The notes beneath the pieces are model-generated. The model was not told where the DNA came from, searched no databases, and saw only the letters and a program-made list of their open reading frames with translations. Position numbers and translations under genes: made by a program. A stretch of DNA of 64,000 bases from Rhizobium sp. BK602 (GTDB lineage Bacteria; Pseudomonadota; Alphaproteobacteria; Rhizobiales; Rhizobiaceae): contig NZ_JACIBC010000001.1 of assembly GCF_014195095.1 (NCBI RefSeq), positions 620,001 to 684,000 of the forward strand, given 5' to 3'. This document shows positions 1-64,000 of this stretch, piece by piece. Positions within the stretch are counted from its first letter, which is position 1. Each line of letters starts with the position of its first letter.

Positions 1-332
1 ACTCCGCCTCCGGCAAGGTCGACGGCGTTTTGAGCAAGGTCGATTCGCTGCTGGGTTCCGGCGATACGCAATCGCTCTTTGCTGAAGCCAAGGATACGCT
101 GCAGTCGTTCAAGAAGATGGCTGACAATCTCAATGCCCGGATCGGGCCGATCGCTGACAATCTGCAGAAGTTCTCGAGCAGTGGTCTGAGCAACGTCCAG
201 ACTCTCATTAACGACATGCGGGGCACGGTTGACAATCTGAACAACACAATCACTAATTTCGACCGCAACCCGCAGCGCCTGATCTTCGGCGGCGATACGG
301 TCAAGCAATATGACGGCCGGACGCGGCGCTGA
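1..332 (+). CDS. MCE-family (MlaD-like) lipid transport protein, C-terminal part only
   Basis: Open from the window edge in the frame beginning at base 3; only about 110 C-terminal residues are present. What is visible is a helical tail with repeated patterns of the type 'ADNLNARIGPIADNLQ' and 'TVDNLNNTITNFDRNPQ', ending in an 'NPQRLIFGGD' motif. That tail is typical of MCE proteins, the substrate-binding periplasmic subunits of ABC-type phospholipid or retrograde lipid transporters (Mla/Mce/Pqi class). The downstream auxiliary lipoprotein supports this. The mce domain itself and the true start lie outside the window. The TTG at 30 is internal, not a start. Confidence 0.75.
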   Translation, partial: SASGKVDGVLSKVDSLLGSGDTQSLFAEAKDTLQSFKKMADNLNARIGPIADNLQKFSSSGLSNVQTLINDMRGTVDNLNNTITNFDRNPQRLIFGGDTVKQYDGRTRR

Positions 333-337
333 TGACA

Positions 338-440
338 AGAGCAATTCCAGGAAAAGCGGGCGGCGGTTTTCCGTCCGGAATTGCATAAAAGCAAAGAGAT
401 AGAACAATTCCGCGCTTCCACGAAACGCGGAGCTGTCCTA
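338..440 (-). repeat. RIME-like two-palindrome intergenic element, copy A (inverted orientation)
   Basis: Two imperfect palindromes back to back. The first has arms gagcaattcc and ggaattgc with inner ggaaaa/ttttcc. The second, around 'gaacaattccgcg ... cgcggagctgt', is more degenerate. The same sequence recurs near 1098, 42266 and 60838. Family knowledge: Rhizobium-specific intergenic mosaic elements (RIME) are about 100-bp repeats of two palindromes. The element fills most of the gap between the MCE gene and the lipoprotein gene and may act as a transcript-stabilising or terminating structure. Confidence 0.75.
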
Positions 441-472
441 GCGATTTCAAGGCTGTACGGGATAGGCGGAAT

Positions 473-1090
473 ATGATGGGTTGCGTTTCAAGTGATCGTC
501 GTCGGGTGTATCGGAAGACGGCGATCGTACTGCCGCTGCTCGCGGCTCTGCTCAGCGGCTGCGGCTCTTCCGCCAGCAATGATACCTACGATCTCTCTGC
601 TTCGGTGAAGGCAAACGGGCCGGCGGTGAAGGGCCGGCAGATCCTGATCCCGCCGCCGACGGCGCTGCAGGCGCTGGACAGCAACCTGATCGTCATTCGC
701 GTCTCTCCCTCGGAAATCCAGTATCTCGGCAAGGCGCAGTGGAGCGACAAGCTGAGCCGCATGGTGCAGTCGAAGCTGGTCGAGGCTTTCGAGAATACCG
801 GCAAGCTCGGTGGCGTCGGCGTTCCGGGGCAGGGGCTTGCGATCGACTACCAGATCGTCAGCGATATCCGCTCCTTCGAGATCGATGCGGCGGGCGGGCA
901 GAAGTCGGCCAATGTCGAAATCTCGGTCAAGATCCTCAACGACCGCACCGGCACGATCAAGGCGCAGAGCGTCTTCCGCAAGACCGTTCCGGTCTCCGGC
1001 GGCAGCAATCCCGATTTCGTGCGCGGGCTGGACACGGCCTTTGCCGGCGTCACCGCCGAGATCGTCGACTGGACGCTGCGCTCGCTCTAG
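473..1090 (+). CDS. ABC-type transport auxiliary lipoprotein (PqiC/ABC_trans_aux family)
   Basis: 205 residues. The N-terminus has a basic stretch, a hydrophobic helix and a lipobox 'LLSGC' with the acylated cysteine near residue 30, so it should be a lipoprotein. The mature part starts 'YDLSA...' and contains the 'ILIPPPTALQALDSNLIVIR' and 'YLGKAQWSDKLSRMVQSKL' regions of outer-membrane-side lipoproteins that accompany MCE transporters (PF03886 type). It follows the MCE gene on the same strand, separated by a RIME-like repeat, and is probably the last gene of the transporter operon. A second ATG follows immediately (476); the start is uncertain by one codon. Confidence 0.8.
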   Translation: MMGCVSSDRRRVYRKTAIVLPLLAALLSGCGSSASNDTYDLSASVKANGPAVKGRQILIPPPTALQALDSNLIVIRVSPSEIQYLGKAQWSDKLSRMVQSKLVEAFENTGKLGGVGVPGQGLAIDYQIVSDIRSFEIDAAGGQKSANVEISVKILNDRTGTIKAQSVFRKTVPVSGGSNPDFVRGLDTAFAGVTAEIVDWTLRSL

Positions 1091-1097
1091 CCCATCG

Positions 1098-1152
1098 TTT
1101 TTACGCAATTCCGGACGGAAAACCGCAGCGCACTTTTCCTGGAATTGCTCTG
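1098..1152 (+). repeat. RIME-like element, copy B (second palindrome only)
   Basis: Only the gcaattccgg ... ggaattgctc palindrome, with ggaaaa/ttttcc inner arms, is present. It matches the right halves of the copies at 42266 and 60838. It starts just after the lipoprotein gene and ends a few bases before the convergent SRPBCC gene, so it could serve as a transcript end for both. Confidence 0.7.
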
Positions 1153-1159
1153 ACGGCGC

Positions 1160-1558
1160 CTATTGCTCCATCAGGGTCTTCAACGCGTGAAGATCCTTGT
1201 CTATGTGCTGCGCATCCGCCGCAAACTGTTCGTCGGTCATGCCGGGCAATCTCAGCAGCGTGAACATCACCTCCGCACCGTCGCCGTTCGGCACGATCCT
1301 CAGCGCGTTGTGGACCTGCAGACCGGATTCGAGCGTGACCACATGGTCGATGACGCCGAATTCGTTATGGGGCGCGAAGCGGATGCGCGCCGAGCCGAGA
1401 ACGCCGGAGGTGATCCAGTCCTCGCCGTCCCTCGTGAGCCCGGATGTCAGGCCTGAGGCCCAGAGCGGCATGTTTTCCGGGCGGCTCGCGAAGCCATAGA
1501 CTTCGTGCCAATGGCGATCGATGGAGACGTGAATGATCCTGGCTGTCATGGTCGACAT
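1160..1558 (-). CDS. SRPBCC-family (START/polyketide-cyclase-like) protein
   Basis: 132 residues. The sequence begins 'MSTMTARIIHVSIDRHWHEVYGFASRPENMPLWASGL', which is the first beta strand, helix and 'W..' pattern of the SRPBCC helix-grip fold that binds hydrophobic ligands. No catalytic residue can be named, so the ligand is unknown. The start at 1558 is chosen because a ggagg lies about 8 bases upstream on the minus strand; an inner ATG three codons later is possible. It stands alone, convergent to the lipoprotein gene. Confidence 0.75.
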   Translation of the reverse strand: MSTMTARIIHVSIDRHWHEVYGFASRPENMPLWASGLTSGLTRDGEDWITSGVLGSARIRFAPHNEFGVIDHVVTLESGLQVHNALRIVPNGDGAEVMFTLLRLPGMTDEQFAADAQHIDKDLHALKTLMEQ

Positions 1559-1829
1559 GGATATTTCCTCCTCTATATGCCGTTTCGACGGGCCGGATCG
1601 CCCGGTCCTCGGAAAAAATTCCGTGGATTGGCGCGGGCTTTCGCAAAGGGGTCGATTCGGCCTCTTCGAAGGCTTGCCGTTTCCCGCCCGGAGTGCAACA
1701 ACAACGCCGAACGCATAACTCCCGAAGGCGAGATCCGTTTCTGGGAAGGCTTAGGCGTCATTTCGAAATCTCATGCGTCCCGCTTTTTCTGAGCAGGCGG
1801 CGCAGCAGGCGAATTATTGGAGGATTGTC

Positions 1830-3257
1830 GTGGAAAAGGCAGAAATCGGGCTCATCGGTCTCGCTGTCATGGGATCAAACCTGGCGCTCAATATTGCCGA
1901 AAAGGGTAATAAAATCGCCGTGTTCAACCGCACGCCGCAAGTGACGGATGAATTCTATGCGAATGCGGGTGCGCTGAAGGACAAGATCATTCCCTGCAAG
2001 ACGATCGAGGAATTCGTCGAATCGATCCGTCCGCCGCGGCCGATCATCATCATGATCAAGGCCGGCGAGCCGGTCGACCAGCAGATGGCGGCGCTGCAGC
2101 CCTATCTCGACAAGGGCGACATCATGATCGATGCCGGCAACGCCAATTTCCGCGATACGATCGCCCGTTTCGACCGCCTGAAGGATACCGGCCTGACCTT
2201 TATCGGCATGGGTGTGTCCGGCGGCGAAGAAGGTGCGCGTCACGGTCCGTCGATCATGGTCGGCGGCACCGAGGACTCCTACAAGCGCGTCGAGAAGGTG
2301 CTGACCTCGATCGCCGCCAAATACAAGGACGAGCCCTGCGTCGCCTGGCTCGGCAATGACGGCGCCGGCCATTTCGTCAAGACCATCCATAACGGCATCG
2401 AATATGCCGACATGCAGATGATCGCTGAAATCTACGGCATCCTGCGCGACGGTCTCGGCAAGAGCGCCGCCGAGATCAGCCATATCTTCGGCGAATGGAA
2501 CAAAGGCCGCCTGAATTCCTACCTGATCGAGATCACCGAAAAGGTTCTGGCTGCCAAGGATCCGGCGACCGGTAGCGCCGTGCCGGATATCATCCTCGAC
2601 AAGGCCGGCCAGAAGGGCACGGGCAAATGGTCCGCGATCGAAGCGCAGAACATGGGCATTCCGGCCACCGCCATCGAAGCGGCCGTTGCCGCCCGCAGCC
2701 TGTCGGCCATCAAGAGCCAGCGCGAGGCCGCCGAGAAGATCTTCGGCACGCCGGACTACAAATTCCCGATCGCCTTCGGCCCCGAACTGCTGAAGGATCT
2801 GGAACTGGCGCTGTTTGCCGCCAAGATCGGCGCCTATGCGCAGGGCTTCGCGGTCATGGCGGAAGCCTCGAAGGAGTTCAACTGGTCGCTGCCGATGCCG
2901 GTCATCGCCAAGATCTGGCGCGCAGGCTGCATCATCCGTTCGCAGTTCCTCGATGAGATCACCAGCGCCTTCACCAAGACGCCGGATGCTGCCAACCTGA
3001 TCGTCACCCCGGCCTTCGCCGAGATGGTCAAGGAATCGATCCCGGCGCTGCGCCGCATCGTTTCGGCTGCCACCGCCTCCGGCCTGCCGGTTCCGGCGCT
3101 GGCCTCGGCCCTGACCTATTTCGACGCCTATCGCCAGGCGCGCGGCACCGCCAACCTGATCCAGGCCCAGCGGGACTTCTTCGGCGCCCATGGCTTCGAC
3201 CGCGTCGATGGCAAGGATATCCACCACGGCCCGTGGGGCAGCGGCGCGAACGGCTGA
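1830..3257 (+). CDS. gnd: 6-phosphogluconate dehydrogenase, decarboxylating
   Basis: Converts 6-phosphogluconate to ribulose 5-phosphate with loss of CO2 and reduction of NADP+ (pentose phosphate pathway, cytosol). 475 residues, the usual length of the long-chain family. Visible are the N-terminal Rossmann motif 'GLAVMGSNLA' (residues 10-19), the 'GVSGGEEGARHGPS' active-site segment, and 'HFVKTIHNGIEY' with the catalytic lysine at about 184. The C-terminal 'RAGCIIRSQFLDEI' and 'ANLIQAQRDFFGAHGF' are also diagnostic. Start: GTG at 1830, preceded by ggagg at 1819-1823; the frame is open further upstream but without a plausible site. A rho-independent terminator follows. Confidence 0.97.
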   Translation: MEKAEIGLIGLAVMGSNLALNIAEKGNKIAVFNRTPQVTDEFYANAGALKDKIIPCKTIEEFVESIRPPRPIIIMIKAGEPVDQQMAALQPYLDKGDIMIDAGNANFRDTIARFDRLKDTGLTFIGMGVSGGEEGARHGPSIMVGGTEDSYKRVEKVLTSIAAKYKDEPCVAWLGNDGAGHFVKTIHNGIEYADMQMIAEIYGILRDGLGKSAAEISHIFGEWNKGRLNSYLIEITEKVLAAKDPATGSAVPDIILDKAGQKGTGKWSAIEAQNMGIPATAIEAAVAARSLSAIKSQREAAEKIFGTPDYKFPIAFGPELLKDLELALFAAKIGAYAQGFAVMAEASKEFNWSLPMPVIAKIWRAGCIIRSQFLDEITSAFTKTPDAANLIVTPAFAEMVKESIPALRRIVSAATASGLPVPALASALTYFDAYRQARGTANLIQAQRDFFGAHGFDRVDGKDIHHGPWGSGANG

Positions 3258-3285
3258 TCGCCGTTTTCCCATAAAAGAAAAAACG

Positions 3286-3316
3286 AGCCCGTCGGATGTC
3301 TCCGGCGGGCTTTTTC
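3286..3316. terminator. Bidirectional terminator between gnd and the lacI-type gene
   Basis: An 11-base stem (3286-3296 with 3301-3311, one G-U pair), 4-base loop, followed by TTTTTCTT on the plus strand and preceded by an A-run that gives a T-run on the minus strand. It lies between two convergent genes and can serve both. Confidence 0.85.
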
Positions 3317-3323
3317 TTGATCA

Positions 3324-4355
3324 TCAGCCCTTCGGCCAGATCGGCGGGCTGATGCTTTGCAGGAGTTCCGGCTCGATGCCGTCGATCCGGGCGATGACGG
3401 CCTTGCCGAGTTCCCGGCCGGCATGGCGGAAGTCTTCGTAGATCGTAATGATCTCCGGGCGAATCCAGCTCAGCACGTCGGTCGACTGCTTGGCGACCAT
3501 GTCGATATCCTGGCCGAGACGGAAGCCCGCGGCCTCGATGCCGGCATTGACGGCGATGGCGCCGGCGCTGCTGGAACAGACGATGCCATCCGGCGGATGC
3601 GACGAGCGCATCAGCGCCTCGGCCGTATCCTTGATATCGGCGAGCGACGTGTCGGTGCTGGCACGCAGCGGAACTTCCTGAGCATGATATTCGCGCAGGC
3701 CCGTCTGGAAGCCGATCTGGGTGTGCAGGTAGTAGGTGAGCTTGCCCGGCGGCTGCAGCAGCGCGATGCGGCGGCGGCCTTTGGCGACCAGCGCGCGCAC
3801 GGCCTCGCGCGCGAAAGCCTCGTTGTCGAAGTCGTGAAACGGATGGGAGATTCCCATATTGGTGCGCCCATGCGTGGCAAAGGGCATGCCACGCTCATGC
3901 ATGAGCTCAACCCGCGGGTCGTCCGGCTCGGTGCGCGATATGATGACGCCGTCCGCCGAGCCGGTATCGAGAATATAGCGCACCGGCACCAGCGGGTCCT
4001 TGCTGTGCGAATGCGGGGTGATGACCAGATGATATTGCGTGCCGGCCAGGACCTCGGAAATACCGAAGACCATCTGGCTGGTGAAGCCCATGATCTCTTC
4101 GTCGATGCTCAGCACCAGCGCGATGACGTTCGTCTTGCCGGTTCTCAGGCGCACGCCGGCGCGATTAGGCTGGTAGCCCAATTGCCGGGCAACCATGCGC
4201 ACCCGCTCCTTGGTTTCGGCTCCAATATCGGGGGCATCCTTCAGGGCGCGGGAAACGGTGGTGATTCCGAGGCCCGTCATGAAGGCAATCGTCTTCAGCG
4301 TCGGCCGCTCGGGCGTGGGCTGAGTAGCGCTGCCAGAAATCTTCTTATTGTCCAT
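3324..4355 (-). CDS. LacI-family transcriptional regulator of the adjacent glycoside locus
   Basis: 343 residues. The N-terminal helix-turn-helix reads '[24 protein letters not shown]' (about residues 19-42), followed by the hinge '[24 protein letters not shown]' and a periplasmic-binding-protein-like sensor domain. The frame is open upstream to 4598, but ATG 4355 places the helix-turn-helix at the usual distance from the N-terminus. It is transcribed away from the ABC transporter operon that begins at 4818; this divergent layout is typical of a local repressor that responds to the imported sugar. A candidate operator lies at 4467-4480. The inducer cannot be read from sequence. Confidence 0.9.
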
Positions 4356-4817
4356 CTCGTCCAAGCCCGCCTCCCGGCCGCCTCCCGCGGCCAATCCGCT
4401 TATATCGCTTGCAGCAGCGCCGCAAGCACATGCGCAATGCGGTCGCTCCTCCCTCATTGAAGAAATCTGTAACGATACAGTAGAAAAGTCGAGCGCTTTT
4501 TCTGTTGGAGCATCGAAATGGGTATCCAGCGGTTGAATCCACAGCTGAAGCTGAAAAATTTTGCATCTGCGAGAGGCGCTGCGAGATTTATAAGGCAATG
4601 CAGCATTTTTAATTTAAAAAATTCAAAGAACTAAAGGGAAATCTTATGGATGCGTGTTGCTGATGAAGCTGCGGGCACATCGCATTTTTTACAAGCATAA
4701 AGGTAATCTGAAAGCGTCTGATCGTGCTTTCCGGAAAATTTCGCGAGCGGGCGGTTGCGCGTTGAAAATGATTCGACTACGTTTTTCCGGCAACGTTTCA
4801 GTGAGGGAGGAAAACTC
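4356..4817. other. Divergent intergenic region of the glycoside locus
   Basis: About 460 bases without a convincing gene. It is clearly AT-richer than its flanks. It contains the LacI-type palindrome at 4467-4480, an inverted repeat aaaag-N8-ctttt just downstream, and a ribosome binding site (ggagg) before 4818. Promoters for both the regulator and the transporter operon must lie here, but no clean -35/-10 pair could be assigned. Confidence 0.6.
4467..4480. promoter_or_regulatory. Candidate LacI-family operator
   Basis: The sequence ctgtaacgatacag has perfect 5-base arms (ctgta/tacag) around a central ACGA that carries the CG step usual in LacI-family operators. It lies 112 bases upstream of the regulator start and 338 bases upstream of the transporter gene, so it is better placed for autoregulation; long-range control of the operon is possible. 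Confidence 0.55.
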
Positions 4818-6053
4818 ATGAATATTCGTTTGATGGCGGCTGCACTGGCTGCTTCGGTCGTATTGCCCCTGGGAGCAGCCAATGCGACGGATCTCGAAGT
4901 AACGCATTGGTGGACGTCCGGTGGCGAAGCCGCTGCCGTGGCCGAGCTGGCGAAGGCGTTCGACGCCACCGGCAATCACTGGGTCGATGGCGCGATTGCC
5001 GGCTCCGGCGGCACCGCGCGTCCGATCATGGTCAGCCGCATCACCGGCGGCGATCCGATGGGTGCCACCCAGTTCAACCATGGCCGCCAGGCAGAAGAGC
5101 TCGTGCAGGCCGGCCTCATGCGCGACCTGACCGATGTAGCGACACAAGAGCACTGGAAGGACATCATCCGTCCGTCGAGCCTGCTCGATTCCTGCACCAT
5201 CGACGGCAAGATCTATTGTGCTCCGGTCAATATCCACTCCTGGCAGTGGCTCTGGCTTTCGAACGCAGCCTTCAAGAAGGCTGGCGTTCCGGTTCCGAAG
5301 AACTGGGATGAGTTTGTTGCCGCAGGCCCCGCGCTGGAAAAGGCGGGTATCGTTCCGCTCGCCCTGGGTGGTCAGCCGTGGCAGGCGGCTGGTGCTTTCG
5401 ACGTGCTGATGGTCGCCATCGCCGGCAAGGATACCTTCCAGAAAGTCTTCGGCGGCAAGGACGCGAAAGTCGCGGCCGGGCCGGAAATCGCCAAGGTCTT
5501 CAAGGCTGCCGACGATGCCCGCAAGCTGTCCAAGGGTTCCAACGTTCAGGACTGGAACCAGGCCACGAACCTGGTCATCACCGGCAAGGCCGGCGGGCAG
5601 ATCATGGGCGACTGGGCGCAGGGCGAGTTCGCGCTCGCGGGCCAGAAGGCCGGCACGGATTATACCTGCCTTCCGGGTCTCGGCGTCAACGAAGTCATTT
5701 CGACTGGCGGCGACGCCTTCTATTTCCCGTTGCTGAAGGATGACGCCAAATCCAAGGCCCAGGAAGTGCTCGCCAAAACGCTGCTCGATCCTAAGACGCA
5801 GGTTGCCTTCAACCTGAAGAAGGGCTCGCTGCCGGTGCGTGGCGACGTGGATCTCGCGGAGGCCAACGATTGCATGAAGAAGGGCCTCGAAATCCTGAAG
5901 AAGGGCAATGTGATCGAGGGCACGGACCAGCTTCTCTCCGCCGATACGCAGAAGCAGAAGGAAGACCTGTTTTCCGAGTTCTTCGCCAATCCTTCGATGA
6001 CGCCGGAAGCAGCGCAGAAGCGCTTCGTCGACATCATCGCTGCAGCCGACTGA
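4818..6053 (+). CDS. ABC sugar transporter, periplasmic substrate-binding protein (CUT1 type)
   Basis: 411 residues. The signal peptide 'MNIRLMAAALAASVVLPLGAAN' has likely cleavage after ANA. The mature protein starts 'TDLEVTHWWTSGGEAAAVAELAKAF', the opening of family-1 solute-binding proteins for oligosaccharides. It captures the sugar in the periplasm for the permeases at 6266 and 7164 and the ATPase at 8109. Start: ATG 4818 with ggagg 7 bases upstream; the frame is open to 4755 but a signal peptide begins only here. Two strong hairpins follow the gene, a common arrangement that lets the binding protein be made in excess over the membrane subunits. Confidence 0.92.
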   Translation: MNIRLMAAALAASVVLPLGAANATDLEVTHWWTSGGEAAAVAELAKAFDATGNHWVDGAIAGSGGTARPIMVSRITGGDPMGATQFNHGRQAEELVQAGLMRDLTDVATQEHWKDIIRPSSLLDSCTIDGKIYCAPVNIHSWQWLWLSNAAFKKAGVPVPKNWDEFVAAGPALEKAGIVPLALGGQPWQAAGAFDVLMVAIAGKDTFQKVFGGKDAKVAAGPEIAKVFKAADDARKLSKGSNVQDWNQATNLVITGKAGGQIMGDWAQGEFALAGQKAGTDYTCLPGLGVNEVISTGGDAFYFPLLKDDAKSKAQEVLAKTLLDPKTQVAFNLKKGSLPVRGDVDLAEANDCMKKGLEILKKGNVIEGTDQLLSADTQKQKEDLFSEFFANPSMTPEAAQKRFVDIIAAAD

Positions 6054-6074
6054 TCTCAATCCTCTCGCTGTCCT

Positions 6075-6103
6075 GATGCCGGTCGCTCGGTGCGGCCGGC
6101 ATC
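6075..6103 (+). promoter_or_regulatory. Intercistronic hairpin 1 after the binding-protein gene
   Basis: 12-base stem (6075-6086 with 6092-6103, one G-U pair) with a 5-base loop and no T-run. It is more likely an mRNA-stabilising or partly attenuating structure than a full terminator. Confidence 0.55.
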
Positions 6104-6150
6104 ACGGCCGGAGCCACCTCGTGTGATCCGGCTGACGGCAGTGCCTCTCT

Positions 6151-6187
6151 TGGCCGACGGACCCGCGACATTGTCGGGTTCGGCCAT
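6151..6187 (+). promoter_or_regulatory. Intercistronic hairpin 2 before the first permease gene
   Basis: Arms tggccga+acccg and cgggt+tcggcca pair over 12 bases with a 3-base bulge on the left arm and a 9-base loop. No T-run follows. Together with the hairpin at 6075 it fills most of the 212-base gap between the binding protein and permease genes. Confidence 0.5.
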
Positions 6188-6265
6188 GGGCGGGGAGAGC
6201 GGACGGGAGCCGCGGTCAAGCCCGGTCCCGGTCATCGAAGCAGTTGCGCTTCAGAAGGAGCTACA

Positions 6266-7171
6266 ATGACGGGTCCCGCGAAAGCCGACCGGCCAAATCA
6301 ATATCTGCGTAATCTGAATTCGAAAATTGCATCCATTCCGATGATCCTGACCGCCGTGGTCATTTTCCTGGGCGGCTCGATCTGGACGGTGGTTTATTCC
6401 TTTACCAGTTCGAAGCTGCTGCCGCGTCTGAACTTCGTCGGATTGGATCAGTATCACCGCCTGTGGGCGGCGCCGCGCTGGATCGTATCCATCGAGAACC
6501 TTGCGGTTTACGGCATTCTCTCGATGATCTTCAGCTTGGTCATCGGCTTCGTGCTGGCCGCGTTGATGGATCAGAAGATCCGCTTCGAAAATACGTTCCG
6601 CACGATTTTCCTTTATCCCTTCGCACTTTCCTTCATCGTCACCGGCCTGGTCTGGCAGTGGCTGCTCAATCCCGAATTCGGCGTCCAGTCCGTGGTGCGC
6701 TCGTTCGGATGGACGAGCTTCACCTTCGATCCGCTCTATACCCCGAGCATCGTCATCTACGGCGTGCTGATCGCCGCCCTGTGGCAGGGTACGGGTCTTG
6801 TCATGTGCCTGATGCTCGCGGGTCTGCGCGGCATCGACGAGGACATCTGGAAGGCGGCGCGCGTGGATGGCATCCCGATGTGGCGGACCTATCTGTTTAT
6901 CGTCATTCCGATGATGCGCCCCGTCTTCATCACCACGCTCGTCATCATCGCCAGCGGCATCGTCAAGGTCTACGATCTCGTCGTCGCGCAGACGAGCGGC
7001 GGCCCGGGCATCTCGTCGGAAGTTCCGGCGAAATACGTCTATGACTACATGTTCCAGGCGCAGAATCTCGGACAGGGTTTCGCAGCCTCCACCATGATGC
7101 TGGTGACCGTCGCCATCATCATCATCCCCTGGGCCTACCTGGAATTCGGCGGAGGGCGCAAGCGTGTCTGA
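6266..7171 (+). CDS. ABC sugar transporter permease, MalF-like (CUT1)
   Basis: 301 residues with about six membrane helices, the first near residues 24-46 ('SIPMILTAVVIFLGGSIWTVVYS'). The cytoplasmic EAA-type loop that contacts the ATPase is visible as 'EDIWKAARVDGIPMWRTYLFIVIPMMRP'. It forms the membrane channel with the product of 7164. Start ATG 6266 has aaggag 8 bases upstream. The 3' end overlaps the next permease gene by 8 bases, which indicates translational coupling. Confidence 0.92.
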   Translation: MTGPAKADRPNQYLRNLNSKIASIPMILTAVVIFLGGSIWTVVYSFTSSKLLPRLNFVGLDQYHRLWAAPRWIVSIENLAVYGILSMIFSLVIGFVLAALMDQKIRFENTFRTIFLYPFALSFIVTGLVWQWLLNPEFGVQSVVRSFGWTSFTFDPLYTPSIVIYGVLIAALWQGTGLVMCLMLAGLRGIDEDIWKAARVDGIPMWRTYLFIVIPMMRPVFITTLVIIASGIVKVYDLVVAQTSGGPGISSEVPAKYVYDYMFQAQNLGQGFAASTMMLVTVAIIIIPWAYLEFGGGRKRV

Positions 7172-8105
7172 TTCAACGACTCTCAACAATGCGAATGACG
7201 CCGCGAGCCCGGCCGGCAAGACCTTCTCGGGGCCGAACGGCCGCAAGCCGCGCCGGACGCTCTCGGGCCGCAACATCATGCTCTACGGCACGCTTTTCGT
7301 TGCCGCCGTTTATTATCTCTTGCCGCTTTACGTGATGATCGTCACCTCGCTGAAGGGGATGCCGGAAATCCGGCTCGGTAACATCTTTTCGCCGCCGCTC
7401 GAAATCACCTTCGAACCCTGGGTCAAAGCCTGGGCGACGGCCTGCACCGGTCTCAATTGCGACGGTCTTTCCCGCGGCTTCTGGAATTCGGTACGCATCA
7501 CCGTTCCGTCGACGGTTCTTTCGATCGCGATCGCATCGGTCAATGGCTATGCGCTTGCCAACTGGCGGTTCAAGGGAGCCGATCTGTTCTTCTCGATCCT
7601 TGTCGTCGGCGCCTTCATTCCCTATCAGGTAATGATCTATCCGATCGTCATCGTGCTGCGCGAAATCGGCATCTACGGCACGCTCACCGGGCTGATCGTG
7701 GTGCACAGCATCTTCGGCATGCCGATCCTGACGCTTCTGTTCCGTAATTATTTCGCGTCGCTGCCGGCGGAGCTTTTCAAGGCCGCGCGCATCGACGGTG
7801 CGGGCTTCTGGCAGATTTTCCTGCGCATCATGCTGCCCATGTCGCTGCCGATCTTCGTCGTCGCGATGATCCTGCAGATCACGGGTATCTGGAACGACTT
7901 CCTGTTCGGCGTCGTCTTCACCCGGCCGGAATATTATCCGATGACCGTGCAGCTCAACAATATCGTCAATTCCGTTCAGGGTGTGAAGGAATACAACGTC
8001 AACATGGCGGCAACGATCCTGACGGGTCTTGTTCCGCTGGTCGTTTATTTCATCTCCGGACGGCTTTTCGTCCGCGGCATCGCCGCCGGCGCAGTGAAGG
8101 GTTGA
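7164..8105 (+). CDS. ABC sugar transporter permease, MalG-like (CUT1)
   Basis: 313 residues. It has a 35-40 residue basic, polar N-terminal extension before the first membrane helix ('IMLYGTLFVAAVYYLLPLYVMIV'), six predicted helices, and the EAA loop 'LPAELFKAARIDGAGFWQIFLRIMLPMSLP'. It pairs with the 6266 permease. Its start overlaps the previous gene by 8 bases, and the ATPase gene begins 4 bases after its stop, so all three are one transcript. Confidence 0.92.
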   Translation: MSDSTTLNNANDAASPAGKTFSGPNGRKPRRTLSGRNIMLYGTLFVAAVYYLLPLYVMIVTSLKGMPEIRLGNIFSPPLEITFEPWVKAWATACTGLNCDGLSRGFWNSVRITVPSTVLSIAIASVNGYALANWRFKGADLFFSILVVGAFIPYQVMIYPIVIVLREIGIYGTLTGLIVVHSIFGMPILTLLFRNYFASLPAELFKAARIDGAGFWQIFLRIMLPMSLPIFVVAMILQITGIWNDFLFGVVFTRPEYYPMTVQLNNIVNSVQGVKEYNVNMAATILTGLVPLVVYFISGRLFVRGIAAGAVKG

Positions 8106-8108
8106 TTC

Positions 8109-9194
8109 ATGACCAGCAGCGTTTCCATCAAAGACCTCTCGCTCGATTTCGGCGCGATCACCGTTCTGAAAAACCTCAATCTCGAAATCAACGACGGCGA
8201 GTTCCTCGTCCTGCTGGGCTCTTCCGGCTGCGGCAAGTCCACGCTTCTCAACTGCATCGCCGGCCTGCTCGACATCACCGAGGGGCAGATCTTCATCAAG
8301 GGCAAGAACGTCACCTGGGAAGAGCCGAAGGATCGCGGCATCGGCATGGTGTTCCAGTCCTATGCGCTCTATCCGCAGATGACGGTCGAAAAGAACCTGT
8401 CCTTCGGCCTGCATGTCGCCAAGGTGCCGCAGCCGGAGATCGATAAGCGCATCGCGCGCGCCGCCGAGATCCTGCAGATCCAGCCGCTTCTGAAGCGCAA
8501 GCCGGCCGAGCTTTCCGGCGGCCAGCGCCAGCGCGTGGCGATCGGCCGCGCCCTGGTGCGCGATGTCGACGTGTTCCTCTTCGACGAGCCGCTGTCCAAT
8601 CTCGACGCCAAGCTGCGCTCGGAGCTGCGCGTCGAAATCAAGCGGCTGCATCAGTCGTTGAAGAACACGATGATCTACGTCACCCACGACCAGATCGAGG
8701 CCCTGACGCTTGCCGACCGCATCGCCATCATGAAGAGCGGCATCATCCAGCAGCTCGACGACCCCACGACGATCTACAACAAGCCGCGCAATCTTTTCGT
8801 CGCCGGCTTCATCGGTTCGCCGTCGATGAACTTCCTGCGTGGTGAACTGGTCAACCGCGAGGGCAAGATCGTCTTCGCCACCAATGACGTGCTCTTCTCG
8901 CTTGATGGCTACGAAGCCGGCGAGAGGTTGGAGGCCGGCCGCAAGGTCGTCCTCGGCGTGCGACCGGAACACATCAAGGTCAATGAAGGTTTGGGGGCGG
9001 AAACGCACGACGCGACCGTCGATATCGAGGAGCCGATGGGCGCCGACAATCTGCTCTGGCTCAATCATGCCGGCCATACCATGTCGGTGCGCATAAACGG
9101 CGCCCGGCGTTTCGGCCCGGGATCGCGCCTCAAGCTCGGCTTCGACATGACGCTCGCCTCGCTCTTCGACGCGCAAACGGAACTTAGAATTTAG
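8109..9194 (+). CDS. ABC sugar transporter ATP-binding protein (UgpC/MsmX class)
   Basis: 361 residues. Walker A GSSGCGKST (37-45), signature LSGGQRQR (from 135), Walker B ending FDE with the catalytic Glu at 160, and a switch His in 'YVTHDQ'. A C-terminal regulatory (TOBE/OB) domain follows, with 'GVRPEHIKV'. It powers import through the two permeases upstream. The length and C-terminal domain are normal for CUT1 ATPases, which often serve several importers. Confidence 0.95.
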   Translation: MTSSVSIKDLSLDFGAITVLKNLNLEINDGEFLVLLGSSGCGKSTLLNCIAGLLDITEGQIFIKGKNVTWEEPKDRGIGMVFQSYALYPQMTVEKNLSFGLHVAKVPQPEIDKRIARAAEILQIQPLLKRKPAELSGGQRQRVAIGRALVRDVDVFLFDEPLSNLDAKLRSELRVEIKRLHQSLKNTMIYVTHDQIEALTLADRIAIMKSGIIQQLDDPTTIYNKPRNLFVAGFIGSPSMNFLRGELVNREGKIVFATNDVLFSLDGYEAGERLEAGRKVVLGVRPEHIKVNEGLGAETHDATVDIEEPMGADNLLWLNHAGHTMSVRINGARRFGPGSRLKLGFDMTLASLFDAQTELRI

Positions 9195-9250
9195 TCACAT
9201 AAGGCGGGGGCGGCGTGCCGCCTCCGCCCACGGCGGTCCGAGGAGGTCCG

Positions 9251-11713
9251 ATGTCGTCCGCATTCAATGATGGTTTCAGTCTCGATCTGGCTGGTTCGTG
9301 GCGTCTGACGTCCCCCAACAGCAATCATTCCCTCTCCATGCCGGTTCCCGGCGACGTCCATTCCGCGCTGCATGCCGCCAGCCTCATCCCCGATCCCTAT
9401 TTTGGCCGGAACGAAGAGGTGGTGCAGTGGGTCGCGCATCAGGATTGGCAGATCGACCGCAGCTTCACGCTCGATGATGCAAGCGGCGACTGGTATCTGG
9501 ATATCGACTATCTCGACACGGTGGCGAGCGTTTATGTCAACGATGTGCTCGTGCTCGAAGGCAACAATAGCTTCCAGCGCTATCGCCCCGATGTTTCCAA
9601 GGCCCTGAAGACGGGCGAGAATAAGATCCGCATCCTTTTGCATTCCAGCATCAAGGCGGGGGCCGAGCTGCAGGGCAAGCAGCCGTTCTACATTCCGTAC
9701 AGCACTGGCAATTCGCCGATCCCGAACGGCAACATGCTGCGCAAGCCGCAGTGCCATTTCGGTTGGGATTGGAACATCGCCATTGCTCCCCTCGGGCTTT
9801 ACGGCACCATCGCGCTGAAGAAGCTGGAGACGGCGCGGATCGAGACGGTGGTTACGCGGCAGTTCCACAACGGCGACGGCTCGGTCGATCTCAAGGTGAC
9901 GGCGACCTTGTTTGCCAAGGGCACCGGCGTCGCCCAGGTCTATTTTTCGCTCGATGACGAGCGGCTGCGGCTCGACATCGGCGTCAATGCCGGCGAGACC
10001 TCGATCACACATGTCTTCCATCTCGACAGGCCGAGGCTCTGGTGGCCGGCCGGCAGCGGCGAGCAGGCGCTCTACGAACTCTCCGTCGAAACGAACTCGG
10101 AAAGCGTGACGCGCCGGATCGGGCTGCGCACCGTCGAGCTCATTACCGATGAGGACGAGGCGGGCAGCCGCTTCGCGCTGAAGGTCAATGGCCGCGAGAT
10201 CTTTGCGCGCGGCGCCAACTGGATTCCGGCGGATGCGCTGTTTTCCCGCTCCAGCCCGGCTTTGACCGAAGACCTGCTGCAATCCGCCGCCGACGCCAAT
10301 ATGAACGTCATTCGCGTCTGGGGCGGCGGCTTCTACGAGCATGACTGGTTCTACGACACCTGCGACCGGCTCGGCCTGATGGTCTGGCAGGACTTCATGT
10401 TCGCCTGCAATCTTTATCCGTCGACGGGCGATTTCCTGGAAAATGTCGAAGCGGAGGTCGGCTACCAGGTCCGGCGGCTGGCAACGCATCCGTCGATCGT
10501 GCTGTGGTGCGGCGATAACGAGCTGGTGGGGGCGCTCACATGGTTCGAGGAGTCCCGCAAGGACCGCGACCGCTATCTCGTCTCCTACGACCGTTTGAAC
10601 CGGACGATCGAACTGGCGATGAAGAAGGCGCTTCCGGACGCGATCTGGTGGCCTTCCAGCCCGGCCTCCGGTTATCTCAACTTCGGCGACGCCTGGCATG
10701 CGGACGGCTCCGGCGACATGCATTACTGGTCGGTGTGGCACGAGAACAAGTCCTTCGACAATTATCGCTCCGTGCGCCCGCGCTTCTGCTCGGAATTCGG
10801 CTTCCAGTCCTATACGTCGCTGCCGGTCATCAAGACCTATGCGGACGCCAAGGACATGAATATCGCCTCTCCGGTGATGGAGCTGCACCAGAAGAATGCC
10901 GGCGGCAACGAGCGTATCGCCGGCACGATGTTCCGCTATTTCCGCTTCCCGAAGGATTTCCCGAATTTCGTCTATCTGAGTCAGGTGCAGCAGGGCCTCG
11001 CCATCAAGACGGCGGTGGAATACTGGCGGTCGCTGAAGCCGCATTGCATGGGCACGATCTATTGGCAGCTCAATGATACCTGGCCGGTCGCCTCCTGGTC
11101 GAGCCTCGATTACGGCGGGCGCTGGAAGGTGATGCACTATCTGGTGCGCCGCTTCTTCCAGCCGGTCTCGGTTGCGGCCATTCCCTCCGAGGACAACAAG
11201 AGCATCCGCTTGTCACTGGTCAATGACACCGGTGCCGATGTCACCGTTGATATCGCCGTGTCGCTCCTCAGGCTTGATGGCGAACGCGTGCCGCTGACGA
11301 CGGCGCATGCAGTCTGCACACCGGATGCGGCCGTCACCGCATTGTCCATCGATGCCTCGCAGGTGCCGGCCGATTGCCTGCTCGCCTGGCGCTTTACCGC
11401 GTCGAACGGCATGGGCGGCGAGGGGCATTATGTTCACGGCACCTACAAGGCCCTGGAGCTTCAACCGGCGGGCCTCACGGTCCTGAGGGAGGAGAGCGAG
11501 GAGAACGGCACCGTCGAGCTGATCGTGACAGCGAAGGGGCTGGCGTTGTTCGTGATGATCGAGAGCGAGACGGAGGGGCGTTATTCCGACAATGCCTTCG
11601 ATCTCGCCGCCGGCGAGAGCCGCCGTATCGTCTTCACGCCGACAAGACCGCTTGCCGGCGTCGTTCCGGAATTCCGCATTTACGACCTGCAGTCCAGCCA
11701 GTCGGTGGATTGA
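9251..11713 (+). CDS. Glycoside hydrolase family 2 beta-mannosidase
   Basis: 820 residues. It hydrolyses terminal beta-D-mannosyl residues of mannooligosaccharides. The N-terminal jelly-roll starts 'FSLDLAGSWRLTSP'; an Ig-like domain and a TIM barrel follow. The acid/base Glu is E424 in 'LWCGDNEL' and the nucleophile is E515 in 'RFCSEFGFQSY', the two signature motifs of GH2 mannosidases. No signal peptide is present, so it acts in the cytoplasm on sugars delivered by the upstream importer. Start: ATG 9251, preceded by aggagg; the frame runs to 9215 but without a site. This is the best clue that the transporter carries beta-mannosides. Confidence 0.9.
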   Translation: MSSAFNDGFSLDLAGSWRLTSPNSNHSLSMPVPGDVHSALHAASLIPDPYFGRNEEVVQWVAHQDWQIDRSFTLDDASGDWYLDIDYLDTVASVYVNDVLVLEGNNSFQRYRPDVSKALKTGENKIRILLHSSIKAGAELQGKQPFYIPYSTGNSPIPNGNMLRKPQCHFGWDWNIAIAPLGLYGTIALKKLETARIETVVTRQFHNGDGSVDLKVTATLFAKGTGVAQVYFSLDDERLRLDIGVNAGETSITHVFHLDRPRLWWPAGSGEQALYELSVETNSESVTRRIGLRTVELITDEDEAGSRFALKVNGREIFARGANWIPADALFSRSSPALTEDLLQSAADANMNVIRVWGGGFYEHDWFYDTCDRLGLMVWQDFMFACNLYPSTGDFLENVEAEVGYQVRRLATHPSIVLWCGDNELVGALTWFEESRKDRDRYLVSYDRLNRTIELAMKKALPDAIWWPSSPASGYLNFGDAWHADGSGDMHYWSVWHENKSFDNYRSVRPRFCSEFGFQSYTSLPVIKTYADAKDMNIASPVMELHQKNAGGNERIAGTMFRYFRFPKDFPNFVYLSQVQQGLAIKTAVEYWRSLKPHCMGTIYWQLNDTWPVASWSSLDYGGRWKVMHYLVRRFFQPVSVAAIPSEDNKSIRLSLVNDTGADVTVDIAVSLLRLDGERVPLTTAHAVCTPDAAVTALSIDASQVPADCLLAWRFTASNGMGGEGHYVHGTYKALELQPAGLTVLREESEENGTVELIVTAKGLALFVMIESETEGRYSDNAFDLAAGESRRIVFTPTRPLAGVVPEFRIYDLQSSQSVD

Positions 11714-11794
11714 GGTATCCGGCCGCCCTCGGCGGTATTTCAGGGCCATAGGCCCAAGACAGAGACGGCCATAAGGCCATTGGAGAGCATGACG

Positions 11795-12556
11795 ATGACG
11801 AAACTTGGATTTCAGATTTATAGCGCCCGCAATTTCCAGCCCTATTCCGATATCTTTGTGAAGCTCGGCAAGGCCGGCTATGCCGAAGTCGAAGGCTTCG
11901 GCGGCATCTATGCCGATCTCGACGAGGCCGGCCTCAAGAGCCTGCGTGCCGAGCTCGACAAGAACGGCCTGGTCATGGCAAGCGGCCATTTCAGCCCGGA
12001 TTTCCTCGACGGCCAGGTGCAGAAGTCGCTGACGATCGCCAAGACGCTCGGCATGGATTCCATCTACGCGCCGCATCTGGCCGCCGATCAGCGCCCGACG
12101 GATGCCGCCGGCTGGCTCGCCTTCGGCAAGCGCCTGCATGAGATGAGCAAGCCATACAAGGATGCCGGCTTCGAATTCGGCTGGCACAACCACGACTTCG
12201 AATTCGTCAAGCAGGCCGACGGCTCGCTGCCGATCGAGCAGATCTTTGAAGGCGCACCGGACATTTCCTGGGAGGCCGATATCGCCTGGGTCATCCGCGG
12301 CGGCGGCGATCCCTTCGCGTGGATCGAAAAGCTTGGCCCGCGTATCACGTCCGTTCACGTCAAGGACATTGCGCCGGCTGGCGAGAACAAGGACGAGGAT
12401 GGCTGGGCGGATGTCGGACATGGCACGGTTCCGTGGCCGAAGCTCATCAAGGCGCTGGCCCGCACCAAGGCCAAGCATTTCGTCGTCGAACATGACAACC
12501 CGAACGACATCGATCGTCTGATCACGCGTTCGATCGCATCCTTCAAGACCTTTTGA
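11795..12556 (+). CDS. Sugar phosphate isomerase/epimerase-like TIM-barrel protein
   Basis: 253 residues. It begins 'MTKLGFQIYSARNFQPYSDIF' and has metal-site features of the xylose-isomerase-like TIM-barrel family (AP_endonuc_2): 'GYAEVEGFGG', 'GWHNHDFEF' and 'ISWEADIAWV', plus 'VHVKDI' near the end. The substrate is not known. Members next to Gfo/Idh/MocA dehydrogenases often epimerise or isomerise keto sugars. ATG 11795 is preferred because ggag lies 9 bases upstream; ATG 11789 is also possible. The stop is 11 bases before the next gene. Confidence 0.82.
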   Translation: MTKLGFQIYSARNFQPYSDIFVKLGKAGYAEVEGFGGIYADLDEAGLKSLRAELDKNGLVMASGHFSPDFLDGQVQKSLTIAKTLGMDSIYAPHLAADQRPTDAAGWLAFGKRLHEMSKPYKDAGFEFGWHNHDFEFVKQADGSLPIEQIFEGAPDISWEADIAWVIRGGGDPFAWIEKLGPRITSVHVKDIAPAGENKDEDGWADVGHGTVPWPKLIKALARTKAKHFVVEHDNPNDIDRLITRSIASFKTF

Positions 12557-12567
12557 GGCATATTTCC

Positions 12568-13704
12568 ATGGCTAAGGAACTCGGCGTCGGCATCCTCGGA
12601 TGCGGCAATATCTCAACGACCTATTTCAAGCTCGCTCCGCTCTTCAAGGGGTTGAAGGTGCTGGCTTGTGCTGACATCAACATGGAAGCGGCGCGGCTGC
12701 GCGCCGAGGAGTATCAGGTCAAGGCACAGACGGTGGACGAGCTGCTCGCCAATGACGAGCTCGATGTCATCGTCAACCTGACCATCCCGGACGCGCATTT
12801 CCCGATCTCCAAGCGCATTCTGGAGGCCGGAAAGCATGTCTATTCCGAAAAGCCGCTGGTGCTGACGCTGGAACAGGGCGAGGAACTGCGTCGCATTGCC
12901 AAGGAGAAGGGGCTCGTCGCCGTCGGCTGCGCTCCCGATACCTTCCTCGGCGGCGCGCACCAGCTTGCCCGCAAGTTCATCGATGACGGCGGCATCGGGC
13001 GCGTGACGTCGGGCACCTGCCACGTCATGAGCCCCGGCATGGAAATGTGGCACCCGAACCCGGACTTCTTCTTCCTGCCGGGCGGTGGTCCGATCCTCGA
13101 TCTCGGACCCTATTACGTCGCCAACCTCATCAACCTCATCGGCCCGGTAAAGCGCGTCGGCGCCATGACCTCGATGGCGTCGCCGACCCGCACCATCACC
13201 AGCCAGCCGCGCAACGGCGAGGTCATCCCGGTGAAGACGCCGACGACGATCCAGGCGCTGCTGGAATTCGTCAGCGGTGCGACGGTGACGCTGACGGCGA
13301 GCTGGGATGTCTGGTCGCATCGCCACGCCAATATGGAGCTCTACGGCACCGAGGGCTCACTCTACGTGCCGGATCCGAACTTCTTCGGCGGTACGGTCGA
13401 GGCCAGCGGCCGCGACAAGGAGATCAAGCCGCTTGCCGACTGGGCGCATCCCTTCGGCATAGCCAACCAGGAAAGCCCGAGCGGCGCGCGCGCCAATTAT
13501 CGCACGGCGGGTCTCGCGGACCTCGCGGCATCGCTGATCGACGGCCGCGATGCGCGTTGCTCGCTCGACCGCACGCTGCATGGGGTCGACGTCATGACCT
13601 CGATCCTGAAGTCGGGCGAGGAGAACCGCTTCATCGATTTGACAACCACCTGCACCCAGCCGGCGGCGCTTGGCATCGAAGAGGCGCAGGCGCTCTTGAA
13701 GTAG
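12568..13704 (+). CDS. Gfo/Idh/MocA-family sugar dehydrogenase
   Basis: 378 residues. N-terminal Rossmann fold with 'GVGILGCGNISTTYFKLAP', then 'VIVNLTIPDAHFPISKRILEAGKHVYSEKPL' containing the family EKP motif whose Lys is usually catalytic. The C-terminal beta-sheet domain follows, including 'GGGPILDLGPYYV'. It should oxidise or reduce a sugar or sugar derivative with NAD(P). The start at 12568 follows a gagg at the stop of the isomerase gene; an upstream in-frame start overlapping that gene is unlikely. It works with the neighbouring isomerase and aldo/keto reductase. Confidence 0.85.
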   Translation: MAKELGVGILGCGNISTTYFKLAPLFKGLKVLACADINMEAARLRAEEYQVKAQTVDELLANDELDVIVNLTIPDAHFPISKRILEAGKHVYSEKPLVLTLEQGEELRRIAKEKGLVAVGCAPDTFLGGAHQLARKFIDDGGIGRVTSGTCHVMSPGMEMWHPNPDFFFLPGGGPILDLGPYYVANLINLIGPVKRVGAMTSMASPTRTITSQPRNGEVIPVKTPTTIQALLEFVSGATVTLTASWDVWSHRHANMELYGTEGSLYVPDPNFFGGTVEASGRDKEIKPLADWAHPFGIANQESPSGARANYRTAGLADLAASLIDGRDARCSLDRTLHGVDVMTSILKSGEENRFIDLTTTCTQPAALGIEEAQALLK

Positions 13705-13724
13705 GCGCAGGAAAAGCTAGTTTG

Positions 13725-13752
13725 CGCGCGGGTGGACAGCCCGCGCGTTTTT
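13725..13752 (+). terminator. Intrinsic terminator inside the glycoside locus
   Basis: 8-base G/C stem (13725-13732 with 13740-13747), 7-base loop, then TTTTTC. It separates the Gfo/Idh/MocA gene from the aldo/keto reductase gene, so the last two genes may have their own promoter or be read at a lower level. Confidence 0.8.
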
Positions 13753-13773
13753 CATCTCAAAGGAATTTAGATC

Positions 13774-14805
<1,032 letters not shown>

Positions 14806-14813
14806 TTACCCGA

Positions 14814-14843
14814 AACGCCCGGAACCATGTTCCGGGCGTTTTG
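14814..14843 (+). terminator. Intrinsic terminator after the aldo/keto reductase gene
   Basis: Perfect 12-base stem (14814-14825 with 14829-14840), 3-base loop, followed by a short TTTT run. Confidence 0.75.
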
Positions 14844-14907
14844 CCTTCGTTTGATCCCTTGCCGCCCGAACGGCGGATATTGCTGCATTCTCTGGAGGAG
14901 ATGGCCC

Positions 14908-16518
14908 ATGATCCGCAACCCGATCCTGCCGGGTTTTAACCCCGATCCGTCCATCTGCCGCGTCGGCGACGATTATTACATCGCGACCTCCACCTTCGAA
15001 TGGTACCCGGGTGTGCAGATCCATCATTCGCGCGATCTGGTGAACTGGACGCTGGTGCGCCGACCGCTGGAACGGGCATCGCAGCTCGACATGCGCGGCG
15101 AGCCGGATAGCTGCGGCATCTGGGCGCCATGCCTCTCCTATGCCGATGGCCTGTTCTGGCTGGTCTACACCGACGTCAAGCGCTTCGACGGCAATTTCAA
15201 GGATGCGCATAACTACATCGTGACCTCGCCGACGATCGAGGGTGAGTGGTCGGAGCCGTCTTATGTCAATTCCTCGGGCTTCGACCCCTCGCTGTTCCAT
15301 GACGACGACGGCCGTAAATGGTTCGTCAACATGCAGTGGAACCATCGCACGGAAAGCTTTGGCGGCTCGCCGAAATCGCCGGCTTTCGACGGTATCCTGC
15401 TGCAGGAGTGGGACGCGGCGACGAGATCGTTGAAGGGGCCGATCAAGAACATTTTCGCCGGCACCGAGCGCGGATTGGTCGAGGGGCCACATCTGTTCAA
15501 GCGCGATGGCTGGTACTATCTGACGACTGCCGAGGGCGGCACCGGCTATGATCACGCCGTCACCATGGCGCGGGCGCGCACGATCGACGGTCCCTATGAG
15601 CTGCATCCGAACAAGCACCTGATCACCTCCAAGGGCCATCCGGAAGCGGTCTTGCAGCGGGCGGGGCACGGTCAGTATGTCGAGACCGCCGACGGCCAGT
15701 TCTATCATACGCATCTCTCCGGCCGGCCGCTGCCGCCGCATCGCCGCTGCACGCTCGGCCGCGAAACCAGCCTGCAGAAATGCGTCTGGAAGGAAGACGG
15801 CTGGCTCTATCTGGAAAACGGCACCAGCGTTCCGGAGGTCGATGTGCCCGGCCTAAATGGGGCGGTGCATGTCGAGAAGGCGCGGCGCAGCGGCTACAAT
15901 TTCGATGGTGGCAAGCTGCCGGCAGATTTCCAATGGCTGCGCACGCCGCAGCCGGAGCGCCTGTTCAGCCTGGCGGAGCGGCCCGGCCATCTGCGGCTGT
16001 TCGGGCGCGAAAGCATCGGTTCCTGGTTCGAGCAGGCGCTCGTCGCCCGCCGGCAGGAGCATCATAGCTTCCGCGCCGAAACCGTCGTCGAGTTCCAGCC
16101 GGACACCTATCAGCAGGTTGCCGGCCTTACCCATTACTATAACCGCTTCAAGCTGCATGCGATCGGTGTGACGCTGCATGAGACGCTCGGCCGCTGCATC
16201 ACCATCCTGAGCTGCCCTGGCGACTATCCGAATGCGCGGCTCATCTATCCGGTCGGCGCCGGCGTCTCGGTGCCGGAAGGACGCATTCAGCTCGCTCTCG
16301 AGGTTCGCGACAACGAGCTGCAATTCTACTGGCAGGCGGAGGGCATGGGGGCATGGCAGGCGATCGGTCCTGTGCTCGATGCCGGCGTGATCTCCGACGA
16401 GGGTGGGCGCGGGGAGCATGGTTCCTTCACCGGTGCCTTCGTCGGCATGTTCGCCTTCGATACGTCGGGGCGGGCGAAGACGGCGGATTTCGACTGGTTC
16501 AATTACGACGAGCTCTGA
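14908..16518 (+). CDS. Glycoside hydrolase family 43 beta-xylosidase
   Basis: 536 residues. The five-bladed propeller starts 'NPILPGFNPDPSI' with the general base D13; D126 in 'SGFDPSLF' is the pKa modulator and E192 in 'LVEGPHLF' the general acid. The C-terminal third is the jelly-roll domain of XynB-type beta-xylosidases ('SFRAETVVEFQPDTYQQVAGLTHYY'). It lacks a signal peptide, so it should cleave xylooligosaccharides or arabinosyl side chains in the cytoplasm. The start at 14908 fits the family N-terminus; ggaggag lies 10-16 bases upstream. The frame is open to 14827, but that start would fall inside the terminator. Confidence 0.9.
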   Translation: MIRNPILPGFNPDPSICRVGDDYYIATSTFEWYPGVQIHHSRDLVNWTLVRRPLERASQLDMRGEPDSCGIWAPCLSYADGLFWLVYTDVKRFDGNFKDAHNYIVTSPTIEGEWSEPSYVNSSGFDPSLFHDDDGRKWFVNMQWNHRTESFGGSPKSPAFDGILLQEWDAATRSLKGPIKNIFAGTERGLVEGPHLFKRDGWYYLTTAEGGTGYDHAVTMARARTIDGPYELHPNKHLITSKGHPEAVLQRAGHGQYVETADGQFYHTHLSGRPLPPHRRCTLGRETSLQKCVWKEDGWLYLENGTSVPEVDVPGLNGAVHVEKARRSGYNFDGGKLPADFQWLRTPQPERLFSLAERPGHLRLFGRESIGSWFEQALVARRQEHHSFRAETVVEFQPDTYQQVAGLTHYYNRFKLHAIGVTLHETLGRCITILSCPGDYPNARLIYPVGAGVSVPEGRIQLALEVRDNELQFYWQAEGMGAWQAIGPVLDAGVISDEGGRGEHGSFTGAFVGMFAFDTSGRAKTADFDWFNYDEL

Positions 16519-16729
16519 TTTTACCGATCATCGGCACGCCCTTATCTGCAAGGGAAGGCGGCATTGCCGTCGGATGCGACCTGTCGATGAGCTGTCGTAC
16601 TTATTTTGTCAGTAAATCCCGGCAAGCATCTCATTTTTATTACAAAAATGTAATAGAATCGTCAGGTTCGCTTCATCTCTCACGGGATAGAAGCCTCCTT
16701 TGCAAATAACGAATCGAGGAAACATCCCA

Positions 16730-17056
16730 ATGAGAAAAATCCTTTCTATCCTTCTCGCCGCCTCGGTTCTGACAACGCCGCTGGCAATGGCCACCGAGGC
16801 CAATGCGGCGCCGGCGAACAAGCAGATCGTCGTCAAGAAAGACGTGGTCAAGAAGAAGATTGTCGTTCGCAAGGGCGGCTGGGTAACGGGTCGCCGTTTA
16901 TCGGCGTCCGACCGCCGCCGCGCTGCCAGCGTTGACTATCGCCACCACCACCTGTCGGCTCCGCCGCGCGGCTATCACTGGGTTCGCATCAAGAATAATT
17001 TCCTGCTCGTCGGCATGACCAGCGGTTTGATCTCAAAGGTACAGAGCGCCCGTTAA
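16730..17056 (+). CDS. Small secreted basic protein, RcnB-like
   Basis: 108 residues. A signal peptide 'MRKILSILLAASVLTTPLAMA' is followed by a Lys/Val-rich stretch ('KQIVVKKDVVKKKIVVRKGG'), a basic segment, 'YRHHHLSAPPRGYHWVRIKNNFLLVGMTSGLI' and the stop. The 'PPRGYHWVR...LLV...G.I' tail resembles the RcnB-type periplasmic proteins (often annotated as Ni/Co regulators), but the N-terminal part is not conserved enough to infer metal handling. ATG 16730 has gagga 10 bases upstream. It stands alone. Confidence 0.7.
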   Translation: MRKILSILLAASVLTTPLAMATEANAAPANKQIVVKKDVVKKKIVVRKGGWVTGRRLSASDRRRAASVDYRHHHLSAPPRGYHWVRIKNNFLLVGMTSGLISKVQSAR

Positions 17057-17275
17057 GGGCAGTCTTGATATTGGACGTGCGGAGAGGCGCTCCGATGGGC
17101 GCCTTTCGCTTAATACAATGGCCGATATCAGGCGGGAGCCGAAAGCCACTTGCAGCGGATCGCGGCAGGTGGTTTCTTTGTTTTCAATGGTCTGGCGGTT
17201 GCCTGATAGCAATCGGGTTTTGCGGCAGTGGGGAGTTTGGTTTTCATCGGGCCATTCCCGAGGAAAGGAATGGCA

Positions 17276-18157
17276 ATGAAGACGATCGCTGCCGGTGTAC
17301 TCGACGTCGCCTATGAGGAGACCGGCCCGGAGGACGGCTTTCCGATCCTGCTTCTCCACGGTTTTCCTTACGACGCCCATGCCTATGATGACGTTGCACG
17401 GCAGCTGGCAGGCAAGGGACTGCGTTGCATCGTCCCGTTTCTTCGTGGCTATGGCCCGACGCGTTTCCTCTCGTCGGAAACGCCGCGTTCTGGCGAGCAG
17501 GCGTCGCTCGGGGCCGATTTGCTGGCCTTGATGGATGCGCTCTCGATTGAGAGCGCCATTCTCGGCGGTTATGATTGGGGCGGCAGGGCGGCTTGCATCG
17601 TCGCCGCGCTCTGGCCGGAACGTGTTCGTGGTCTGGTAAGCTGCGGAACCGGCTACAATATCCAGAATATCGCCAAGGCAGGACTGCCCGCTTCTCCTGA
17701 GGAAGAGGCTCGCTACTGGTATCAATATTACTTCCATTCTGAGCGCGGCAGGGCCGGGCTGGCCGCAAATCGCCGCGAGTTTTGCCGCTTCATCTGGCGG
17801 CTATGGTCTCCGACATGGGCGTTTGACGACGCGACCTTCGAGCGCAGCGCGGCCGCCTTCGACAATCCTGATTTCGTCGATGTCGTCATCCATTCCTACC
17901 GTCACCGGTTTGGCGGCATTGCCGGCGACCCTGCTTTCGCAGAGATCGAGGCGCGCCTGGCGAGGCAACCCGATATCATTGTGCCGACAATCGTGTTGCA
18001 GGGCGCCGACGACGGCGTCGATCCGCCAAGAACGGCTGACCGCGATGCAGCTCATTTCTCCGCACATTATCAGCGCCGGATATTGGCTGGCGTGGGGCAC
18101 AACCTGCCGCAGGAGGCTCCGGGTGATTTTGCAGAAGCGGTACTTTCGCTCCTTTAG
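17276..18157 (+). CDS. Alpha/beta hydrolase, epoxide hydrolase / haloalkane dehalogenase-like
   Basis: 293 residues. 'LLLHGFPYDAHAY' is the oxyanion loop. The nucleophile elbow 'GGYDWGG' carries Asp (D100) rather than Ser, as in epoxide hydrolases and haloalkane dehalogenases. 'LQGADDGVDPP' is the acid strand and 'GVGHNLPQEAPGDF' the catalytic His. The physiological substrate is unknown. ATG 17276 is chosen for aggaaagg about 8 bases upstream; ATG 17270 is nearly as good. The GNAT gene begins 20 bases later. Confidence 0.85.
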   Translation: MKTIAAGVLDVAYEETGPEDGFPILLLHGFPYDAHAYDDVARQLAGKGLRCIVPFLRGYGPTRFLSSETPRSGEQASLGADLLALMDALSIESAILGGYDWGGRAACIVAALWPERVRGLVSCGTGYNIQNIAKAGLPASPEEEARYWYQYYFHSERGRAGLAANRREFCRFIWRLWSPTWAFDDATFERSAAAFDNPDFVDVVIHSYRHRFGGIAGDPAFAEIEARLARQPDIIVPTIVLQGADDGVDPPRTADRDAAHFSAHYQRRILAGVGHNLPQEAPGDFAEAVLSLL

Positions 18158-18177
18158 ATCTTTGGGGGTATTCGCGG

Positions 18178-18723
18178 ATGACCAGCACGGTACCTGACCT
18201 TCAGGACGCGGGCGTCAGACTTCGTCGGCCTTGCGAGGCCGACATCGACGCGCGGTTTGCTCTGGGAACGAATGCCGATATCGCAAGAATGTTTGGCGTC
18301 AGTCGGGATAACGTCCGGCCGTTTACAAGGGCTGCGGCCGAGAAATGGGTTCGGAACTTCGATCAGCATCCACATGCCTGGATAATCGAAGCAGAGGGAT
18401 CGCTGATAGGAGAAATTCGCCTTGACCGTGTCGATCTTCAGGATCGAAGGGCTTCCATGGCGATCGGTATTTACGATACGACGTGTCTCGGTCGCGGGTT
18501 CGGCAGCAAGGCTATCAAGCTTGTGTTGGGCTATGCCTTCGGTGCGATGCAGCTACATCGGATCAGTGTCCGCGTTCTTGCCTACAACGACCGGGCTATT
18601 AGAGCGTACGAGAAATGCGGTTTCGTTCCCGAGGGCCGCGAACGGGAGACGGCGTTCGTCGATGGGCATTGGTACGATGACATTATCATGGGCGTGCTCG
18701 CGCATGAATTCGCGGCGCTGTAG
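18178..18723 (+). CDS. GNAT-family N-acetyltransferase, RimJ/RimL type
   Basis: 181 residues. The opening 'VRLRRPCEADIDARFAL' and the acetyl-CoA site 'CLGRGFGSKAIKLVLGYAF' (Q/RxxGxG/A-like motif A), followed by 'LHRISVRVLAYNDRAIRAYEKCGFVPEGRERE', are typical of acetyltransferases that modify protein N-termini or small amines. The acceptor is not known. A gggggt lies upstream of ATG 18178. Likely cotranscribed with the hydrolase. Confidence 0.87.
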   Translation: MTSTVPDLQDAGVRLRRPCEADIDARFALGTNADIARMFGVSRDNVRPFTRAAAEKWVRNFDQHPHAWIIEAEGSLIGEIRLDRVDLQDRRASMAIGIYDTTCLGRGFGSKAIKLVLGYAFGAMQLHRISVRVLAYNDRAIRAYEKCGFVPEGRERETAFVDGHWYDDIIMGVLAHEFAAL

Positions 18724-18780
18724 CCATCGCATTCCGATTTAGCTTGCAGCATCGCAACCAGGCATTTTTCAACAGAATCA

Positions 18781-18813
18781 AAAATCCCCGGCGCATTGAC
18801 CGGGGATTTTTGG
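18781..18813. terminator. Bidirectional terminator between the GNAT gene and the giant coiled-coil gene
   Basis: Perfect 11-base stem (18781-18791 with 18800-18810), 8-base loop, T-run on the plus side and A-run on the left, so it serves both convergent transcripts. Confidence 0.88.
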
Positions 18814-18835
18814 TTTCACCTATCATGCTGAGATC

Positions 18836-21800
18836 TCAGCTCAGGCGGCCCGCCGCGTGCGCCAGCATGGTGTAGACCTTGCCGGTATCCGAGGTCAGGT
18901 AGGACTGGGTGACGCTTTGGTCGCGGTCGGTGCGGGCGACGTCCGCCAGGAGCTTTTCGAAATCGGCGATATAGCGGTCGACGGCGGTGCGGAATTCCGG
19001 CTCGCGGTCGTACTTGCGCTTGATGTCGTCGAAGGTCTGCTGGCCCTTCAGCGTATAGAGGCGGCGGGTGAAGACGTCCCGTTCGCCACGCTGGTAGCGG
19101 CGCCACAGATCGACCGAGGCGTCGTGGTCGATGGCGCGGGCGATATCGACCGAGAGCGAGTTCAGCGATTCCACCACATGGCGCGGATTGCGCGTCGCAC
19201 CGGCTTCGGCCGGGGCGCGCGGCGCCGGCTGGCGAGCGGGCTGTTGCAGGTCGCCGCGTTCGTCGCGCGATGCACCGCGCAGGAGATCGCTGATCCAGCC
19301 GCCGCCTGCCGCTTCCTGGCGGGTCGGCGCCGGCGTCTCGGCGGGCCGTGGCTGCGGAACGGCCGGGCGGTCGGTGGCGATGGAGCCGCGCAGGCCGAGG
19401 GTTTCGATCGGAGGCTGCTGGGGCTGCGGAGCCGGCTGTTGCGGCACGGCCTGCTGGACCGGCGCCTGCGGCGCGGGCTGCTGCGGTCTGGGCGCCTGAG
19501 CGGTCGGGGCGGGAGCTGCCGGGCGAGGCCGCTGAGCCGGCTGGACGTCGGCAAGGGCGCGGGCTGCCGGCTCGGAAATCTCCAGCTGCTGCGTCGAGCG
19601 TCCGACGATCTGCGAGATGTCCTGCAGCGCCTTGATCTGCTCGGCGACGGCGCGGCGCATGGCGGCAGCGCTTTCCTTGGCCTCTTCCGGCAGGTCGAAG
19701 GCGCCGCGCTTCAGTTCGCTGCGGGTCAGATCGAGTTCCCTGCGGATATCGCTTGCCGAGCGGCGGATTTCGTCGGTCGCGCCGGAGAAGCGGCCGACCG
19801 CGTCATCGACGGCGATGCGCAGCGTTTCGCGAAGCTGCTGGGCGGCGCCATCCGACGTCTTGCCGGCAGCGGCGAGCATCTGTTCGACATCGGCGATCGA
19901 GGCCGAAAGGCCGCCGCGCAGGCGATCCGTCAATTCGCCCGAGCGACGCTCGGCGTTGGCGAAGGTGCTCTCGACGGTCTGGTTGGCTTCCTCGCCAGCC
20001 TTCTGGATCGAGCCGCGCATGCTTTCCGCCGCCTGTTCGGCGCGCTTTTCCGCATCGGAGAGAACGCGGCCAATATCGGCGAAGGAGGCCTGCATGCCCT
20101 GGCGCAGATTGCCAGTCACCTGGTTGGAACGCTGCTCGGCGCGCTCGAAGGCGGTTTCGACCATGCTGCCGAGGGAGCGCATGGTGTTTTCGATCTCTTC
20201 CGAGCGCTGTACCAGGCCGATGGCGAGGTTCTGAAGCGCGGTTTCGCGCTCCTCCAGTGTCGAGACGAGGTTCGATTGCGCCGCGCCCAGAAGCTGGGAT
20301 GCCTGCGACAGGACCTTGGAATGCTCGTCGAAGCGGCCGATGATGCCGCCGACCTGCGACAGCGTCTTGCCGGAGATCTCGGAGAGCTTGTCCACCTTGC
20401 CTTCGAGCAGGCGCGTCGAGGCCGCGACCATTTCGCCGGCCTTTGCCGCGGAGTCGGCAAACTGGGCGGAGGTAACGCCGAGGCGGTCGTCGATGCTGCT
20501 GAATTCCTGGGCAGCGTTGTTCAGCATGCCGACGATGGTGGAATTGTTGTCCGCCAGCCGCTCGATGATGCCGTTGACGCTGGCGAGCAGGTTGTTCTCC
20601 AGCGCGCTAACCGTGCTGGCGGCATGTTCCGTACGGGCGGAAATGGCGGCCAGCGTATCATTGGTGCGCGAGGCGATGGCGCCGATCAGGGCGGCATTCT
20701 CGGCGCGCAGCCGGTCGCTGCTTTCCTGCGCTGCCTGCGAGATCAGCGCAGCGGCTTCCTGGCCCGTTGCAGCGTAGCGGTCGACGATCGGACGCGCCTT
20801 CTCGTCGATCAGACGCGACAATTCGGTGGAGCGGCCCGCGAGCATAGAGTTGAGTTCGCGGGTGCGCTCGTCGAGCGTCGTGCGGATCGAGGTGCCGCGG
20901 GCTTCCAGAGCCTTGTCGACATCGGCGAGCGTCGAGCTGATCTCGTGGGCGCGCTGCTCCAGGCTGGAGCGGATCGCATTGCCGCGCTCATCGAGCGCGC
21001 GTTCGACCTGTGCCATGGTGGAGGCGATCTGTTCGCTGCCGCCGGCAAGCGTATCGCGGATGGCGGCGCCGCGCGATTCCAGCGAATGTTCGGCGGAAGA
21101 CAGCGCCTGCGAGATGGCGTTCACCTGGTTGCTGACCAGTCCCTCCGCCTCGGCGACCTTGTTGACGATGGCATTGCCGGCTTCCGAGAAGGTCTGGGCG
21201 ACGGCGGCGGCCTGGCCTGCCAGGCGATTGTGCGTTTCGGAGACGCGGGTGACGATCTCTTCGGAGCGCTCGCTCATGGCGCGGGTGAAGGCATCGCTGC
21301 GGTTGCCGAGGTCGTCGGCGAACTGCTGACCGGTGCGGGCGAGCAGGTCGGCCGTGCGTGTCGCTTCGCTGTCCATGCCCTGCGCGGCATCGGCGACGGC
21401 GGTGCGCAGCGTCGTGGCGAGATTGGTGGCCTTGCCTTCGATGGTGCGGTTGACGGCTTCCAGGCCGACATTGAGCGCACGGTCCATCGTCGACAGGCGT
21501 TCCTCGATGCGGGCGCTGCCGCTTTCGAGCGCCTGGCTCAGATTGTTGGTCCGGCTGTCGATGGCCTCGGCCATGGAAGCCAGCCGGGCGTCGAGCGCCG
21601 AGGTGAGGCGGGCCGAAGCATCGTCGCCGCTGCTGTCGATGCGGGCCGCGCCGCTCGCCAGCGTATCGGAGAGCCGGCTGCCGGCGGCATCGACCTGGGC
21701 GGCCACGCCGCCCACGCCGTCATGGATGCGGTTTTCGAGGGCGGAGAGGCTGGCCTCGACGCGCGAACCGGTTTCGGCGAAGCGGCTGGTCATGCCGTCG

Positions 21801-24800
21801 ATCGACTGGTTGAGGTTGGTCGAGAAGGTCTCCGCCGAGCGGGCGATATCGCCGGCTGCCTGCTGGATGCGCCCGGCAATGTCGCCGGCGCCGCTGCTCA
21901 AGCGCTCCTCGAGCGTCTTCGCGCTGGTGTCGATGGTCTGGCGCAGCGAGGCCTCGCGGTCCTCAAGCGACATTTCCAGCATGCTGGCGCTGGTGGCGAT
22001 CGAGGTGCCGATGGCGGTCGCCTGTTCCATCAGCGTGTTGTCGATCTGCTCATGGGCGTCGCGCAGCGTCAGGCTGATGGCGTTGCTGCGATCCTCCAGG
22101 GTGGAGCGCATGCGCTCATAAGCGGAGGCGAGGTTTTCGTCCATCTGCGACAGGCCGGCGCCGAGGGCCTTTTCGACCCGTTCCGCCGAGCCGCCGACAA
22201 CGCTCTCGATGCGCTCGCTGCTGCTGCCGAGCAGGCCGGAAAGTGCATCCGTATGCGCGCTGAGCGAACGGTCGAGGCGCTCCTGGTTTTCGGTATAGGC
22301 GGCGCGAATGGCATCGGCCTTGTCGCCAAAGGCGCCGGCAACGCGGGATTCCGCGCCGGAGACGCTGTCGAGCAGGGCATTGGCGCGGGATTCGAGCGTG
22401 CTTTCGAAGCGGCTCTGGTTCTCGGCGAGAGAGATGGCGAAGGCCATGCTCTTGTCGTCGAGCGTATCGGTCAGCGCGGCATGGCCCTGATTGATCGACT
22501 GGGCGATCGCTTCGGCGCTGTTTGCCAGCGTTTCCTCGATGCGAGCCTGGTTGTCGGACAGTGCGATGGCGAGCGCCAGCGTCTTGTCGTCCAGGCTGCC
22601 GACGATCTTGTCATGCGTGCCGGCGACGGTGTCGGCAAGCGCATCCATGCGGCTTGCGAGCGTATTTTCCAGGCGCGACTGGGTATCGGCCAGCGAGGCG
22701 GCCAGGGCGGTCGCCTTCTGGTTCAGGGTGTCGGCGACGGCGCTGTGGTTGTTGGTGAAGGCGCTAGCGATCGCCTCGGCGCGGTGAGACAGCGTTTCCT
22801 CGAGGCGCGACTGACCCTGGTTCAGGGCATCGGCAAGCGCCTTGGTCTTGCCATCGAGGGTGTTGGCGACCATTTCCGCATGGCCGGCGACGGTATCGTC
22901 CAGACGTGCCTGGCTTTCGGAGAGGGCGATGGCAAGTGCCATGGCCTTGTCATCGAGCGTGTCGGCAATCTTGCTATGGGTATCGGCCAGGCTGCTGGTC
23001 AGGCTTTCGGCACGGCTGGTCAGCGTGTCTTCGATGCGCGACTGTCCTTCCGAAAGGGCAATGGCGAGCGCCATCGCCTTGTCGTCCAGCGCATCGGCAA
23101 TCTTGCTGTGGGTATCGGCCAGGGCGCTGGTCAGGTTTTCCGCGCGGTTGGCGAGCGTGTCCTCGATGCGGGATTGTCCGTCAGAGAGGGCGATGGCGAG
23201 TGCCATGGCCTTGTCGTCGAGCGTATCAGCCAGCCTGTCGTGCGTATCGGCGACGGTGCTGGCAATGGCATCGGCTCGGCTCGCCAGCGTGCTTTCGAAA
23301 CGGTTCTGGCTTTCGGCAAGCGATGTCGTCAGCTTGGCGGCGCGTTCGTCGAGGGCCGAGGTCAGGCTCTCATGGGTGCCGCTGACGGCATTGAGGATGC
23401 CGGCCGAACGGTCCGCCAGGGTCTGTTCGAATCGGGACTGATGGTCGGTGAGCGCGCCGAAGAGGGCGCTGCTGCGCTCGGCCATGACGGCGTCGATATG
23501 CTCATGCGCGGAGCCCAGCGCCTGGGTGATCTCGCCGGTGCGGGCGGAGAGCGTGTTGTTGATCTCGCTGACGCGGCCAAGGAAGGTGTTGGTCAGCTCG
23601 CTGGTGCCCTTGTTGAGGGCGGACGAGATATCCGAGGTGGCGGTTTCCACGGTTTTGGTGAATTCGCCGGAATGGGCCGCGAGCGTGCTGGTGAGCTCGC
23701 TGGAACGGCCGCTGAAGGTCGAGGCGAGTTCTTCCGTGCCGCTCTGGAGCGCGGCGGAGACATCACGCGCCACGCCCTGCACGGCGGAGGCGAATTCGCC
23801 GGCCTTCGAGCCGATCGCGCTTTCGAGTACTTCCTGGCTGGTGGCGAGCGTCGTTGCCAGCGCGAAGGACTGATCGGTCAGCGAGGAACCCAAGCGTTCG
23901 ATGCTGGAGGTCAGGATGCCGTCGATCGCGTCCGAACCGCCGCTGAGCGTCTCGTTGATCCGCGTCAGGCTTTCCGACAGCTTGCTGTCCAGCGAACCGG
24001 CGCGCTTGTCGAAGGCGGAGGTGAATTCGGAAACGCGTTCGTCGAAGGTGGTCGAGAGCTGCGCCACGGTCGATTGGAACCGCTCTTCGAAGAAGCCGGA
24101 ACGCAGATCGATATCCATGATGGCGTCGTCGGCGGTCGATTGCAGGCTCTGGCGGAAGCTCGCGCCCTTTTCGTCGAGGGAGCGGTTCAGCTTGGAGAGC
24201 ACGTCGTCGAGCGTGCCGGTGATCGAGCGTTCGCCGCCGGTCAAGCTTTCACTGATCTCGCGGGTGCGGGCAACCAGCGTTTCGTTGAGCTGGCGGGCGC
24301 GCTCGTTGAGAGCGGTATTCAGCTTCTCGGTATTGGCGTCGAGCGTGGATGCGCGGGTTTCGAACTGGCCGAGCAGGTCTTTGCCGCGTTCGGCCAGCGT
24401 GGAGGACAGCGCGTCAAGGCGAGTGTCGAATTCCTGGCTTAGCGCGAAGCCGGAGGCATTGAGGTTCTGCAGCAGGCTGTCGGTCTTGGCGGCGAGCAGC
24501 GTGCCGAGCGCCTCCACGGCGGAATCCGACTTTTCCATCAGGGTTGCGGCGCGGGTGTCGATCATCGAGGCGAAAGCCTCGCCCGAGGTCGACAGGCGCA
24601 CGGCGATCTCTTCGGTCGCCAGCGACAGGTCTTCCTTGATCTGCTCGTGCACGCCGACGATCGAGGAGCGAATGCGTTCGGCATGATTGACGATCGCGTC
24701 GCGTTCGGAGCCGAGTTCGTGAACGAGACCGCGCACGCGCAGTTCGTTGTCGGCGTAGCTGCGCTCCAGCGCGTTGACTTCGGTGTGGACCAGGGTTTCG

Positions 24801-25495
24801 AGCTCGGTGGCGCGGGCGATGGTGCGCTCGATGCCTTCGTTCATGGCCGAGACTTCGCGGCGAACGGCCTGGCCGACCGTCATGATCCGCTCGGAAGCAA
24901 CCGTTTCGGGCTCAACCAGGCGCAGGGCCACTTCCGCCATGGAGCGGGCGGCATTGCGCATCTCGTGGGCTCGCGAAATCATCATGCCGAAGGCATAGAA
25001 GAGCAGTACCGGAACGACGATGCCAATGATGCAGGCAATCAGGCCGGGCAGGGCGGCAAGATCGGCGATCGAGCGCAGGCCGCGGATCTGTTCGCCATAG
25101 AGCAGGAAGGCGAGGCCGGCGCCGCCGATGATCCAGAACAGGGAGACTATGGTGGCGTTGCGGACGGCTCTGCTTTGCGAGCCGCCGTCGAGCGCCTTCA
25201 GAATGCTGGCCGGGCTGGCGCGATTGGCGTCATTGGCGGGTGCGAAGACGGGGCTCTTCGGCGCCTCGGCGGGACGGGCGGTGGTACCGCGCGCAGCAGA
25301 CGCCTTGTGGGACGCATCTTCCTGGGACTGTTTTGCAGGCGGATTGGATGGCTCAGACACACTTGCCTCCGGGGCATCGGATGTTGAATTGCCGCGAGAC
25401 TCCAAGTTCTCTTCACTGAAATCGATCTGCAGCGCTTCGTCCAATGCCTGGAAGGCCTTGTCCTCGATCGACTCGATGTACTTTTTGTTCGCCAT
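18836..25495 (-). CDS. gpr: Giant membrane-anchored coiled-coil protein, growth pole ring (GPR/RgsE) family
   Basis: 2219 residues. Order: acidic N-terminus (1-50); Pro/Ala-rich linker; two membrane helices (about 114-133 and 149-173) with 'SRAHEMRNAARSMAEVALRL' after them; a very long helical region of about 1650 residues with an 11-residue periodicity; a Pro/Gln-rich linker ('QAPRPQQPAPQ'); and a conserved C-terminal domain of about 120 residues ('LNSLSVDIARAIDHDASVDLWRRY', 'TLKGQQTFDDIKRKYDREPEFR'). Architecture and size match the apolipoprotein-like GPR protein of Agrobacterium tumefaciens and RgsE of Sinorhizobium meliloti, which form a ring at the growing pole and are needed for unipolar growth. 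The gene is alone on its strand; the ATG at 25495 precedes 'MANKKYIESI'. The assignment is by architecture, not alignment. Confidence 0.85.
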   Translation of the reverse strand: MANKKYIESIEDKAFQALDEALQIDFSEENLESRGNSTSDAPEASVSEPSNPPAKQSQEDASHKASAARGTTARPAEAPKSPVFAPANDANRASPASILKALDGGSQSRAVRNATIVSLFWIIGGAGLAFLLYGEQIRGLRSIADLAALPGLIACIIGIVVPVLLFYAFGMMISRAHEMRNAARSMAEVALRLVEPETVASERIMTVGQAVRREVSAMNEGIERTIARATELETLVHTEVNALERSYADNELRVRGLVHELGSERDAIVNHAERIRSSIVGVHEQIKEDLSLATEEIAVRLSTSGEAFASMIDTRAATLMEKSDSAVEALGTLLAAKTDSLLQNLNASGFALSQEFDTRLDALSSTLAERGKDLLGQFETRASTLDANTEKLNTALNERARQLNETLVARTREISESLTGGERSITGTLDDVLSKLNRSLDEKGASFRQSLQSTADDAIMDIDLRSGFFEERFQSTVAQLSTTFDERVSEFTSAFDKRAGSLDSKLSESLTRINETLSGGSDAIDGILTSSIERLGSSLTDQSFALATTLATSQEVLESAIGSKAGEFASAVQGVARDVSAALQSGTEELASTFSGRSSELTSTLAAHSGEFTKTVETATSDISSALNKGTSELTNTFLGRVSEINNTLSARTGEITQALGSAHEHIDAVMAERSSALFGALTDHQSRFEQTLADRSAGILNAVSGTHESLTSALDERAAKLTTSLAESQNRFESTLASRADAIASTVADTHDRLADTLDDKAMALAIALSDGQSRIEDTLANRAENLTSALADTHSKIADALDDKAMALAIALSEGQSRIEDTLTSRAESLTSSLADTHSKIADTLDDKAMALAIALSESQARLDDTVAGHAEMVANTLDGKTKALADALNQGQSRLEETLSHRAEAIASAFTNNHSAVADTLNQKATALAASLADTQSRLENTLASRMDALADTVAGTHDKIVGSLDDKTLALAIALSDNQARIEETLANSAEAIAQSINQGHAALTDTLDDKSMAFAISLAENQSRFESTLESRANALLDSVSGAESRVAGAFGDKADAIRAAYTENQERLDRSLSAHTDALSGLLGSSSERIESVVGGSAERVEKALGAGLSQMDENLASAYERMRSTLEDRSNAISLTLRDAHEQIDNTLMEQATAIGTSIATSASMLEMSLEDREASLRQTIDTSAKTLEERLSSGAGDIAGRIQQAAGDIARSAETFSTNLNQSIDGMTSRFAETGSRVEASLSALENRIHDGVGGVAAQVDAAGSRLSDTLASGAARIDSSGDDASARLTSALDARLASMAEAIDSRTNNLSQALESGSARIEERLSTMDRALNVGLEAVNRTIEGKATNLATTLRTAVADAAQGMDSEATRTADLLARTGQQFADDLGNRSDAFTRAMSERSEEIVTRVSETHNRLAGQAAAVAQTFSEAGNAIVNKVAEAEGLVSNQVNAISQALSSAEHSLESRGAAIRDTLAGGSEQIASTMAQVERALDERGNAIRSSLEQRAHEISSTLADVDKALEARGTSIRTTLDERTRELNSMLAGRSTELSRLIDEKARPIVDRYAATGQEAAALISQAAQESSDRLRAENAALIGAIASRTNDTLAAISARTEHAASTVSALENNLLASVNGIIERLADNNSTIVGMLNNAAQEFSSIDDRLGVTSAQFADSAAKAGEMVAASTRLLEGKVDKLSEISGKTLSQVGGIIGRFDEHSKVLSQASQLLGAAQSNLVSTLEERETALQNLAIGLVQRSEEIENTMRSLGSMVETAFERAEQRSNQVTGNLRQGMQASFADIGRVLSDAEKRAEQAAESMRGSIQKAGEEANQTVESTFANAERRSGELTDRLRGGLSASIADVEQMLAAAGKTSDGAAQQLRETLRIAVDDAVGRFSGATDEIRRSASDIRRELDLTRSELKRGAFDLPEEAKESAAAMRRAVAEQIKALQDISQIVGRSTQQLEISEPAARALADVQPAQRPRPAAPAPTAQAPRPQQPAPQAPVQQAVPQQPAPQPQQPPIETLGLRGSIATDRPAVPQPRPAETPAPTRQEAAGGGWISDLLRGASRDERGDLQQPARQPAPRAPAEAGATRNPRHVVESLNSLSVDIARAIDHDASVDLWRRYQRGERDVFTRRLYTLKGQQTFDDIKRKYDREPEFRTAVDRYIADFEKLLADVARTDRDQSVTQSYLTSDTGKVYTMLAHAAGRLS
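22196..23482 (-). repeat. Tandem array of 44-residue (132-bp) units inside the giant coiled-coil gene
   Basis: Ten consecutive units read without gaps from 23482 down to 22196. Nine are 44 residues, i.e. four 11-residue turns; the fifth (22954-22856) is 33, having lost exactly one turn. Units 3 and 4 (23218-22955) are nearly identical in protein ('DDKAMALAIALS.GQSRIEDTL') and very similar in DNA, and the first part of unit 5 also matches. The remaining units have diverged but keep the frame. Such 11-mers are typical of apolipoprotein-like or right-handed coiled-coil helices. Confidence 0.85.
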
Positions 25496-25984
25496 ACGGT
25501 TACGCCTCGTTACAACTCACTCGGGCCTGCCGTGTCTCTTCCGGAAATCCGCCGTGTCCGGAAAAGACGAACCCTGCCTCCCGGGGTCATCCGTTCCCGA
25601 CCGGAGCCGAGATGGATTTCCCATTACATTTCAGAGTGGATAACCGCTTTATCAAACGGAAGGTATGAAAACATTACCACTATCCACTTTCCGGGCAAAG
25701 GCATGCGCCATGAACCCAATTTAACAGTATCGTAGTGACACATTCCCCCAGACGTGACAATGAATTCCACCGTCTTGTCATCACGGCATTAAGCATTTGT
25801 TAACATTTTTTGCCTGCGGAGCCGGGCGAAAATCTAATAATTTAGCCATGTTTAACGCGTGTTAACCATATCGGGAAATTTGCGCCCCGAATGTGCCAAA
25901 ATTTAACTCGATGGCCATTCGCAGGCCGCAAGCATGCGGCAGATCCCAAAGAAGTCATAGATATAAAGACGGGAGAGTTGGCAC
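25496..25984. other. Divergent intergenic region between gpr and the Hpt gene
   Basis: 489 bases with no gene I can support. It is AT-rich, especially 25620-25870, and contains several TTAA half-sites plus the full CtrA-type site at 25789-25804 and a second near site at 25852-25866 with a 6-base gap. It should hold the promoters of both flanking genes. Confidence 0.65.
25789..25804. promoter_or_regulatory. Candidate CtrA binding site (TTAA-N7-TTAAC)
   Basis: ttaa-gcatttg-ttaac matches the alphaproteobacterial CtrA consensus exactly. It lies about 180 bases upstream of the Hpt gene and 294 bases upstream of gpr. CtrA is activated through CckA, whose gene is also in this window (35553). Confidence 0.6.
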
Positions 25985-26353
25985 ATGGCAGCATTGAATA
26001 TCGCGTTCGAAGCCCCGGACAATTCGCGTGGCGCGGCGCCATCGCGGGACCGGGCAATCGACCTGGTTCATCTTGCGAAGCAGACGATGGGCGACAAGGC
26101 CCTGGAAGTGGAAGTGCTCCAGATGTTCGCCCGGCAGGCGCGGTCCTGTCTGCAGGAGATCGGCAGCGGCGACGGCAAGCGCATCCGTGCGGCGTCGCAC
26201 CGCTTGAAGGGAGCCGCAAGCGCGGTCGGCGCATTCAAGGTGGCGGACGCTGCCGATGCGCTCGAAAGCGATGCCGGCGACGCCTCGCGCATGGCCGCGG
26301 TGACGGCCTGCGTCATCGAGGCCGAGAATTTCATCCTGAAGCTGTCGCGCTGA
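25985..26353 (+). CDS. Orphan histidine phosphotransfer (Hpt) domain protein
   Basis: 122 residues, all of it one Hpt four-helix bundle. The phosphorylatable His is H72 in 'ASHRLKGAASAVGA', the standard HxLKGxA motif. It would relay phosphate between a hybrid kinase and a response regulator. No kinase or receiver is adjacent; the closest in this window is the hybrid kinase CckA at 35.5 kb, but CckA normally uses the unrelated ChpT. ATG 25985 follows a ggagag 8-13 bases upstream. It is divergent from gpr across a region with a CtrA-type site. Confidence 0.85.
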   Translation: MAALNIAFEAPDNSRGAAPSRDRAIDLVHLAKQTMGDKALEVEVLQMFARQARSCLQEIGSGDGKRIRAASHRLKGAASAVGAFKVADAADALESDAGDASRMAAVTACVIEAENFILKLSR

Positions 26354-26387
26354 GCGAAGCTGTAGCAAATCACGGATTCTTGTCACG

Positions 26388-26420
26388 GCGCCGCCGAGGG
26401 AATAGCCCCTTCGGCGGCGC
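26388..26420 (+). terminator. Strong hairpin after the Hpt gene
   Basis: 10-base G/C stem (26388-26397 with 26411-26420), extended by three inner G-C pairs. No T-run follows, so termination is uncertain; it may instead stabilise the mRNA end. Confidence 0.45.
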
Positions 26421-26498
26421 AAATGTTGACTGCCTCCGGGAATTGTTGGAAGAAAATCCCATATCTTCCTTCACACACGAATACCGGACATCACCCAC

Positions 26499-26819
26499 AT
26501 GACCAAACTGACCATCGTCGCTTTCGACGGCACGCGTTTCGATCTCAATGCCGACGAGGGCTCCACCGTGATGGAAAACGCCGTTCGCAATTCCGTGCCT
26601 GGCATCGAGGCTGAATGCGGCGGCGCCTGTGCCTGCGCCACCTGTCATGTCTATGTGGACGAGGCCTGGACGGAGAAGGTCGGCGGCCCGGAGCCGATGG
26701 AAGAAGACATGCTGGACTTCGCCTTCGACGTCCGTCCGACGTCGCGCCTCTCCTGTCAGATCAAGGTGACGGCGGCCCTCGACGGGCTCGTCGTGCATGT
26801 TCCCGAACGCCAGGCCTGA
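26499..26819 (+). CDS. Adrenodoxin-type [2Fe-2S] ferredoxin
   Basis: 106 residues. Cluster ligands C40, C46 and C49 ('[13 protein letters not shown]') and C86 ('SRLSCQIKV') follow the C-x5-C-x2-C-xn-C rule of the vertebrate-type/ISC ferredoxins. '[17 protein letters not shown]' and the 'V..PE.Q' tail are diagnostic. It carries single electrons in the cytosol. No hsc/isc genes or cytochrome P450 are next to it, so the partner is unknown. The start at ATG 26499 agrees with the family N-terminus. Confidence 0.92.
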
Positions 26820-27198
26820 GAGCCGGCGACTTTCCATCGTCATCTGTCGGCAAAAAAGATGCCTCGCTCAGCTTGTCGCAGCGAGCGAGGCAAGGCGGGC
26901 GCATCACCGACAGGCAAGGGAGGAAACACCTGCGGCTTCAGGACGCGCCAGGAGAACACCGGCAATATGCGTCACAAACAGAACTCTGACAGGTCTTTGC
27001 GAAAAGCTTTTCTCTTTCCGCTTTTGGATCCGTCAGCATCGGATCAGCGCTGTTACTGAGTAGGAAAAACCTATTTCAGATTCTCGTAAAGTTCAAAGAG
27101 CGGAACTGGCGAACGATTCACAGCTTATAGTGACAGTTTTCACACAGTCGCCGTGATCGGGCTGCGATTTTCGCGGCAAGAGTGCCGCGATGGCATGC
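26820..27198. other. Intergenic stretch between ferredoxin and DUF922 genes
   Basis: 379 bases. It contains the minus-strand terminator at 26851-26891 and an 8-base perfect hairpin at 27171-27190 just beyond the DUF922 stop codon. I see no gene or promoter; the remainder has no recognisable structure. Confidence 0.6.
26851..26891 (-). terminator. Minus-strand intrinsic terminator
   Basis: 9-base stem (26861-26869 with 26883-26891). Read on the minus strand it is followed by TCTTTTTT. It would end transcripts from the DUF922 gene, about 300 bases past its stop; on the plus strand it may also slow transcription from the ferredoxin gene. Confidence 0.65.
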
Positions 27199-27819
27199 TC
27201 ATTCGCCATATCGGCGGGTGCGATAGGTCAGCAAACGCTGCATTCGGGTCTGGAAGTTGAGTGCTTCGATTCGGTCGAATCGGGCCTGATCCCTGTCATG
27301 CAGTTCGGTTTCGCGCGTGGTCGCTTCGTTTGCCATGTTTTGGAGTATGTCGCAGTTGCGTGCGGGCGGCAGGGCGAGGATTGCCTGTTCCATCCTGCGC
27401 GCATGCTGGCGTGCGATTTCCACATGCCGATCCTCGTGGCGGCGGATGTCGGCCGAGAGCGTGTCCCAGATCACGGACAGCTGACGGCTCGCGCGCCGCC
27501 GGTCGCGCCAGCGCGGCAGGATCACCTCGGTATCGACCGTCACCTTCACGTTTGCGATGCGGCAGCGCCCGTTTCTTTCCTCGTAGGTCGCGTTGCCGCC
27601 GAAGCGGATTTTCGTCGCTCCGGGATGATGGCTGCTGGAACCCATGGCGATCGGTCCATGCGCGTTCAGTGCCGCATCGAGCGCATCGGCTGTATCGCCC
27701 TTGATATCGAAATAGGAAATCGATTTGCGGGCGATCACTTCCGCTTCGGCCGGACCGGAAATGCCATACATAAGCAACAGGATAAGCGAGACACGTGCGT
27801 GTCGGGATGCAAGCGGCAT
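27199..27819 (-). CDS. DUF922 family, putative secreted Zn-dependent protease
   Basis: 206 residues. Signal peptide with hydrophobic core 'VSLILLLMYGISGPAEA'. The motif 'RRHEDRHVEIA' (HEDRH, 128-132) resembles the HExxH zinc site of metallopeptidases, with Asp at the third position and His completing it; 'ISYFDIKGDTADALDAALNAHGP' is the characteristic N-terminal part of DUF922. No substrate is known and activity has not been shown to my knowledge. It is divergent from folP with 103 bases between starts. Confidence 0.8.
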   Translation of the reverse strand: MPLASRHARVSLILLLMYGISGPAEAEVIARKSISYFDIKGDTADALDAALNAHGPIAMGSSSHHPGATKIRFGGNATYEERNGRCRIANVKVTVDTEVILPRWRDRRRASRQLSVIWDTLSADIRRHEDRHVEIARQHARRMEQAILALPPARNCDILQNMANEATTRETELHDRDQARFDRIEALNFQTRMQRLLTYRTRRYGE

Positions 27820-27922
27820 TCGTACTGCTACCAGGTTGAACTTCGATCAAGCTTGCGGCATAGCCACTGCGAGCGCAATATCAAGCGCGAGGTTTTTTCG
27901 TTTTCAATGGGATGGATGGTTC

Positions 27923-28786
27923 GTGACGGAGCTTCGCAGCCATAGCTGGCATGTCGCGCATGGGCGCAGCCTCGATGTCGGCGAACACAGCGTCATCATG
28001 GCGATCGTCAACGTCACCCCGGATTCCTTTTCCGATGGCGGCCACTACGAGGCGGTCGACGCCGCGGTCGCGCATGCGCTCGCCTGCATAGAGGAAGGCG
28101 CCCAGATTATCGATATCGGTGGGGAATCGACCAAGCCGGATGCGGAGGCCGTGAGCGCCACGGAAGAGCAGGGGCGGGTGCTGCCGGTGATCGAGGCGAT
28201 GCGCGCCAAGACGGACGCGCTGATCTCGATCGATACTTATCGCGCCGACACCGCTAGACTTGCCATCGGAGCCGGCGCGCATATCGTCAACGATGTCTTC
28301 GGCCTGCAGCGCGAGCCGGAAATCGCGACGCTGGCCGTGCAGACGGGTGCGGGGCTCTGCATCATGCATACGGGCCGGGAGCGACAGAAGCTGACCGATG
28401 TCATCGACGATCAAGTGCTGTTTCTCAGCCGCTCGCTCGATATCGCCGCTGCGGCCGGCGTAGCCAAGCAGAACATCGTGCTCGATCCGGGTTTCGGCTT
28501 CGCCAAGGATACGCAGGAGAACCTGGAGCTGATGGCGCGCTTCACGGCGCTGCATCGTTTCGAACTGCCGCTGCTGGCCGGCACGTCGCGCAAGCGCTTC
28601 GTCGGCGCCATTACTGGGCGGGAAGCACAGGACCGGGACGTGGGAACGGCCGCAACCAGTGCGATATTGCGGTTGCAGGGTGCTGCGATTTTTCGGGTAC
28701 ACAATGTCGCAATCAACAGGGATGCGCTGGCGGTTGCGGATGCTATTCTCAGGACACGGGCGAAATTAGGCGGCAGGACGCCATAA
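27923..28786 (+). CDS. folP: Dihydropteroate synthase
   Basis: Joins p-aminobenzoate to 6-hydroxymethyl-dihydropterin diphosphate in folate synthesis; the target of sulfonamides. 287 residues. 'IMAIVNVTPDSFSDGG' is the N-terminal signature, followed by 'GAQIIDIGGESTKPDA', 'ISIDTYRADTARLAI', 'VNDVFG' and 'LDPGFGFAKDTQENL'. GTG 27923 is chosen because the family N-terminus starts 10-20 residues before MAIVNVTP; the frame is open upstream to 27725 but into the divergent promoter and the neighbouring gene. It is the first gene of folP-folB-folK, which make successive steps of one pathway. Confidence 0.93.
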   Translation: MTELRSHSWHVAHGRSLDVGEHSVIMAIVNVTPDSFSDGGHYEAVDAAVAHALACIEEGAQIIDIGGESTKPDAEAVSATEEQGRVLPVIEAMRAKTDALISIDTYRADTARLAIGAGAHIVNDVFGLQREPEIATLAVQTGAGLCIMHTGRERQKLTDVIDDQVLFLSRSLDIAAAAGVAKQNIVLDPGFGFAKDTQENLELMARFTALHRFELPLLAGTSRKRFVGAITGREAQDRDVGTAATSAILRLQGAAIFRVHNVAINRDALAVADAILRTRAKLGGRTP

Positions 28787-28791
28787 GCGAT

Positions 28792-29154
28792 ATGATCTAC
28801 ACCATCACCCTTCAGAATTGCGCTTTCTTTGCTCGCCATGGCGTGCATGACGAGGAGGAATTCCTCGGGCAGCGCTTTTTCGTCGATGCCGAACTCGATG
28901 TCGAAGCCGGCAATGCGCTGGAGCGGGATTCCATCGACGATACCGTCAATTACGGCATCGCCTTCACCGTCATCGAGGAAATCGTCACCGGCCGGCGGCG
29001 CTATCTGATCGAGGCTCTGGCGCTCGATGTCGCCCGGGAGCTGTGTCGGCGTTTTCCGAGCATTCGCCGCGCAAAGATCACCGTGCGCAAGCCCAATGCC
29101 CCGGTTCCGGGCGTTCTCGATTATGTGCAGGTGAGCGTTGAACATTTTGCCTGA
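28792..29154 (+). CDS. folB: Dihydroneopterin aldolase
   Basis: 120 residues, normal length. It splits 7,8-dihydroneopterin to 6-hydroxymethyl-dihydropterin and glycolaldehyde. Seen: 'NCAFFARHGVHDEEEFLGQRFFVDAELDVE', the substrate-binding Glu region 'DSIDDTVNYG', and 'RRAKITVRKPNAPVPGVLDYVQV' with the catalytic Lys. It starts 5 bases after folP and overlaps folK by 17 bases. Confidence 0.95.
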   Translation: MIYTITLQNCAFFARHGVHDEEEFLGQRFFVDAELDVEAGNALERDSIDDTVNYGIAFTVIEEIVTGRRRYLIEALALDVARELCRRFPSIRRAKITVRKPNAPVPGVLDYVQVSVEHFA

Positions 29155-29677
29155 AAGCGGCTTCGGGAACGGTTCGATCCGCGCCACCCTCGGATTGGGT
29201 GGCAATCTCGACAATCCCGTGCGGGCGATGGCGCTCGCCTTGCGGATGCTCGATCAGCGCGCGGACTGCCGCGTGGCTGAGGTTTCGCGTCTTTATCGCA
29301 CGCCGCCCTGGGGCAAGACGGATCAATCCTTCTTCTATAATTCCTGCGCCGCCATCGACACGACGCTGGCGCCGGAAGCGCTTCTCGACGTCTGCCTGGA
29401 TATCGAGCGGGAGATGAAGCGCGTGCGGCTCGAACGTTGGGGCCCGCGCACGATCGATATCGATATCCTCACCTATGGCGATGTCGAACGGATCGAGCCG
29501 CTGCTGACGATCCCGCATCCGCGCATGACCGAGCGAGGCTTCGTGCTGATGCCGCTCGCCGACTTCGCTGTCGATCTCGTCGTCAAGGGACGGAAAGTGG
29601 GGGATTGGCTGAGCGCGGTCGACGTGCAGGGCATCGAAATTGCCGATGAAAGCCGGGATTGGTGGCGCTCCACGTAA
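29138..29677 (+). CDS. folK: 2-amino-4-hydroxy-6-hydroxymethyldihydropteridine pyrophosphokinase
   Basis: 179 residues. It transfers pyrophosphate from ATP to the pterin made by FolB, giving the substrate of FolP. Motifs: 'ATLGLGGNLDNPVRAM', 'YRTPPWGKTDQSFFYNSC', 'RWGPRTIDIDIL' (the Mg-binding DxD) and 'IPHPRMTERGFVLMPL'. No ATG is available near the family start; TTG 29138, overlapping the end of folB, gives the full N-terminus and is probably translationally coupled. Confidence 0.9.
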   Translation: MNILPESGFGNGSIRATLGLGGNLDNPVRAMALALRMLDQRADCRVAEVSRLYRTPPWGKTDQSFFYNSCAAIDTTLAPEALLDVCLDIEREMKRVRLERWGPRTIDIDILTYGDVERIEPLLTIPHPRMTERGFVLMPLADFAVDLVVKGRKVGDWLSAVDVQGIEIADESRDWWRST

Positions 29678-29684
29678 GCCAAAA

Positions 29685-29718
29685 TGAAGCGGCCGGCATT
29701 GGAATACCGGCCGCTTCA
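29685..29718 (-). terminator. Hairpin between folK and the convergent secreted-protein gene
   Basis: Perfect 12-base stem (29685-29696 with 29707-29718) and 10-base loop. Followed by TTTTGG on the minus strand; on the plus strand no T-run is present. Confidence 0.65.
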
Positions 29719-29739
29719 GGAGCAAATCTCGAATTTATT

Positions 29740-30297
29740 CTATTCGATCGAGCCTACAGCCATCTGATCGACATCGGCGCGCTGCAGCGTGACGCCGATG
29801 ACCGGCACCATTTGCTCGCCGACCTTGACCGAGATCGTCACGTTCATCGACTTATTGTCGGTGACGCGGGCAATCATCGCGCCGTTCAGCTTCTGGCGGT
29901 TGAGGCCGAGCACGACCGTACCGTCATTGACGGTGCCAGAGGTGACGTCCAGGCCTTTACCGGCCGCGCCGTCGAGGAATTTGCCGCTGTAGCTGCCGCC
30001 GCTCTGGGTAATCTCGGCCGACATTGGCTGCTGGAAGACACCGACCCGGCAGGTGCCATCAAGCTTGACACCGGCATTGCTGCCGTCGAGCGCCTTGCCC
30101 GTCAGGTTGCAGGTGAACTTCGTGCCCTTGTACTTGCCGGCGACGATTTCTCCTGGCCCCTGCCAGACGCCGGCAACGGATTGGAAGAAGGTTTTGTCAC
30201 GGGATGCCGCATCGGCTGAATGCACCCAAGCACCTAAGGAAAGGGCCGCGGCGGCTAAGCCGCTAACAAGAAGAAACTGGCGCGAAAACATGGACAT
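29740..30297 (-). CDS. Conserved hypothetical secreted protein
   Basis: 185 residues. A signal peptide ('QFLLVSGLAAAALSLGAWVHSADA') is followed by a domain with two Cys ('KFTCNLTG' and 'GTCRVGVF') that may form a disulfide, and glycine-rich beta-type repeats ('SGGSYSGKFLDGAAGKGLDVTSGTVNDGTVVLGL'). It reads like a single small beta-barrel or lipocalin-like domain, but I do not recognise a family with a known function. Its own transcription unit, convergent to folK. Confidence 0.75.
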   Translation of the reverse strand: MSMFSRQFLLVSGLAAAALSLGAWVHSADAASRDKTFFQSVAGVWQGPGEIVAGKYKGTKFTCNLTGKALDGSNAGVKLDGTCRVGVFQQPMSAEITQSGGSYSGKFLDGAAGKGLDVTSGTVNDGTVVLGLNRQKLNGAMIARVTDNKSMNVTISVKVGEQMVPVIGVTLQRADVDQMAVGSIE

Positions 30298-30403
30298 TCC
30301 CTAACGAAGAGGAACCTGAAACTGGTGTCCACTTTTGCCTCAGAATGGTTAATGCTTGGTTTCCTGTGCGGCCGAAAGCCGTTAATGCCGGCACATGCGA
30401 GCG

Positions 30404-31486
30404 TCAGCGGCCGGTGATGTTCGGGGCGAGATCGCTGGCGAAATCGCCGATGCCGGGCCGTTTCAGCGCCCTGAATGACAGAGGGCGGCAAAGGTCCATG
30501 GCGGCAATGCCGATTCGTGCCGTCATCATGCCGTTGACGACGCCTTCGCCCAGGCGCGCCGAGAGTTTCGAGGCGAGACCGTGGCCGATCAGCTGCTGCA
30601 GGATGCTGTCGCCGACCGCGATGGAGCCGGTGACGGCAAGATGGGCGAGCACGTCCGTCATCAGCCGGATCATGCCGAGCGTTCCCGGCCTGCCGCCATA
30701 CAGTTCGGCCATGGCACGCACCAGTTTGGCCGATTCGTACAGCACGTAGAGAATGTCCACCAGCGCGCGCGGGCTGACGGCGGTGACGACGGAAACGCGC
30801 TTCGAGGCGCCTAGGATAAGGGCGCGGGCGCGACGGTCGAGCGGCGCCAGCAGTTCGCGCTCGGCAAGCTCGATCAGGTGCGGCGCGTCGATGATATCAT
30901 CCTCGGCCGCCTTTAGCGTCGCCCGGCCTTTCGCCGTTTCCGGATTGGCTTCCAGCAGGGTGCAGAGACGCGCGACCAGCGCTTTCGCACGGGCAGGGCG
31001 CGTTTCCGCCATGGCTGTGTCGGCCTCCGTCTTGATCGTCTGCACGGCGGCAAGCCGCATCATGCCGGCGGTTTCGCGAATGACGATGGCAAGGACGGCG
31101 AGAATGCCGATGGCGAGCACGGCAAGAGCCGTATAGCCCAGCCAGTCGGCGCGGCTGAAGAGGTCACGAATCAGCTGGTCGGTCCAGAGGCCGAAGGCGA
31201 GCGAGAGCAGGATGCCGAGGGCGCTGAGCGCGACCTTGCCGAAGGAGAAGCCCGGCCGGCGCGGTATGGCAATGGCGTCATCGGGTGCGGCAAGCGTCGG
31301 GTTGAGGAACGGATCGTCCTCGTCCGGCGTCAGGACGATTTCGGTATCGAAGCTCTGTGGCTTGCGGCGCGGCGTTTCCACGGTTCTTTTCACATTCGCG
31401 GCATTCCCGGACACCTCCGGTTCCAGCGAAAAGGCGGCCGGACGGCGGGAAAGGCCTTTGGGGTCGTCTTCGGTCGGCTTCGTCAT
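30404..31486 (-). CDS. YcjF-family membrane protein (TIGR01620/DUF697)
   Basis: 360 residues. A polar N-terminal region of about 90 residues ('DTEIVLTPDEDDPFLNPTL') is followed by two membrane helices ('VALSALGILLSLAFGLW' and 'YTALAVLAIGILAVLAIVI') and a C-terminal DUF697 domain with 'SPRALVDILYVLYESAKLVRAMAELYGGRPG'. ATG 31486 overlaps the stop of the YcjX gene (ATGA), so the pair is translationally coupled, as in many proteobacteria. The function is not established; in Enterobacteria the pair is linked to envelope stress (Psp). Confidence 0.9.
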   Translation of the reverse strand: MTKPTEDDPKGLSRRPAAFSLEPEVSGNAANVKRTVETPRRKPQSFDTEIVLTPDEDDPFLNPTLAAPDDAIAIPRRPGFSFGKVALSALGILLSLAFGLWTDQLIRDLFSRADWLGYTALAVLAIGILAVLAIVIRETAGMMRLAAVQTIKTEADTAMAETRPARAKALVARLCTLLEANPETAKGRATLKAAEDDIIDAPHLIELAERELLAPLDRRARALILGASKRVSVVTAVSPRALVDILYVLYESAKLVRAMAELYGGRPGTLGMIRLMTDVLAHLAVTGSIAVGDSILQQLIGHGLASKLSARLGEGVVNGMMTARIGIAAMDLCRPLSFRALKRPGIGDFASDLAPNITGR

Positions 31487-32991
31487 GCGAGGCGGTCTCC
31501 GAACAGGAATTGCATGGCGCGGTCGAGGCGGATATGCGGCACGGACAGCTTGATGCCGCCGCCGGTCTCGTCCAGTTCCGGCGGGCGGAAACGGACAACG
31601 CACACCTCGGGCAGATGGACGTTCGTCGCGCCGGGATCAAGGGCTTCGAAGAGCCATTGCGGATTGGCGGGCAGGTCGCCGGGGAAGATCGCCGTCTTGC
31701 GGTTGCCATCGAAGATCTCGCCGTCAATCTTTTCCCCGGCCATCGGCGTGCCTACGATGACCGGCAATGTCTGGCCGTCGCGTTTCACGGTTGCCTCGCG
31801 CGTGGCGCGGACGGAGGCGAGCGCCATGACGTCTATGCCGGCTCCGGCCATGCCGATGCGGTCGATGGCGCGCTCCACCAGCCGGCGCGTCAGCGCTTCC
31901 AGCCGGTCATGGCTTTCGTGATGCAGATGATCCGCCTTGGTCGCCGCGACCAGCACGCGGTCGATGCGGCGGCCAAGCAGAGAGGAGAACAGGGAATTCG
32001 TGCCGGGGCGGAAGCAGGCGAGCACATCCGTCAGGGCGCGTTCGAGATCCTGCACGGCTTCGGAACCGCGATTGATGGCTTGCAGCGCGTCGACGAGCAC
32101 GATCTGACGGTCGAGACGGGCGAAATGCTCGCGAAAGAAAGGTTTGACCACCACGGATTTATAGGCCTCGTAGCGCCGCTCCATCATCGCCCAGAGCGAG
32201 CCCTTCTGCGGCATGGTGCCGGCCGGCGGCACGAGCGGCGCGAAGGTCAGCGCCGGCGAACCATCGAGGTCTCCGGGCAACAGGAAGCGGCCGGGCGGCA
32301 GGGTGGACAGCGAGCGCTCGTCGGATTTGCAGGCTTTTAGATAATCGGCAAAGGCGGAGGCGAGATCGCGCGCCGCCATCTCGTCGGCGGGGGCGGCAAT
32401 ATCGGCCGCCTGCGTCATCGCCAGCCATCTTTCGGAAAGTTCGGCGCGAATGCCGGTTCTTGCCAGCGCCAGCGTCTCCTCGCTGAAGGTGCGATAATCC
32501 TTGCCGAGCAGCGGCAGATCGAGCAGCCATTCGCCGGGATAGTCGACGATGTCGATGGAAAGGCGGCCTGGCGAGAATAGCCGGTTCCAGCCGCTGGCGC
32601 TCTGGTAATCCAGTGTGATGCGCAGTTCCGAGATCGCGCGCGTCGAATCCGGCCATATGCGCTCCTTCACCAGCGCGCGGATATGGTCCTCGTACTGGAA
32701 GCGCGGCACGGCATCATCCGGCTGCGGTTCGAGGCGGACGGCCGAGACGCGGCCGGACTGAACCGGCTCGAGCAGCGGCAGGCGGCCGCCATTCAGCAGA
32801 TTGTGCACGAGGGAGGAAATGAAAACGGTCTTGCCCGAGCGCGACAGGCCGGTGACGCCAAGGCGAATCGTCGGGTTGACGAGGCCTGTGGTGCGGTCGA
32901 CGAGATTGTCGAAGGCGATCAGAGCGTCGTCCGTGAAGGAGGTCAGGCTTGGCGGCAAGGCGGAATCCCTGAATGACAGCGTGGTCGTCAA
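31483..32991 (-). CDS. YcjX-family GTP-binding protein (DUF463)
   Basis: 502 residues. P-loop 'GVTGLSRSGKT' (Walker A at 48-55), 'LSIDIVDYPGEWLLDLPLL' with the DYPGEW motif of the family replacing the usual DxxG, and 'VLVAATKADHLHHESHDRLEAL' with a TKAD base-recognition motif. It is a stress-related P-loop GTPase-like protein of unknown cellular role. It is first in the ycjX-ycjF pair; the sixA-like gene lies 86 bases upstream on the same strand. Confidence 0.92.
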   Translation of the reverse strand: MTTTLSFRDSALPPSLTSFTDDALIAFDNLVDRTTGLVNPTIRLGVTGLSRSGKTVFISSLVHNLLNGGRLPLLEPVQSGRVSAVRLEPQPDDAVPRFQYEDHIRALVKERIWPDSTRAISELRITLDYQSASGWNRLFSPGRLSIDIVDYPGEWLLDLPLLGKDYRTFSEETLALARTGIRAELSERWLAMTQAADIAAPADEMAARDLASAFADYLKACKSDERSLSTLPPGRFLLPGDLDGSPALTFAPLVPPAGTMPQKGSLWAMMERRYEAYKSVVVKPFFREHFARLDRQIVLVDALQAINRGSEAVQDLERALTDVLACFRPGTNSLFSSLLGRRIDRVLVAATKADHLHHESHDRLEALTRRLVERAIDRIGMAGAGIDVMALASVRATREATVKRDGQTLPVIVGTPMAGEKIDGEIFDGNRKTAIFPGDLPANPQWLFEALDPGATNVHLPEVCVVRFRPPELDETGGGIKLSVPHIRLDRAMQFLFGDRLA

Positions 32992-33077
32992 TATAGGAAG
33001 CGATGGGGAATCCGAAAAGATCGGCGCGCCTTACGGTGGAAAACCCTATTGTGGATCGCCGCTTGGTCTCGCCGTTC

Positions 33078-33569
33078 CTATTCGGTGAGGAATTCCTTCA
33101 GGATCCAGCCGGAGCGCGTCGCGTCGACAACGGCAAGCCCCGCCGTCGGAAATCCGTTGGGCAGGGCCGCCGCCAGGGCGTCGTGACCGATCAGGGCCTC
33201 GAGGGTCTGTTCGATGACCGGATTGTGGCCGACGAGCATGACGGAATTGACGGTTGTCTGCGAGGAGATGATGTCGAGATAGGTGTCGAGGGTCGCATTG
33301 TAGAGAGCATCGACAAACAGGAATTCCGGGGCGGGCGTCATGGCGCGGCGAACGGCGTCGGCGGTCTGGCGACAGCGCAGCGCCGTGGAGGAGATGACAA
33401 GATCCGGCTTGTAGTCCTTGTCGGCTGCCTTGTCGGCGACGATCTCGGCCGCGGCATAACCGTCGTCGCTCAGCGGACGGTCGAAGTCCCTCTGGCCGGG
33501 GGTGGCGTGCTGGGCATCGGCATGACGGAGAAGGTAGATCCTGGATGGTGGCGGCGAGATGCTGGTCAT
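33078..33569 (-). CDS. Histidine phosphatase family protein (SixA-like)
   Basis: 163 residues. 'RIYLLRHADAQHATPGQRDFDRPLSDDG' carries the phosphoacceptor His (H16) in the RHA motif of SixA-type phosphatases; the second His is in 'VMLVGHNPVIEQ'. In E. coli SixA acts on phosphohistidine of Hpt or PTS proteins. An orphan Hpt is encoded at 25985, but any link is speculation. ATG 33569 gives the family N-terminus; the longer open frame begins in non-coding sequence. Confidence 0.87.
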   Translation of the reverse strand: MTSISPPPSRIYLLRHADAQHATPGQRDFDRPLSDDGYAAAEIVADKAADKDYKPDLVISSTALRCRQTADAVRRAMTPAPEFLFVDALYNATLDTYLDIISSQTTVNSVMLVGHNPVIEQTLEALIGHDALAAALPNGFPTAGLAVVDATRSGWILKEFLTE

Positions 33570-33848
33570 GGCGAAGTTCCCACGCTTTATCGTCCTTTGA
33601 CGTATCGTCTCATCCCATGCGCCGTCAACTACGCCGCAATCGCCGGAGCAGGCATCCAACGGCCATTCACGCGAAGGTTACACCGAGAGCATAATTTTGA
33701 TATTGCAAGAATATGATGAAAAAATAGACCTTTAGCCGAATTTTGTGACAAATTTAAAAATCCGTTTACAGCGTCTATTTGGCTTGAATCGATACTACCG
33801 GTTGGGATATACACCCCGCGATATGAGATGTTCTTCAGGAGAATCGCG

Positions 33849-34268
33849 TTGAGTGAGAAGATCGATCTTAGCAATTATGTGCCCTCGGAAACCGAGGAGT
33901 TCATGAATGTGCGTCAGCGGGCTTATTTTCGAGCGAAGCTCGTTGCCTGGAAAAATGATATTCTAAGAGAAGCGCGCGAAACTCTCGATCATCTGGCCGA
34001 AGAAAGCGCAAATCATCCCGACCTTGCTGATCGGGCCTCCTCGGAGACAGACAGAGCCATCGAACTTCGGGCTCGTGATCGTCAGCGCAAGCTCATCTCG
34101 AAAATCGATGCGGCCCTGCAGCGGATCGAAGACGGTACCTATGGCTATTGCGAGGAAACCGGCGAGCCGATCGGCCTGAAGCGTCTCGATGCGCGTCCGA
34201 TCGCAACCTTGTCGATCGAAGCGCAGGAGCGTCACGAGCGCCGCGAGAAGGTCTATCGCGACGAATAG
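33849..34268 (+). CDS. dksA: DksA/TraR-family RNA polymerase-binding transcription factor
   Basis: 139 residues. DksA enters the secondary channel of RNA polymerase and, with ppGpp, shifts transcription in starvation. The coiled-coil tip motif 'DLADRASSETDRA' is present. The zinc-finger region 'YGYCEETGEPIGLKRLDARPIATLSIEAQERHERR' keeps only one Cys (C101) of the four that bind zinc in E. coli DksA, as is common in alphaproteobacteria. The start is TTG 33849, with caggag 7 bases upstream; this gives 'MSEKIDLSNYVPSETEEFM', and the preceding frame has no better site. A strong terminator follows. Confidence 0.92.
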   Translation: MSEKIDLSNYVPSETEEFMNVRQRAYFRAKLVAWKNDILREARETLDHLAEESANHPDLADRASSETDRAIELRARDRQRKLISKIDAALQRIEDGTYGYCEETGEPIGLKRLDARPIATLSIEAQERHERREKVYRDE

Positions 34269-34301
34269 GGTTTTGCGGGCTTCAGCGGAGCGCAAGGATT
34301 G

Positions 34302-34337
34302 AAAAAGGCACGGCGGATATCTCCGCCGTGCCTTTTT
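34302..34337. terminator. Bidirectional terminator after dksA
   Basis: Perfect 16-base stem (34302-34317 with 34322-34337) including the A-run and T-run, 4-base loop. It lies between convergent dksA and the FliO-like gene. Confidence 0.92.
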
Positions 34338-34364
34338 GATGTTCGCAGAACGTTTTGGCGCGTG

Positions 34365-35264
34365 CTACTTGTCGCGGTTGACGCTCATTTCGCCGAAAAT
34401 ACGGGCGACTTCCTTCTGAAGGGCCGCGTCCGAACCGGTGATCGGCGGCGCAAGTTCCGGATCGCGGCGCTGCACGGCGGGAGCCGCTGGCTGCTGTTGC
34501 ACCTGACGTTGCTGCGGTGCATTGGGAATGATCCGTTCAGCGGTGAGATTGTTCGCCATTTCCGCCTCCAGGACACGCTGGAAATCCGAATCGGGTTCGC
34601 GTGCCGGCGGCGGCGCGACTGTCGGCGCCGCGGTGACGGCCGGAGACGGCTGCTGCGGCAGAACCACATGACGCGCGGCATCGAGTATGTCAGCGGCTTC
34701 AGCCTCCGTCAGGATCGCGGCGGTCTGAGCCGCGCGCTGCTGCTGGGGCTCGGGAGGCTGCGGCTGCGCGACTGCCGGCGCGGCGGCACGTGCGACGGGC
34801 TCGGCGGCCAGGGTCGGTTCCGTCTTCAGATAAGCCTCGATCCTGGCTTCCGCCGGTTGGGGCGGCTGTGGCGCTGGAGCCGGCTGGGGTTCGAGGCGCG
34901 GTATCTCCAGGGCCTGTTCAAGGCGTCGTTCGGCGGTAATCGGCGCTTCGGCGGACGCGGCTGCTCCGGCCTTGGCCGGATCGGAAATGCCGGATTCGAT
35001 CACGATGTCGGTTGGGCCGCCGATCATGATGAGATGCTCGATGCCGTCCCGGCGGATGAGCACAAGCCGGCGGCGGGCATCGACGGCGGCGGCGTCCAGC
35101 ACCTGCAGGCGCGGTTGGCGGTTCTTGCCGCCACGCACGAAGGGCGATGGCGCCCGGCTGCGCAGAATCCACAGGATGCCGATCAACAGGAGAAGGGCAA
35201 TGCCAACTCCACCGGCTGCAAGAAGAAAGCGGCTGCCATAGGCTCCGGCGATGTCGTCCCACAT
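34365..35264 (-). CDS. FliO/MopB-like single-pass membrane protein
   Basis: 299 residues. One membrane helix near the N-terminus (12-35, 'RFLLAAGGVGIALLLLIGILWIL'), then a FliO-like domain ('LQVLDAAAVDARRRLVLIRRDGIEHLIMIGGPTDIVIE'), a long Pro/Ala/Gln-rich linker, and a C-terminal segment 'ALQKEVARIFGEMS'. FliO helps assemble the flagellar export gate, but no flagellar genes are nearby and the protein is about twice the usual length, so a role outside the flagellum is possible. ATG 35264 starts 'MWDDIAGAYG'. The reading frame remains open far upstream through the antisense of cckA; that part is not coding. Confidence 0.8.
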   Translation of the reverse strand: MWDDIAGAYGSRFLLAAGGVGIALLLLIGILWILRSRAPSPFVRGGKNRQPRLQVLDAAAVDARRRLVLIRRDGIEHLIMIGGPTDIVIESGISDPAKAGAAASAEAPITAERRLEQALEIPRLEPQPAPAPQPPQPAEARIEAYLKTEPTLAAEPVARAAAPAVAQPQPPEPQQQRAAQTAAILTEAEAADILDAARHVVLPQQPSPAVTAAPTVAPPPAREPDSDFQRVLEAEMANNLTAERIIPNAPQQRQVQQQPAAPAVQRRDPELAPPITGSDAALQKEVARIFGEMSVNRDK

Positions 35265-35552
35265 GTCGAGATACTCCGTAATTTTCCCCGATGTCGTGGC
35301 CTGCCGCTGCGAAACGGCGGGCCGCGCGCCTTCCTCTTGTCTTGATATGAGGCAATCATATGGACAGGTGCGCCTCCGAGACAAGATAATATCATTCTTT
35401 GTCCGGCGCTCTTCCTTGTGAATACAAGCCTTTCTGGTCCCGCAAAGCTTTTTGCCGATGCGGCAAATTGCTAAAGAAGATTCGACAAGTCCGAATCCGT
35501 TAACCCGTCGAGTGCATGACGTGACGCGGAAAAGGGCGGAGACGAGGGGTTT

Positions 35553-38168
35553 ATGACGAAGCAGCGTCAGTCCGACGAGTATAGCGTACCGCTGGTGGAC
35601 CGCGGGGTTCGTTCGGGCACGGTGCTGCGCATCATCCTGCTGGCGCTTGTGCTGGTTGCGGCCGCGGCTGCCTTCGTGATCTTCAAGGATCAGCTCGACA
35701 ATGAGGCGGTGCTGGGCGGGCTCGGCATCCTCGCCATGGTCGGTATCTTCTTCCTTGTGTCCTCCATCATCGGCTTCGTCGAAGTCATGCCGCAGACGCA
35801 ATCCGACGGGCTGGCGCGCTCCTTCCTCAACAGCCATCCGGACGGCACGCTGATCACCGACGAGAAGGGCCGCATCGTTTACGCCAACGCGGCCTATGGA
35901 CGGCTGACGGGCGCCACGAAGGCGACCGACGTGCAGTCGCTGGAGACGTTGCTGTCGCGCAATCGCGAATCCAACGAGGCACTCTATCGCCTGGCCAACG
36001 GCCTGCGCGACGGCAAGGAGGGATCCGAGGAGTTCCGGCTGCTCAAGCCGCTGGGCTCGGCGGAAGGCGGCGGCAATGACGGCCATTGGTACCGCCTCAA
36101 GGCGCGCGTCTTGCCGCCGGAATCGGGGCGCGGCAGCGCGCTGCACATCTGGCAGATCACCGACATCACTTCGGAACGGGACGATCAGGAGCGCTTCTTC
36201 AAGGAGTTGCAGAACGCCATCGACTACCTGGACCATGCGCCGGCCGGCTTCTTCTCGGCCGGCCGCAAGGGCGAAATCTTCTATCTCAATGCGACGCTCG
36301 CCGAATGGCTCGGATTCGATCTCACCAAGTTCATGCCGGGCTCGATGAGCATCGGCGATCTGGTCGCGGGCGAGGGGCTGGCGCTGATCCAGTCGGTCCA
36401 GGCCGAGCCGGGGCTGAAGAAGACCGTCACGCTCGATCTCGACCTGCGTCGCGCCAACGGTCAGAGCCTGCCGGTGCAGATCGTCCACAGCGTCACCTCG
36501 ATGCGTGACGGCGCGCCGGGCGAAAGCCGGACTATTGTGCTGACGCGGCATAATGGTGGCGACAGCGAACAGTCCGCTTCCGCCGCCGCGATGCGCTTCA
36601 GCCGCTTCTTCAACAATACGCCCATGGCGATTGCCTCCGTCGATGGCGCAGGACGTATCCTGCGCACCAATGCGCCCTTCCTGAAGCTCTTCTCCGATCT
36701 CGTGTCGCGTGACGACATCGAGCGGGGAGCAGCGCTGGAAATGGTGGTCAACGAAAGCGACCGGCCGCGGCTCGAGGATGCGCTTGCCGCCGCCAAGGAC
36801 CGGCAGGGCGATATCCCGCCGATCGATTCCCGCAATCCCAAGGACGATACGCGGCATTTCCGTTTCTATATCAATGCCGTCATCGACCAGACCGACGAGG
36901 CGCCGGAAGAGGCGGCGATCGTCTATGCCGTCGAGGTCACCGAGCAGAAGGCGCTCGAGACCCAGATGGCGCAGACACAGAAGATGAACGCCGTGGGCAC
37001 GCTCGCGGGCGGTATTGCGCATGATTTCAACAATGTGCTGACCGCGATCCTCCTGTCTTCGGATCACCTGCTGCTGCAGGCGCGACCATCCGACGCCAGT
37101 TTCGCGGATCTCATGGAGATCAAGCGCAATGCCAACCGCGCCGCCGTGCTGGTACGCCAGCTGCTGGCTTTCTCGCGCAAGCAGACGATGCGGCCGACGA
37201 TCCTCAACCTGACTGACGTGATCGGCGATCTGCGTATGCTGGTCGAGCGGCTGCTCTCGGGTACGCATGTCAAGCTGGATGTCGACTATGGCCGCGATCT
37301 CTGGCCGGTGAAGACCGACCTGTCGCAGTTCGAGCAGGTGCTGATCAATCTCTGTGTCAACGCCCGCGACGCGATGCCGGGCGGCGGCACGCTGACGCTG
37401 CGCACGCGCAATCTGCCGGCGGCGGATGTCGCAGCCTTCAACTATGCCTATCTGCCGCATGAGGAGATGGTGCTGGTCGAGGTCAGCGATACCGGCACGG
37501 GCATTGCGCCGGAGATCATGGACAAGATCTTCGAGCCCTTCTTCACCACGAAGGAAGTGGGCAAGGGCACCGGCCTCGGCCTTGCCATGGTCTATGGCAT
37601 CATCAAGCAGTCCGGCGGCTATATCCATCCGGAATCGGAAGTGGGCAAGGGCACGACCTTCCGTATCTTCCTGCCACGCCACATCGTCGAAATGCCGGCG
37701 ATAACCGAGGGACAGACGCCGGAAAGCCGCGAAGTCTCGGCCATGGACCAGAGCGTCGCCGCCATGGTTCCGGCCGACGAGCCGGCCGACCTTACCGGCA
37801 AGTCCGCCGTCGTGCTGCTGGTCGAGGACGAGGAAGCGGTGCGTCGGGGCGGCAAGCGCATGCTGGAGACACGCGGCTATACGGTCTACGAGGCCGGCTC
37901 CGGCGTCGAGGCGCTGGACATCATGGACGAGCTGGACGGCAATGTGGATGTCGTCGTCTCCGACGTCGTCATGCCGGAAATGGACGGTCCGTCGCTGTTG
38001 CGCGAGCTGCGCAAGAAATATCCGGACCTGAAATTCATCTTCGTATCCGGCTACGCCGAGGACGCCTTCGCCCGCAACCTGCCCGCCGACGCCCAGTTCG
38101 GCTTCCTGCCGAAGCCGTTCTCGCTGAAGCAGCTGGCGGTGGTCGTCAGGGAGACGCTGGATAAGTAG
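35553..38168 (+). CDS. cckA: Hybrid sensor histidine kinase CckA, cell-cycle control
   Basis: 871 residues. Two N-terminal membrane helices (about 25-44 and 54-76), PAS domains ('[27 protein letters not shown]' and a second at about 220), and a HisKA domain with H490 in '[14 protein letters not shown]'. An ATPase domain with N box '[13 protein letters not shown]' and G boxes 'DTGTGI' and '[11 protein letters not shown]' follows, then a C-terminal receiver with phospho-acceptor D804 in '[13 protein letters not shown]'. Domain order and motifs are those of CckA, which passes phosphate through ChpT to CtrA and controls division and DNA replication. CtrA in turn is a candidate regulator of the gpr region in this window. 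Confidence 0.94.
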
Positions 38169-38273
38169 ATGAAATTTTATCGGGAATGAGACTGCAAAAT
38201 AAAGCTATAGAACGCAGCCCGCAGCAAGACAGCGGACAAAAGCCGGTCACAATCGGATGGCAGCAACTGCAGG

Positions 38274-38774
38274 ATGTTTATCGCTCATCTTCCCGCAGGC
38301 TATATTCTCTCGAAACTCGTTATGCGGCGAGATGCCCTCTACAAGAGGTCGCTCGTGGGCGTCGCTTTGGCGTGTTCCGTTTTACCGGACGTGGATCTTG
38401 CCTATTTCTATCTCATCGACCAGCGAAGGCATGCTCACCACGATTATCTCACACACACGCCGATATTTTGGCTCGCGATAGCTGGTATTTTGGCTGTTGG
38501 GCTCATCGCTTGCCGCAAGAGCTCGTGGCTGATATTTGTCGCGATGGGCCTGCTCAGCATATTGTTGCATCTCGTCCTAGACACGGTTGCTGCCGACATC
38601 CGCTGGTTATATCCGTTCAGCGATCGCGCCTTTAATCTCGTTCAGGTGCCGGCACTTTATCAGCCTTGGTATCTCAACTTCCTCTTTCACTGGACGTCCT
38701 GGATCGAGCTCGCAATTTGCCTTCTGGGAATATCCATCTTCTTGAAAGACATTTTCCAGACGAGGCCACAGTAG
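38274..38774 (+). CDS. Small integral membrane protein, YdjM-like metal-dependent hydrolase family
   Basis: 166 residues with three to four membrane helices. The sequence has the acidic and histidine signatures of the YdjM/DUF457 family: 'SVLPDVDLAYFYLID', 'HDYLTHTPIFW' and 'LLHLVLDTVAADIRW'. These resemble inner-membrane metal-dependent hydrolases, but no activity is known. The GC content is lower than the neighbours and no obvious operon partner exists. It lies 105 bases after cckA. Confidence 0.75.
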   Translation: MFIAHLPAGYILSKLVMRRDALYKRSLVGVALACSVLPDVDLAYFYLIDQRRHAHHDYLTHTPIFWLAIAGILAVGLIACRKSSWLIFVAMGLLSILLHLVLDTVAADIRWLYPFSDRAFNLVQVPALYQPWYLNFLFHWTSWIELAICLLGISIFLKDIFQTRPQ

Positions 38775-38845
38775 CCACATTCGTGGCAGGTCGAAGGTCA
38801 GAGCACGTCACCTAAAAGTCGGCTCGGTTGCCCATACTCACCTGA

Positions 38846-38871
38846 ATATAAAGGGCGGCATGTTGCCGCCC
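38846..38871 (-). terminator. Terminator after psuG (minus strand)
   Basis: 8-base G/C stem (38853-38860 with 38864-38871), 3-base loop, followed on the minus strand by TTTATATT. It is 9 bases past the psuG stop codon. Confidence 0.75.
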
Positions 38872-38880
38872 GTCATTCCA

Positions 38881-39807
38881 TTACTCCGCCAAAGCGACCG
38901 CAATCTCCGCCGCAAGCCGCGCATTGTTCTCGACCAGCGCGATATTGGTCTTCAGGCTGCGGCCGTCGGTGAGGTCGAAGATGGTGCTGAGCAGATAGGG
39001 CGTCACCGCCTTGCCGACGATCTCGTCGCGCTCGGCGCTGTCGAGGGCGCGGGCGATGTAGATTTCCATTTCCTCGCGCGGGATTTCGTCAGCTTCCGGC
39101 ACGGGATTGGCGATCAGCATGCCGCCGTCGATGCCGAGCTGTTCGCGGGTTGCCTGGAAATTGGCGATCGCGGCCGGGCTGTTCAGCGTCAGCGGGCTCG
39201 GCAGGCCGGAGGCGCGCGACCAGAAGGCCGGGAATTCGGCGCTGTCATAGGTGACAACCGGAACGCCGCGGGTTTCCAGCACTTCCAGCGTCTTCGGAAT
39301 GTCGAGGATCGCCTTGGCGCCGGCGCAGACGACGATGACGCCGGTGCGGGCAAGTTCTTCAAGGTCGGCGGAAATATCGAAGCTTTCCTCGGCGCCGCGA
39401 TGCACGCCGCCGATGCCGCCGGTGGCGAAGACCTTGATGCCGGCGCGGGCGGCAGCAATCATCGTCGCGGCGACCGTGGTCGCGCCCGTGCGGCGTTCGG
39501 CGATCGCGAAAGCGAGATCGGCACGCGAGACCTTCATCGCGCCCTCGGTCTTGGCGAGCGCCTCCAGCTCTTCCGGCTCAAGGCCGATATGCAGGACGCC
39601 GTGGATGACGGCGATCGTCGCCGGCACGGCACCCTCCTGGCGGATGATCGCCTCGACGCTGCGCGCCATCTCGATATTGCCGGGATAGGGCATGCCATGG
39701 GTGATGATCGTCGATTCCAGCGCTACCAGCGGCGCGCCGCGCAGCTTGGCGGCGGCGACTTCCTTCGAATAGGAGATCGGCAGCAGGGGGGAGATGGCTT
39801 TGGTCAT
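38881..39807 (-). CDS. psuG: Pseudouridine-5'-phosphate glycosidase
   Basis: 308 residues. It reversibly splits pseudouridine 5'-phosphate into uracil and ribose 5-phosphate. Signature segments are 'ALESTIITHGMPYPGN', 'KVSRADLAFAIAERRTGATTVAATM', 'VFATGGIGGVHRGAEESFDISADL' and 'SAEFPAFWSRASG'. The gene follows psuK by 46 bases on the same strand, so the two form the pseudouridine salvage unit: PsuK phosphorylates, PsuG cleaves. Confidence 0.95.
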   Translation of the reverse strand: MTKAISPLLPISYSKEVAAAKLRGAPLVALESTIITHGMPYPGNIEMARSVEAIIRQEGAVPATIAVIHGVLHIGLEPEELEALAKTEGAMKVSRADLAFAIAERRTGATTVAATMIAAARAGIKVFATGGIGGVHRGAEESFDISADLEELARTGVIVVCAGAKAILDIPKTLEVLETRGVPVVTYDSAEFPAFWSRASGLPSPLTLNSPAAIANFQATREQLGIDGGMLIANPVPEADEIPREEMEIYIARALDSAERDEIVGKAVTPYLLSTIFDLTDGRSLKTNIALVENNARLAAEIAVALAE

Positions 39808-39853
39808 GGTCTAGTCCAATCGGCTGAAACAGGAAATGCGAAATCAAAGCGCT

Positions 39854-40798
39854 TCATGACAGAATTGCGGCTTCAGGAACAAGGGCCAACATCGTCTTCA
39901 AAAGCGCGGGCGAAAGATTTTCCGCCGTGGCGAGGGGAGATTGCACGGTAATGGCCGCCGCCGCCGCGCCATGGCGCACGGCCTCGCGGATGTCATGGCC
40001 GGCAAGCAGCGCGGCAAGGACGCCGGCGGCCAGCGAATCTCCCGCCCCGGTGACATCGGCGACATCATCGACCACGGGCGGCTGCAGGCTGACGATGACG
40101 TCCCGAGAAAAGGCGATCAATTCGCGCTTGCCGCGGGTGATCACGCCGCTCTTCAGGCCGAGCGCGCGCAGTCCGGCAACCCATTCGCGCGGATCGTCCG
40201 GCAGCAGCTCGGTCAGCGCCGCGGCCTCCGCCTCGTTGAGGAACAGGTGATCGATGCCATCGAGGCAGGGCTTCAGGCGCACGACCTTTGCCGGCGAAAT
40301 GGCGATGGCCGCGACCGGCTTGCCGCAGCCGCGGGCCCGCACGGCGATGGCGCTCAGCGTCTCGGCCGGCAGATTGGCGTCGCAGAGGACAAGATCGGTC
40401 GTCTCGAAAGCATCGCGAATGGCGCGGATGGCGAGCCGCCGCGGCACGAACAGCTTGTAGAGCTCCATGTCGGCAAGGGCGATCACCAGATTGCCGTCAC
40501 GCTCGAGGATGGCCGTGTAGCTCGGCGTCTTGCGGTCGAGGAAGACGAAGGGTCTGTCGTCGATGCCGGCGAGGCTTGCGGCTTCCGCCACCATCTCGCC
40601 GGCTGGATCGCCGCCGCGCGGCGACACGAGGCGTACATCAAAGCCGAGGCGGGCCAGATTGCGCGCCGCGTTGAAGCCGCCGCCGCCCGGTTCCTCGAAC
40701 CATGCGCCGGGGTTGCTGGCGCCCGGTGCCGTCTCGCCGAAAATGCGGCCGCGCCGGTCGATATGAGCGCCGCCGAGAACGAGAATCTTCTTCGTCAT
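39854..40798 (-). CDS. psuK: PfkB-family carbohydrate kinase, pseudouridine kinase
   Basis: 314 residues. Ribokinase-like fold: 'ILVLGGAHIDRRGRI', 'EEPGGGGFNAARNLARLGFDVRLVSPRGGD' (first PfkB signature), 'FLNEAEAAALTELL' and 'DVTGAGDSLAAGVLAALLAGHD' with the catalytic Asp of the second signature. The adjacency to psuG makes pseudouridine the likely substrate. ATG 40798 gives 'MTKKILVLGGAH'; a start 7 codons earlier is possible. Confidence 0.88.
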   Translation of the reverse strand: MTKKILVLGGAHIDRRGRIFGETAPGASNPGAWFEEPGGGGFNAARNLARLGFDVRLVSPRGGDPAGEMVAEAASLAGIDDRPFVFLDRKTPSYTAILERDGNLVIALADMELYKLFVPRRLAIRAIRDAFETTDLVLCDANLPAETLSAIAVRARGCGKPVAAIAISPAKVVRLKPCLDGIDHLFLNEAEAAALTELLPDDPREWVAGLRALGLKSGVITRGKRELIAFSRDVIVSLQPPVVDDVADVTGAGDSLAAGVLAALLAGHDIREAVRHGAAAAAITVQSPLATAENLSPALLKTMLALVPEAAILS

Positions 40799-40963
40799 AT
40801 CGATCTCCTCAGCGGTCAAAAAGGCGAATCGAAGCCGTTGATAACATGTCGGAAATGGCTCTGGCGGACAGGTAAGTGCTTGGGATGAAAGAGGAAAACA
40901 AATATAGAACGAAATTCATTTTACCTTTTTCTTTCAATTGCTTGTTGTACCCTTGCGGCATGA

Positions 40964-40978
40964 GAACAAATAGAGTAC
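40964..40978. promoter_or_regulatory. Candidate LexA (SOS) box upstream of recA
   Basis: GAAC-aaataga-GTAC matches the alphaproteobacterial LexA direct repeat GAAC-N7-GAAC at 7 of 8 fixed positions. It lies about 60 bases upstream of the recA start. Confidence 0.6.
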
Positions 40979-41037
40979 ACAATTCTCATCAGCGGCAACA
41001 TTGCTAGAGCGGCTTCAATAACCTAAAGGTGGATCGG

Positions 41038-42126
<1,089 letters not shown>

Positions 42127-42171
42127 CGAGTTTCGGGCGCAATTCCCGGCTTGATACGACCTGAATGCTTG

Positions 42172-42209
42172 AACCGGCCGCATTGTCCAAGGGATGTGCG
42201 GCCGGTTTT
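42172..42209 (+). terminator. Intrinsic terminator after recA
   Basis: Perfect 11-base stem (42172-42182 with 42197-42207), 14-base loop, then TTTT. It separates recA from alaS. Confidence 0.8.
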
Positions 42210-42265
42210 GTTCGTGCGGCTGGACAGCGCCCGGAGCGAACGATAAAAGCCTCTGACTTTGAAGC

Positions 42266-42368
42266 TAGAGCGGTTCAACTCTTCACGGAATCTTCGAACC
42301 GCTCTACGCTATTGTTTTAACGCAATTCCGGACGGAAAACCGCTACGCACTTTTCCTGGAATTGCTCT
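42266..42368 (+). repeat. RIME-like two-palindrome element, copy C (complete)
   Basis: First palindrome: tagagcggttc ... gaaccgctcta (42266-42306). Second: gcaattcc ... ggaattgc (42322-42365), with ggaaaa/ttttcc inside. It is in the plus orientation and ends about 32 bases before alaS. The alaS reading frame remains open through it, which could cause a false N-terminal extension. Confidence 0.8.
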
Positions 42369-42399
42369 CGTTGCTGAGCGCAGGACTGAAGGGCATCAT

Positions 42400-45060
<2,661 letters not shown>

Positions 45061-45086
45061 GACCAGGATTTATTTTGCTATTGAGT

Positions 45087-45119
45087 AACGGCGGGGGCGA
45101 ACAATCCCCGCCGTTTTTG
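45087..45119 (+). terminator. Intrinsic terminator after alaS
   Basis: Perfect 10-base stem (45087-45096 with 45106-45115), 9-base loop, followed by TTTTT. Confidence 0.9.
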
Positions 45120-45196
45120 CTTATGCCCGAAACTCAGCAGGATTTGTCAAATCGGGATATGGTTCCTTGGGGCCGATCGATTTGCAGGGGGCTGAT

Positions 45197-46048
45197 ATGA
45201 ACGGCAAAACGGCATGGGCGCTCTACGAAACCCGTCTGCGGCGGGTTTCGGCCTATATCCACGAGTCTCTGGATGAAGAGCTGGATATGGAAAAGCTTGC
45301 CGGGATTGCCTGCATGTCCAGCTATCACTGGCACAGGATCTACAGGGCAATCTATGGCGAGACGGCGGCTGCCACCGTCAAGCGGCTGCGGCTGCATCGT
45401 GCCGCCGGCGATCTCGTGAATACCCGTCTATCCATCGGCGACATTGCAAAGCGGTCGGGCTATCCCAACCTCCAATCGTTCAACCGCATCTTCAAATCCG
45501 TCTACGGCATGCCGCCGGCGCGATATCGGAATGAGGGAAGCCACACGATCTTCGAACCCAGCACCCAAGGAAGGATCACGGTCATGTTCGACGTTACGCT
45601 TCGCACCATTTCCCCGATGTCACTGGTCGGTGTCGCTCATCGCGGCTCCTACATGCAGATCGGACAGGCATTCGAAACCTTGTTCGGCACGATCTTCGCC
45701 CGTGGTCTTGCTGCGCCGGATATGCGGATGATCGGTGTCTATCTCGACGATCCCGATGTCGTGGAGGCCGACAAGCTGCGGTCTTATGCCTGCGTCACTG
45801 CCGGCGGGACCGTCGCTGCCGATGCGCCGCTGGAGCGCCGCTCGCTCGAGGGCGGTGATTATGCCGTGCTACGTCACCGGGGTCCCTATGCAAACATGCA
45901 CAAGGCCTATCAATGGCTCTATGCGCAATGGTTGCCGGCTTCCGGACGGCAGCTGCGCGATACGGTCATGTTTGAGGAATATATCAACAATCCGCGCGAC
46001 GTCGCGCCTGCGGAGCTGTTGACCGATATCTATATGCCACTCCAATAG
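45197..46048 (+). CDS. AraC-family regulator with GyrI-like effector domain
   Basis: 283 residues. The N-terminal DNA-binding domain of two helix-turn-helix motifs spans roughly residues 15-115 ('MEKLAGIACMSSYHWHRIYRAIYGE', 'SIGDIAKRSGYPNLQSFNRIFKSVYGMPPARYR'). A C-terminal GyrI/SbmC-like domain follows ('GVAHRGSYMQIGQAFETLF', 'LERRSLEGGDYAVLRHRGPYANMHKAYQWLY') that binds small molecules. This is the Rob/SoxS-type layout; the target genes are unknown. ATG 45197 has agggggc upstream. Convergent to the glutathione transferase gene. Confidence 0.9.
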   Translation: MNGKTAWALYETRLRRVSAYIHESLDEELDMEKLAGIACMSSYHWHRIYRAIYGETAAATVKRLRLHRAAGDLVNTRLSIGDIAKRSGYPNLQSFNRIFKSVYGMPPARYRNEGSHTIFEPSTQGRITVMFDVTLRTISPMSLVGVAHRGSYMQIGQAFETLFGTIFARGLAAPDMRMIGVYLDDPDVVEADKLRSYACVTAGGTVAADAPLERRSLEGGDYAVLRHRGPYANMHKAYQWLYAQWLPASGRQLRDTVMFEEYINNPRDVAPAELLTDIYMPLQ

Positions 46049-46097
46049 CGGCATATAGTTTGATCTGTTGAGGATTCCCCCTTAACGCCTTGTATTG

Positions 46098-46724
46098 TCA
46101 GGCATTAGCCGGCTTCGGCATGGCTGCATTGTCAATCTCGTTGCCGCGGCGGTAGGCGTCGCGGTCGCTGATCCGGCTCCAATAGTCGATGAAGGCCGGG
46201 CGCTTTTCGATCGTCCCGAAATTCAGCCCATAGCCAACATGCGAGCCGACATAGACGTCTGCTGCGGTAAAGCGGTCGCCGGCGATGAAGGGCGAGGTCG
46301 TGACGGCATGCTCCATGGCATCGAGCACATTTGCGAAGCTGCCGCAGCCGGCCATGCGCAGGCGTTCTGGCGGCACTTCGAAGCCGAGGGCACGATTGGT
46401 GATCGCCATCTCGAACGGCCCCGCCGCAAAGAACATCCAGCGGAAATAGCGGCCGCGTTCGGCTGCCGTTGGCGCGAGGCCGGCTTGCGGAAAGGTTTCG
46501 GCCAGATAGGCGCAGATGGCCGCACCTTCGGTGACGATGGTATCGCCATGCTTGATGGCCGGCACCTTGCCCATGGGGTTGAGCGCAAGATATTCCGGCG
46601 CCTTCATCGTCGTGCCGTAGTCGAGATATTCGGTGCGGTAGGGCTGGCCGGTTTCCTCCAGCATCCAGCGGGCGATGCGTCCGCGCGACATGGGGTTGGT
46701 GTAGAAAACGAGTTCATCGGCCAT
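46098..46724 (-). CDS. Glutathione S-transferase family protein
   Basis: 208 residues. Thioredoxin-like N-terminal domain ('LVFYTNPMSRGRIARWMLEETGQPY', 'NPMGKVPAIKHGDTIVTEGAAICAYLAETFP' with the cis-Pro and glutathione gamma-Glu binding 'ESxAI'-type site) and a helical C-terminal domain ('FTAADVYVGSHVGYGL'). Ser or Cys near 'NPMSRGR' would be the activating residue. The substrate is unknown. ATG 46724 has gggagaga upstream; the longer open frame reaches into the icd terminator and is rejected. Confidence 0.9.
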   Translation of the reverse strand: MADELVFYTNPMSRGRIARWMLEETGQPYRTEYLDYGTTMKAPEYLALNPMGKVPAIKHGDTIVTEGAAICAYLAETFPQAGLAPTAAERGRYFRWMFFAAGPFEMAITNRALGFEVPPERLRMAGCGSFANVLDAMEHAVTTSPFIAGDRFTAADVYVGSHVGYGLNFGTIEKRPAFIDYWSRISDRDAYRRGNEIDNAAMPKPANA

Positions 46725-46790
46725 TTCTCTCTCCCTTTTGTTGCGCGCATTCTTGCCACCGGTTCGCCACGGCGGCAAGATTCCGCGCAA

Positions 46791-46820
46791 AAGAAAACCC
46801 GGCGCTGAGGCCGGGTTTTC
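46791..46820 (-). terminator. Terminator after icd (minus strand)
   Basis: Perfect 10-base stem (46794-46803 with 46810-46819), 6-base loop; followed by TTTTCTTTT on the minus strand. 24 bases past the icd stop codon. Confidence 0.88.
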
Positions 46821-46843
46821 GCATCCGCTTATGTCGGCAAGGC

Positions 46844-48058
46844 TTAAGCAGCCATGGCCTTCTTGAGGTTCTCGTCGATCTTGTCGAGGAAGGCAGTGGT
46901 CGACAGCCACGGCTGATCGGGGCCGATGAGCAGCGCCAGGTCCTTGGTCATGTAGCCGGCTTCGACGGTATCGACGCAGACCTTTTCCAGCGTGGAAGCG
47001 AACTTGGCGAGTTTGGCATTGTCATCGAGCTTGGCGCGATGCGCGAGGCCGCGGGTCCAGGCGAAGATCGAGGCGATCGAGTTCGTCGAGGTTTCCTGGC
47101 CCTTTTGATGCTGGCGGTAGTGACGGGTGACCGTGCCGTGCGCGGCTTCGGCTTCGACCGTCTTGCCATCCGGCGTCAAGAGAACCGAGGTCATCAGGCC
47201 GAGCGAGCCGAAGCCCTGGGCAACCGTGTCGGACTGGACGTCGCCGTCGTAGTTCTTGCAGGCCCAGACATAGCCGCCGGACCACTTCAGCGCCGAGGCG
47301 ACCATGTCGTCGATCAGGCGGTGTTCGTAGGTGATGCCGGCTTCGTCGAACTGAGCCTTGAACTCGTTCTGGTAGACTTCCTCGAAGATGTCCTTGAAGC
47401 GGCCGTCATAGGCCTTGAGGATGGTGTTCTTGGTCGACAGGTAGACCGGCCACTTGCGCATCAGGCCGTACATCATCGAGGCGCGGGCGAATTCGCGGAT
47501 CGACTCGTCGAGGTTGTACATGGCCATGGCAACGCCGGCGCCCGGAGCGTTGAAGACTTCCTTCTCGATGACCGTGCCGTCTTCGCCGACGAACTTGATG
47601 GTCAGCTTGCCCTTGCCGGGGAACTTGAAGTCGGTGGCGCGGTACTGGTCGCCGAAGGCGTGACGACCGACGACGATCGGCTGCGTCCAGCCCGGAACCA
47701 GGCGCGGAACGTTCTTGCAGATGATCGGCTCGCGGAAGATGACGCCGCCGAGGATGTTGCGGATCGTGCCGTTCGGGCTCTTCCACATTTCCTTGAGGTT
47801 GAATTCCTTCACGCGAGCTTCGTCCGGCGTGATCGTGGCGCACTTGATGCCGACGCCGTACTTCTTGATGGCGTTGGCGGCGTCGACGGTGACCTGGTCG
47901 TTGGTGGCGTCGCGGTTTTCGACGGACAGATCGTAATAGTCGATATCGATATCGAGGTAGGGGAAGATCAGTTTTTCTTTGATGAGCTGCCAGATGATGC
48001 GAGTCATTTCGTCGCCGTCGAGATCGGCAACGGGGTTAGCGACCTTGATCTTCTTCAT
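46844..48058 (-). CDS. icd: NADP-dependent isocitrate dehydrogenase (eukaryote-like type)
   Basis: 404 residues. It converts isocitrate to 2-oxoglutarate and NADPH in the citric acid cycle. The sequence '[31 protein letters not shown]' and '[31 protein letters not shown]' belong to the homodimeric subfamily shared with eukaryotes, not the E. coli type. The metal and substrate sites '[20 protein letters not shown]' are intact. ATG 48058 gives the usual N-terminus; 26 residues of open frame upstream are rejected. Single-gene unit with its own terminator. Confidence 0.96.
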
Positions 48059-48281
48059 GCTTCTGCCTCGTTTAAGCTGTTGGGACCGGACGGTCCGGTG
48101 AATGATATGAAATCCCGAGGGGCTATAGCACCGCAAGTCCGGAACGCAAAGCCGATAGAGGCGCCAAAAGGGCGTTTTTGCAGATCACAGCCGCTTGAGC
48201 GCACGGATGCGCTTTTCCCGACCGGGCCATTGCCAAAGCGGAGGATGCGGCTAATGTCGCGCGCATGCTTCGCTGATTATT

Positions 48282-48881
48282 ATGGATTTTATCATGCAGA
48301 AAATTGCCGCCGCCGCTTTTCTCTCGGTTTTCCTGCCTCTCTCGTTCGGTGTCGGGCCGGCTATGGCGGCCGATGTGACGACGCCGGTCAAGGCGGTGAT
48401 GGATGCGACCGTTTCGAACTGGGCTGGCGGCGACAGCGACTGGCAGGATATTTTCGACGAGAACACGCTGGCCGACCGCTACAGCAAGGACTTCATCGCC
48501 AAATACAAGGCGGCGGCGCAGTTTCCCGCGGCCGACGAGGACGGCATTTCGCCCTTCGATTACGATGTCATCGTCGGCGGTCAGGATGCCTGCCCGCTGC
48601 AGGACCTGAACATCGCCCCGCAGCCGCCGAAGGGCGATGCGACGGAAGTGATCGCGACCTTCAAGAAATTGGCCTGCCAGGGTTCGGACGCCGACTCCCA
48701 GGCGACGACCACCGTGCGTTTCGAGGTCGTTCAGGAGGGAGGCAAACCGGTTATCGACGACATCATCACCGTCGACGAAGGCGGCCAGTCCAATTCCCTC
48801 AAGGGCGTGATGCAGGATATCGTCAAGCAGCAGCAACAGCAGCCATCCGACCAGCAACAGAAGCAGCCGGATCAACAGTAG
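48282..48881 (+). CDS. Secreted hypothetical protein with Gln-rich tail
   Basis: 199 residues. A signal peptide (hydrophobic 'IAAAAFLSVFLPLSFGVGPAMAAD'), a domain of about 150 residues with two Cys ('GGQDACPLQDLNI', 'FKKLACQGSD') and a C-terminal run of Gln/Pro/Asp ('QQQQQPSDQQQKQPDQQ'). The middle part ('VKAVMDATVSNWAGGDSDWQDIFDENTLADRYSKDFIAKY') resembles conserved rhizobial periplasmic proteins of unknown role. Either ATG 48282 or ATG 48294 may be the start; neither has a strong ribosome site. Confidence 0.7.
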   Translation: MDFIMQKIAAAAFLSVFLPLSFGVGPAMAADVTTPVKAVMDATVSNWAGGDSDWQDIFDENTLADRYSKDFIAKYKAAAQFPAADEDGISPFDYDVIVGGQDACPLQDLNIAPQPPKGDATEVIATFKKLACQGSDADSQATTTVRFEVVQEGGKPVIDDIITVDEGGQSNSLKGVMQDIVKQQQQQPSDQQQKQPDQQ

Positions 48882-48991
48882 ACCGGCCGACAGAGGCTTC
48901 CCCCGCTCAAAAGCCTTGCCGATCGCCGCCTGTCTCGTTATTGCGACCGTGATTTTCGCGGTATGATGATCCGCGCATGGGGAAAAGCGTC

Positions 48992-49834
48992 ATGGCTGGC
49001 ACGAATAGCGAGCGTCAACTTCTGGCCGAAGGGCCGGCCGTCATTCTGGTCGAGCCGCAGATGGGCGAGAATATCGGCATGGTGGCGCGCGCCATGGCGA
49101 ATTTCGGGCTTGCCGAGTTGCGTCTCGTCAACCCGCGCGACGGCTGGCCCAACGAGAGGGCGCAGGCGACCGCCTCCAAGGCCGATCACATCATCGAGGC
49201 GACCAAGGTCTACGACACGCTGGAACAGGCGATCGCCGACCTCAACTTCGTCTATGCGACGACGGCGCGCGAGCGTGACGGCTTCAAGCCCGTGCGGTCG
49301 CCGGTGGTTGCCGCCGAGACTCTTCGGGCGAGGTTCAAGGCAGGCGAAGGCACCGGCATCCTCTTCGGCCGCGAGCGCTGGGGGCTGACGAACGAGGAAG
49401 TCGCATTGGCCGACGAGATCGTCACCTTTCCCGTCAATCCGGCCTTCGCTTCGCTGAACATCGCCCAAGCCGTGCTGCTGATGTCCTATGAATGGATGAA
49501 AACCGGGATGGAGGATGTCGCCGCCGTGCCGTTCCAGGCGATGGAGCAGCGGCCTTCGACCAAGGAGCAGCTCTTCGGTCTGTTCGATCAGCTCGAGGAA
49601 GCATTGGATGCGCGCAACTATTTTCATCCCGCCGGGAAAAAGCCGAAAATGGTCGACAATCTGCGCGCGGTCCTCTCGCGCCGGGCGTTTACTGAACAGG
49701 AAATCAGCGTCTTGCGCGGGGTGATCTCGTCCCTCGACCGCTTCACGCGCAAATCTCCGCGCGGCAGTGGCTCGCATCCAAGATCCTCAAGCGCACCCAA
49801 GGAAATCCCAAGCGATGATAGCAGCAGCGAATGA
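48992..49834 (+). CDS. trmJ: tRNA/rRNA 2'-O-methyltransferase, SpoU/TrmJ type
   Basis: 280 residues. SPOUT-fold methyltransferase: '[40 protein letters not shown]', '[49 protein letters not shown]' with the deep-knot AdoMet-binding motifs. The C-terminal part ends in a Ser-rich tail. Closest to TrmJ, which methylates position 32 of tRNA, but related rRNA enzymes cannot be excluded. ATG 48992 is chosen for the ggggaaaa just before it; ATG 48977 is also possible. The 3' end overlaps murI by 20 bases. Confidence 0.87.
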
Positions 49835-50615
49835 GCTGAAACCGGTCCTCGTCTTCGATTCAGGCATTGGCGGTCTCACCGTGCTGCGCGAGGCGAGGGT
49901 GCTGATGCCGGAGCGCGGTTTCATCTATGTCGCCGACGATGCCGGCTTTCCCTATGGCAGCTGGGAAGAGGAGGGGTTGAAAGCGCGCATCGTCGATCTC
50001 TTCGCCAGGTTGCTGACCGAATACGATCCCGAGGTCTGCATCATCGCGTGTAGCACGGCGTTCACGCTGGCCGGTGCAGCCTTGCGTGCCGCCTATCCGC
50101 AAATGACCTTCGTCGGTACCGTGCCGGCGATCAAGCCTGCGGCGGAGCGGACACGCTCAGGCTTGGTTTCGGTGCTGGCGACGCCGGGCACCGTCAAGCG
50201 TGCCTATACGCGCGAGCTGATCCAGTCCTTCGCAACGCAATGCCATGTCCGGCTCGTAGGGTCGGAAAACCTGGCGCGCATGGCGGAGGCCTATATTCGC
50301 GGTGGTGCCGTCTCCGACGAGGCCGTGCTTTCCGAGATCAGGGAATGTTTCGTTGAGAAGGACGACCACAAGACGGATATCGTCGTGCTTGCCTGCACGC
50401 ATTATCCCTTCATGGCCAATATTTTCCGCCGGCTCGCGCCTTGGCCGGTCGATTGGCTCGATCCGGCCGAAGCGATCGCGCGCCGCGCCCGCAGCCTGGT
50501 GCCGCAGGTGGCCGATGCCGTGCATCCCGACAATTTCGACTTTGCGATCTTCACCTCCGGCGCGCCGGATTTTCCCACCCGGCGGCTGATGCAGGGTTTT
50601 GGGCTCAAGGCTTGA
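49815..50615 (+). CDS. murI: Glutamate racemase
   Basis: 266 residues. It makes D-glutamate for peptidoglycan. '[22 protein letters not shown]' is the N-terminal signature; the two catalytic Cys lie in '[14 protein letters not shown]' and '[12 protein letters not shown]'. The usual Asn after the first catalytic Cys (ACNT) is Ser here. ATG 49815, within the end of trmJ, has aagga about 10 bases upstream; the longer frame would add a tail unlike the family. The GNAT gene follows 2 bases after the stop. Confidence 0.92.
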
Positions 50616-50617
50616 CG

Positions 50618-51082
50618 ATGGCTGATAAAATTTCATTGCGTAAACTCGATCTCGCGGACATGCCGGCAGCCGCGGCCGTCCATCGCGCATCCTTCAATGA
50701 ACGGCTGCCGACGCTCGCCGGGCTTCATACGCCGGAAGAGGATGTCGGCTTCTGGACTGCGGTCGTCTACAAGGATTGCGAGATCTGGGGCGCGGAAGAG
50801 GACGGTCGCCTGGTGGGCGTGATCGCCTTTCTCGAAGACTGGATCGATCAGCTCTATATTCTGCCCGAGGCCCAGCGACGCGGCATCGGCACGCGCCTGC
50901 TCGATGTCGCCAAGTCGACCTATCCGGTGCTTTCGCTCTGGACATTCGAGCGAAATGAACCGGCCCGCCGCTTTTACCTGAAACACGGCTTCTTCGTTGT
51001 TGACGAGTCGGACGGGGCAGGCAATGAGGAGAAGGAGCCCGACGTGCTCTACAAGTGGGAAGCGCGGTTGCATCGGCTGTAG
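50618..51082 (+). CDS. GNAT-family N-acetyltransferase
   Basis: 154 residues. 'ISLRKLDLADMPAAAAVHRASFNERLPTLAGLH' opens the fold; 'IDQLYILPEAQRRGIGTRLLDVAK' is the acetyl-CoA site (QRRGIG) and 'NEPARRFYLKHGFFVVDES' the end of the domain. The acceptor is unknown. It starts 2 bases after murI, so it is cotranscribed with trmJ-murI. Confidence 0.88.
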   Translation: MADKISLRKLDLADMPAAAAVHRASFNERLPTLAGLHTPEEDVGFWTAVVYKDCEIWGAEEDGRLVGVIAFLEDWIDQLYILPEAQRRGIGTRLLDVAKSTYPVLSLWTFERNEPARRFYLKHGFFVVDESDGAGNEEKEPDVLYKWEARLHRL

Positions 51083-51185
51083 CGCCGATATCGAACCGCG
51101 CCGCATGTGAGCTTATCGGTGATATTGGGGAGGACGTATTGAATGGCTTTTGAAGATCGTTGCAGTTTCGCTCTCGAGGCAAATC

Positions 51186-52331
51186 ATGCGCCTTACTGAT
51201 TGCCATAATTTCCATGATTTTCGCGCCTTGGCCAAAAGCCGTCTTCCAGGACCGATCTTCAACTATATCGATGGCGCCGCCGACGACGAAGTGACGCTGC
51301 GGCGAAACACGGCGAGCTTCGAAAGCTGCGATCTCGTTCCCAACGTCCTGCGCGGCGTCAGCGAGATAGACATGTCCGTCACCGTCATGGGACAAAAGCT
51401 CGCGACACCCTTCTACTGCTCGCCGACGGCCTTGCAGCGCTTGTTTCATCACGAGGGCGAAAATGCGGTTGCGGCCGCGGCCTCGTCGCTCGGAACCATG
51501 TTCGGTGTCTCCTCGCTCGGAACCGTCAGTCTCGAGGAAATACGCAAGAAACATGCGGGGCCGCAGGTCTACCAATTCTATTTTCACAAGGACCGCGGAC
51601 TGAACCGGGCGATGATGCAAAGGGCGAAGGAGGCCGGCGTCAACGTCATGATGCTGACGGTCGACAGCATTACCGGCGGCAATCGCGAGCGCGATCTTCG
51701 CACCGGTTTCTCGATTCCCTTCAAGCTCAATCTCGCCGGCATCGCACAGTTCGCCATCAGGCCCGGCTGGGCGTTGAACTATCTCACGCATGAGAAATTC
51801 CGGCTGCCGCAGCTTGATGAGCATGTGGACATGAGCGGCGGCGCCATGTCGATCGGCAAGTATTTCACCGAGATGCTCGATCCGTCGATGAACTGGAACG
51901 ACGTTGCGGAAATGGTGAAGCATTGGGATGGCCAGTTCTGCCTGAAGGGCATCATGTCGGTCGAGGACGCCAAGCGTGCGGTCGACATCGGATGCACCGG
52001 CATCGTGCTGTCGAACCATGGCGGGCGGCAGTTGGACGGCTCGCGTTCGGCATTCGATCAGCTGGCGGAAATTGTCGATGCCGTCGGCCATCGCATCGAC
52101 GTGATGATGGATGGCGGCATCCAGCGTGGAACGCATGTGCTGAAGGCGCTCTCGCTCGGCGCCAAGGCCGTTGGCATCGGCCGCTTCTATCTCTACCCGC
52201 TGGCGGCTGCCGGTCAGGCAGGGGTGGAGCGGGCGCTCAGGCATCTGCGCACGGAGATCGAGCGCGACATGAAGCTGATGGGATGCACCTCGGTCAGTGA
52301 ACTGTCGCGGGCCAACTTGCGCTTCAGATAG
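51186..52331 (+). CDS. FMN-dependent alpha-hydroxyacid dehydrogenase, L-lactate dehydrogenase-like
   Basis: 381 residues. It oxidises 2-hydroxyacids with FMN and passes electrons to the respiratory chain or oxygen. 'LPGPIFNYIDGAADDEVTLRRN', 'LKGIMSVEDAKRAVDIGCTGIVLSNHGGRQLDG' with the catalytic His of 'NHGGRQLD', and 'DVMMDGGIQRGTHVLKALSLGAKAVGIGRF' with the phosphate-binding loops. L-lactate is the best guess but not certain. ATG 51186 has gagg 7 bases upstream; the frame is open to 51150. Confidence 0.9.
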   Translation: MRLTDCHNFHDFRALAKSRLPGPIFNYIDGAADDEVTLRRNTASFESCDLVPNVLRGVSEIDMSVTVMGQKLATPFYCSPTALQRLFHHEGENAVAAAASSLGTMFGVSSLGTVSLEEIRKKHAGPQVYQFYFHKDRGLNRAMMQRAKEAGVNVMMLTVDSITGGNRERDLRTGFSIPFKLNLAGIAQFAIRPGWALNYLTHEKFRLPQLDEHVDMSGGAMSIGKYFTEMLDPSMNWNDVAEMVKHWDGQFCLKGIMSVEDAKRAVDIGCTGIVLSNHGGRQLDGSRSAFDQLAEIVDAVGHRIDVMMDGGIQRGTHVLKALSLGAKAVGIGRFYLYPLAAAGQAGVERALRHLRTEIERDMKLMGCTSVSELSRANLRFR

Positions 52332-52461
52332 ACCGCACAATCGCCTGTGGGTTTTTTCAATCCACGGGCGCGAAGCTTTGAAATCTTTGCTAGACCGTGG
52401 CGCGTCCTTTCGGAAAGATGGGACGCATCCGCGATTGATTCTTGAGAATAGGGGAAGTGCA

Positions 52462-53979
52462 TTGCAGGTCGGCATCGACATGGGAACGGCGTCCGGCGGG
52501 ACCAGCGCCCAGCTCGATATCGAGGAGCTGCTGGCCACCCGTCTGCTCGTGCAGGGCAATTCCGGTTCCGGGAAATCGCATCTCTTGCGCCGCTTGCTGG
52601 AGCAATCAGCGCAATGGGTGCAGCAGGTCATCATCGATCCCGAAGGCGATTTCGTCACGCTGGCCGACAAGTTCGGCCATGTGGTGGTCGATGGTGAGCG
52701 CACCGAGGCTGAGCTTGCCGGCATCGCCAACCGCATCCGCCAGCATCGCGTCTCCTGCGTCCTGACGCTCGAAGGGCTCGATATCGAGCAGCAGATGCGC
52801 GCCGCTGCCGCCTTTCTCAACGGCATGTTCGATGCCGAGCGTGAATATTGGTATCCGGTGCTGGTCGTCGTCGACGAAGCGCAGATGTTCGCGCCCTCGG
52901 TTGGCGGCGACGTCTCGGAAGATGCGCGCAAGATGTCGCTCGGTGCCATGACCAACCTGATGTGCCGCGGCCGAAAGCGTGGCCTTGCCGGCGTCATCGC
53001 CACGCAACGTCTGGCGAAGCTTGCCAAGAATGTCGCGGCCGAAGCCTCCAACTTCCTGATGGGGCGCACCTTTCTCGATATCGACATGGCGCGCGCCGCC
53101 GACCTGCTTGGCATGGACCGGCGGCAGGCTGAGATGTTCCGCGACCTGAAGCGCGGCAATTTCGTAGCACTCGGCCCGGCTCTGTCGCGTCGGCCGCTGC
53201 CGATCACCATCGGAGCGGTTGAGACCTCGGCGCGCTCTTCCAGCCCGAAACTCATGCCGCTGCCGGATGCGCCGGAGGATGTCGAGGATCTGATCTTTAC
53301 GCCTGACCCGGAAGAGTTCACGCGACCCGTCGTGCGCCGCGCCACGCCGGCACCGCGTCCGACGACCGATATTCTGGCCGAGTTGTCCCGGTCGATGCCG
53401 GCCGCCAATACGGCTCCGGCGGAGCCGAAGACCAGCCAGCCGGAACTATCGAGCGAGGATCGCGAGGCGCGGGTAGGCGCGGTTCTGTCGGAAATCCTCG
53501 ATGATCCGGCGTCGGGTTTCCGCACGGATTCAGTGCTTTATCAGGAGTTTCTTGTGCGGCTGCGCATGCGCCGCGTTCCCGGTGCGCCGATGAGCCTGTC
53601 GGAATTCCGCCGTCGCGTGGCGATCGTGCGTTCCGGCGCGGATGAGGAGGTCATGGCGACGGACCGGTGGGCGACGGCGATTTCGCTGTCTTCCAGGGTT
53701 ACCGACGATCTGCAGGGCGTTTTCCTGATGCTCGCCAAGGCGGCCATCTGTAGCGAGCCTTGCCCTTCCGATGCCCGCATCGCCCGCGCCTACGGCACGC
53801 ATTCTGCCCGCCGCGCCCGGCGACTGCTCAGCTATTTCGAGGAACAGGGCAGCGTCGTCGTCCACACGGATTTCTCCGGCAAGCGCGTCGTCGCCTTCCC
53901 GGACATGGACTGCCAGACCGCGCCGGGCGACGCCAATGCGGCCGATGTCGAGGGCGGCGAGCAGGCGGCGGCGGAGTAA
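52462..53979 (+). CDS. HerA/FtsK-like AAA ATP-binding protein
   Basis: 505 residues. Walker A 'LLVQGNSGSGKSHLLRRLLEQ' (32-39 core), 'VIIDPEGDFVTLADKF', Walker B 'VLVVVDEAQMFAP', and 'KRGLAGVIATQRLAKLAKNV' with the sensor-type motif of HerA-like translocases. The middle is Pro/Ala-rich linker, and the C-terminal 120 residues look like a helical, possibly winged-helix domain. No nuclease (NurA, DUF4297) is beside it. TTG 52462 is the best start (agggga 5-10 bases upstream); there is no ATG or GTG in the right place. A longer frame begins within the previous gene. Confidence 0.8.
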   Translation: MQVGIDMGTASGGTSAQLDIEELLATRLLVQGNSGSGKSHLLRRLLEQSAQWVQQVIIDPEGDFVTLADKFGHVVVDGERTEAELAGIANRIRQHRVSCVLTLEGLDIEQQMRAAAAFLNGMFDAEREYWYPVLVVVDEAQMFAPSVGGDVSEDARKMSLGAMTNLMCRGRKRGLAGVIATQRLAKLAKNVAAEASNFLMGRTFLDIDMARAADLLGMDRRQAEMFRDLKRGNFVALGPALSRRPLPITIGAVETSARSSSPKLMPLPDAPEDVEDLIFTPDPEEFTRPVVRRATPAPRPTTDILAELSRSMPAANTAPAEPKTSQPELSSEDREARVGAVLSEILDDPASGFRTDSVLYQEFLVRLRMRRVPGAPMSLSEFRRRVAIVRSGADEEVMATDRWATAISLSSRVTDDLQGVFLMLAKAAICSEPCPSDARIARAYGTHSARRARRLLSYFEEQGSVVVHTDFSGKRVVAFPDMDCQTAPGDANAADVEGGEQAAAE

Positions 53980-53996
53980 TCAGGCGCGGGGCGCTG

Positions 53997-54025
53997 TTGA
54001 TCCGTATCCCGGATACGCTTATAAT
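53997..54025 (+). promoter_or_regulatory. Promoter with operator palindrome of the putative toxin-antitoxin cassette
   Basis: -35 TTGATC (53997-54002), 17-base spacer, perfect -10 TATAAT (54020-54025). The spacer contains the 15-base perfect palindrome cgtatcc-c-ggatacg at 54003-54017, so a dimeric repressor bound there would block RNA polymerase. The start codon is at 54048 behind caggaga. Confidence 0.7.
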
Positions 54026-54047
54026 CATCCCCTCAGGAGATGGTGTC

Positions 54048-54383
54048 ATGGCTGCGCGTGATAGAATCCAACGGTATAGGGAAAGTGGTGGAGCGTCCGA
54101 CCTCGTAAGGGTGGAAGTTCTTGTTCCGGCTGCGCGTCGTCATGATATTCTGTCGCACGCGGCTGAAATGCGCGCCGAACATAGGCAGAGAAAAGAACGT
54201 CTGCAGCAGGATATCGAAGACGCGCTCAGTCGCTACGGAGTGCGGCTCCTTGATAATATTGATTTGGATCGGCTGCCGGAAGTGGCGCAGAAGGTGAAGG
54301 TGATCGCCAAGGCTTTGATGGAGCGAGGCGATGCCCGTGCCTTTGCCATGGGACGCCGTATGCTTGCCGAGGTCGAGCGATAA
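54048..54383 (+). CDS. Small charged protein, candidate antitoxin (MazE/DUF3018-like N-terminus)
   Basis: 111 residues. The opening 'MAARDRIQRYRESGGASDLVRVEVLVPAARRHDIL' follows the 'R.R...YR..L...GLR.V.IWVP..R' pattern of DUF3018 (MazE-like ribbon-helix-helix antitoxins). The rest is helical and charged ('RAEHRQRKERLQQDIEDALSR'). It overlaps no other gene, lies directly behind a promoter with a palindrome, and its stop is 3 bases before the nucleotidyltransferase gene, the order expected for antitoxin then toxin. I do not recognise a characterised homologue. Confidence 0.7.
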   Translation: MAARDRIQRYRESGGASDLVRVEVLVPAARRHDILSHAAEMRAEHRQRKERLQQDIEDALSRYGVRLLDNIDLDRLPEVAQKVKVIAKALMERGDARAFAMGRRMLAEVER

Positions 54384-54386
54384 GCG

Positions 54387-55211
54387 ATGGCGCTGACGAA
54401 ACTGCAAAAGGAGATCATGGCTTCCATCGCGAAAAATCGCTCGGAAACCAGCTATGTCGCCGGTGGGCTGGTTCTGAATATGAATTGGCCCCGTCTGTCT
54501 GACGACATCGATATTTTCCAAGATACCGACGACGAAATCGGTCCTACCGCCGAGCGCGATATGGAAACGCTGCGACACGACGGCTTCCGTGTTTATGTCG
54601 AGGTCAATGTCTATGGCTGCGTCGAGGCGGAGGTTTCTAAATCGCAGGAGAATACTCTCATCCAATGGATGAGTGAATCTCGAACCCGTTTTTTCCCGCT
54701 TGTTCGAGATGAGGAGTGGGGAGCCAGGCTTCACCCCGCGGATCTCGCCGTGAACAAGGTTCTGGCGGCATCTACCCGGACAAAGCCGCGAGATTTCGTC
54801 GATTTGTTGATGATCGACGAAAGATTGTCTCCGCTTGGTGCGGTTGTCGTGGCAGCTTCGGGAAAACCGCCGCATTATTCACCAATCAGGATAATCGATG
54901 AAATTCGGCGCAGAGGGCTATCGATTTCGACCGAGGATTATGATTCCGTGAAAGGTCTTCCGGTCGATTTGACGGCTGGCATTATCCGCGACAAACTTGT
55001 CGAGGTGCTGGATAGGGCGGAGCGTTACACCCGATCTGTGCCGGCGGACATTGTCGGTCTGCTTGCAGTCAATGCCAGCGGCATACCTGTTCAGATCTCA
55101 GCTCTGGGCGAGGGGGGCGTGCAGTTTCGAAAGGCGACTTCCGAGCCCGAGTTGATGCCGTCGTTGCCGGATGTGCCGGATGAATGGCGTGGCTTGGGTA
55201 AATTGGGGTGA
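54387..55211 (+). CDS. Nucleotidyltransferase, AbiEii/AbiGii-like candidate toxin
   Basis: 274 residues. The nucleotidyltransferase core 'YVAGGLVLNMNWPRLSDDIDIFQD' has the hG[GS] motif followed by the catalytic DxD ('DDIDI'). 'RLHPADLAVNKVLAASTRTKPRDFVDLLMID' is the pattern of AbiEii-type toxins (H P x DLA..K..A...R.K.RDF.D). The C-terminal third is unlike the family and ends in 'DEWRGLGKLG'. AbiE toxins are type IV partners of AbiEi antitoxins; here the partner is of a different type. The codon use looks a little AT-richer than the flanking housekeeping genes, which suggests acquisition. The function is inferred. Confidence 0.72.
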   Translation: MALTKLQKEIMASIAKNRSETSYVAGGLVLNMNWPRLSDDIDIFQDTDDEIGPTAERDMETLRHDGFRVYVEVNVYGCVEAEVSKSQENTLIQWMSESRTRFFPLVRDEEWGARLHPADLAVNKVLAASTRTKPRDFVDLLMIDERLSPLGAVVVAASGKPPHYSPIRIIDEIRRRGLSISTEDYDSVKGLPVDLTAGIIRDKLVEVLDRAERYTRSVPADIVGLLAVNASGIPVQISALGEGGVQFRKATSEPELMPSLPDVPDEWRGLGKLG

Positions 55212-55237
55212 AGCCGTGCATCTTGCCAATCCTGCTG

Positions 55238-55266
55238 TTGACATTTTCATGACGACCCCTTACAGA
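55238..55266 (+). promoter_or_regulatory. Candidate rpsD promoter
   Basis: Perfect -35 TTGACA (55238-55243), 17-base spacer, -10-like TACAGA (55261-55266), about 165 bases before the rpsD start. A second TTGACA at 55303 has no good -10. The leader between them shows no clear riboswitch; autoregulation by S4 cannot be judged. Confidence 0.45.
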
Positions 55267-55435
55267 CCGCGCCAACGCCGGGCAGAAATGTCCGGTGTTT
55301 CATTGACATGTCCCGTGGCTTCGTCCGTTCGCTAACGTGAGAAGCCTGTCAGAGCTCGAAACCGGAGTTCAGAGGAGGGCGTGTTTCCTTCGCGGTTCGG
55401 CAACGGGCCGCCATAACACTTTGAAAGGAAATACG

Positions 55436-56053
55436 ATGAGCAAGCGCGAATCGTCCAAGTACAAAATCGACCGCCGTATGGGCGAAAACATCTGGGGCCG
55501 TCCGAAGTCCCCGGTCAATCGTCGCGAATACGGCCCGGGCCAGCACGGCCAGCGCCGCAAGGGCAAGCTCTCCGACTTCGGCGTGCAGCTGCGCGCCAAG
55601 CAGAAGCTGAAGGGCTACTACGGCGATCTGCGCGAAAAGCAGTTCCGCGCCATCTTCGCAGAAGCCGACCGCCGCAAGGGCGACACCTCGGAAAACCTGA
55701 TCGGCCTGCTCGAATCGCGCCTCGACGCGATCGTCTATCGCGCCAAGTTCGTTCCGACGGTCTTTGCTGCCCGTCAGTTCGTCAACCACGGCCACGTCAC
55801 GGTCAACGGCGTTCGCGTCAACATCGGTTCCTACCGCTGCAAGGCTGGCGACGTGATCGAAGTTCGCGAAAAGTCCAAGCAGCTCGTCACCGTTCTGGAA
55901 TCGGTCGCTCTGGCTGAACGCGACGTTCCGGACTACGTCGAAGTCGACCACAACAAGATGGTTGCCACCTTCGCTCGCGTTCCGACCCTCGGCGATGTGC
56001 CGTACCCGGTCGTCATGGAGCCGCAGCTGGTCGTCGAATTCTATTCGCGTTAA
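55436..56053 (+). CDS. rpsD: 30S ribosomal protein S4
   Basis: 205 residues. A primary 16S rRNA-binding protein. '[40 protein letters not shown]' and the S4 RNA-binding domain '[39 protein letters not shown]' are clear. ATG 55436 has aaagga 7 bases upstream; the upstream extension is not family-like. It is a free-standing rpsD, away from the other ribosomal protein genes, with its own promoter region and terminator. Confidence 0.97.
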
Positions 56054-56079
56054 TAAGCGGATAACTTTCTTGATGAATG

Positions 56080-56109
56080 AAAAAGCCGCTCATTTCGAGC
56101 GGCTTTTTT
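56080..56109 (+). terminator. Intrinsic terminator after rpsD
   Basis: 12-base stem (56080-56091 with 56097-56108), 5-base loop, with A-run and T-run. It overlaps no gene and stands before the glsA ribosome site. Confidence 0.9.
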
Positions 56110-56125
56110 GTCTCTGGAGCGCCTT

Positions 56126-57055
56126 ATGACGGATTTGCAGGCAATTCTCGATGACATCCATGCGGAGCTTTCGCCGCGCATCGGCGAGGGCAAGGTTGCC
56201 GATTATATTCCGGAACTCGCCAAGATCGATCCGAACCAGTTCGGCATGGCGATCGCTACCGTGAACGGTGACCTCTACAGCGTCGGCGATGCCGCGATCC
56301 CTTTTTCCATCCAGAGTATTTCCAAGGTCTTCATGCTGACGCTCGCGCTCGGCAAGGTGGGTGAAAGCCTGTGGACACGGGTCGGACGCGAACCGTCGGG
56401 CACGGCCTTCAATTCCATCGTCCAGCTGGAGCGCGAAGAGGGCATACCGCGCAATCCCTTCATCAATGCGGGCGCGATTGCCATCAGCGACGTGGTGCTG
56501 GCGGGACATGCACCGCGCGAGGCGATCGGCGAATTGCTGCGCTTCGTGCGCTACGTCGCTGACGACGAGACGATCACCATCGACGACAAGGTGGCGCGTT
56601 CGGAGACGCAGACCGGCTACCGCAATTTGGCGCTTGCGAACTTCATGCGCGCCTATGGCAATCTCGATCATCCGGTCGAGCATGTGCTTGGCGTCTATTT
56701 CCATCAATGCGCGCTGTCGATGAGCTGCCAGCAGCTCGCCAAGGCGGGGCTTTATCTCGCGGCGCGCGGCAGCAATCCGATCACCGGCCATTCCGTCGTC
56801 TCGCCGAAGCGGGCGCGGCGCATCAATGCGCTGATGCTGACTTGCGGCCACTATGACGGCTCCGGCGATTTCGCCTATCATGTCGGCCTGCCCGGCAAGA
56901 GCGGCGTCGGCGGCGGCATCATGGCCGTGGCGCCGGGTATCGGTTCGATCGCCGTCTGGTCGCCGGGGCTGAACAAGGTCGGCAATTCGCAGCTCGGCGC
57001 GGTGGCGCTGGAAATGCTGGCGGCGCGCACGGGCTGGTCGGTGTTCGGCGATTGA
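56126..57055 (+). CDS. glsA: Glutaminase
   Basis: 309 residues. It hydrolyses glutamine to glutamate and ammonia. Serine beta-lactamase-like fold with S-x-x-K ('[16 protein letters not shown]'), '[19 protein letters not shown]' and '[18 protein letters not shown]'. ATG 56126 with ggag 6 bases upstream is chosen; an in-frame start at 56108 lies in the terminator T-run. It may be cotranscribed with ttcA 62 bases downstream. Confidence 0.94.
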
Positions 57056-57117
57056 GACCCATGTCTTCCTGCCGCGCTTTCTGCTATCAGCGTGGCAAAG
57101 CCTGAGGGATGACGAGA

Positions 57118-57990
57118 ATGAACATCGCGACGACAGTGGCGGACGAGCTTGATATCGACACGGAAGACGGCGGCAGCGCCGTTCATCCGCTGTTTGCCGA
57201 TGCACCACGGTCGGTCTCCTTCAACAAGCTGCGCAAGCGCCTGCTGCGGCAGGTACGCCAGGCGCTCGACGATTTCCAGATGCTGAACGGCCAGAAGCGC
57301 TGGCTGATCGGCCTGTCCGGCGGCAAGGATTCCTATGGGCTGCTGTCGATCCTGCTCGATCTGAAATGGCGCGGCCTGCTGCCGGTGGAGCTGATCGCCT
57401 GCAATCTCGATCAGGGCCAGCCGAATTTCCCGAAGCATGTCCTGCCGGACTATCTGACGAAGATCGGCGTCGAGCACCGCATCGAATATCGCGATACCTA
57501 TTCCATCGTGAAGGCAAAGGTGCCGGAGGGGGCGACCTATTGTTCGCTCTGTTCGCGCCTGCGCCGCGGTAATCTCTATCGTATCGCCCGCGAGGAAGGC
57601 TGCGACGCGCTGGTGCTCGGCCATCATCGCGAGGATATTCTGGAGACCTTCTTCATGAATTTCTTCCATGGCGGCCGGCTTGCGTCGATGCCGGCGAAGT
57701 TCCTGAACGACGAGGGCGATCTGATGGTGCTGCGCCCGCTCGCCTATGCTGCCGAGGATGACCTCGCCAAATTCGCCGTCGCCATGCAATTTCCGATCAT
57801 TCCCTGCGATCTCTGCGGCTCGCAGGACGGTTTGCAGCGCAATGCGATGAAGGAGATGCTGGCCGATATCGAGCGCCGCATGCCGGGCCGCAAGGATACG
57901 ATGCTGCGGGCTCTGGCGCATGTGAACCTGTCGCATCTGCTCGACCCGAAGCTGTTCGATTTTGCCGCGCTGATGGCGCAAAAGCCGTGA
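57118..57990 (+). CDS. ttcA: tRNA 2-thiocytidine synthetase TtcA
   Basis: 290 residues. It inserts sulfur at cytidine 32 of tRNA. The PP-loop '[16 protein letters not shown]', '[14 protein letters not shown]' (C-x2-C iron-sulfur ligands) and a third Cys in '[10 protein letters not shown]' are the hallmarks of the TtcA/Ncs6 family. ATG 57118 has gaggg 9 bases upstream; ATG 57109 is too close to it. It follows glsA on the same strand. Confidence 0.93.
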
Positions 57991-58083
57991 ACCGCCTCGT
58001 CCGGTTTTAAATCTGCGCTTTCACCACATCTCTGTCATCGAATCGGGCATAAGAGAGTTCTTCTCCAGACCCGCGGGCCATCG

Positions 58084-58911
58084 ATGACATTTTCCGATTC
58101 CGATTTCGACTATCTCCAAGCGACCGTGAGCGAAGCGGCGGCGCGTGAAATCCTGCCGCGCTTTCGCAATCTCGAAGCGGGCGATATCGCCGAGAAGACT
58201 TCGTCCATCGATCTGGTGACGGAGGCCGATCTGCTGGCGGAGCGTCATATCACGGCCGCGCTGAAAGCACGCTTTCCGAATGCCCTTATCGTCGGCGAGG
58301 AAGCCTACGAGGCGGATAAGAGCGTGGTGCCGGCACTGGCGCATGCCGACCTCGCCTTTGTGATCGATCCGGTCGACGGTACCTTCAATTTCGCCTCAGG
58401 CCTGCCGGTCTTCGGGACGATCCTTGCCGTTGTCGCCGGAGGCGAGACGATTGCGGGCATCATTCATGATCCGGTGCTCGGTGATACGGTGACGGTCATG
58501 CGCGGCGCGGGCAGCTATCTGCGCCGGCGGGAAGGGCAGGCGAGCCGGCTCAAGGTCGCGACACCCGCTCCCTTGAAGGATATGGCCGGCATTATCGCCT
58601 GGGGCCATATGGAGGAGCCGGATCGCTCGCGCATCAGCGCCAACCTCGCCAAGGTGCGCATGGCTTTCGGCTTGAACTGCTCGGCCTATGAATATTGGCT
58701 TGTCGCTTCCGGCCGGCTGCATTTCATCGGCCATTCGAAACTGATGCCCTGGGACCATCTTGCCGGCGTTCTGACGCATCAGGAGGCTGGCGGCTATACG
58801 GCAAAGTTCGACGGCACGCCCTACCGGCCCGGCGAAACCACGGGCGGCATTATTTCCGCGCCGGATGAGGAAAGCTGGCGACTGATCCGCCACGAGATCA
58901 TCGGCGTCTGA
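58084..58911 (+). CDS. Inositol monophosphatase family protein, copy 1
   Basis: 275 residues. Li+-sensitive phosphatase fold: 'IDLVTEADLLAERHIT', 'ALIVGEEAYE', 'FVIDPVDGTFNFASGLPVFG' (metal-binding DPxDGTxNF) and 'HSKLMPWDHLAGVLTHQEAGGYT'. It may hydrolyse inositol phosphates, histidinol phosphate or 3'-phosphoadenosine phosphate; the substrate cannot be read. It is followed 17 bases later by a paralogue with the same architecture, so the pair is a tandem duplication. Confidence 0.88.
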   Translation: MTFSDSDFDYLQATVSEAAAREILPRFRNLEAGDIAEKTSSIDLVTEADLLAERHITAALKARFPNALIVGEEAYEADKSVVPALAHADLAFVIDPVDGTFNFASGLPVFGTILAVVAGGETIAGIIHDPVLGDTVTVMRGAGSYLRRREGQASRLKVATPAPLKDMAGIIAWGHMEEPDRSRISANLAKVRMAFGLNCSAYEYWLVASGRLHFIGHSKLMPWDHLAGVLTHQEAGGYTAKFDGTPYRPGETTGGIISAPDEESWRLIRHEIIGV

Positions 58912-58928
58912 CAGGAGAGGATCGCATC

Positions 58929-59753
58929 ATGACATCGCCCATCGACGTTACCGCGCTTGCCGACCTGCTGCGGCGGGCGGCGCAAGCGGAAATCCTGCCG
59001 CGCTTTCGCCGGCTCGGCGGCGGCGACGTTCGTGCCAAGACCGAGGCGACCGATCTGGTGACGGAAGCGGATGAACAGGCCGAACGGATGATCAAGGCCG
59101 AGGTGGAGAAGCTCTGGCCCAAAGCATTGTTCATCGGCGAGGAGTCGGTCGCGGCCGATCCTGACTTGCTGCACAAGCTGCAGGGAGCCGACTTGGCCAT
59201 CATCGTCGATCCCGTCGACGGCACGTTCAATTTCGCATCGGGCATTCCCGCATTCGGCGTCATGGCCTCTGTGGTCTCCAAGGGCGAGACCGTGGCGGGC
59301 ATCATCTTCGACCCGATGGGCGATGATTGGGTGCTGGCGGAAAAGGGTGCCGGCGCCTGGCTACGGCGGCCGGATGGCGAGGCGCAGCGCCTCTCGGTGA
59401 CAGCGCCGGTTGCGCTGGAAGACATGGTCGGCATGGCATCGACCGGCTATCTGCCAAAGAACAAACGCGCGGAGATCCTGGGCAACCTCGCCAAGGTGCG
59501 CTTTATCACCAACTATCGCTGTGCCGCCCATGAATACCGCACCTTTGCCGGCGGACATGTGCATTACATCATGTACAACAAGCTGATGCCCTGGGATCAC
59601 CTGGCCGGCACGCTGATTTCCGAGGAAGCCGGCGCTTATGTCCGGCGTTTCGACGGTTCGCCGTATCTGCCGCATCATCTCGATGGCGGGCTGCTGCTTG
59701 CGGTCGACAAGGCATCCTGGGATGTGCTGCGGCGTGAGGTTTTCACCGTCTGA
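58929..59753 (+). CDS. Inositol monophosphatase family protein, copy 2
   Basis: 274 residues. Same order of motifs as the gene before it: 'TDLVTEADEQAERMI', 'LFIGEESVA', 'IIVDPVDGTFNFASGIPAFGVMAS' and 'YNKLMPWDHLAGTLISEEAGAYV'. The two share many stretches yet differ at the helix after 'EILPRFR', so they have been apart for some time and may have different substrates. ATG 58929 has aggagag about 10 bases upstream. Confidence 0.88.
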   Translation: MTSPIDVTALADLLRRAAQAEILPRFRRLGGGDVRAKTEATDLVTEADEQAERMIKAEVEKLWPKALFIGEESVAADPDLLHKLQGADLAIIVDPVDGTFNFASGIPAFGVMASVVSKGETVAGIIFDPMGDDWVLAEKGAGAWLRRPDGEAQRLSVTAPVALEDMVGMASTGYLPKNKRAEILGNLAKVRFITNYRCAAHEYRTFAGGHVHYIMYNKLMPWDHLAGTLISEEAGAYVRRFDGSPYLPHHLDGGLLLAVDKASWDVLRREVFTV

Positions 59754-59899
59754 CCATGAACGGGGCGGCCCCATGGCTTTTCGCCGACGCTTGCGACAAT
59801 TTCGGCCTGTCGGCCCTACTTGGAAAGTCGTGAGCGCGGCGCTATTTTCTTGTGATCGGCAACCGCCTGTCGGCGAGGTTTGCCGGGAGGACGAGGCCG

Positions 59900-60820
59900 A
59901 TGTCTGAGACGAGCCGCAAGCTGACCACCATCTTCTGTGCTGACGTGCAAGACTATTCACGCCTGATGCAGAAGGACGAGGAAGGAACGCTGGCGACACT
60001 CAAGCGCTATCGCGATGCCATGGCGCGGCTGATCGAGGCGCGCGGCGGCCGTGTCGTCAATACCTGGGGCGATGGTGTGTTCGCCGAATTTCCGAGTGTT
60101 GTCGAGGCGTTGCGCGCAGCGGTTGATGTCCAGAATGAACTTGCCGGCTATAATGCGAAAAGCGATCCGGGGTCGCAGATGCAGTTTCGCATCGGGCTCA
60201 ACCTCGGCGACGTGATCGCCGAGGGCAACGATCTCTATGGCGATGGCGTCAACATCGCCGCCCGCCTGCAGGCCTGCGCCACCGCCGGCGGCATCGTGAT
60301 TTCCAACACCGTCTATGATCAGGTTCGCAACAAGGTCGCGGTTGGCTTCGATTTTCTCGGTCAGCTTGAGGTCAAGAATATCGATGGCGGCGTGCCGAGC
60401 TATGCCGTGCGGATCGGTGTGGCCCAGGCCGCCGGCGCGACGGCTGCGCCATCGCGGCCTAGCGAACCGCCCAGCAGCCCGAGCCGGCCGAATCCGGCGC
60501 CCGTCGCGGGTGCCGTGCCGATTTATGGTCCGCTGGCCATTGCCGCCATTGCCGTGGTGGTCGCCAATGCTGTCACGTGGCACGGCGATTTCTGGGCTGC
60601 GTGGCCCTTGCTCGGCCTTGCTTTCGTGGCCGCCTTTCGCTGGGTGCGGACGAACAAGCAGATCGATCCGCTCCTGGCCATGCCCGCCGTGATCGGCGTC
60701 GGCCTGATCGGCATCAATCTTCTGTCCTGGCACGGTACGCTTTGGGTAATATGGCCACTGCTGGGCTTGGCTGTCGTTGCCGCGCTACGCTGGACCAGAC
60801 GGCAGCGCGGCGATATCTGA
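59900..60820 (+). CDS. Class III adenylate/guanylate cyclase with C-terminal membrane hairpins
   Basis: 306 residues. The cyclase domain is N-terminal: 'TTIFCADVQDYSRLMQKDEEGTLATLKRYRDAM' (metal-binding Asp), 'VVNTWGDGVFAEFPSV' with the second Asp, and 'LNLGDVIAEGNDLYGDGVNIAARLQ'. A Pro/Ser linker follows, then two similar membrane hairpins, each with 'WHG..W..WPLLGLA.VAA.RW'. So the catalytic domain is probably tethered to the inner membrane from its C-terminus. ATG 59900 has gggagg upstream. The signal that controls it is unknown. Confidence 0.87.
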   Translation: MSETSRKLTTIFCADVQDYSRLMQKDEEGTLATLKRYRDAMARLIEARGGRVVNTWGDGVFAEFPSVVEALRAAVDVQNELAGYNAKSDPGSQMQFRIGLNLGDVIAEGNDLYGDGVNIAARLQACATAGGIVISNTVYDQVRNKVAVGFDFLGQLEVKNIDGGVPSYAVRIGVAQAAGATAAPSRPSEPPSSPSRPNPAPVAGAVPIYGPLAIAAIAVVVANAVTWHGDFWAAWPLLGLAFVAAFRWVRTNKQIDPLLAMPAVIGVGLIGINLLSWHGTLWVIWPLLGLAVVAALRWTRRQRGDI

Positions 60821-60837
60821 AGGCCGCCGCGTCGCTG

Positions 60838-60934
60838 GAGCAGTTCAGCGTTTCGCGGAACTGCTCTATCTTATTGTTTTTACGCAATTCCGGACGGAAA
60901 ACCGCCGCGCACCTTTCCTGGAATTGCTCTAGAG
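60838..60934 (+). repeat. RIME-like two-palindrome element, copy D (complete)
   Basis: First palindrome: gagcagttc ... gaactgctc (60838-60866). Second: gcaattcc ... ggaattgc (60884-60927). Same orientation and layout as copy C. It lies between the convergent cyclase and Bcr/CflA genes. Confidence 0.8.
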
Positions 60935-60942
60935 ATTTTCGA

Positions 60943-62223
60943 TCAAACGTGACCCATGCCAGGCTCCAGCTTCGGACTGTCGCCGGGATGGGTGAAGAGT
61001 TTTCCATGCTCGGCCCAGAGCGTCGAAACGATCGTCAATGCCCCGAAAATGGTAAAGCCGGCGAGGAGCGGCTGGGGAGTACCGTCGAACATCTGGCCGA
61101 CCAGACCGCCCAGAACGACGCCGAGAGTGGTGGAGATGGAACTGGTGATGGCGGCGGCAGTGCCCGCCAGATGTCCCATCGGCTCAAGGCTGATCGCCAT
61201 GAAATTGGTGGTGATGACCGCAAACATCATCAGCATCACCGAGATCAGGATATAGGTGAACAGGAAGCTCGGCAGGCCCGCCATGCCCACGGCATAGCCG
61301 AAGGCGCCAAGCAGGGTGAAGACGATCATGGCGGCATGCGAGATGCGCCGCATGCCGAATCTGCGCACGAAATGGCCGTTGGCGAACTGTGCGACGGCCG
61401 TGCCGGCCGCAGTCGCGGCAAAGGCGGCCGGAAACAGCTCGCCAAGGCCGTAGACATCGGCGAAGACCTGCTGGACGGAAACGACATAGGCGCAGATGAT
61501 ACCGGTATAGAGCGTCAGACCGATCATGTAGCCGCAGGTGATGCGGTTGGTCAGCACCGTCCTGAAGCCGGACGCAACCGAAGCGATCGAAAGCGGCAGG
61601 CGTTCATGCTGCGGCAAAGTTTCCTTCATGCGGAAGAAGGCGACGAGGAAGAGACCGGCGCTGGCTATGCCGAGGACGATGAAGATCCACTGCCAGTTCG
61701 AATAGGCGACAATCATCTGCCCGACGGCGGGCGCCACCATCGGCATGATCATGAAAACGATCGTGACATAGGACATGACGCGCGCCATTTCGCGGCCGCC
61801 GAAGCAGTCGCGCACGATCGCGAGCGTGGTGATGCGGACGGCGGCGGCGCCGACGCCCTGGACGAAGCGCAGCACCAGCAATCCGGTGAGGCTGCCGCTC
61901 CAGGCGGCGGCAAACAGCGCCACGGTGTAGAAGGCGAGGCCGCCGAGCAGGATATTGCGGCGGCCATAGGCGTCGGACAGGCTGCCGAAAAACAGCTGGC
62001 AGATACCAAAGCCAAGGAAATAGACGCCGATGACCAGCTGCGTATCGTTGGGATTGGCGACCGCCAGAGACTGGCCGATGTTCGGCAGCGCCGGCAGCAT
62101 GCTGTCGATGCCCATGGAAATGCTCGCCGTCATCAGGGCGATGACGATGATGAATTCGACGATGCCAAGGCCGCTGCGGGCGGAGCCGGATTGCGCCGCT
62201 GTTTCTGTGTGGGGCGAGTTCAT
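60943..62223 (-). CDS. MFS efflux transporter, Bcr/CflA type, copy 2
   Basis: 426 residues, twelve membrane helices. 'LGIVEFIIVIALMTASISMGIDSMLPALPNIG', the DHA1 motif A 'GSLSDAYGRRNILLGGLAFYT' and motif C-like 'PAVGQMIVAYSNWQWIFIVLG' are present. It belongs to proton-coupled drug exporters; the substrate is unknown. It starts 13 bases after the stop of the paralogue at 62237 (same strand), so the two are one operon made by tandem duplication. Confidence 0.9.
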   Translation of the reverse strand: MNSPHTETAAQSGSARSGLGIVEFIIVIALMTASISMGIDSMLPALPNIGQSLAVANPNDTQLVIGVYFLGFGICQLFFGSLSDAYGRRNILLGGLAFYTVALFAAAWSGSLTGLLVLRFVQGVGAAAVRITTLAIVRDCFGGREMARVMSYVTIVFMIMPMVAPAVGQMIVAYSNWQWIFIVLGIASAGLFLVAFFRMKETLPQHERLPLSIASVASGFRTVLTNRITCGYMIGLTLYTGIICAYVVSVQQVFADVYGLGELFPAAFAATAAGTAVAQFANGHFVRRFGMRRISHAAMIVFTLLGAFGYAVGMAGLPSFLFTYILISVMLMMFAVITTNFMAISLEPMGHLAGTAAAITSSISTTLGVVLGGLVGQMFDGTPQPLLAGFTIFGALTIVSTLWAEHGKLFTHPGDSPKLEPGMGHV

Positions 62224-62236
62224 GCCTAAATGCCTG

Positions 62237-63511
62237 TCAGTGAAGGGCGAGGGACTGGTCGGACGGCGGCGGTGCGTTCTGTGGCCTGAAGAGGCGTCCC
62301 TTCTCCGCGATCAGCACGAAACCGATGCCGATCAGCGAAACGGTGAAATAGCCGATGATCATCGGCGTCGCCGTGCCGTCGTAGAACTGGCCGATCGCCG
62401 CGCCGATCGAGGCGCCGCCGACCGTGCTCATGAAGCCGAGCACCGAGGACGCCGTGCCGGCGACGTGACCCAGCGGCTCCATGGCCAGCGAATTGAAGTT
62501 CGAACCGATCCATCCGAACTGGAACATGGCCAGCGCGAAGAGGATCATGAACAGCGGGAAAGGCATCGGCGAGGGGCCATAGAGCTGCACCATCAGCCAG
62601 AGAAAGGTGATGGTGGCAAAGCCGAGCAGGGCGGCATGCGATAGCCGCCGCATGCCGAAGCGGCCGACGAGTTGCGAGTTTATGAAGGATGACAGCGCCA
62701 TGAACACCGCCACGCCACCGAAGGCAACCGGCGTGTAGACGCCGAGTCCGTAGATATTGTTGTAGATCTGCTGCGCTGAATTGATGAAGCCGAACAAGGC
62801 ACCGAACAGGAAGGTGCTGGCGAGGGTATAGCACAGCGCGACACGGTTCGTCAGAACCATGCCGAAACCGGAGATGACGGATCTCGCGGTCAGCGGGCGG
62901 ACATTTTCGGGCTTCAGTGTTTCCGGCAGGCGGAAATACATCCAGATGCCGACCAGCATCGCCATGGTGCCGATGAAGACGAAGATCATATGCCAGGTGC
63001 TCATCAGCATGATGACCTGCCCGCTGCCGGGCGCGATGACCGGAACGATCATGAACACCATCATGATCAGCGACATTACCTCGGCCATCTGCCGGCCGCC
63101 GAAGACGTCGCGCACGATGGAAATGGTGATGACGCGCGTCGCCGCCGAGCCGAGACCCTGAATGAAACGCAGCACAAGCAGGCCGGCAAAGGATGGGATA
63201 AGCGCGATGCCGAAGGCGGCGATGATGTAGACGACAAGGCCGATCAGCAGCGGGATGCGGCGGCCGAAGCGGTCCGACAGCGGGCCATAGAAGAGCTGCG
63301 CCGAACCGAAGCCGATCAGATAGGTGGTTACGACATATTGCCGATGATTTTCGTTTTCGACGCCGAGGCTGGCACCGATCTGCTGCAGGGCGGGGATCAT
63401 GATGTCGATCGCCAACGAATTGATCGCCATCAGGAAGGCCGCGAGCACGATGAACTCGCGTTTGCCCATGGGCAATTGCCCATGGGACTGAGCCTGGGGT
63501 GTGGTCGTCAC
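62237..63511 (-). CDS. MFS efflux transporter, Bcr/CflA type, copy 1
   Basis: 424 residues, twelve membrane helices. 'FIVLAAFLMAINSLAIDIMIPALQQIG', motif A 'GPLSDRFGRRIPLLIGLVVYI', motif B-like 'LRFIQGLGSAATRVITISIVRDVFGGRQMAEVMS' and 'PGSGQVIMLMSTWHMIFVFIG'. It is the first gene of the tandem pair. Substrates of this class include bicyclomycin and sulfonamides; which applies here is unknown. The proximity to folP is not close enough to suggest a link. Confidence 0.9.
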   Translation of the reverse strand: MTTTPQAQSHGQLPMGKREFIVLAAFLMAINSLAIDIMIPALQQIGASLGVENENHRQYVVTTYLIGFGSAQLFYGPLSDRFGRRIPLLIGLVVYIIAAFGIALIPSFAGLLVLRFIQGLGSAATRVITISIVRDVFGGRQMAEVMSLIMMVFMIVPVIAPGSGQVIMLMSTWHMIFVFIGTMAMLVGIWMYFRLPETLKPENVRPLTARSVISGFGMVLTNRVALCYTLASTFLFGALFGFINSAQQIYNNIYGLGVYTPVAFGGVAVFMALSSFINSQLVGRFGMRRLSHAALLGFATITFLWLMVQLYGPSPMPFPLFMILFALAMFQFGWIGSNFNSLAMEPLGHVAGTASSVLGFMSTVGGASIGAAIGQFYDGTATPMIIGYFTVSLIGIGFVLIAEKGRLFRPQNAPPPSDQSLALH

Positions 63512-63534
63512 GGTTTTATTCCCATAAACATATC

Positions 63535-63560
63535 AAGGCGCTGCCCGGCGGCAGCGCCTT
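63535..63560. terminator. Hairpin between grxD and the Bcr/CflA operon
   Basis: Perfect 11-base stem (63535-63545 with 63550-63560) and 4-base loop. Only a weak T-run follows on the minus strand, so it may be a partial terminator for grxD. Confidence 0.55.
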
Positions 63561-63609
63561 ATCAATTGAATTGGACTATGGAAACCGGACGAAAGAGCCC
63601 GGTGACCGG

Positions 63610-63945
63610 TCAGGCGGCGCCGCGCACGCTGATGCCGTTTTCCTGAAAATGCTGCTGCAACTCGCCCGCCTGGAACATTTCGCGCACGATATCGCAGCCG
63701 CCGATGAACTCGCCCTTCACGTAGAGCTGAGGAATGGTCGGCCAGTTGGAATAGTCCTTGATGCCCTGACGGATTTCCGAGTCGGCAAGGACGTTGATGC
63801 CCTTATAGTCGACGCCGATATAGTCGAGGATCTGGACCACCTGGCCCGAAAAGCCGCATTGCGGGAATTGCGGCGTCCCTTTCATGAAGAGAACGACGTC
63901 GTTGGTCTTCACTTCATTGTCGATGAATTCGTGAATGCCGCTCAT
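63610..63945 (-). CDS. grxD: Monothiol glutaredoxin, Grx4/GrxD family
   Basis: 111 residues. The active site is '[13 protein letters not shown]' (CGFS, C30), the mark of monothiol glutaredoxins that coordinate and transfer [2Fe-2S] clusters, often with BolA. '[30 protein letters not shown]' contains the cis-Pro and glutathione-binding 'GGCD'. ATG 63945 starts '[12 protein letters not shown]'. The gene upstream on this strand (often bolA) lies beyond the window end and cannot be seen. Confidence 0.95.
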
Positions 63946-64000
63946 GGTCTTCCATTCCTTTCACGTGCGGGGTCAAGGTCCGCAAGTTTCAAATCTTTTC

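Follow-up and report, generated by a model that had tools for sequence, protein, structure and literature searches.

Length changes in steps of eleven residues in the coil of a GPR/RgsE-type giant polar-growth protein from Rhizobium sp. BK602

GPR/RgsE, related systems and the locus in strain BK602

GPR is described as forming a ring at the growth pole and as having a role in polar growth (PMC8262873), and RgsE has been termed large and 'repeat-containing' (PMC7327166). In the latter paper, the size filter was widened to 50%, and variation in RgsE length was therefore already implied there. The main text of PMC8262873 contains no word starting with repeat, hendecad, 11-mer or periodic. Within the literature covered (mainly non-subscription; titles, abstract openings, PMC8262873 and PMC7327166), neither hendecads nor a modulo-11 length rule were found for GPR/RgsE, and papers on indels in coiled coils or on the duplication of 11 residues did not include GPR. 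What is added below to the known description of GPR/RgsE is a long single register and a length rule modulo 11.

Similar helices have been described in other proteins. Human perilipin 4 (Plin4), as presented in PMC5889406, contains 968 residues of 11-mers arranged as 29 units of 33 with no indels between them, and expansion of its 99-bp coding repeat is known (PMC7360652). Plin4 has almost no aromatics, a weaker moment (0.257) and a net positive charge (PMC5889406), whereas in GPR two positions are 97% I/L/V/M/F and the net charge is negative. In Smc arms, coiled-coil lengths are likewise permitted only in certain regimes; these arms are heptad-based and change in steps of about 100 residues according to PMC5344682, whereas in GPR the step is a hendecad and the total length is loose. 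The perilipin-4 11-mer helix and the length-constrained Smc arms are precedents for the principle. ZorA of the Zorya defence system is also comparable, being a membrane protein in which five subunits bundle into an elongated tail on the cytoplasmic side (PMC11890865). The NCBIfam ZorA profile gave a partial match to residues 1099-1318 (21542-22201, minus strand) of the protein studied here at 50.2 bits, below its curated cut-off of 190.

The window, i.e., the whole stretch of 64,000 nucleotides analysed, contains an open reading frame for a GPR/RgsE-type giant protein of 2219 aa (18836..25495, minus strand; all parts of this protein given below lie on the same strand). The protein matched the Pfam profile PF01442 in 10 stretches with 223.7 bits (cut-off 90). 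Its C-terminal 154 residues were present in 120/120 genomes searched in the genus, 119/121 in the family and 140/150 in the order, and the genome of Rhizobium sp. BK602 contained a single match. Named relatives include strains of Rhizobium freirei, R. rhizogenes and R. tropici. A size of about 2000 residues with a long helical part matching PF01442, and a C-terminal region common across Rhizobiales, distinguish GPR/RgsE, and both were found here. Based on its size, layout, PF01442 match and C-terminal conservation, the product of 18836-25495 is, as judged from sequence, GPR/RgsE, the known polar-growth protein of Rhizobiales.

Like Agrobacterium tumefaciens GPR and Sinorhizobium meliloti RgsE (PMC8262873, PMC7327166), this protein is giant and has a putative N-terminal membrane anchor, a helical region matching PF01442 and a conserved C terminus. 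Two N-terminal hydrophobic segments, read by eye from the translation, form a putative transmembrane pair (residues ~110-175, 24971..25168), in agreement with the GPR architecture in PMC8262873. Judging by gap positions, the first part of the coil (residues 210-564, 23804..24868) was free of indels in the examined pairs. Further on lie the conserved C anchor used for length measurement, defined by anchor comparison (residues 1911-1957, 19625..19765), and the conserved C-terminal region (residues 2066-2219, 18839..19300), where the mean column identity was 84% in an alignment of 14 sequences. The Pro/Gln-rich linker of the gene includes short imperfect tandem repeats (19423-19486).

An open frame of 1861 aa (18857-24442, plus strand) lies antisense to the GPR gene. 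The Pfam search of this frame gave no match, and it is probably a by-product of codon usage; the longest frame is apparently antisense also in two related loci (L118 and L158). Based on Pfam annotation, the neighbouring genes encode an alpha/beta hydrolase and a GNAT acetyltransferase (17228-18723, plus strand) and, on the other side, a DUF922 protein and a pterin-binding enzyme, probably dihydropteroate synthase (27199-28786).

The hendecad array and its 44-residue units

Over the whole coil, hydrophobicity was most strongly periodic at 3.665 residues, i.e., 11/3. In residues 281-1270, a stretch picked after the whole-coil period was already known, the power at 11/3 was 72.2, compared with at most 8.8 in 2000 shuffles. 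A hydrophobic period of 11/3 over many repeats, as observed here, is one mark of a hendecad coiled coil, along with helices that pack against each other at the seam. A register HMM placed 872 residues (371-1242, 21770..24385) in one 11-residue register of 79 hendecads; the HMM was trained on stretch 281-1270 of this very protein, and its score here is therefore high by construction. The 11-residue period and the long register are both direct observations.

Within the array, I/L/V/M/F occupied positions 7 and 11 in 97% of hendecads each and every other position in at most 11%. These two columns lie about 33 degrees apart and form a seam; position 4 is mostly small or polar. The seam is flanked by position 3, with a K/R fraction of 0.37 and a D/E fraction of 0.00, and by position 8, with a D/E fraction of 0.26 and a K/R fraction of 0.05.

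In the 148 distinct sequences compared (see the next section), unbroken stretches of register covered 336-1266 residues (median 859) and reached at least 600 in 114/148. Outside the array the register shifts repeatedly, and in one clade (e.g., L074, L067) it also shifts inside. Between confident HMM segments, only shifts of 4, 8, 1 and 5 occurred (251, 171, 43 and 9, respectively), these counts being inherited, hence non-independent, and favoured by a profile with two hydrophobic columns. The results suggest viewing the 'apolipoprotein domains' reported in GPR as parts of a long 11-residue register.

Part of this array had been described in the earlier note as ten tandem units recurring every 44 residues without a gap, with the fifth unit shortened to 33 residues. 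Self-comparison confirmed this layout at residues 672-1100 (22196..23482), with nine units of 44 residues and one of 33. The identity of the tract with itself at lag 44 was 0.431, compared with a maximum of 0.148 in 5000 residue shuffles, and with a mean of 0.255 and a maximum of 0.364 when the 39 hendecads were kept intact and merely permuted (5000 permutations). Since both kinds of shuffle were exceeded, the 11- and the 44-residue periods are both beyond chance. Among lags of 5-199 that are not multiples of 11, the best identity was 0.176. At the DNA level, TRF reported a 132-bp period at 22916-23291 (2.8 copies). Sliding lag-44 identity showed that the stretch with 44-residue (4 x 11) similarity occupies residues ~547-1074 (22274..23857) and begins upstream of the ten units: windows between residue 547 and about 1030 had identities of 0.25-0.86, and those starting at 1031 and 1075 had only 0.16. 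The tenth unit is therefore placed more by the hendecad register than by 44-residue similarity.

The fifth unit (residues 848-880, 22856..22954) had been read as a clean loss of one hendecad. Its size of 33 residues stands, but the loss is not clean. Based on hendecad column comparison, the unit retains hendecads A and B, and its third hendecad resembles C (0.26) and D (0.27) equally; therefore, the loss probably spans the C/D junction. Unit structure was compared in four of eight relatives, the unit-end patterns having no match in the other four. The 33-residue unit was common to four relatives clustering with this protein (L035, L044, L040 and L038). The array has equal length in the first three, and L038 is one 44-residue unit shorter just before the 33-residue unit, in the part where unit 4 lies. 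Elsewhere in the coil, close relatives differ by whole 44- or 88-residue steps.

The same note had also taken units 3 (residues 760-803, 23087..23218) and 4 (residues 804-847, 22955..23086) for products of recent duplication or gene conversion. Six of their 44 residues differ, and their DNA identity of 84.1% is close to the 76.5-83.3% of orthologous units in three relatives, where both units are present as well; recent conversion is therefore unsupported. Mild conversion may be possible, because 84.1% exceeds the identity of the same pair within each of these three relatives (77.3-79.5%); the whole-unit differences between close relatives elsewhere also speak for the note. Assembly collapse in this gene is unlikely because its longest exact direct repeat is 18 bp; arrays of equal length occur in L035, L044 and L040, and one shorter by a unit in L038. 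In three relatives tested for collapse, exact repeats of 51-96 bp were found; therefore, single large steps there could be artefacts.

Coil length among relatives

The genus set comprised 100 of 119 other genomes, the remainder being 4 with truncated frames and 15 that were omitted. Of 211 loci in total, 32 had no frame above 1000 aa and 2 had no N anchor, and the 177 kept gave 148 distinct sequences, including the one studied here. Coil length was measured without alignment of the coil, from the conserved N anchor (residue 210) to the conserved C anchor (residue 1911). It ranged from 1386 to 2048 residues, with 1701 here. Relative to this protein, the length modulo 11 was 0 in 80 sequences, 10 in 31, 4 in 22 and 7 in 7; the rarer classes were 3 (4 sequences), 8 (2), 6 (1) and 5 (1). 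Lengths modulo 7, 8, 9, 10, 12, 13, 15 and 18 were spread out.

On a tree built from the conserved parts, parsimony required at least 86 changes of coil length but only 21 changes of modulo-11 class. Eleven other moduli (5-10, 12-15 and 18) required 62-78 class changes, moduli 2, 3 and 4 required 32, 47 and 49, and moduli 22, 33 and 44 required 46, 57 and 58. Thus none of the other moduli came as low as 11, and they were rejected as a length rule. The 21 class changes comprised 11 of one heptad (about 4 expected if uniform), 4 of two, 3 of three and 3 of four heptads. Any remainder can be expressed as 0-5 heptads gained or lost, and therefore only the excess of single-heptad changes counts as evidence; the three-heptad changes could instead be one-residue skips. 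The strict form of the rule, with lengths always differing by a multiple of 11, was rejected in view of the eight classes and the 21 class changes.

The tree of conserved parts also yielded 74 independent pairs, 55 of them with at least 90% coil identity. In 25 of these 55 pairs the coil contained gaps, 36 in total, of which 35 were multiples of 11 (11 ten times, 22 three times, 33 seven times, 44 eight times, 66 once, 88 four times and 99 twice) and one was of 29 residues. Outside the coil, in the N-terminal region and the C linker of the same pairs, only 1/102 gaps was a multiple of 11. The proposal that homologues would differ in multiples of 11 residues thus passed a test that could have refuted it, and both the length rule and its absence outside the coil were observed directly. 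The figure of 44 residues did not hold as a quantum: only 12/36 close-pair gaps were multiples of 44 and 24/36 were not, the quantum being 11. In close pairs, gaps outside the coil were of 1-11 residues, unlike those in the coil.

Multiples of 11 made up 43/46 coil gaps at 85% identity and above, 59/68 at 75% and above and 99/120 at any identity. Where a pair of at least 85% identity had a single gap, so that gap size and net length difference coincide, 15/16 gaps were multiples of 11. Nine gaps at 75% and above were exceptions. Four of them measured 29 residues and two measured 7, all six with a remainder of 7; a pair with a net difference of 55 contributed two more (3 and 58), and the last was a gap of 15 beside one of 29 (net 44). 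None of the 68 coil gaps at this level came closer than 355 residues to the N anchor or 318 to the C anchor: the coil has constant ends and a variable middle. It should be noted that gap placement can differ between DNA and protein alignments; for L128/L109, the protein alignment gave one gap of 22 residues and the DNA alignment two gaps, of 44 and 66 codons. When only the flanks were considered, the local period was hendecad-like at 56/59 multiple-of-11 gaps and at 6/9 exceptions, a modest difference (p 0.003); the p values of 9e-7 for the longer sequence of the pair and 1e-4 for the shorter are both partly circular. The local period was hendecad-like at 76% of coil positions anyway (ten sequences).

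In addition, 60 loci from other genera were analysed. Of these, 52 formed 26 pairs, each within one of 22 genera, and only the presence of proline near the gap served to separate linker from coil. In 17 pairs of at least 75% identity (16 genera), 18/22 proline-free gaps were multiples of 11, the rest being 58, 36, 40 and 40, whereas none of the 64 proline-containing gaps was. The corresponding proline-free count was 9/11 at 85% and above; at any identity, it was 40/56, compared with 8/129 for proline-containing gaps. Evidently truncated frames aside, the frames around the conserved C terminus in other genera ranged from ~850 to 3392 residues. The largest belongs to L213 (3392), and the other examined member of that genus, L212, has 2956 residues.

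Nature of the rod and meaning of its steps

Based on the above results, we consider it probable that the array forms a coiled-coil rod, that repeat recombination makes its length drift and that the changes are filtered for a continuous seam. The units would be part of a central rod in GPR/RgsE, in which one narrow hydrophobic seam runs along a long helix and returns every 11 residues (three turns), and this rod would most simply be a nearly straight hendecad coiled coil between the membrane-anchored N part and the conserved C part. Segments of the array may be gained or lost when internal DNA repeats recombine or slip. The survivors would be mainly those with the seam aligned, i.e., whole hendecads (11, 22, 33, 44, 88 ...), and more rarely changes one heptad off whole hendecads, so that length would drift widely with the helix phase kept. 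We infer that the seam is the coiled-coil interface, that selection removes phase-breaking changes and that the rod is a length-tolerant spacer. Several observations go against this reading: positions 7 and 11 alone make a thin core, the family length modulo 11 spans more than one class, the class changes of three (3) and four (3) heptads are not predicted by a hendecad/heptad rule, and the link between exceptions and local period is modest. The AlphaFold model (single chain, no alignment) shows residues 673-1100 as one helix with moderate confidence (mean pLDDT 68.4, pTM 0.22) and, being single-chain, is silent on oligomers.

It is possible in principle that the mutation supply alone produces the steps, with the helix phase unselected; the steps would then be multiples of 11 because recombination needs homology, which lies at multiples of 33 bp. 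The proportion of exact direct repeats in the coil DNA that lie at multiples of 11 codons rises with repeat length, from 29% (at least 6 bp) and 50% (8 bp) to 70% (10 bp), 91% (15 bp and longer) and 93% (at least 20 bp), and recombination alone could therefore give most large steps. Moreover, lag 29, the commonest exception (4/9 at 75% identity and above), is repeat-rich (175 runs of at least 10 bp). However, in pairs of at least 90% identity, gaps of 1-10 residues made up 101/102 gaps outside the coil and 0/36 in the coil, and only one coil gap of 3 residues appeared at 85% and above, despite 100,739 coil residues compared versus 11,934 in the C linker. DNA runs of at least 10 bp at lags 1-11 favour lag 11 in 195/306 cases, whereas the coil gaps of up to 11 residues in the closest pairs were exactly 11 in 10/10 (1/102 outside the coil). 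Several steps also have low flanking DNA identity (0.35-0.60), which later divergence could explain. Supply alone is thus an unlikely explanation. Since the DNA repeats favour the same steps as the helix phase, supply and selection are only partly separated, and we conclude that both act on the coil length.

The array might also be a lipid-binding amphipathic 11-mer helix, similar to apolipoproteins or perilipin 4, lying on the membrane at the growth pole, which is close to the proposal made in the GPR papers themselves. Besides the PF01442 score, it is favoured by a sequence search of solved proteins, in which apolipoprotein A-IV alone matched at an E threshold of 0.001 (best E 5.4e-6). The moment of 0.35-0.37 lies inside the range of lipid-binding 11-mer helices, and together with the composition (0.38 hydrophobic, 0.24 charged) it resembles Plin3 and alpha-synuclein in Table 1 of PMC5889406. 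However, the net charge of the array is -2.2 per 33 residues (-3.0 to -2.0 mid-coil in the 148 sequences), whereas that of the Plin4 33-mer is +1. Changing the latter from +1 to -1 made a fusion cytosolic, in a passage that continues with an exception (PMC5889406). Exchangeable apolipoproteins consist of proline-punctuated amphipathic 22-mers; the protein studied here shares with them the 11/22-residue periodicity and the strong Pfam match but has no proline between residues 281 and 1270. The similarity to apolipoproteins may rest on periodicity. In our reading of the sequence, the two-column seam with one basic and one acidic flank, together with the negative charge, would favour packing between helices over a lipid coat, and the lipid-binding alternative appears doubtful.

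The alpha-helix rises 0.15 nm per residue, and as straight helices the coils of the 148 sequences would span ~208-307 nm (~255 nm here). This is of the same order as the 200-nm ring that reportedly stands in the title of a 2019 GPR paper, but a ruler, with array length tuned by lineage to set the ring diameter or pole spacing, seems very unlikely to us from the sequences, as differences of 44-88 residues occur between proteins with 96-99% coil identity (L112/L111, L165/L163 and L052/L047) and length therefore looks loosely held. The coiled-coil rod of drifting length is compatible with a more speculative idea, to which we give little weight: a phase-locked, length-free rod evolving by hendecad and a few heptad steps, in which the local period would pick the step and lineages would set the reach of the polar machine. 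If so, ring size or spacing could be set by lineages without disturbing the helix interface. The 1,700-residue helical domain of GPR is given as 600 nm extended (PMC8262873). This value corresponds to 0.35 nm per residue, which is not the rise of a helix; an alpha-helix of that size would be ~255 nm.

The phase also bears on published GPR deletions in the coiled coil, which are of 21 residues in the abstract of PMC8262873; its text gives 20 residues, 413-433 or 413-434, and 1,100-1,120. Since 21 is not a multiple of 11, losing that many residues would rotate the seam by about 98 degrees, and these mutants deserve a second look. Part of their phenotypes could stem from a phase break instead of a lost binding site. 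The two deletions are similar in size but not in strength, which phase by itself does not account for. If the phase reading is true, a 22-residue deletion would be milder than one of ~21 residues.

Overall, the regularity in this known protein is real and strongly supported, and its mechanism is good in outline. The coil of GPR/RgsE offers an unusually clean natural record of helix-phase conservation, with many independent length changes, most of them whole hendecads.
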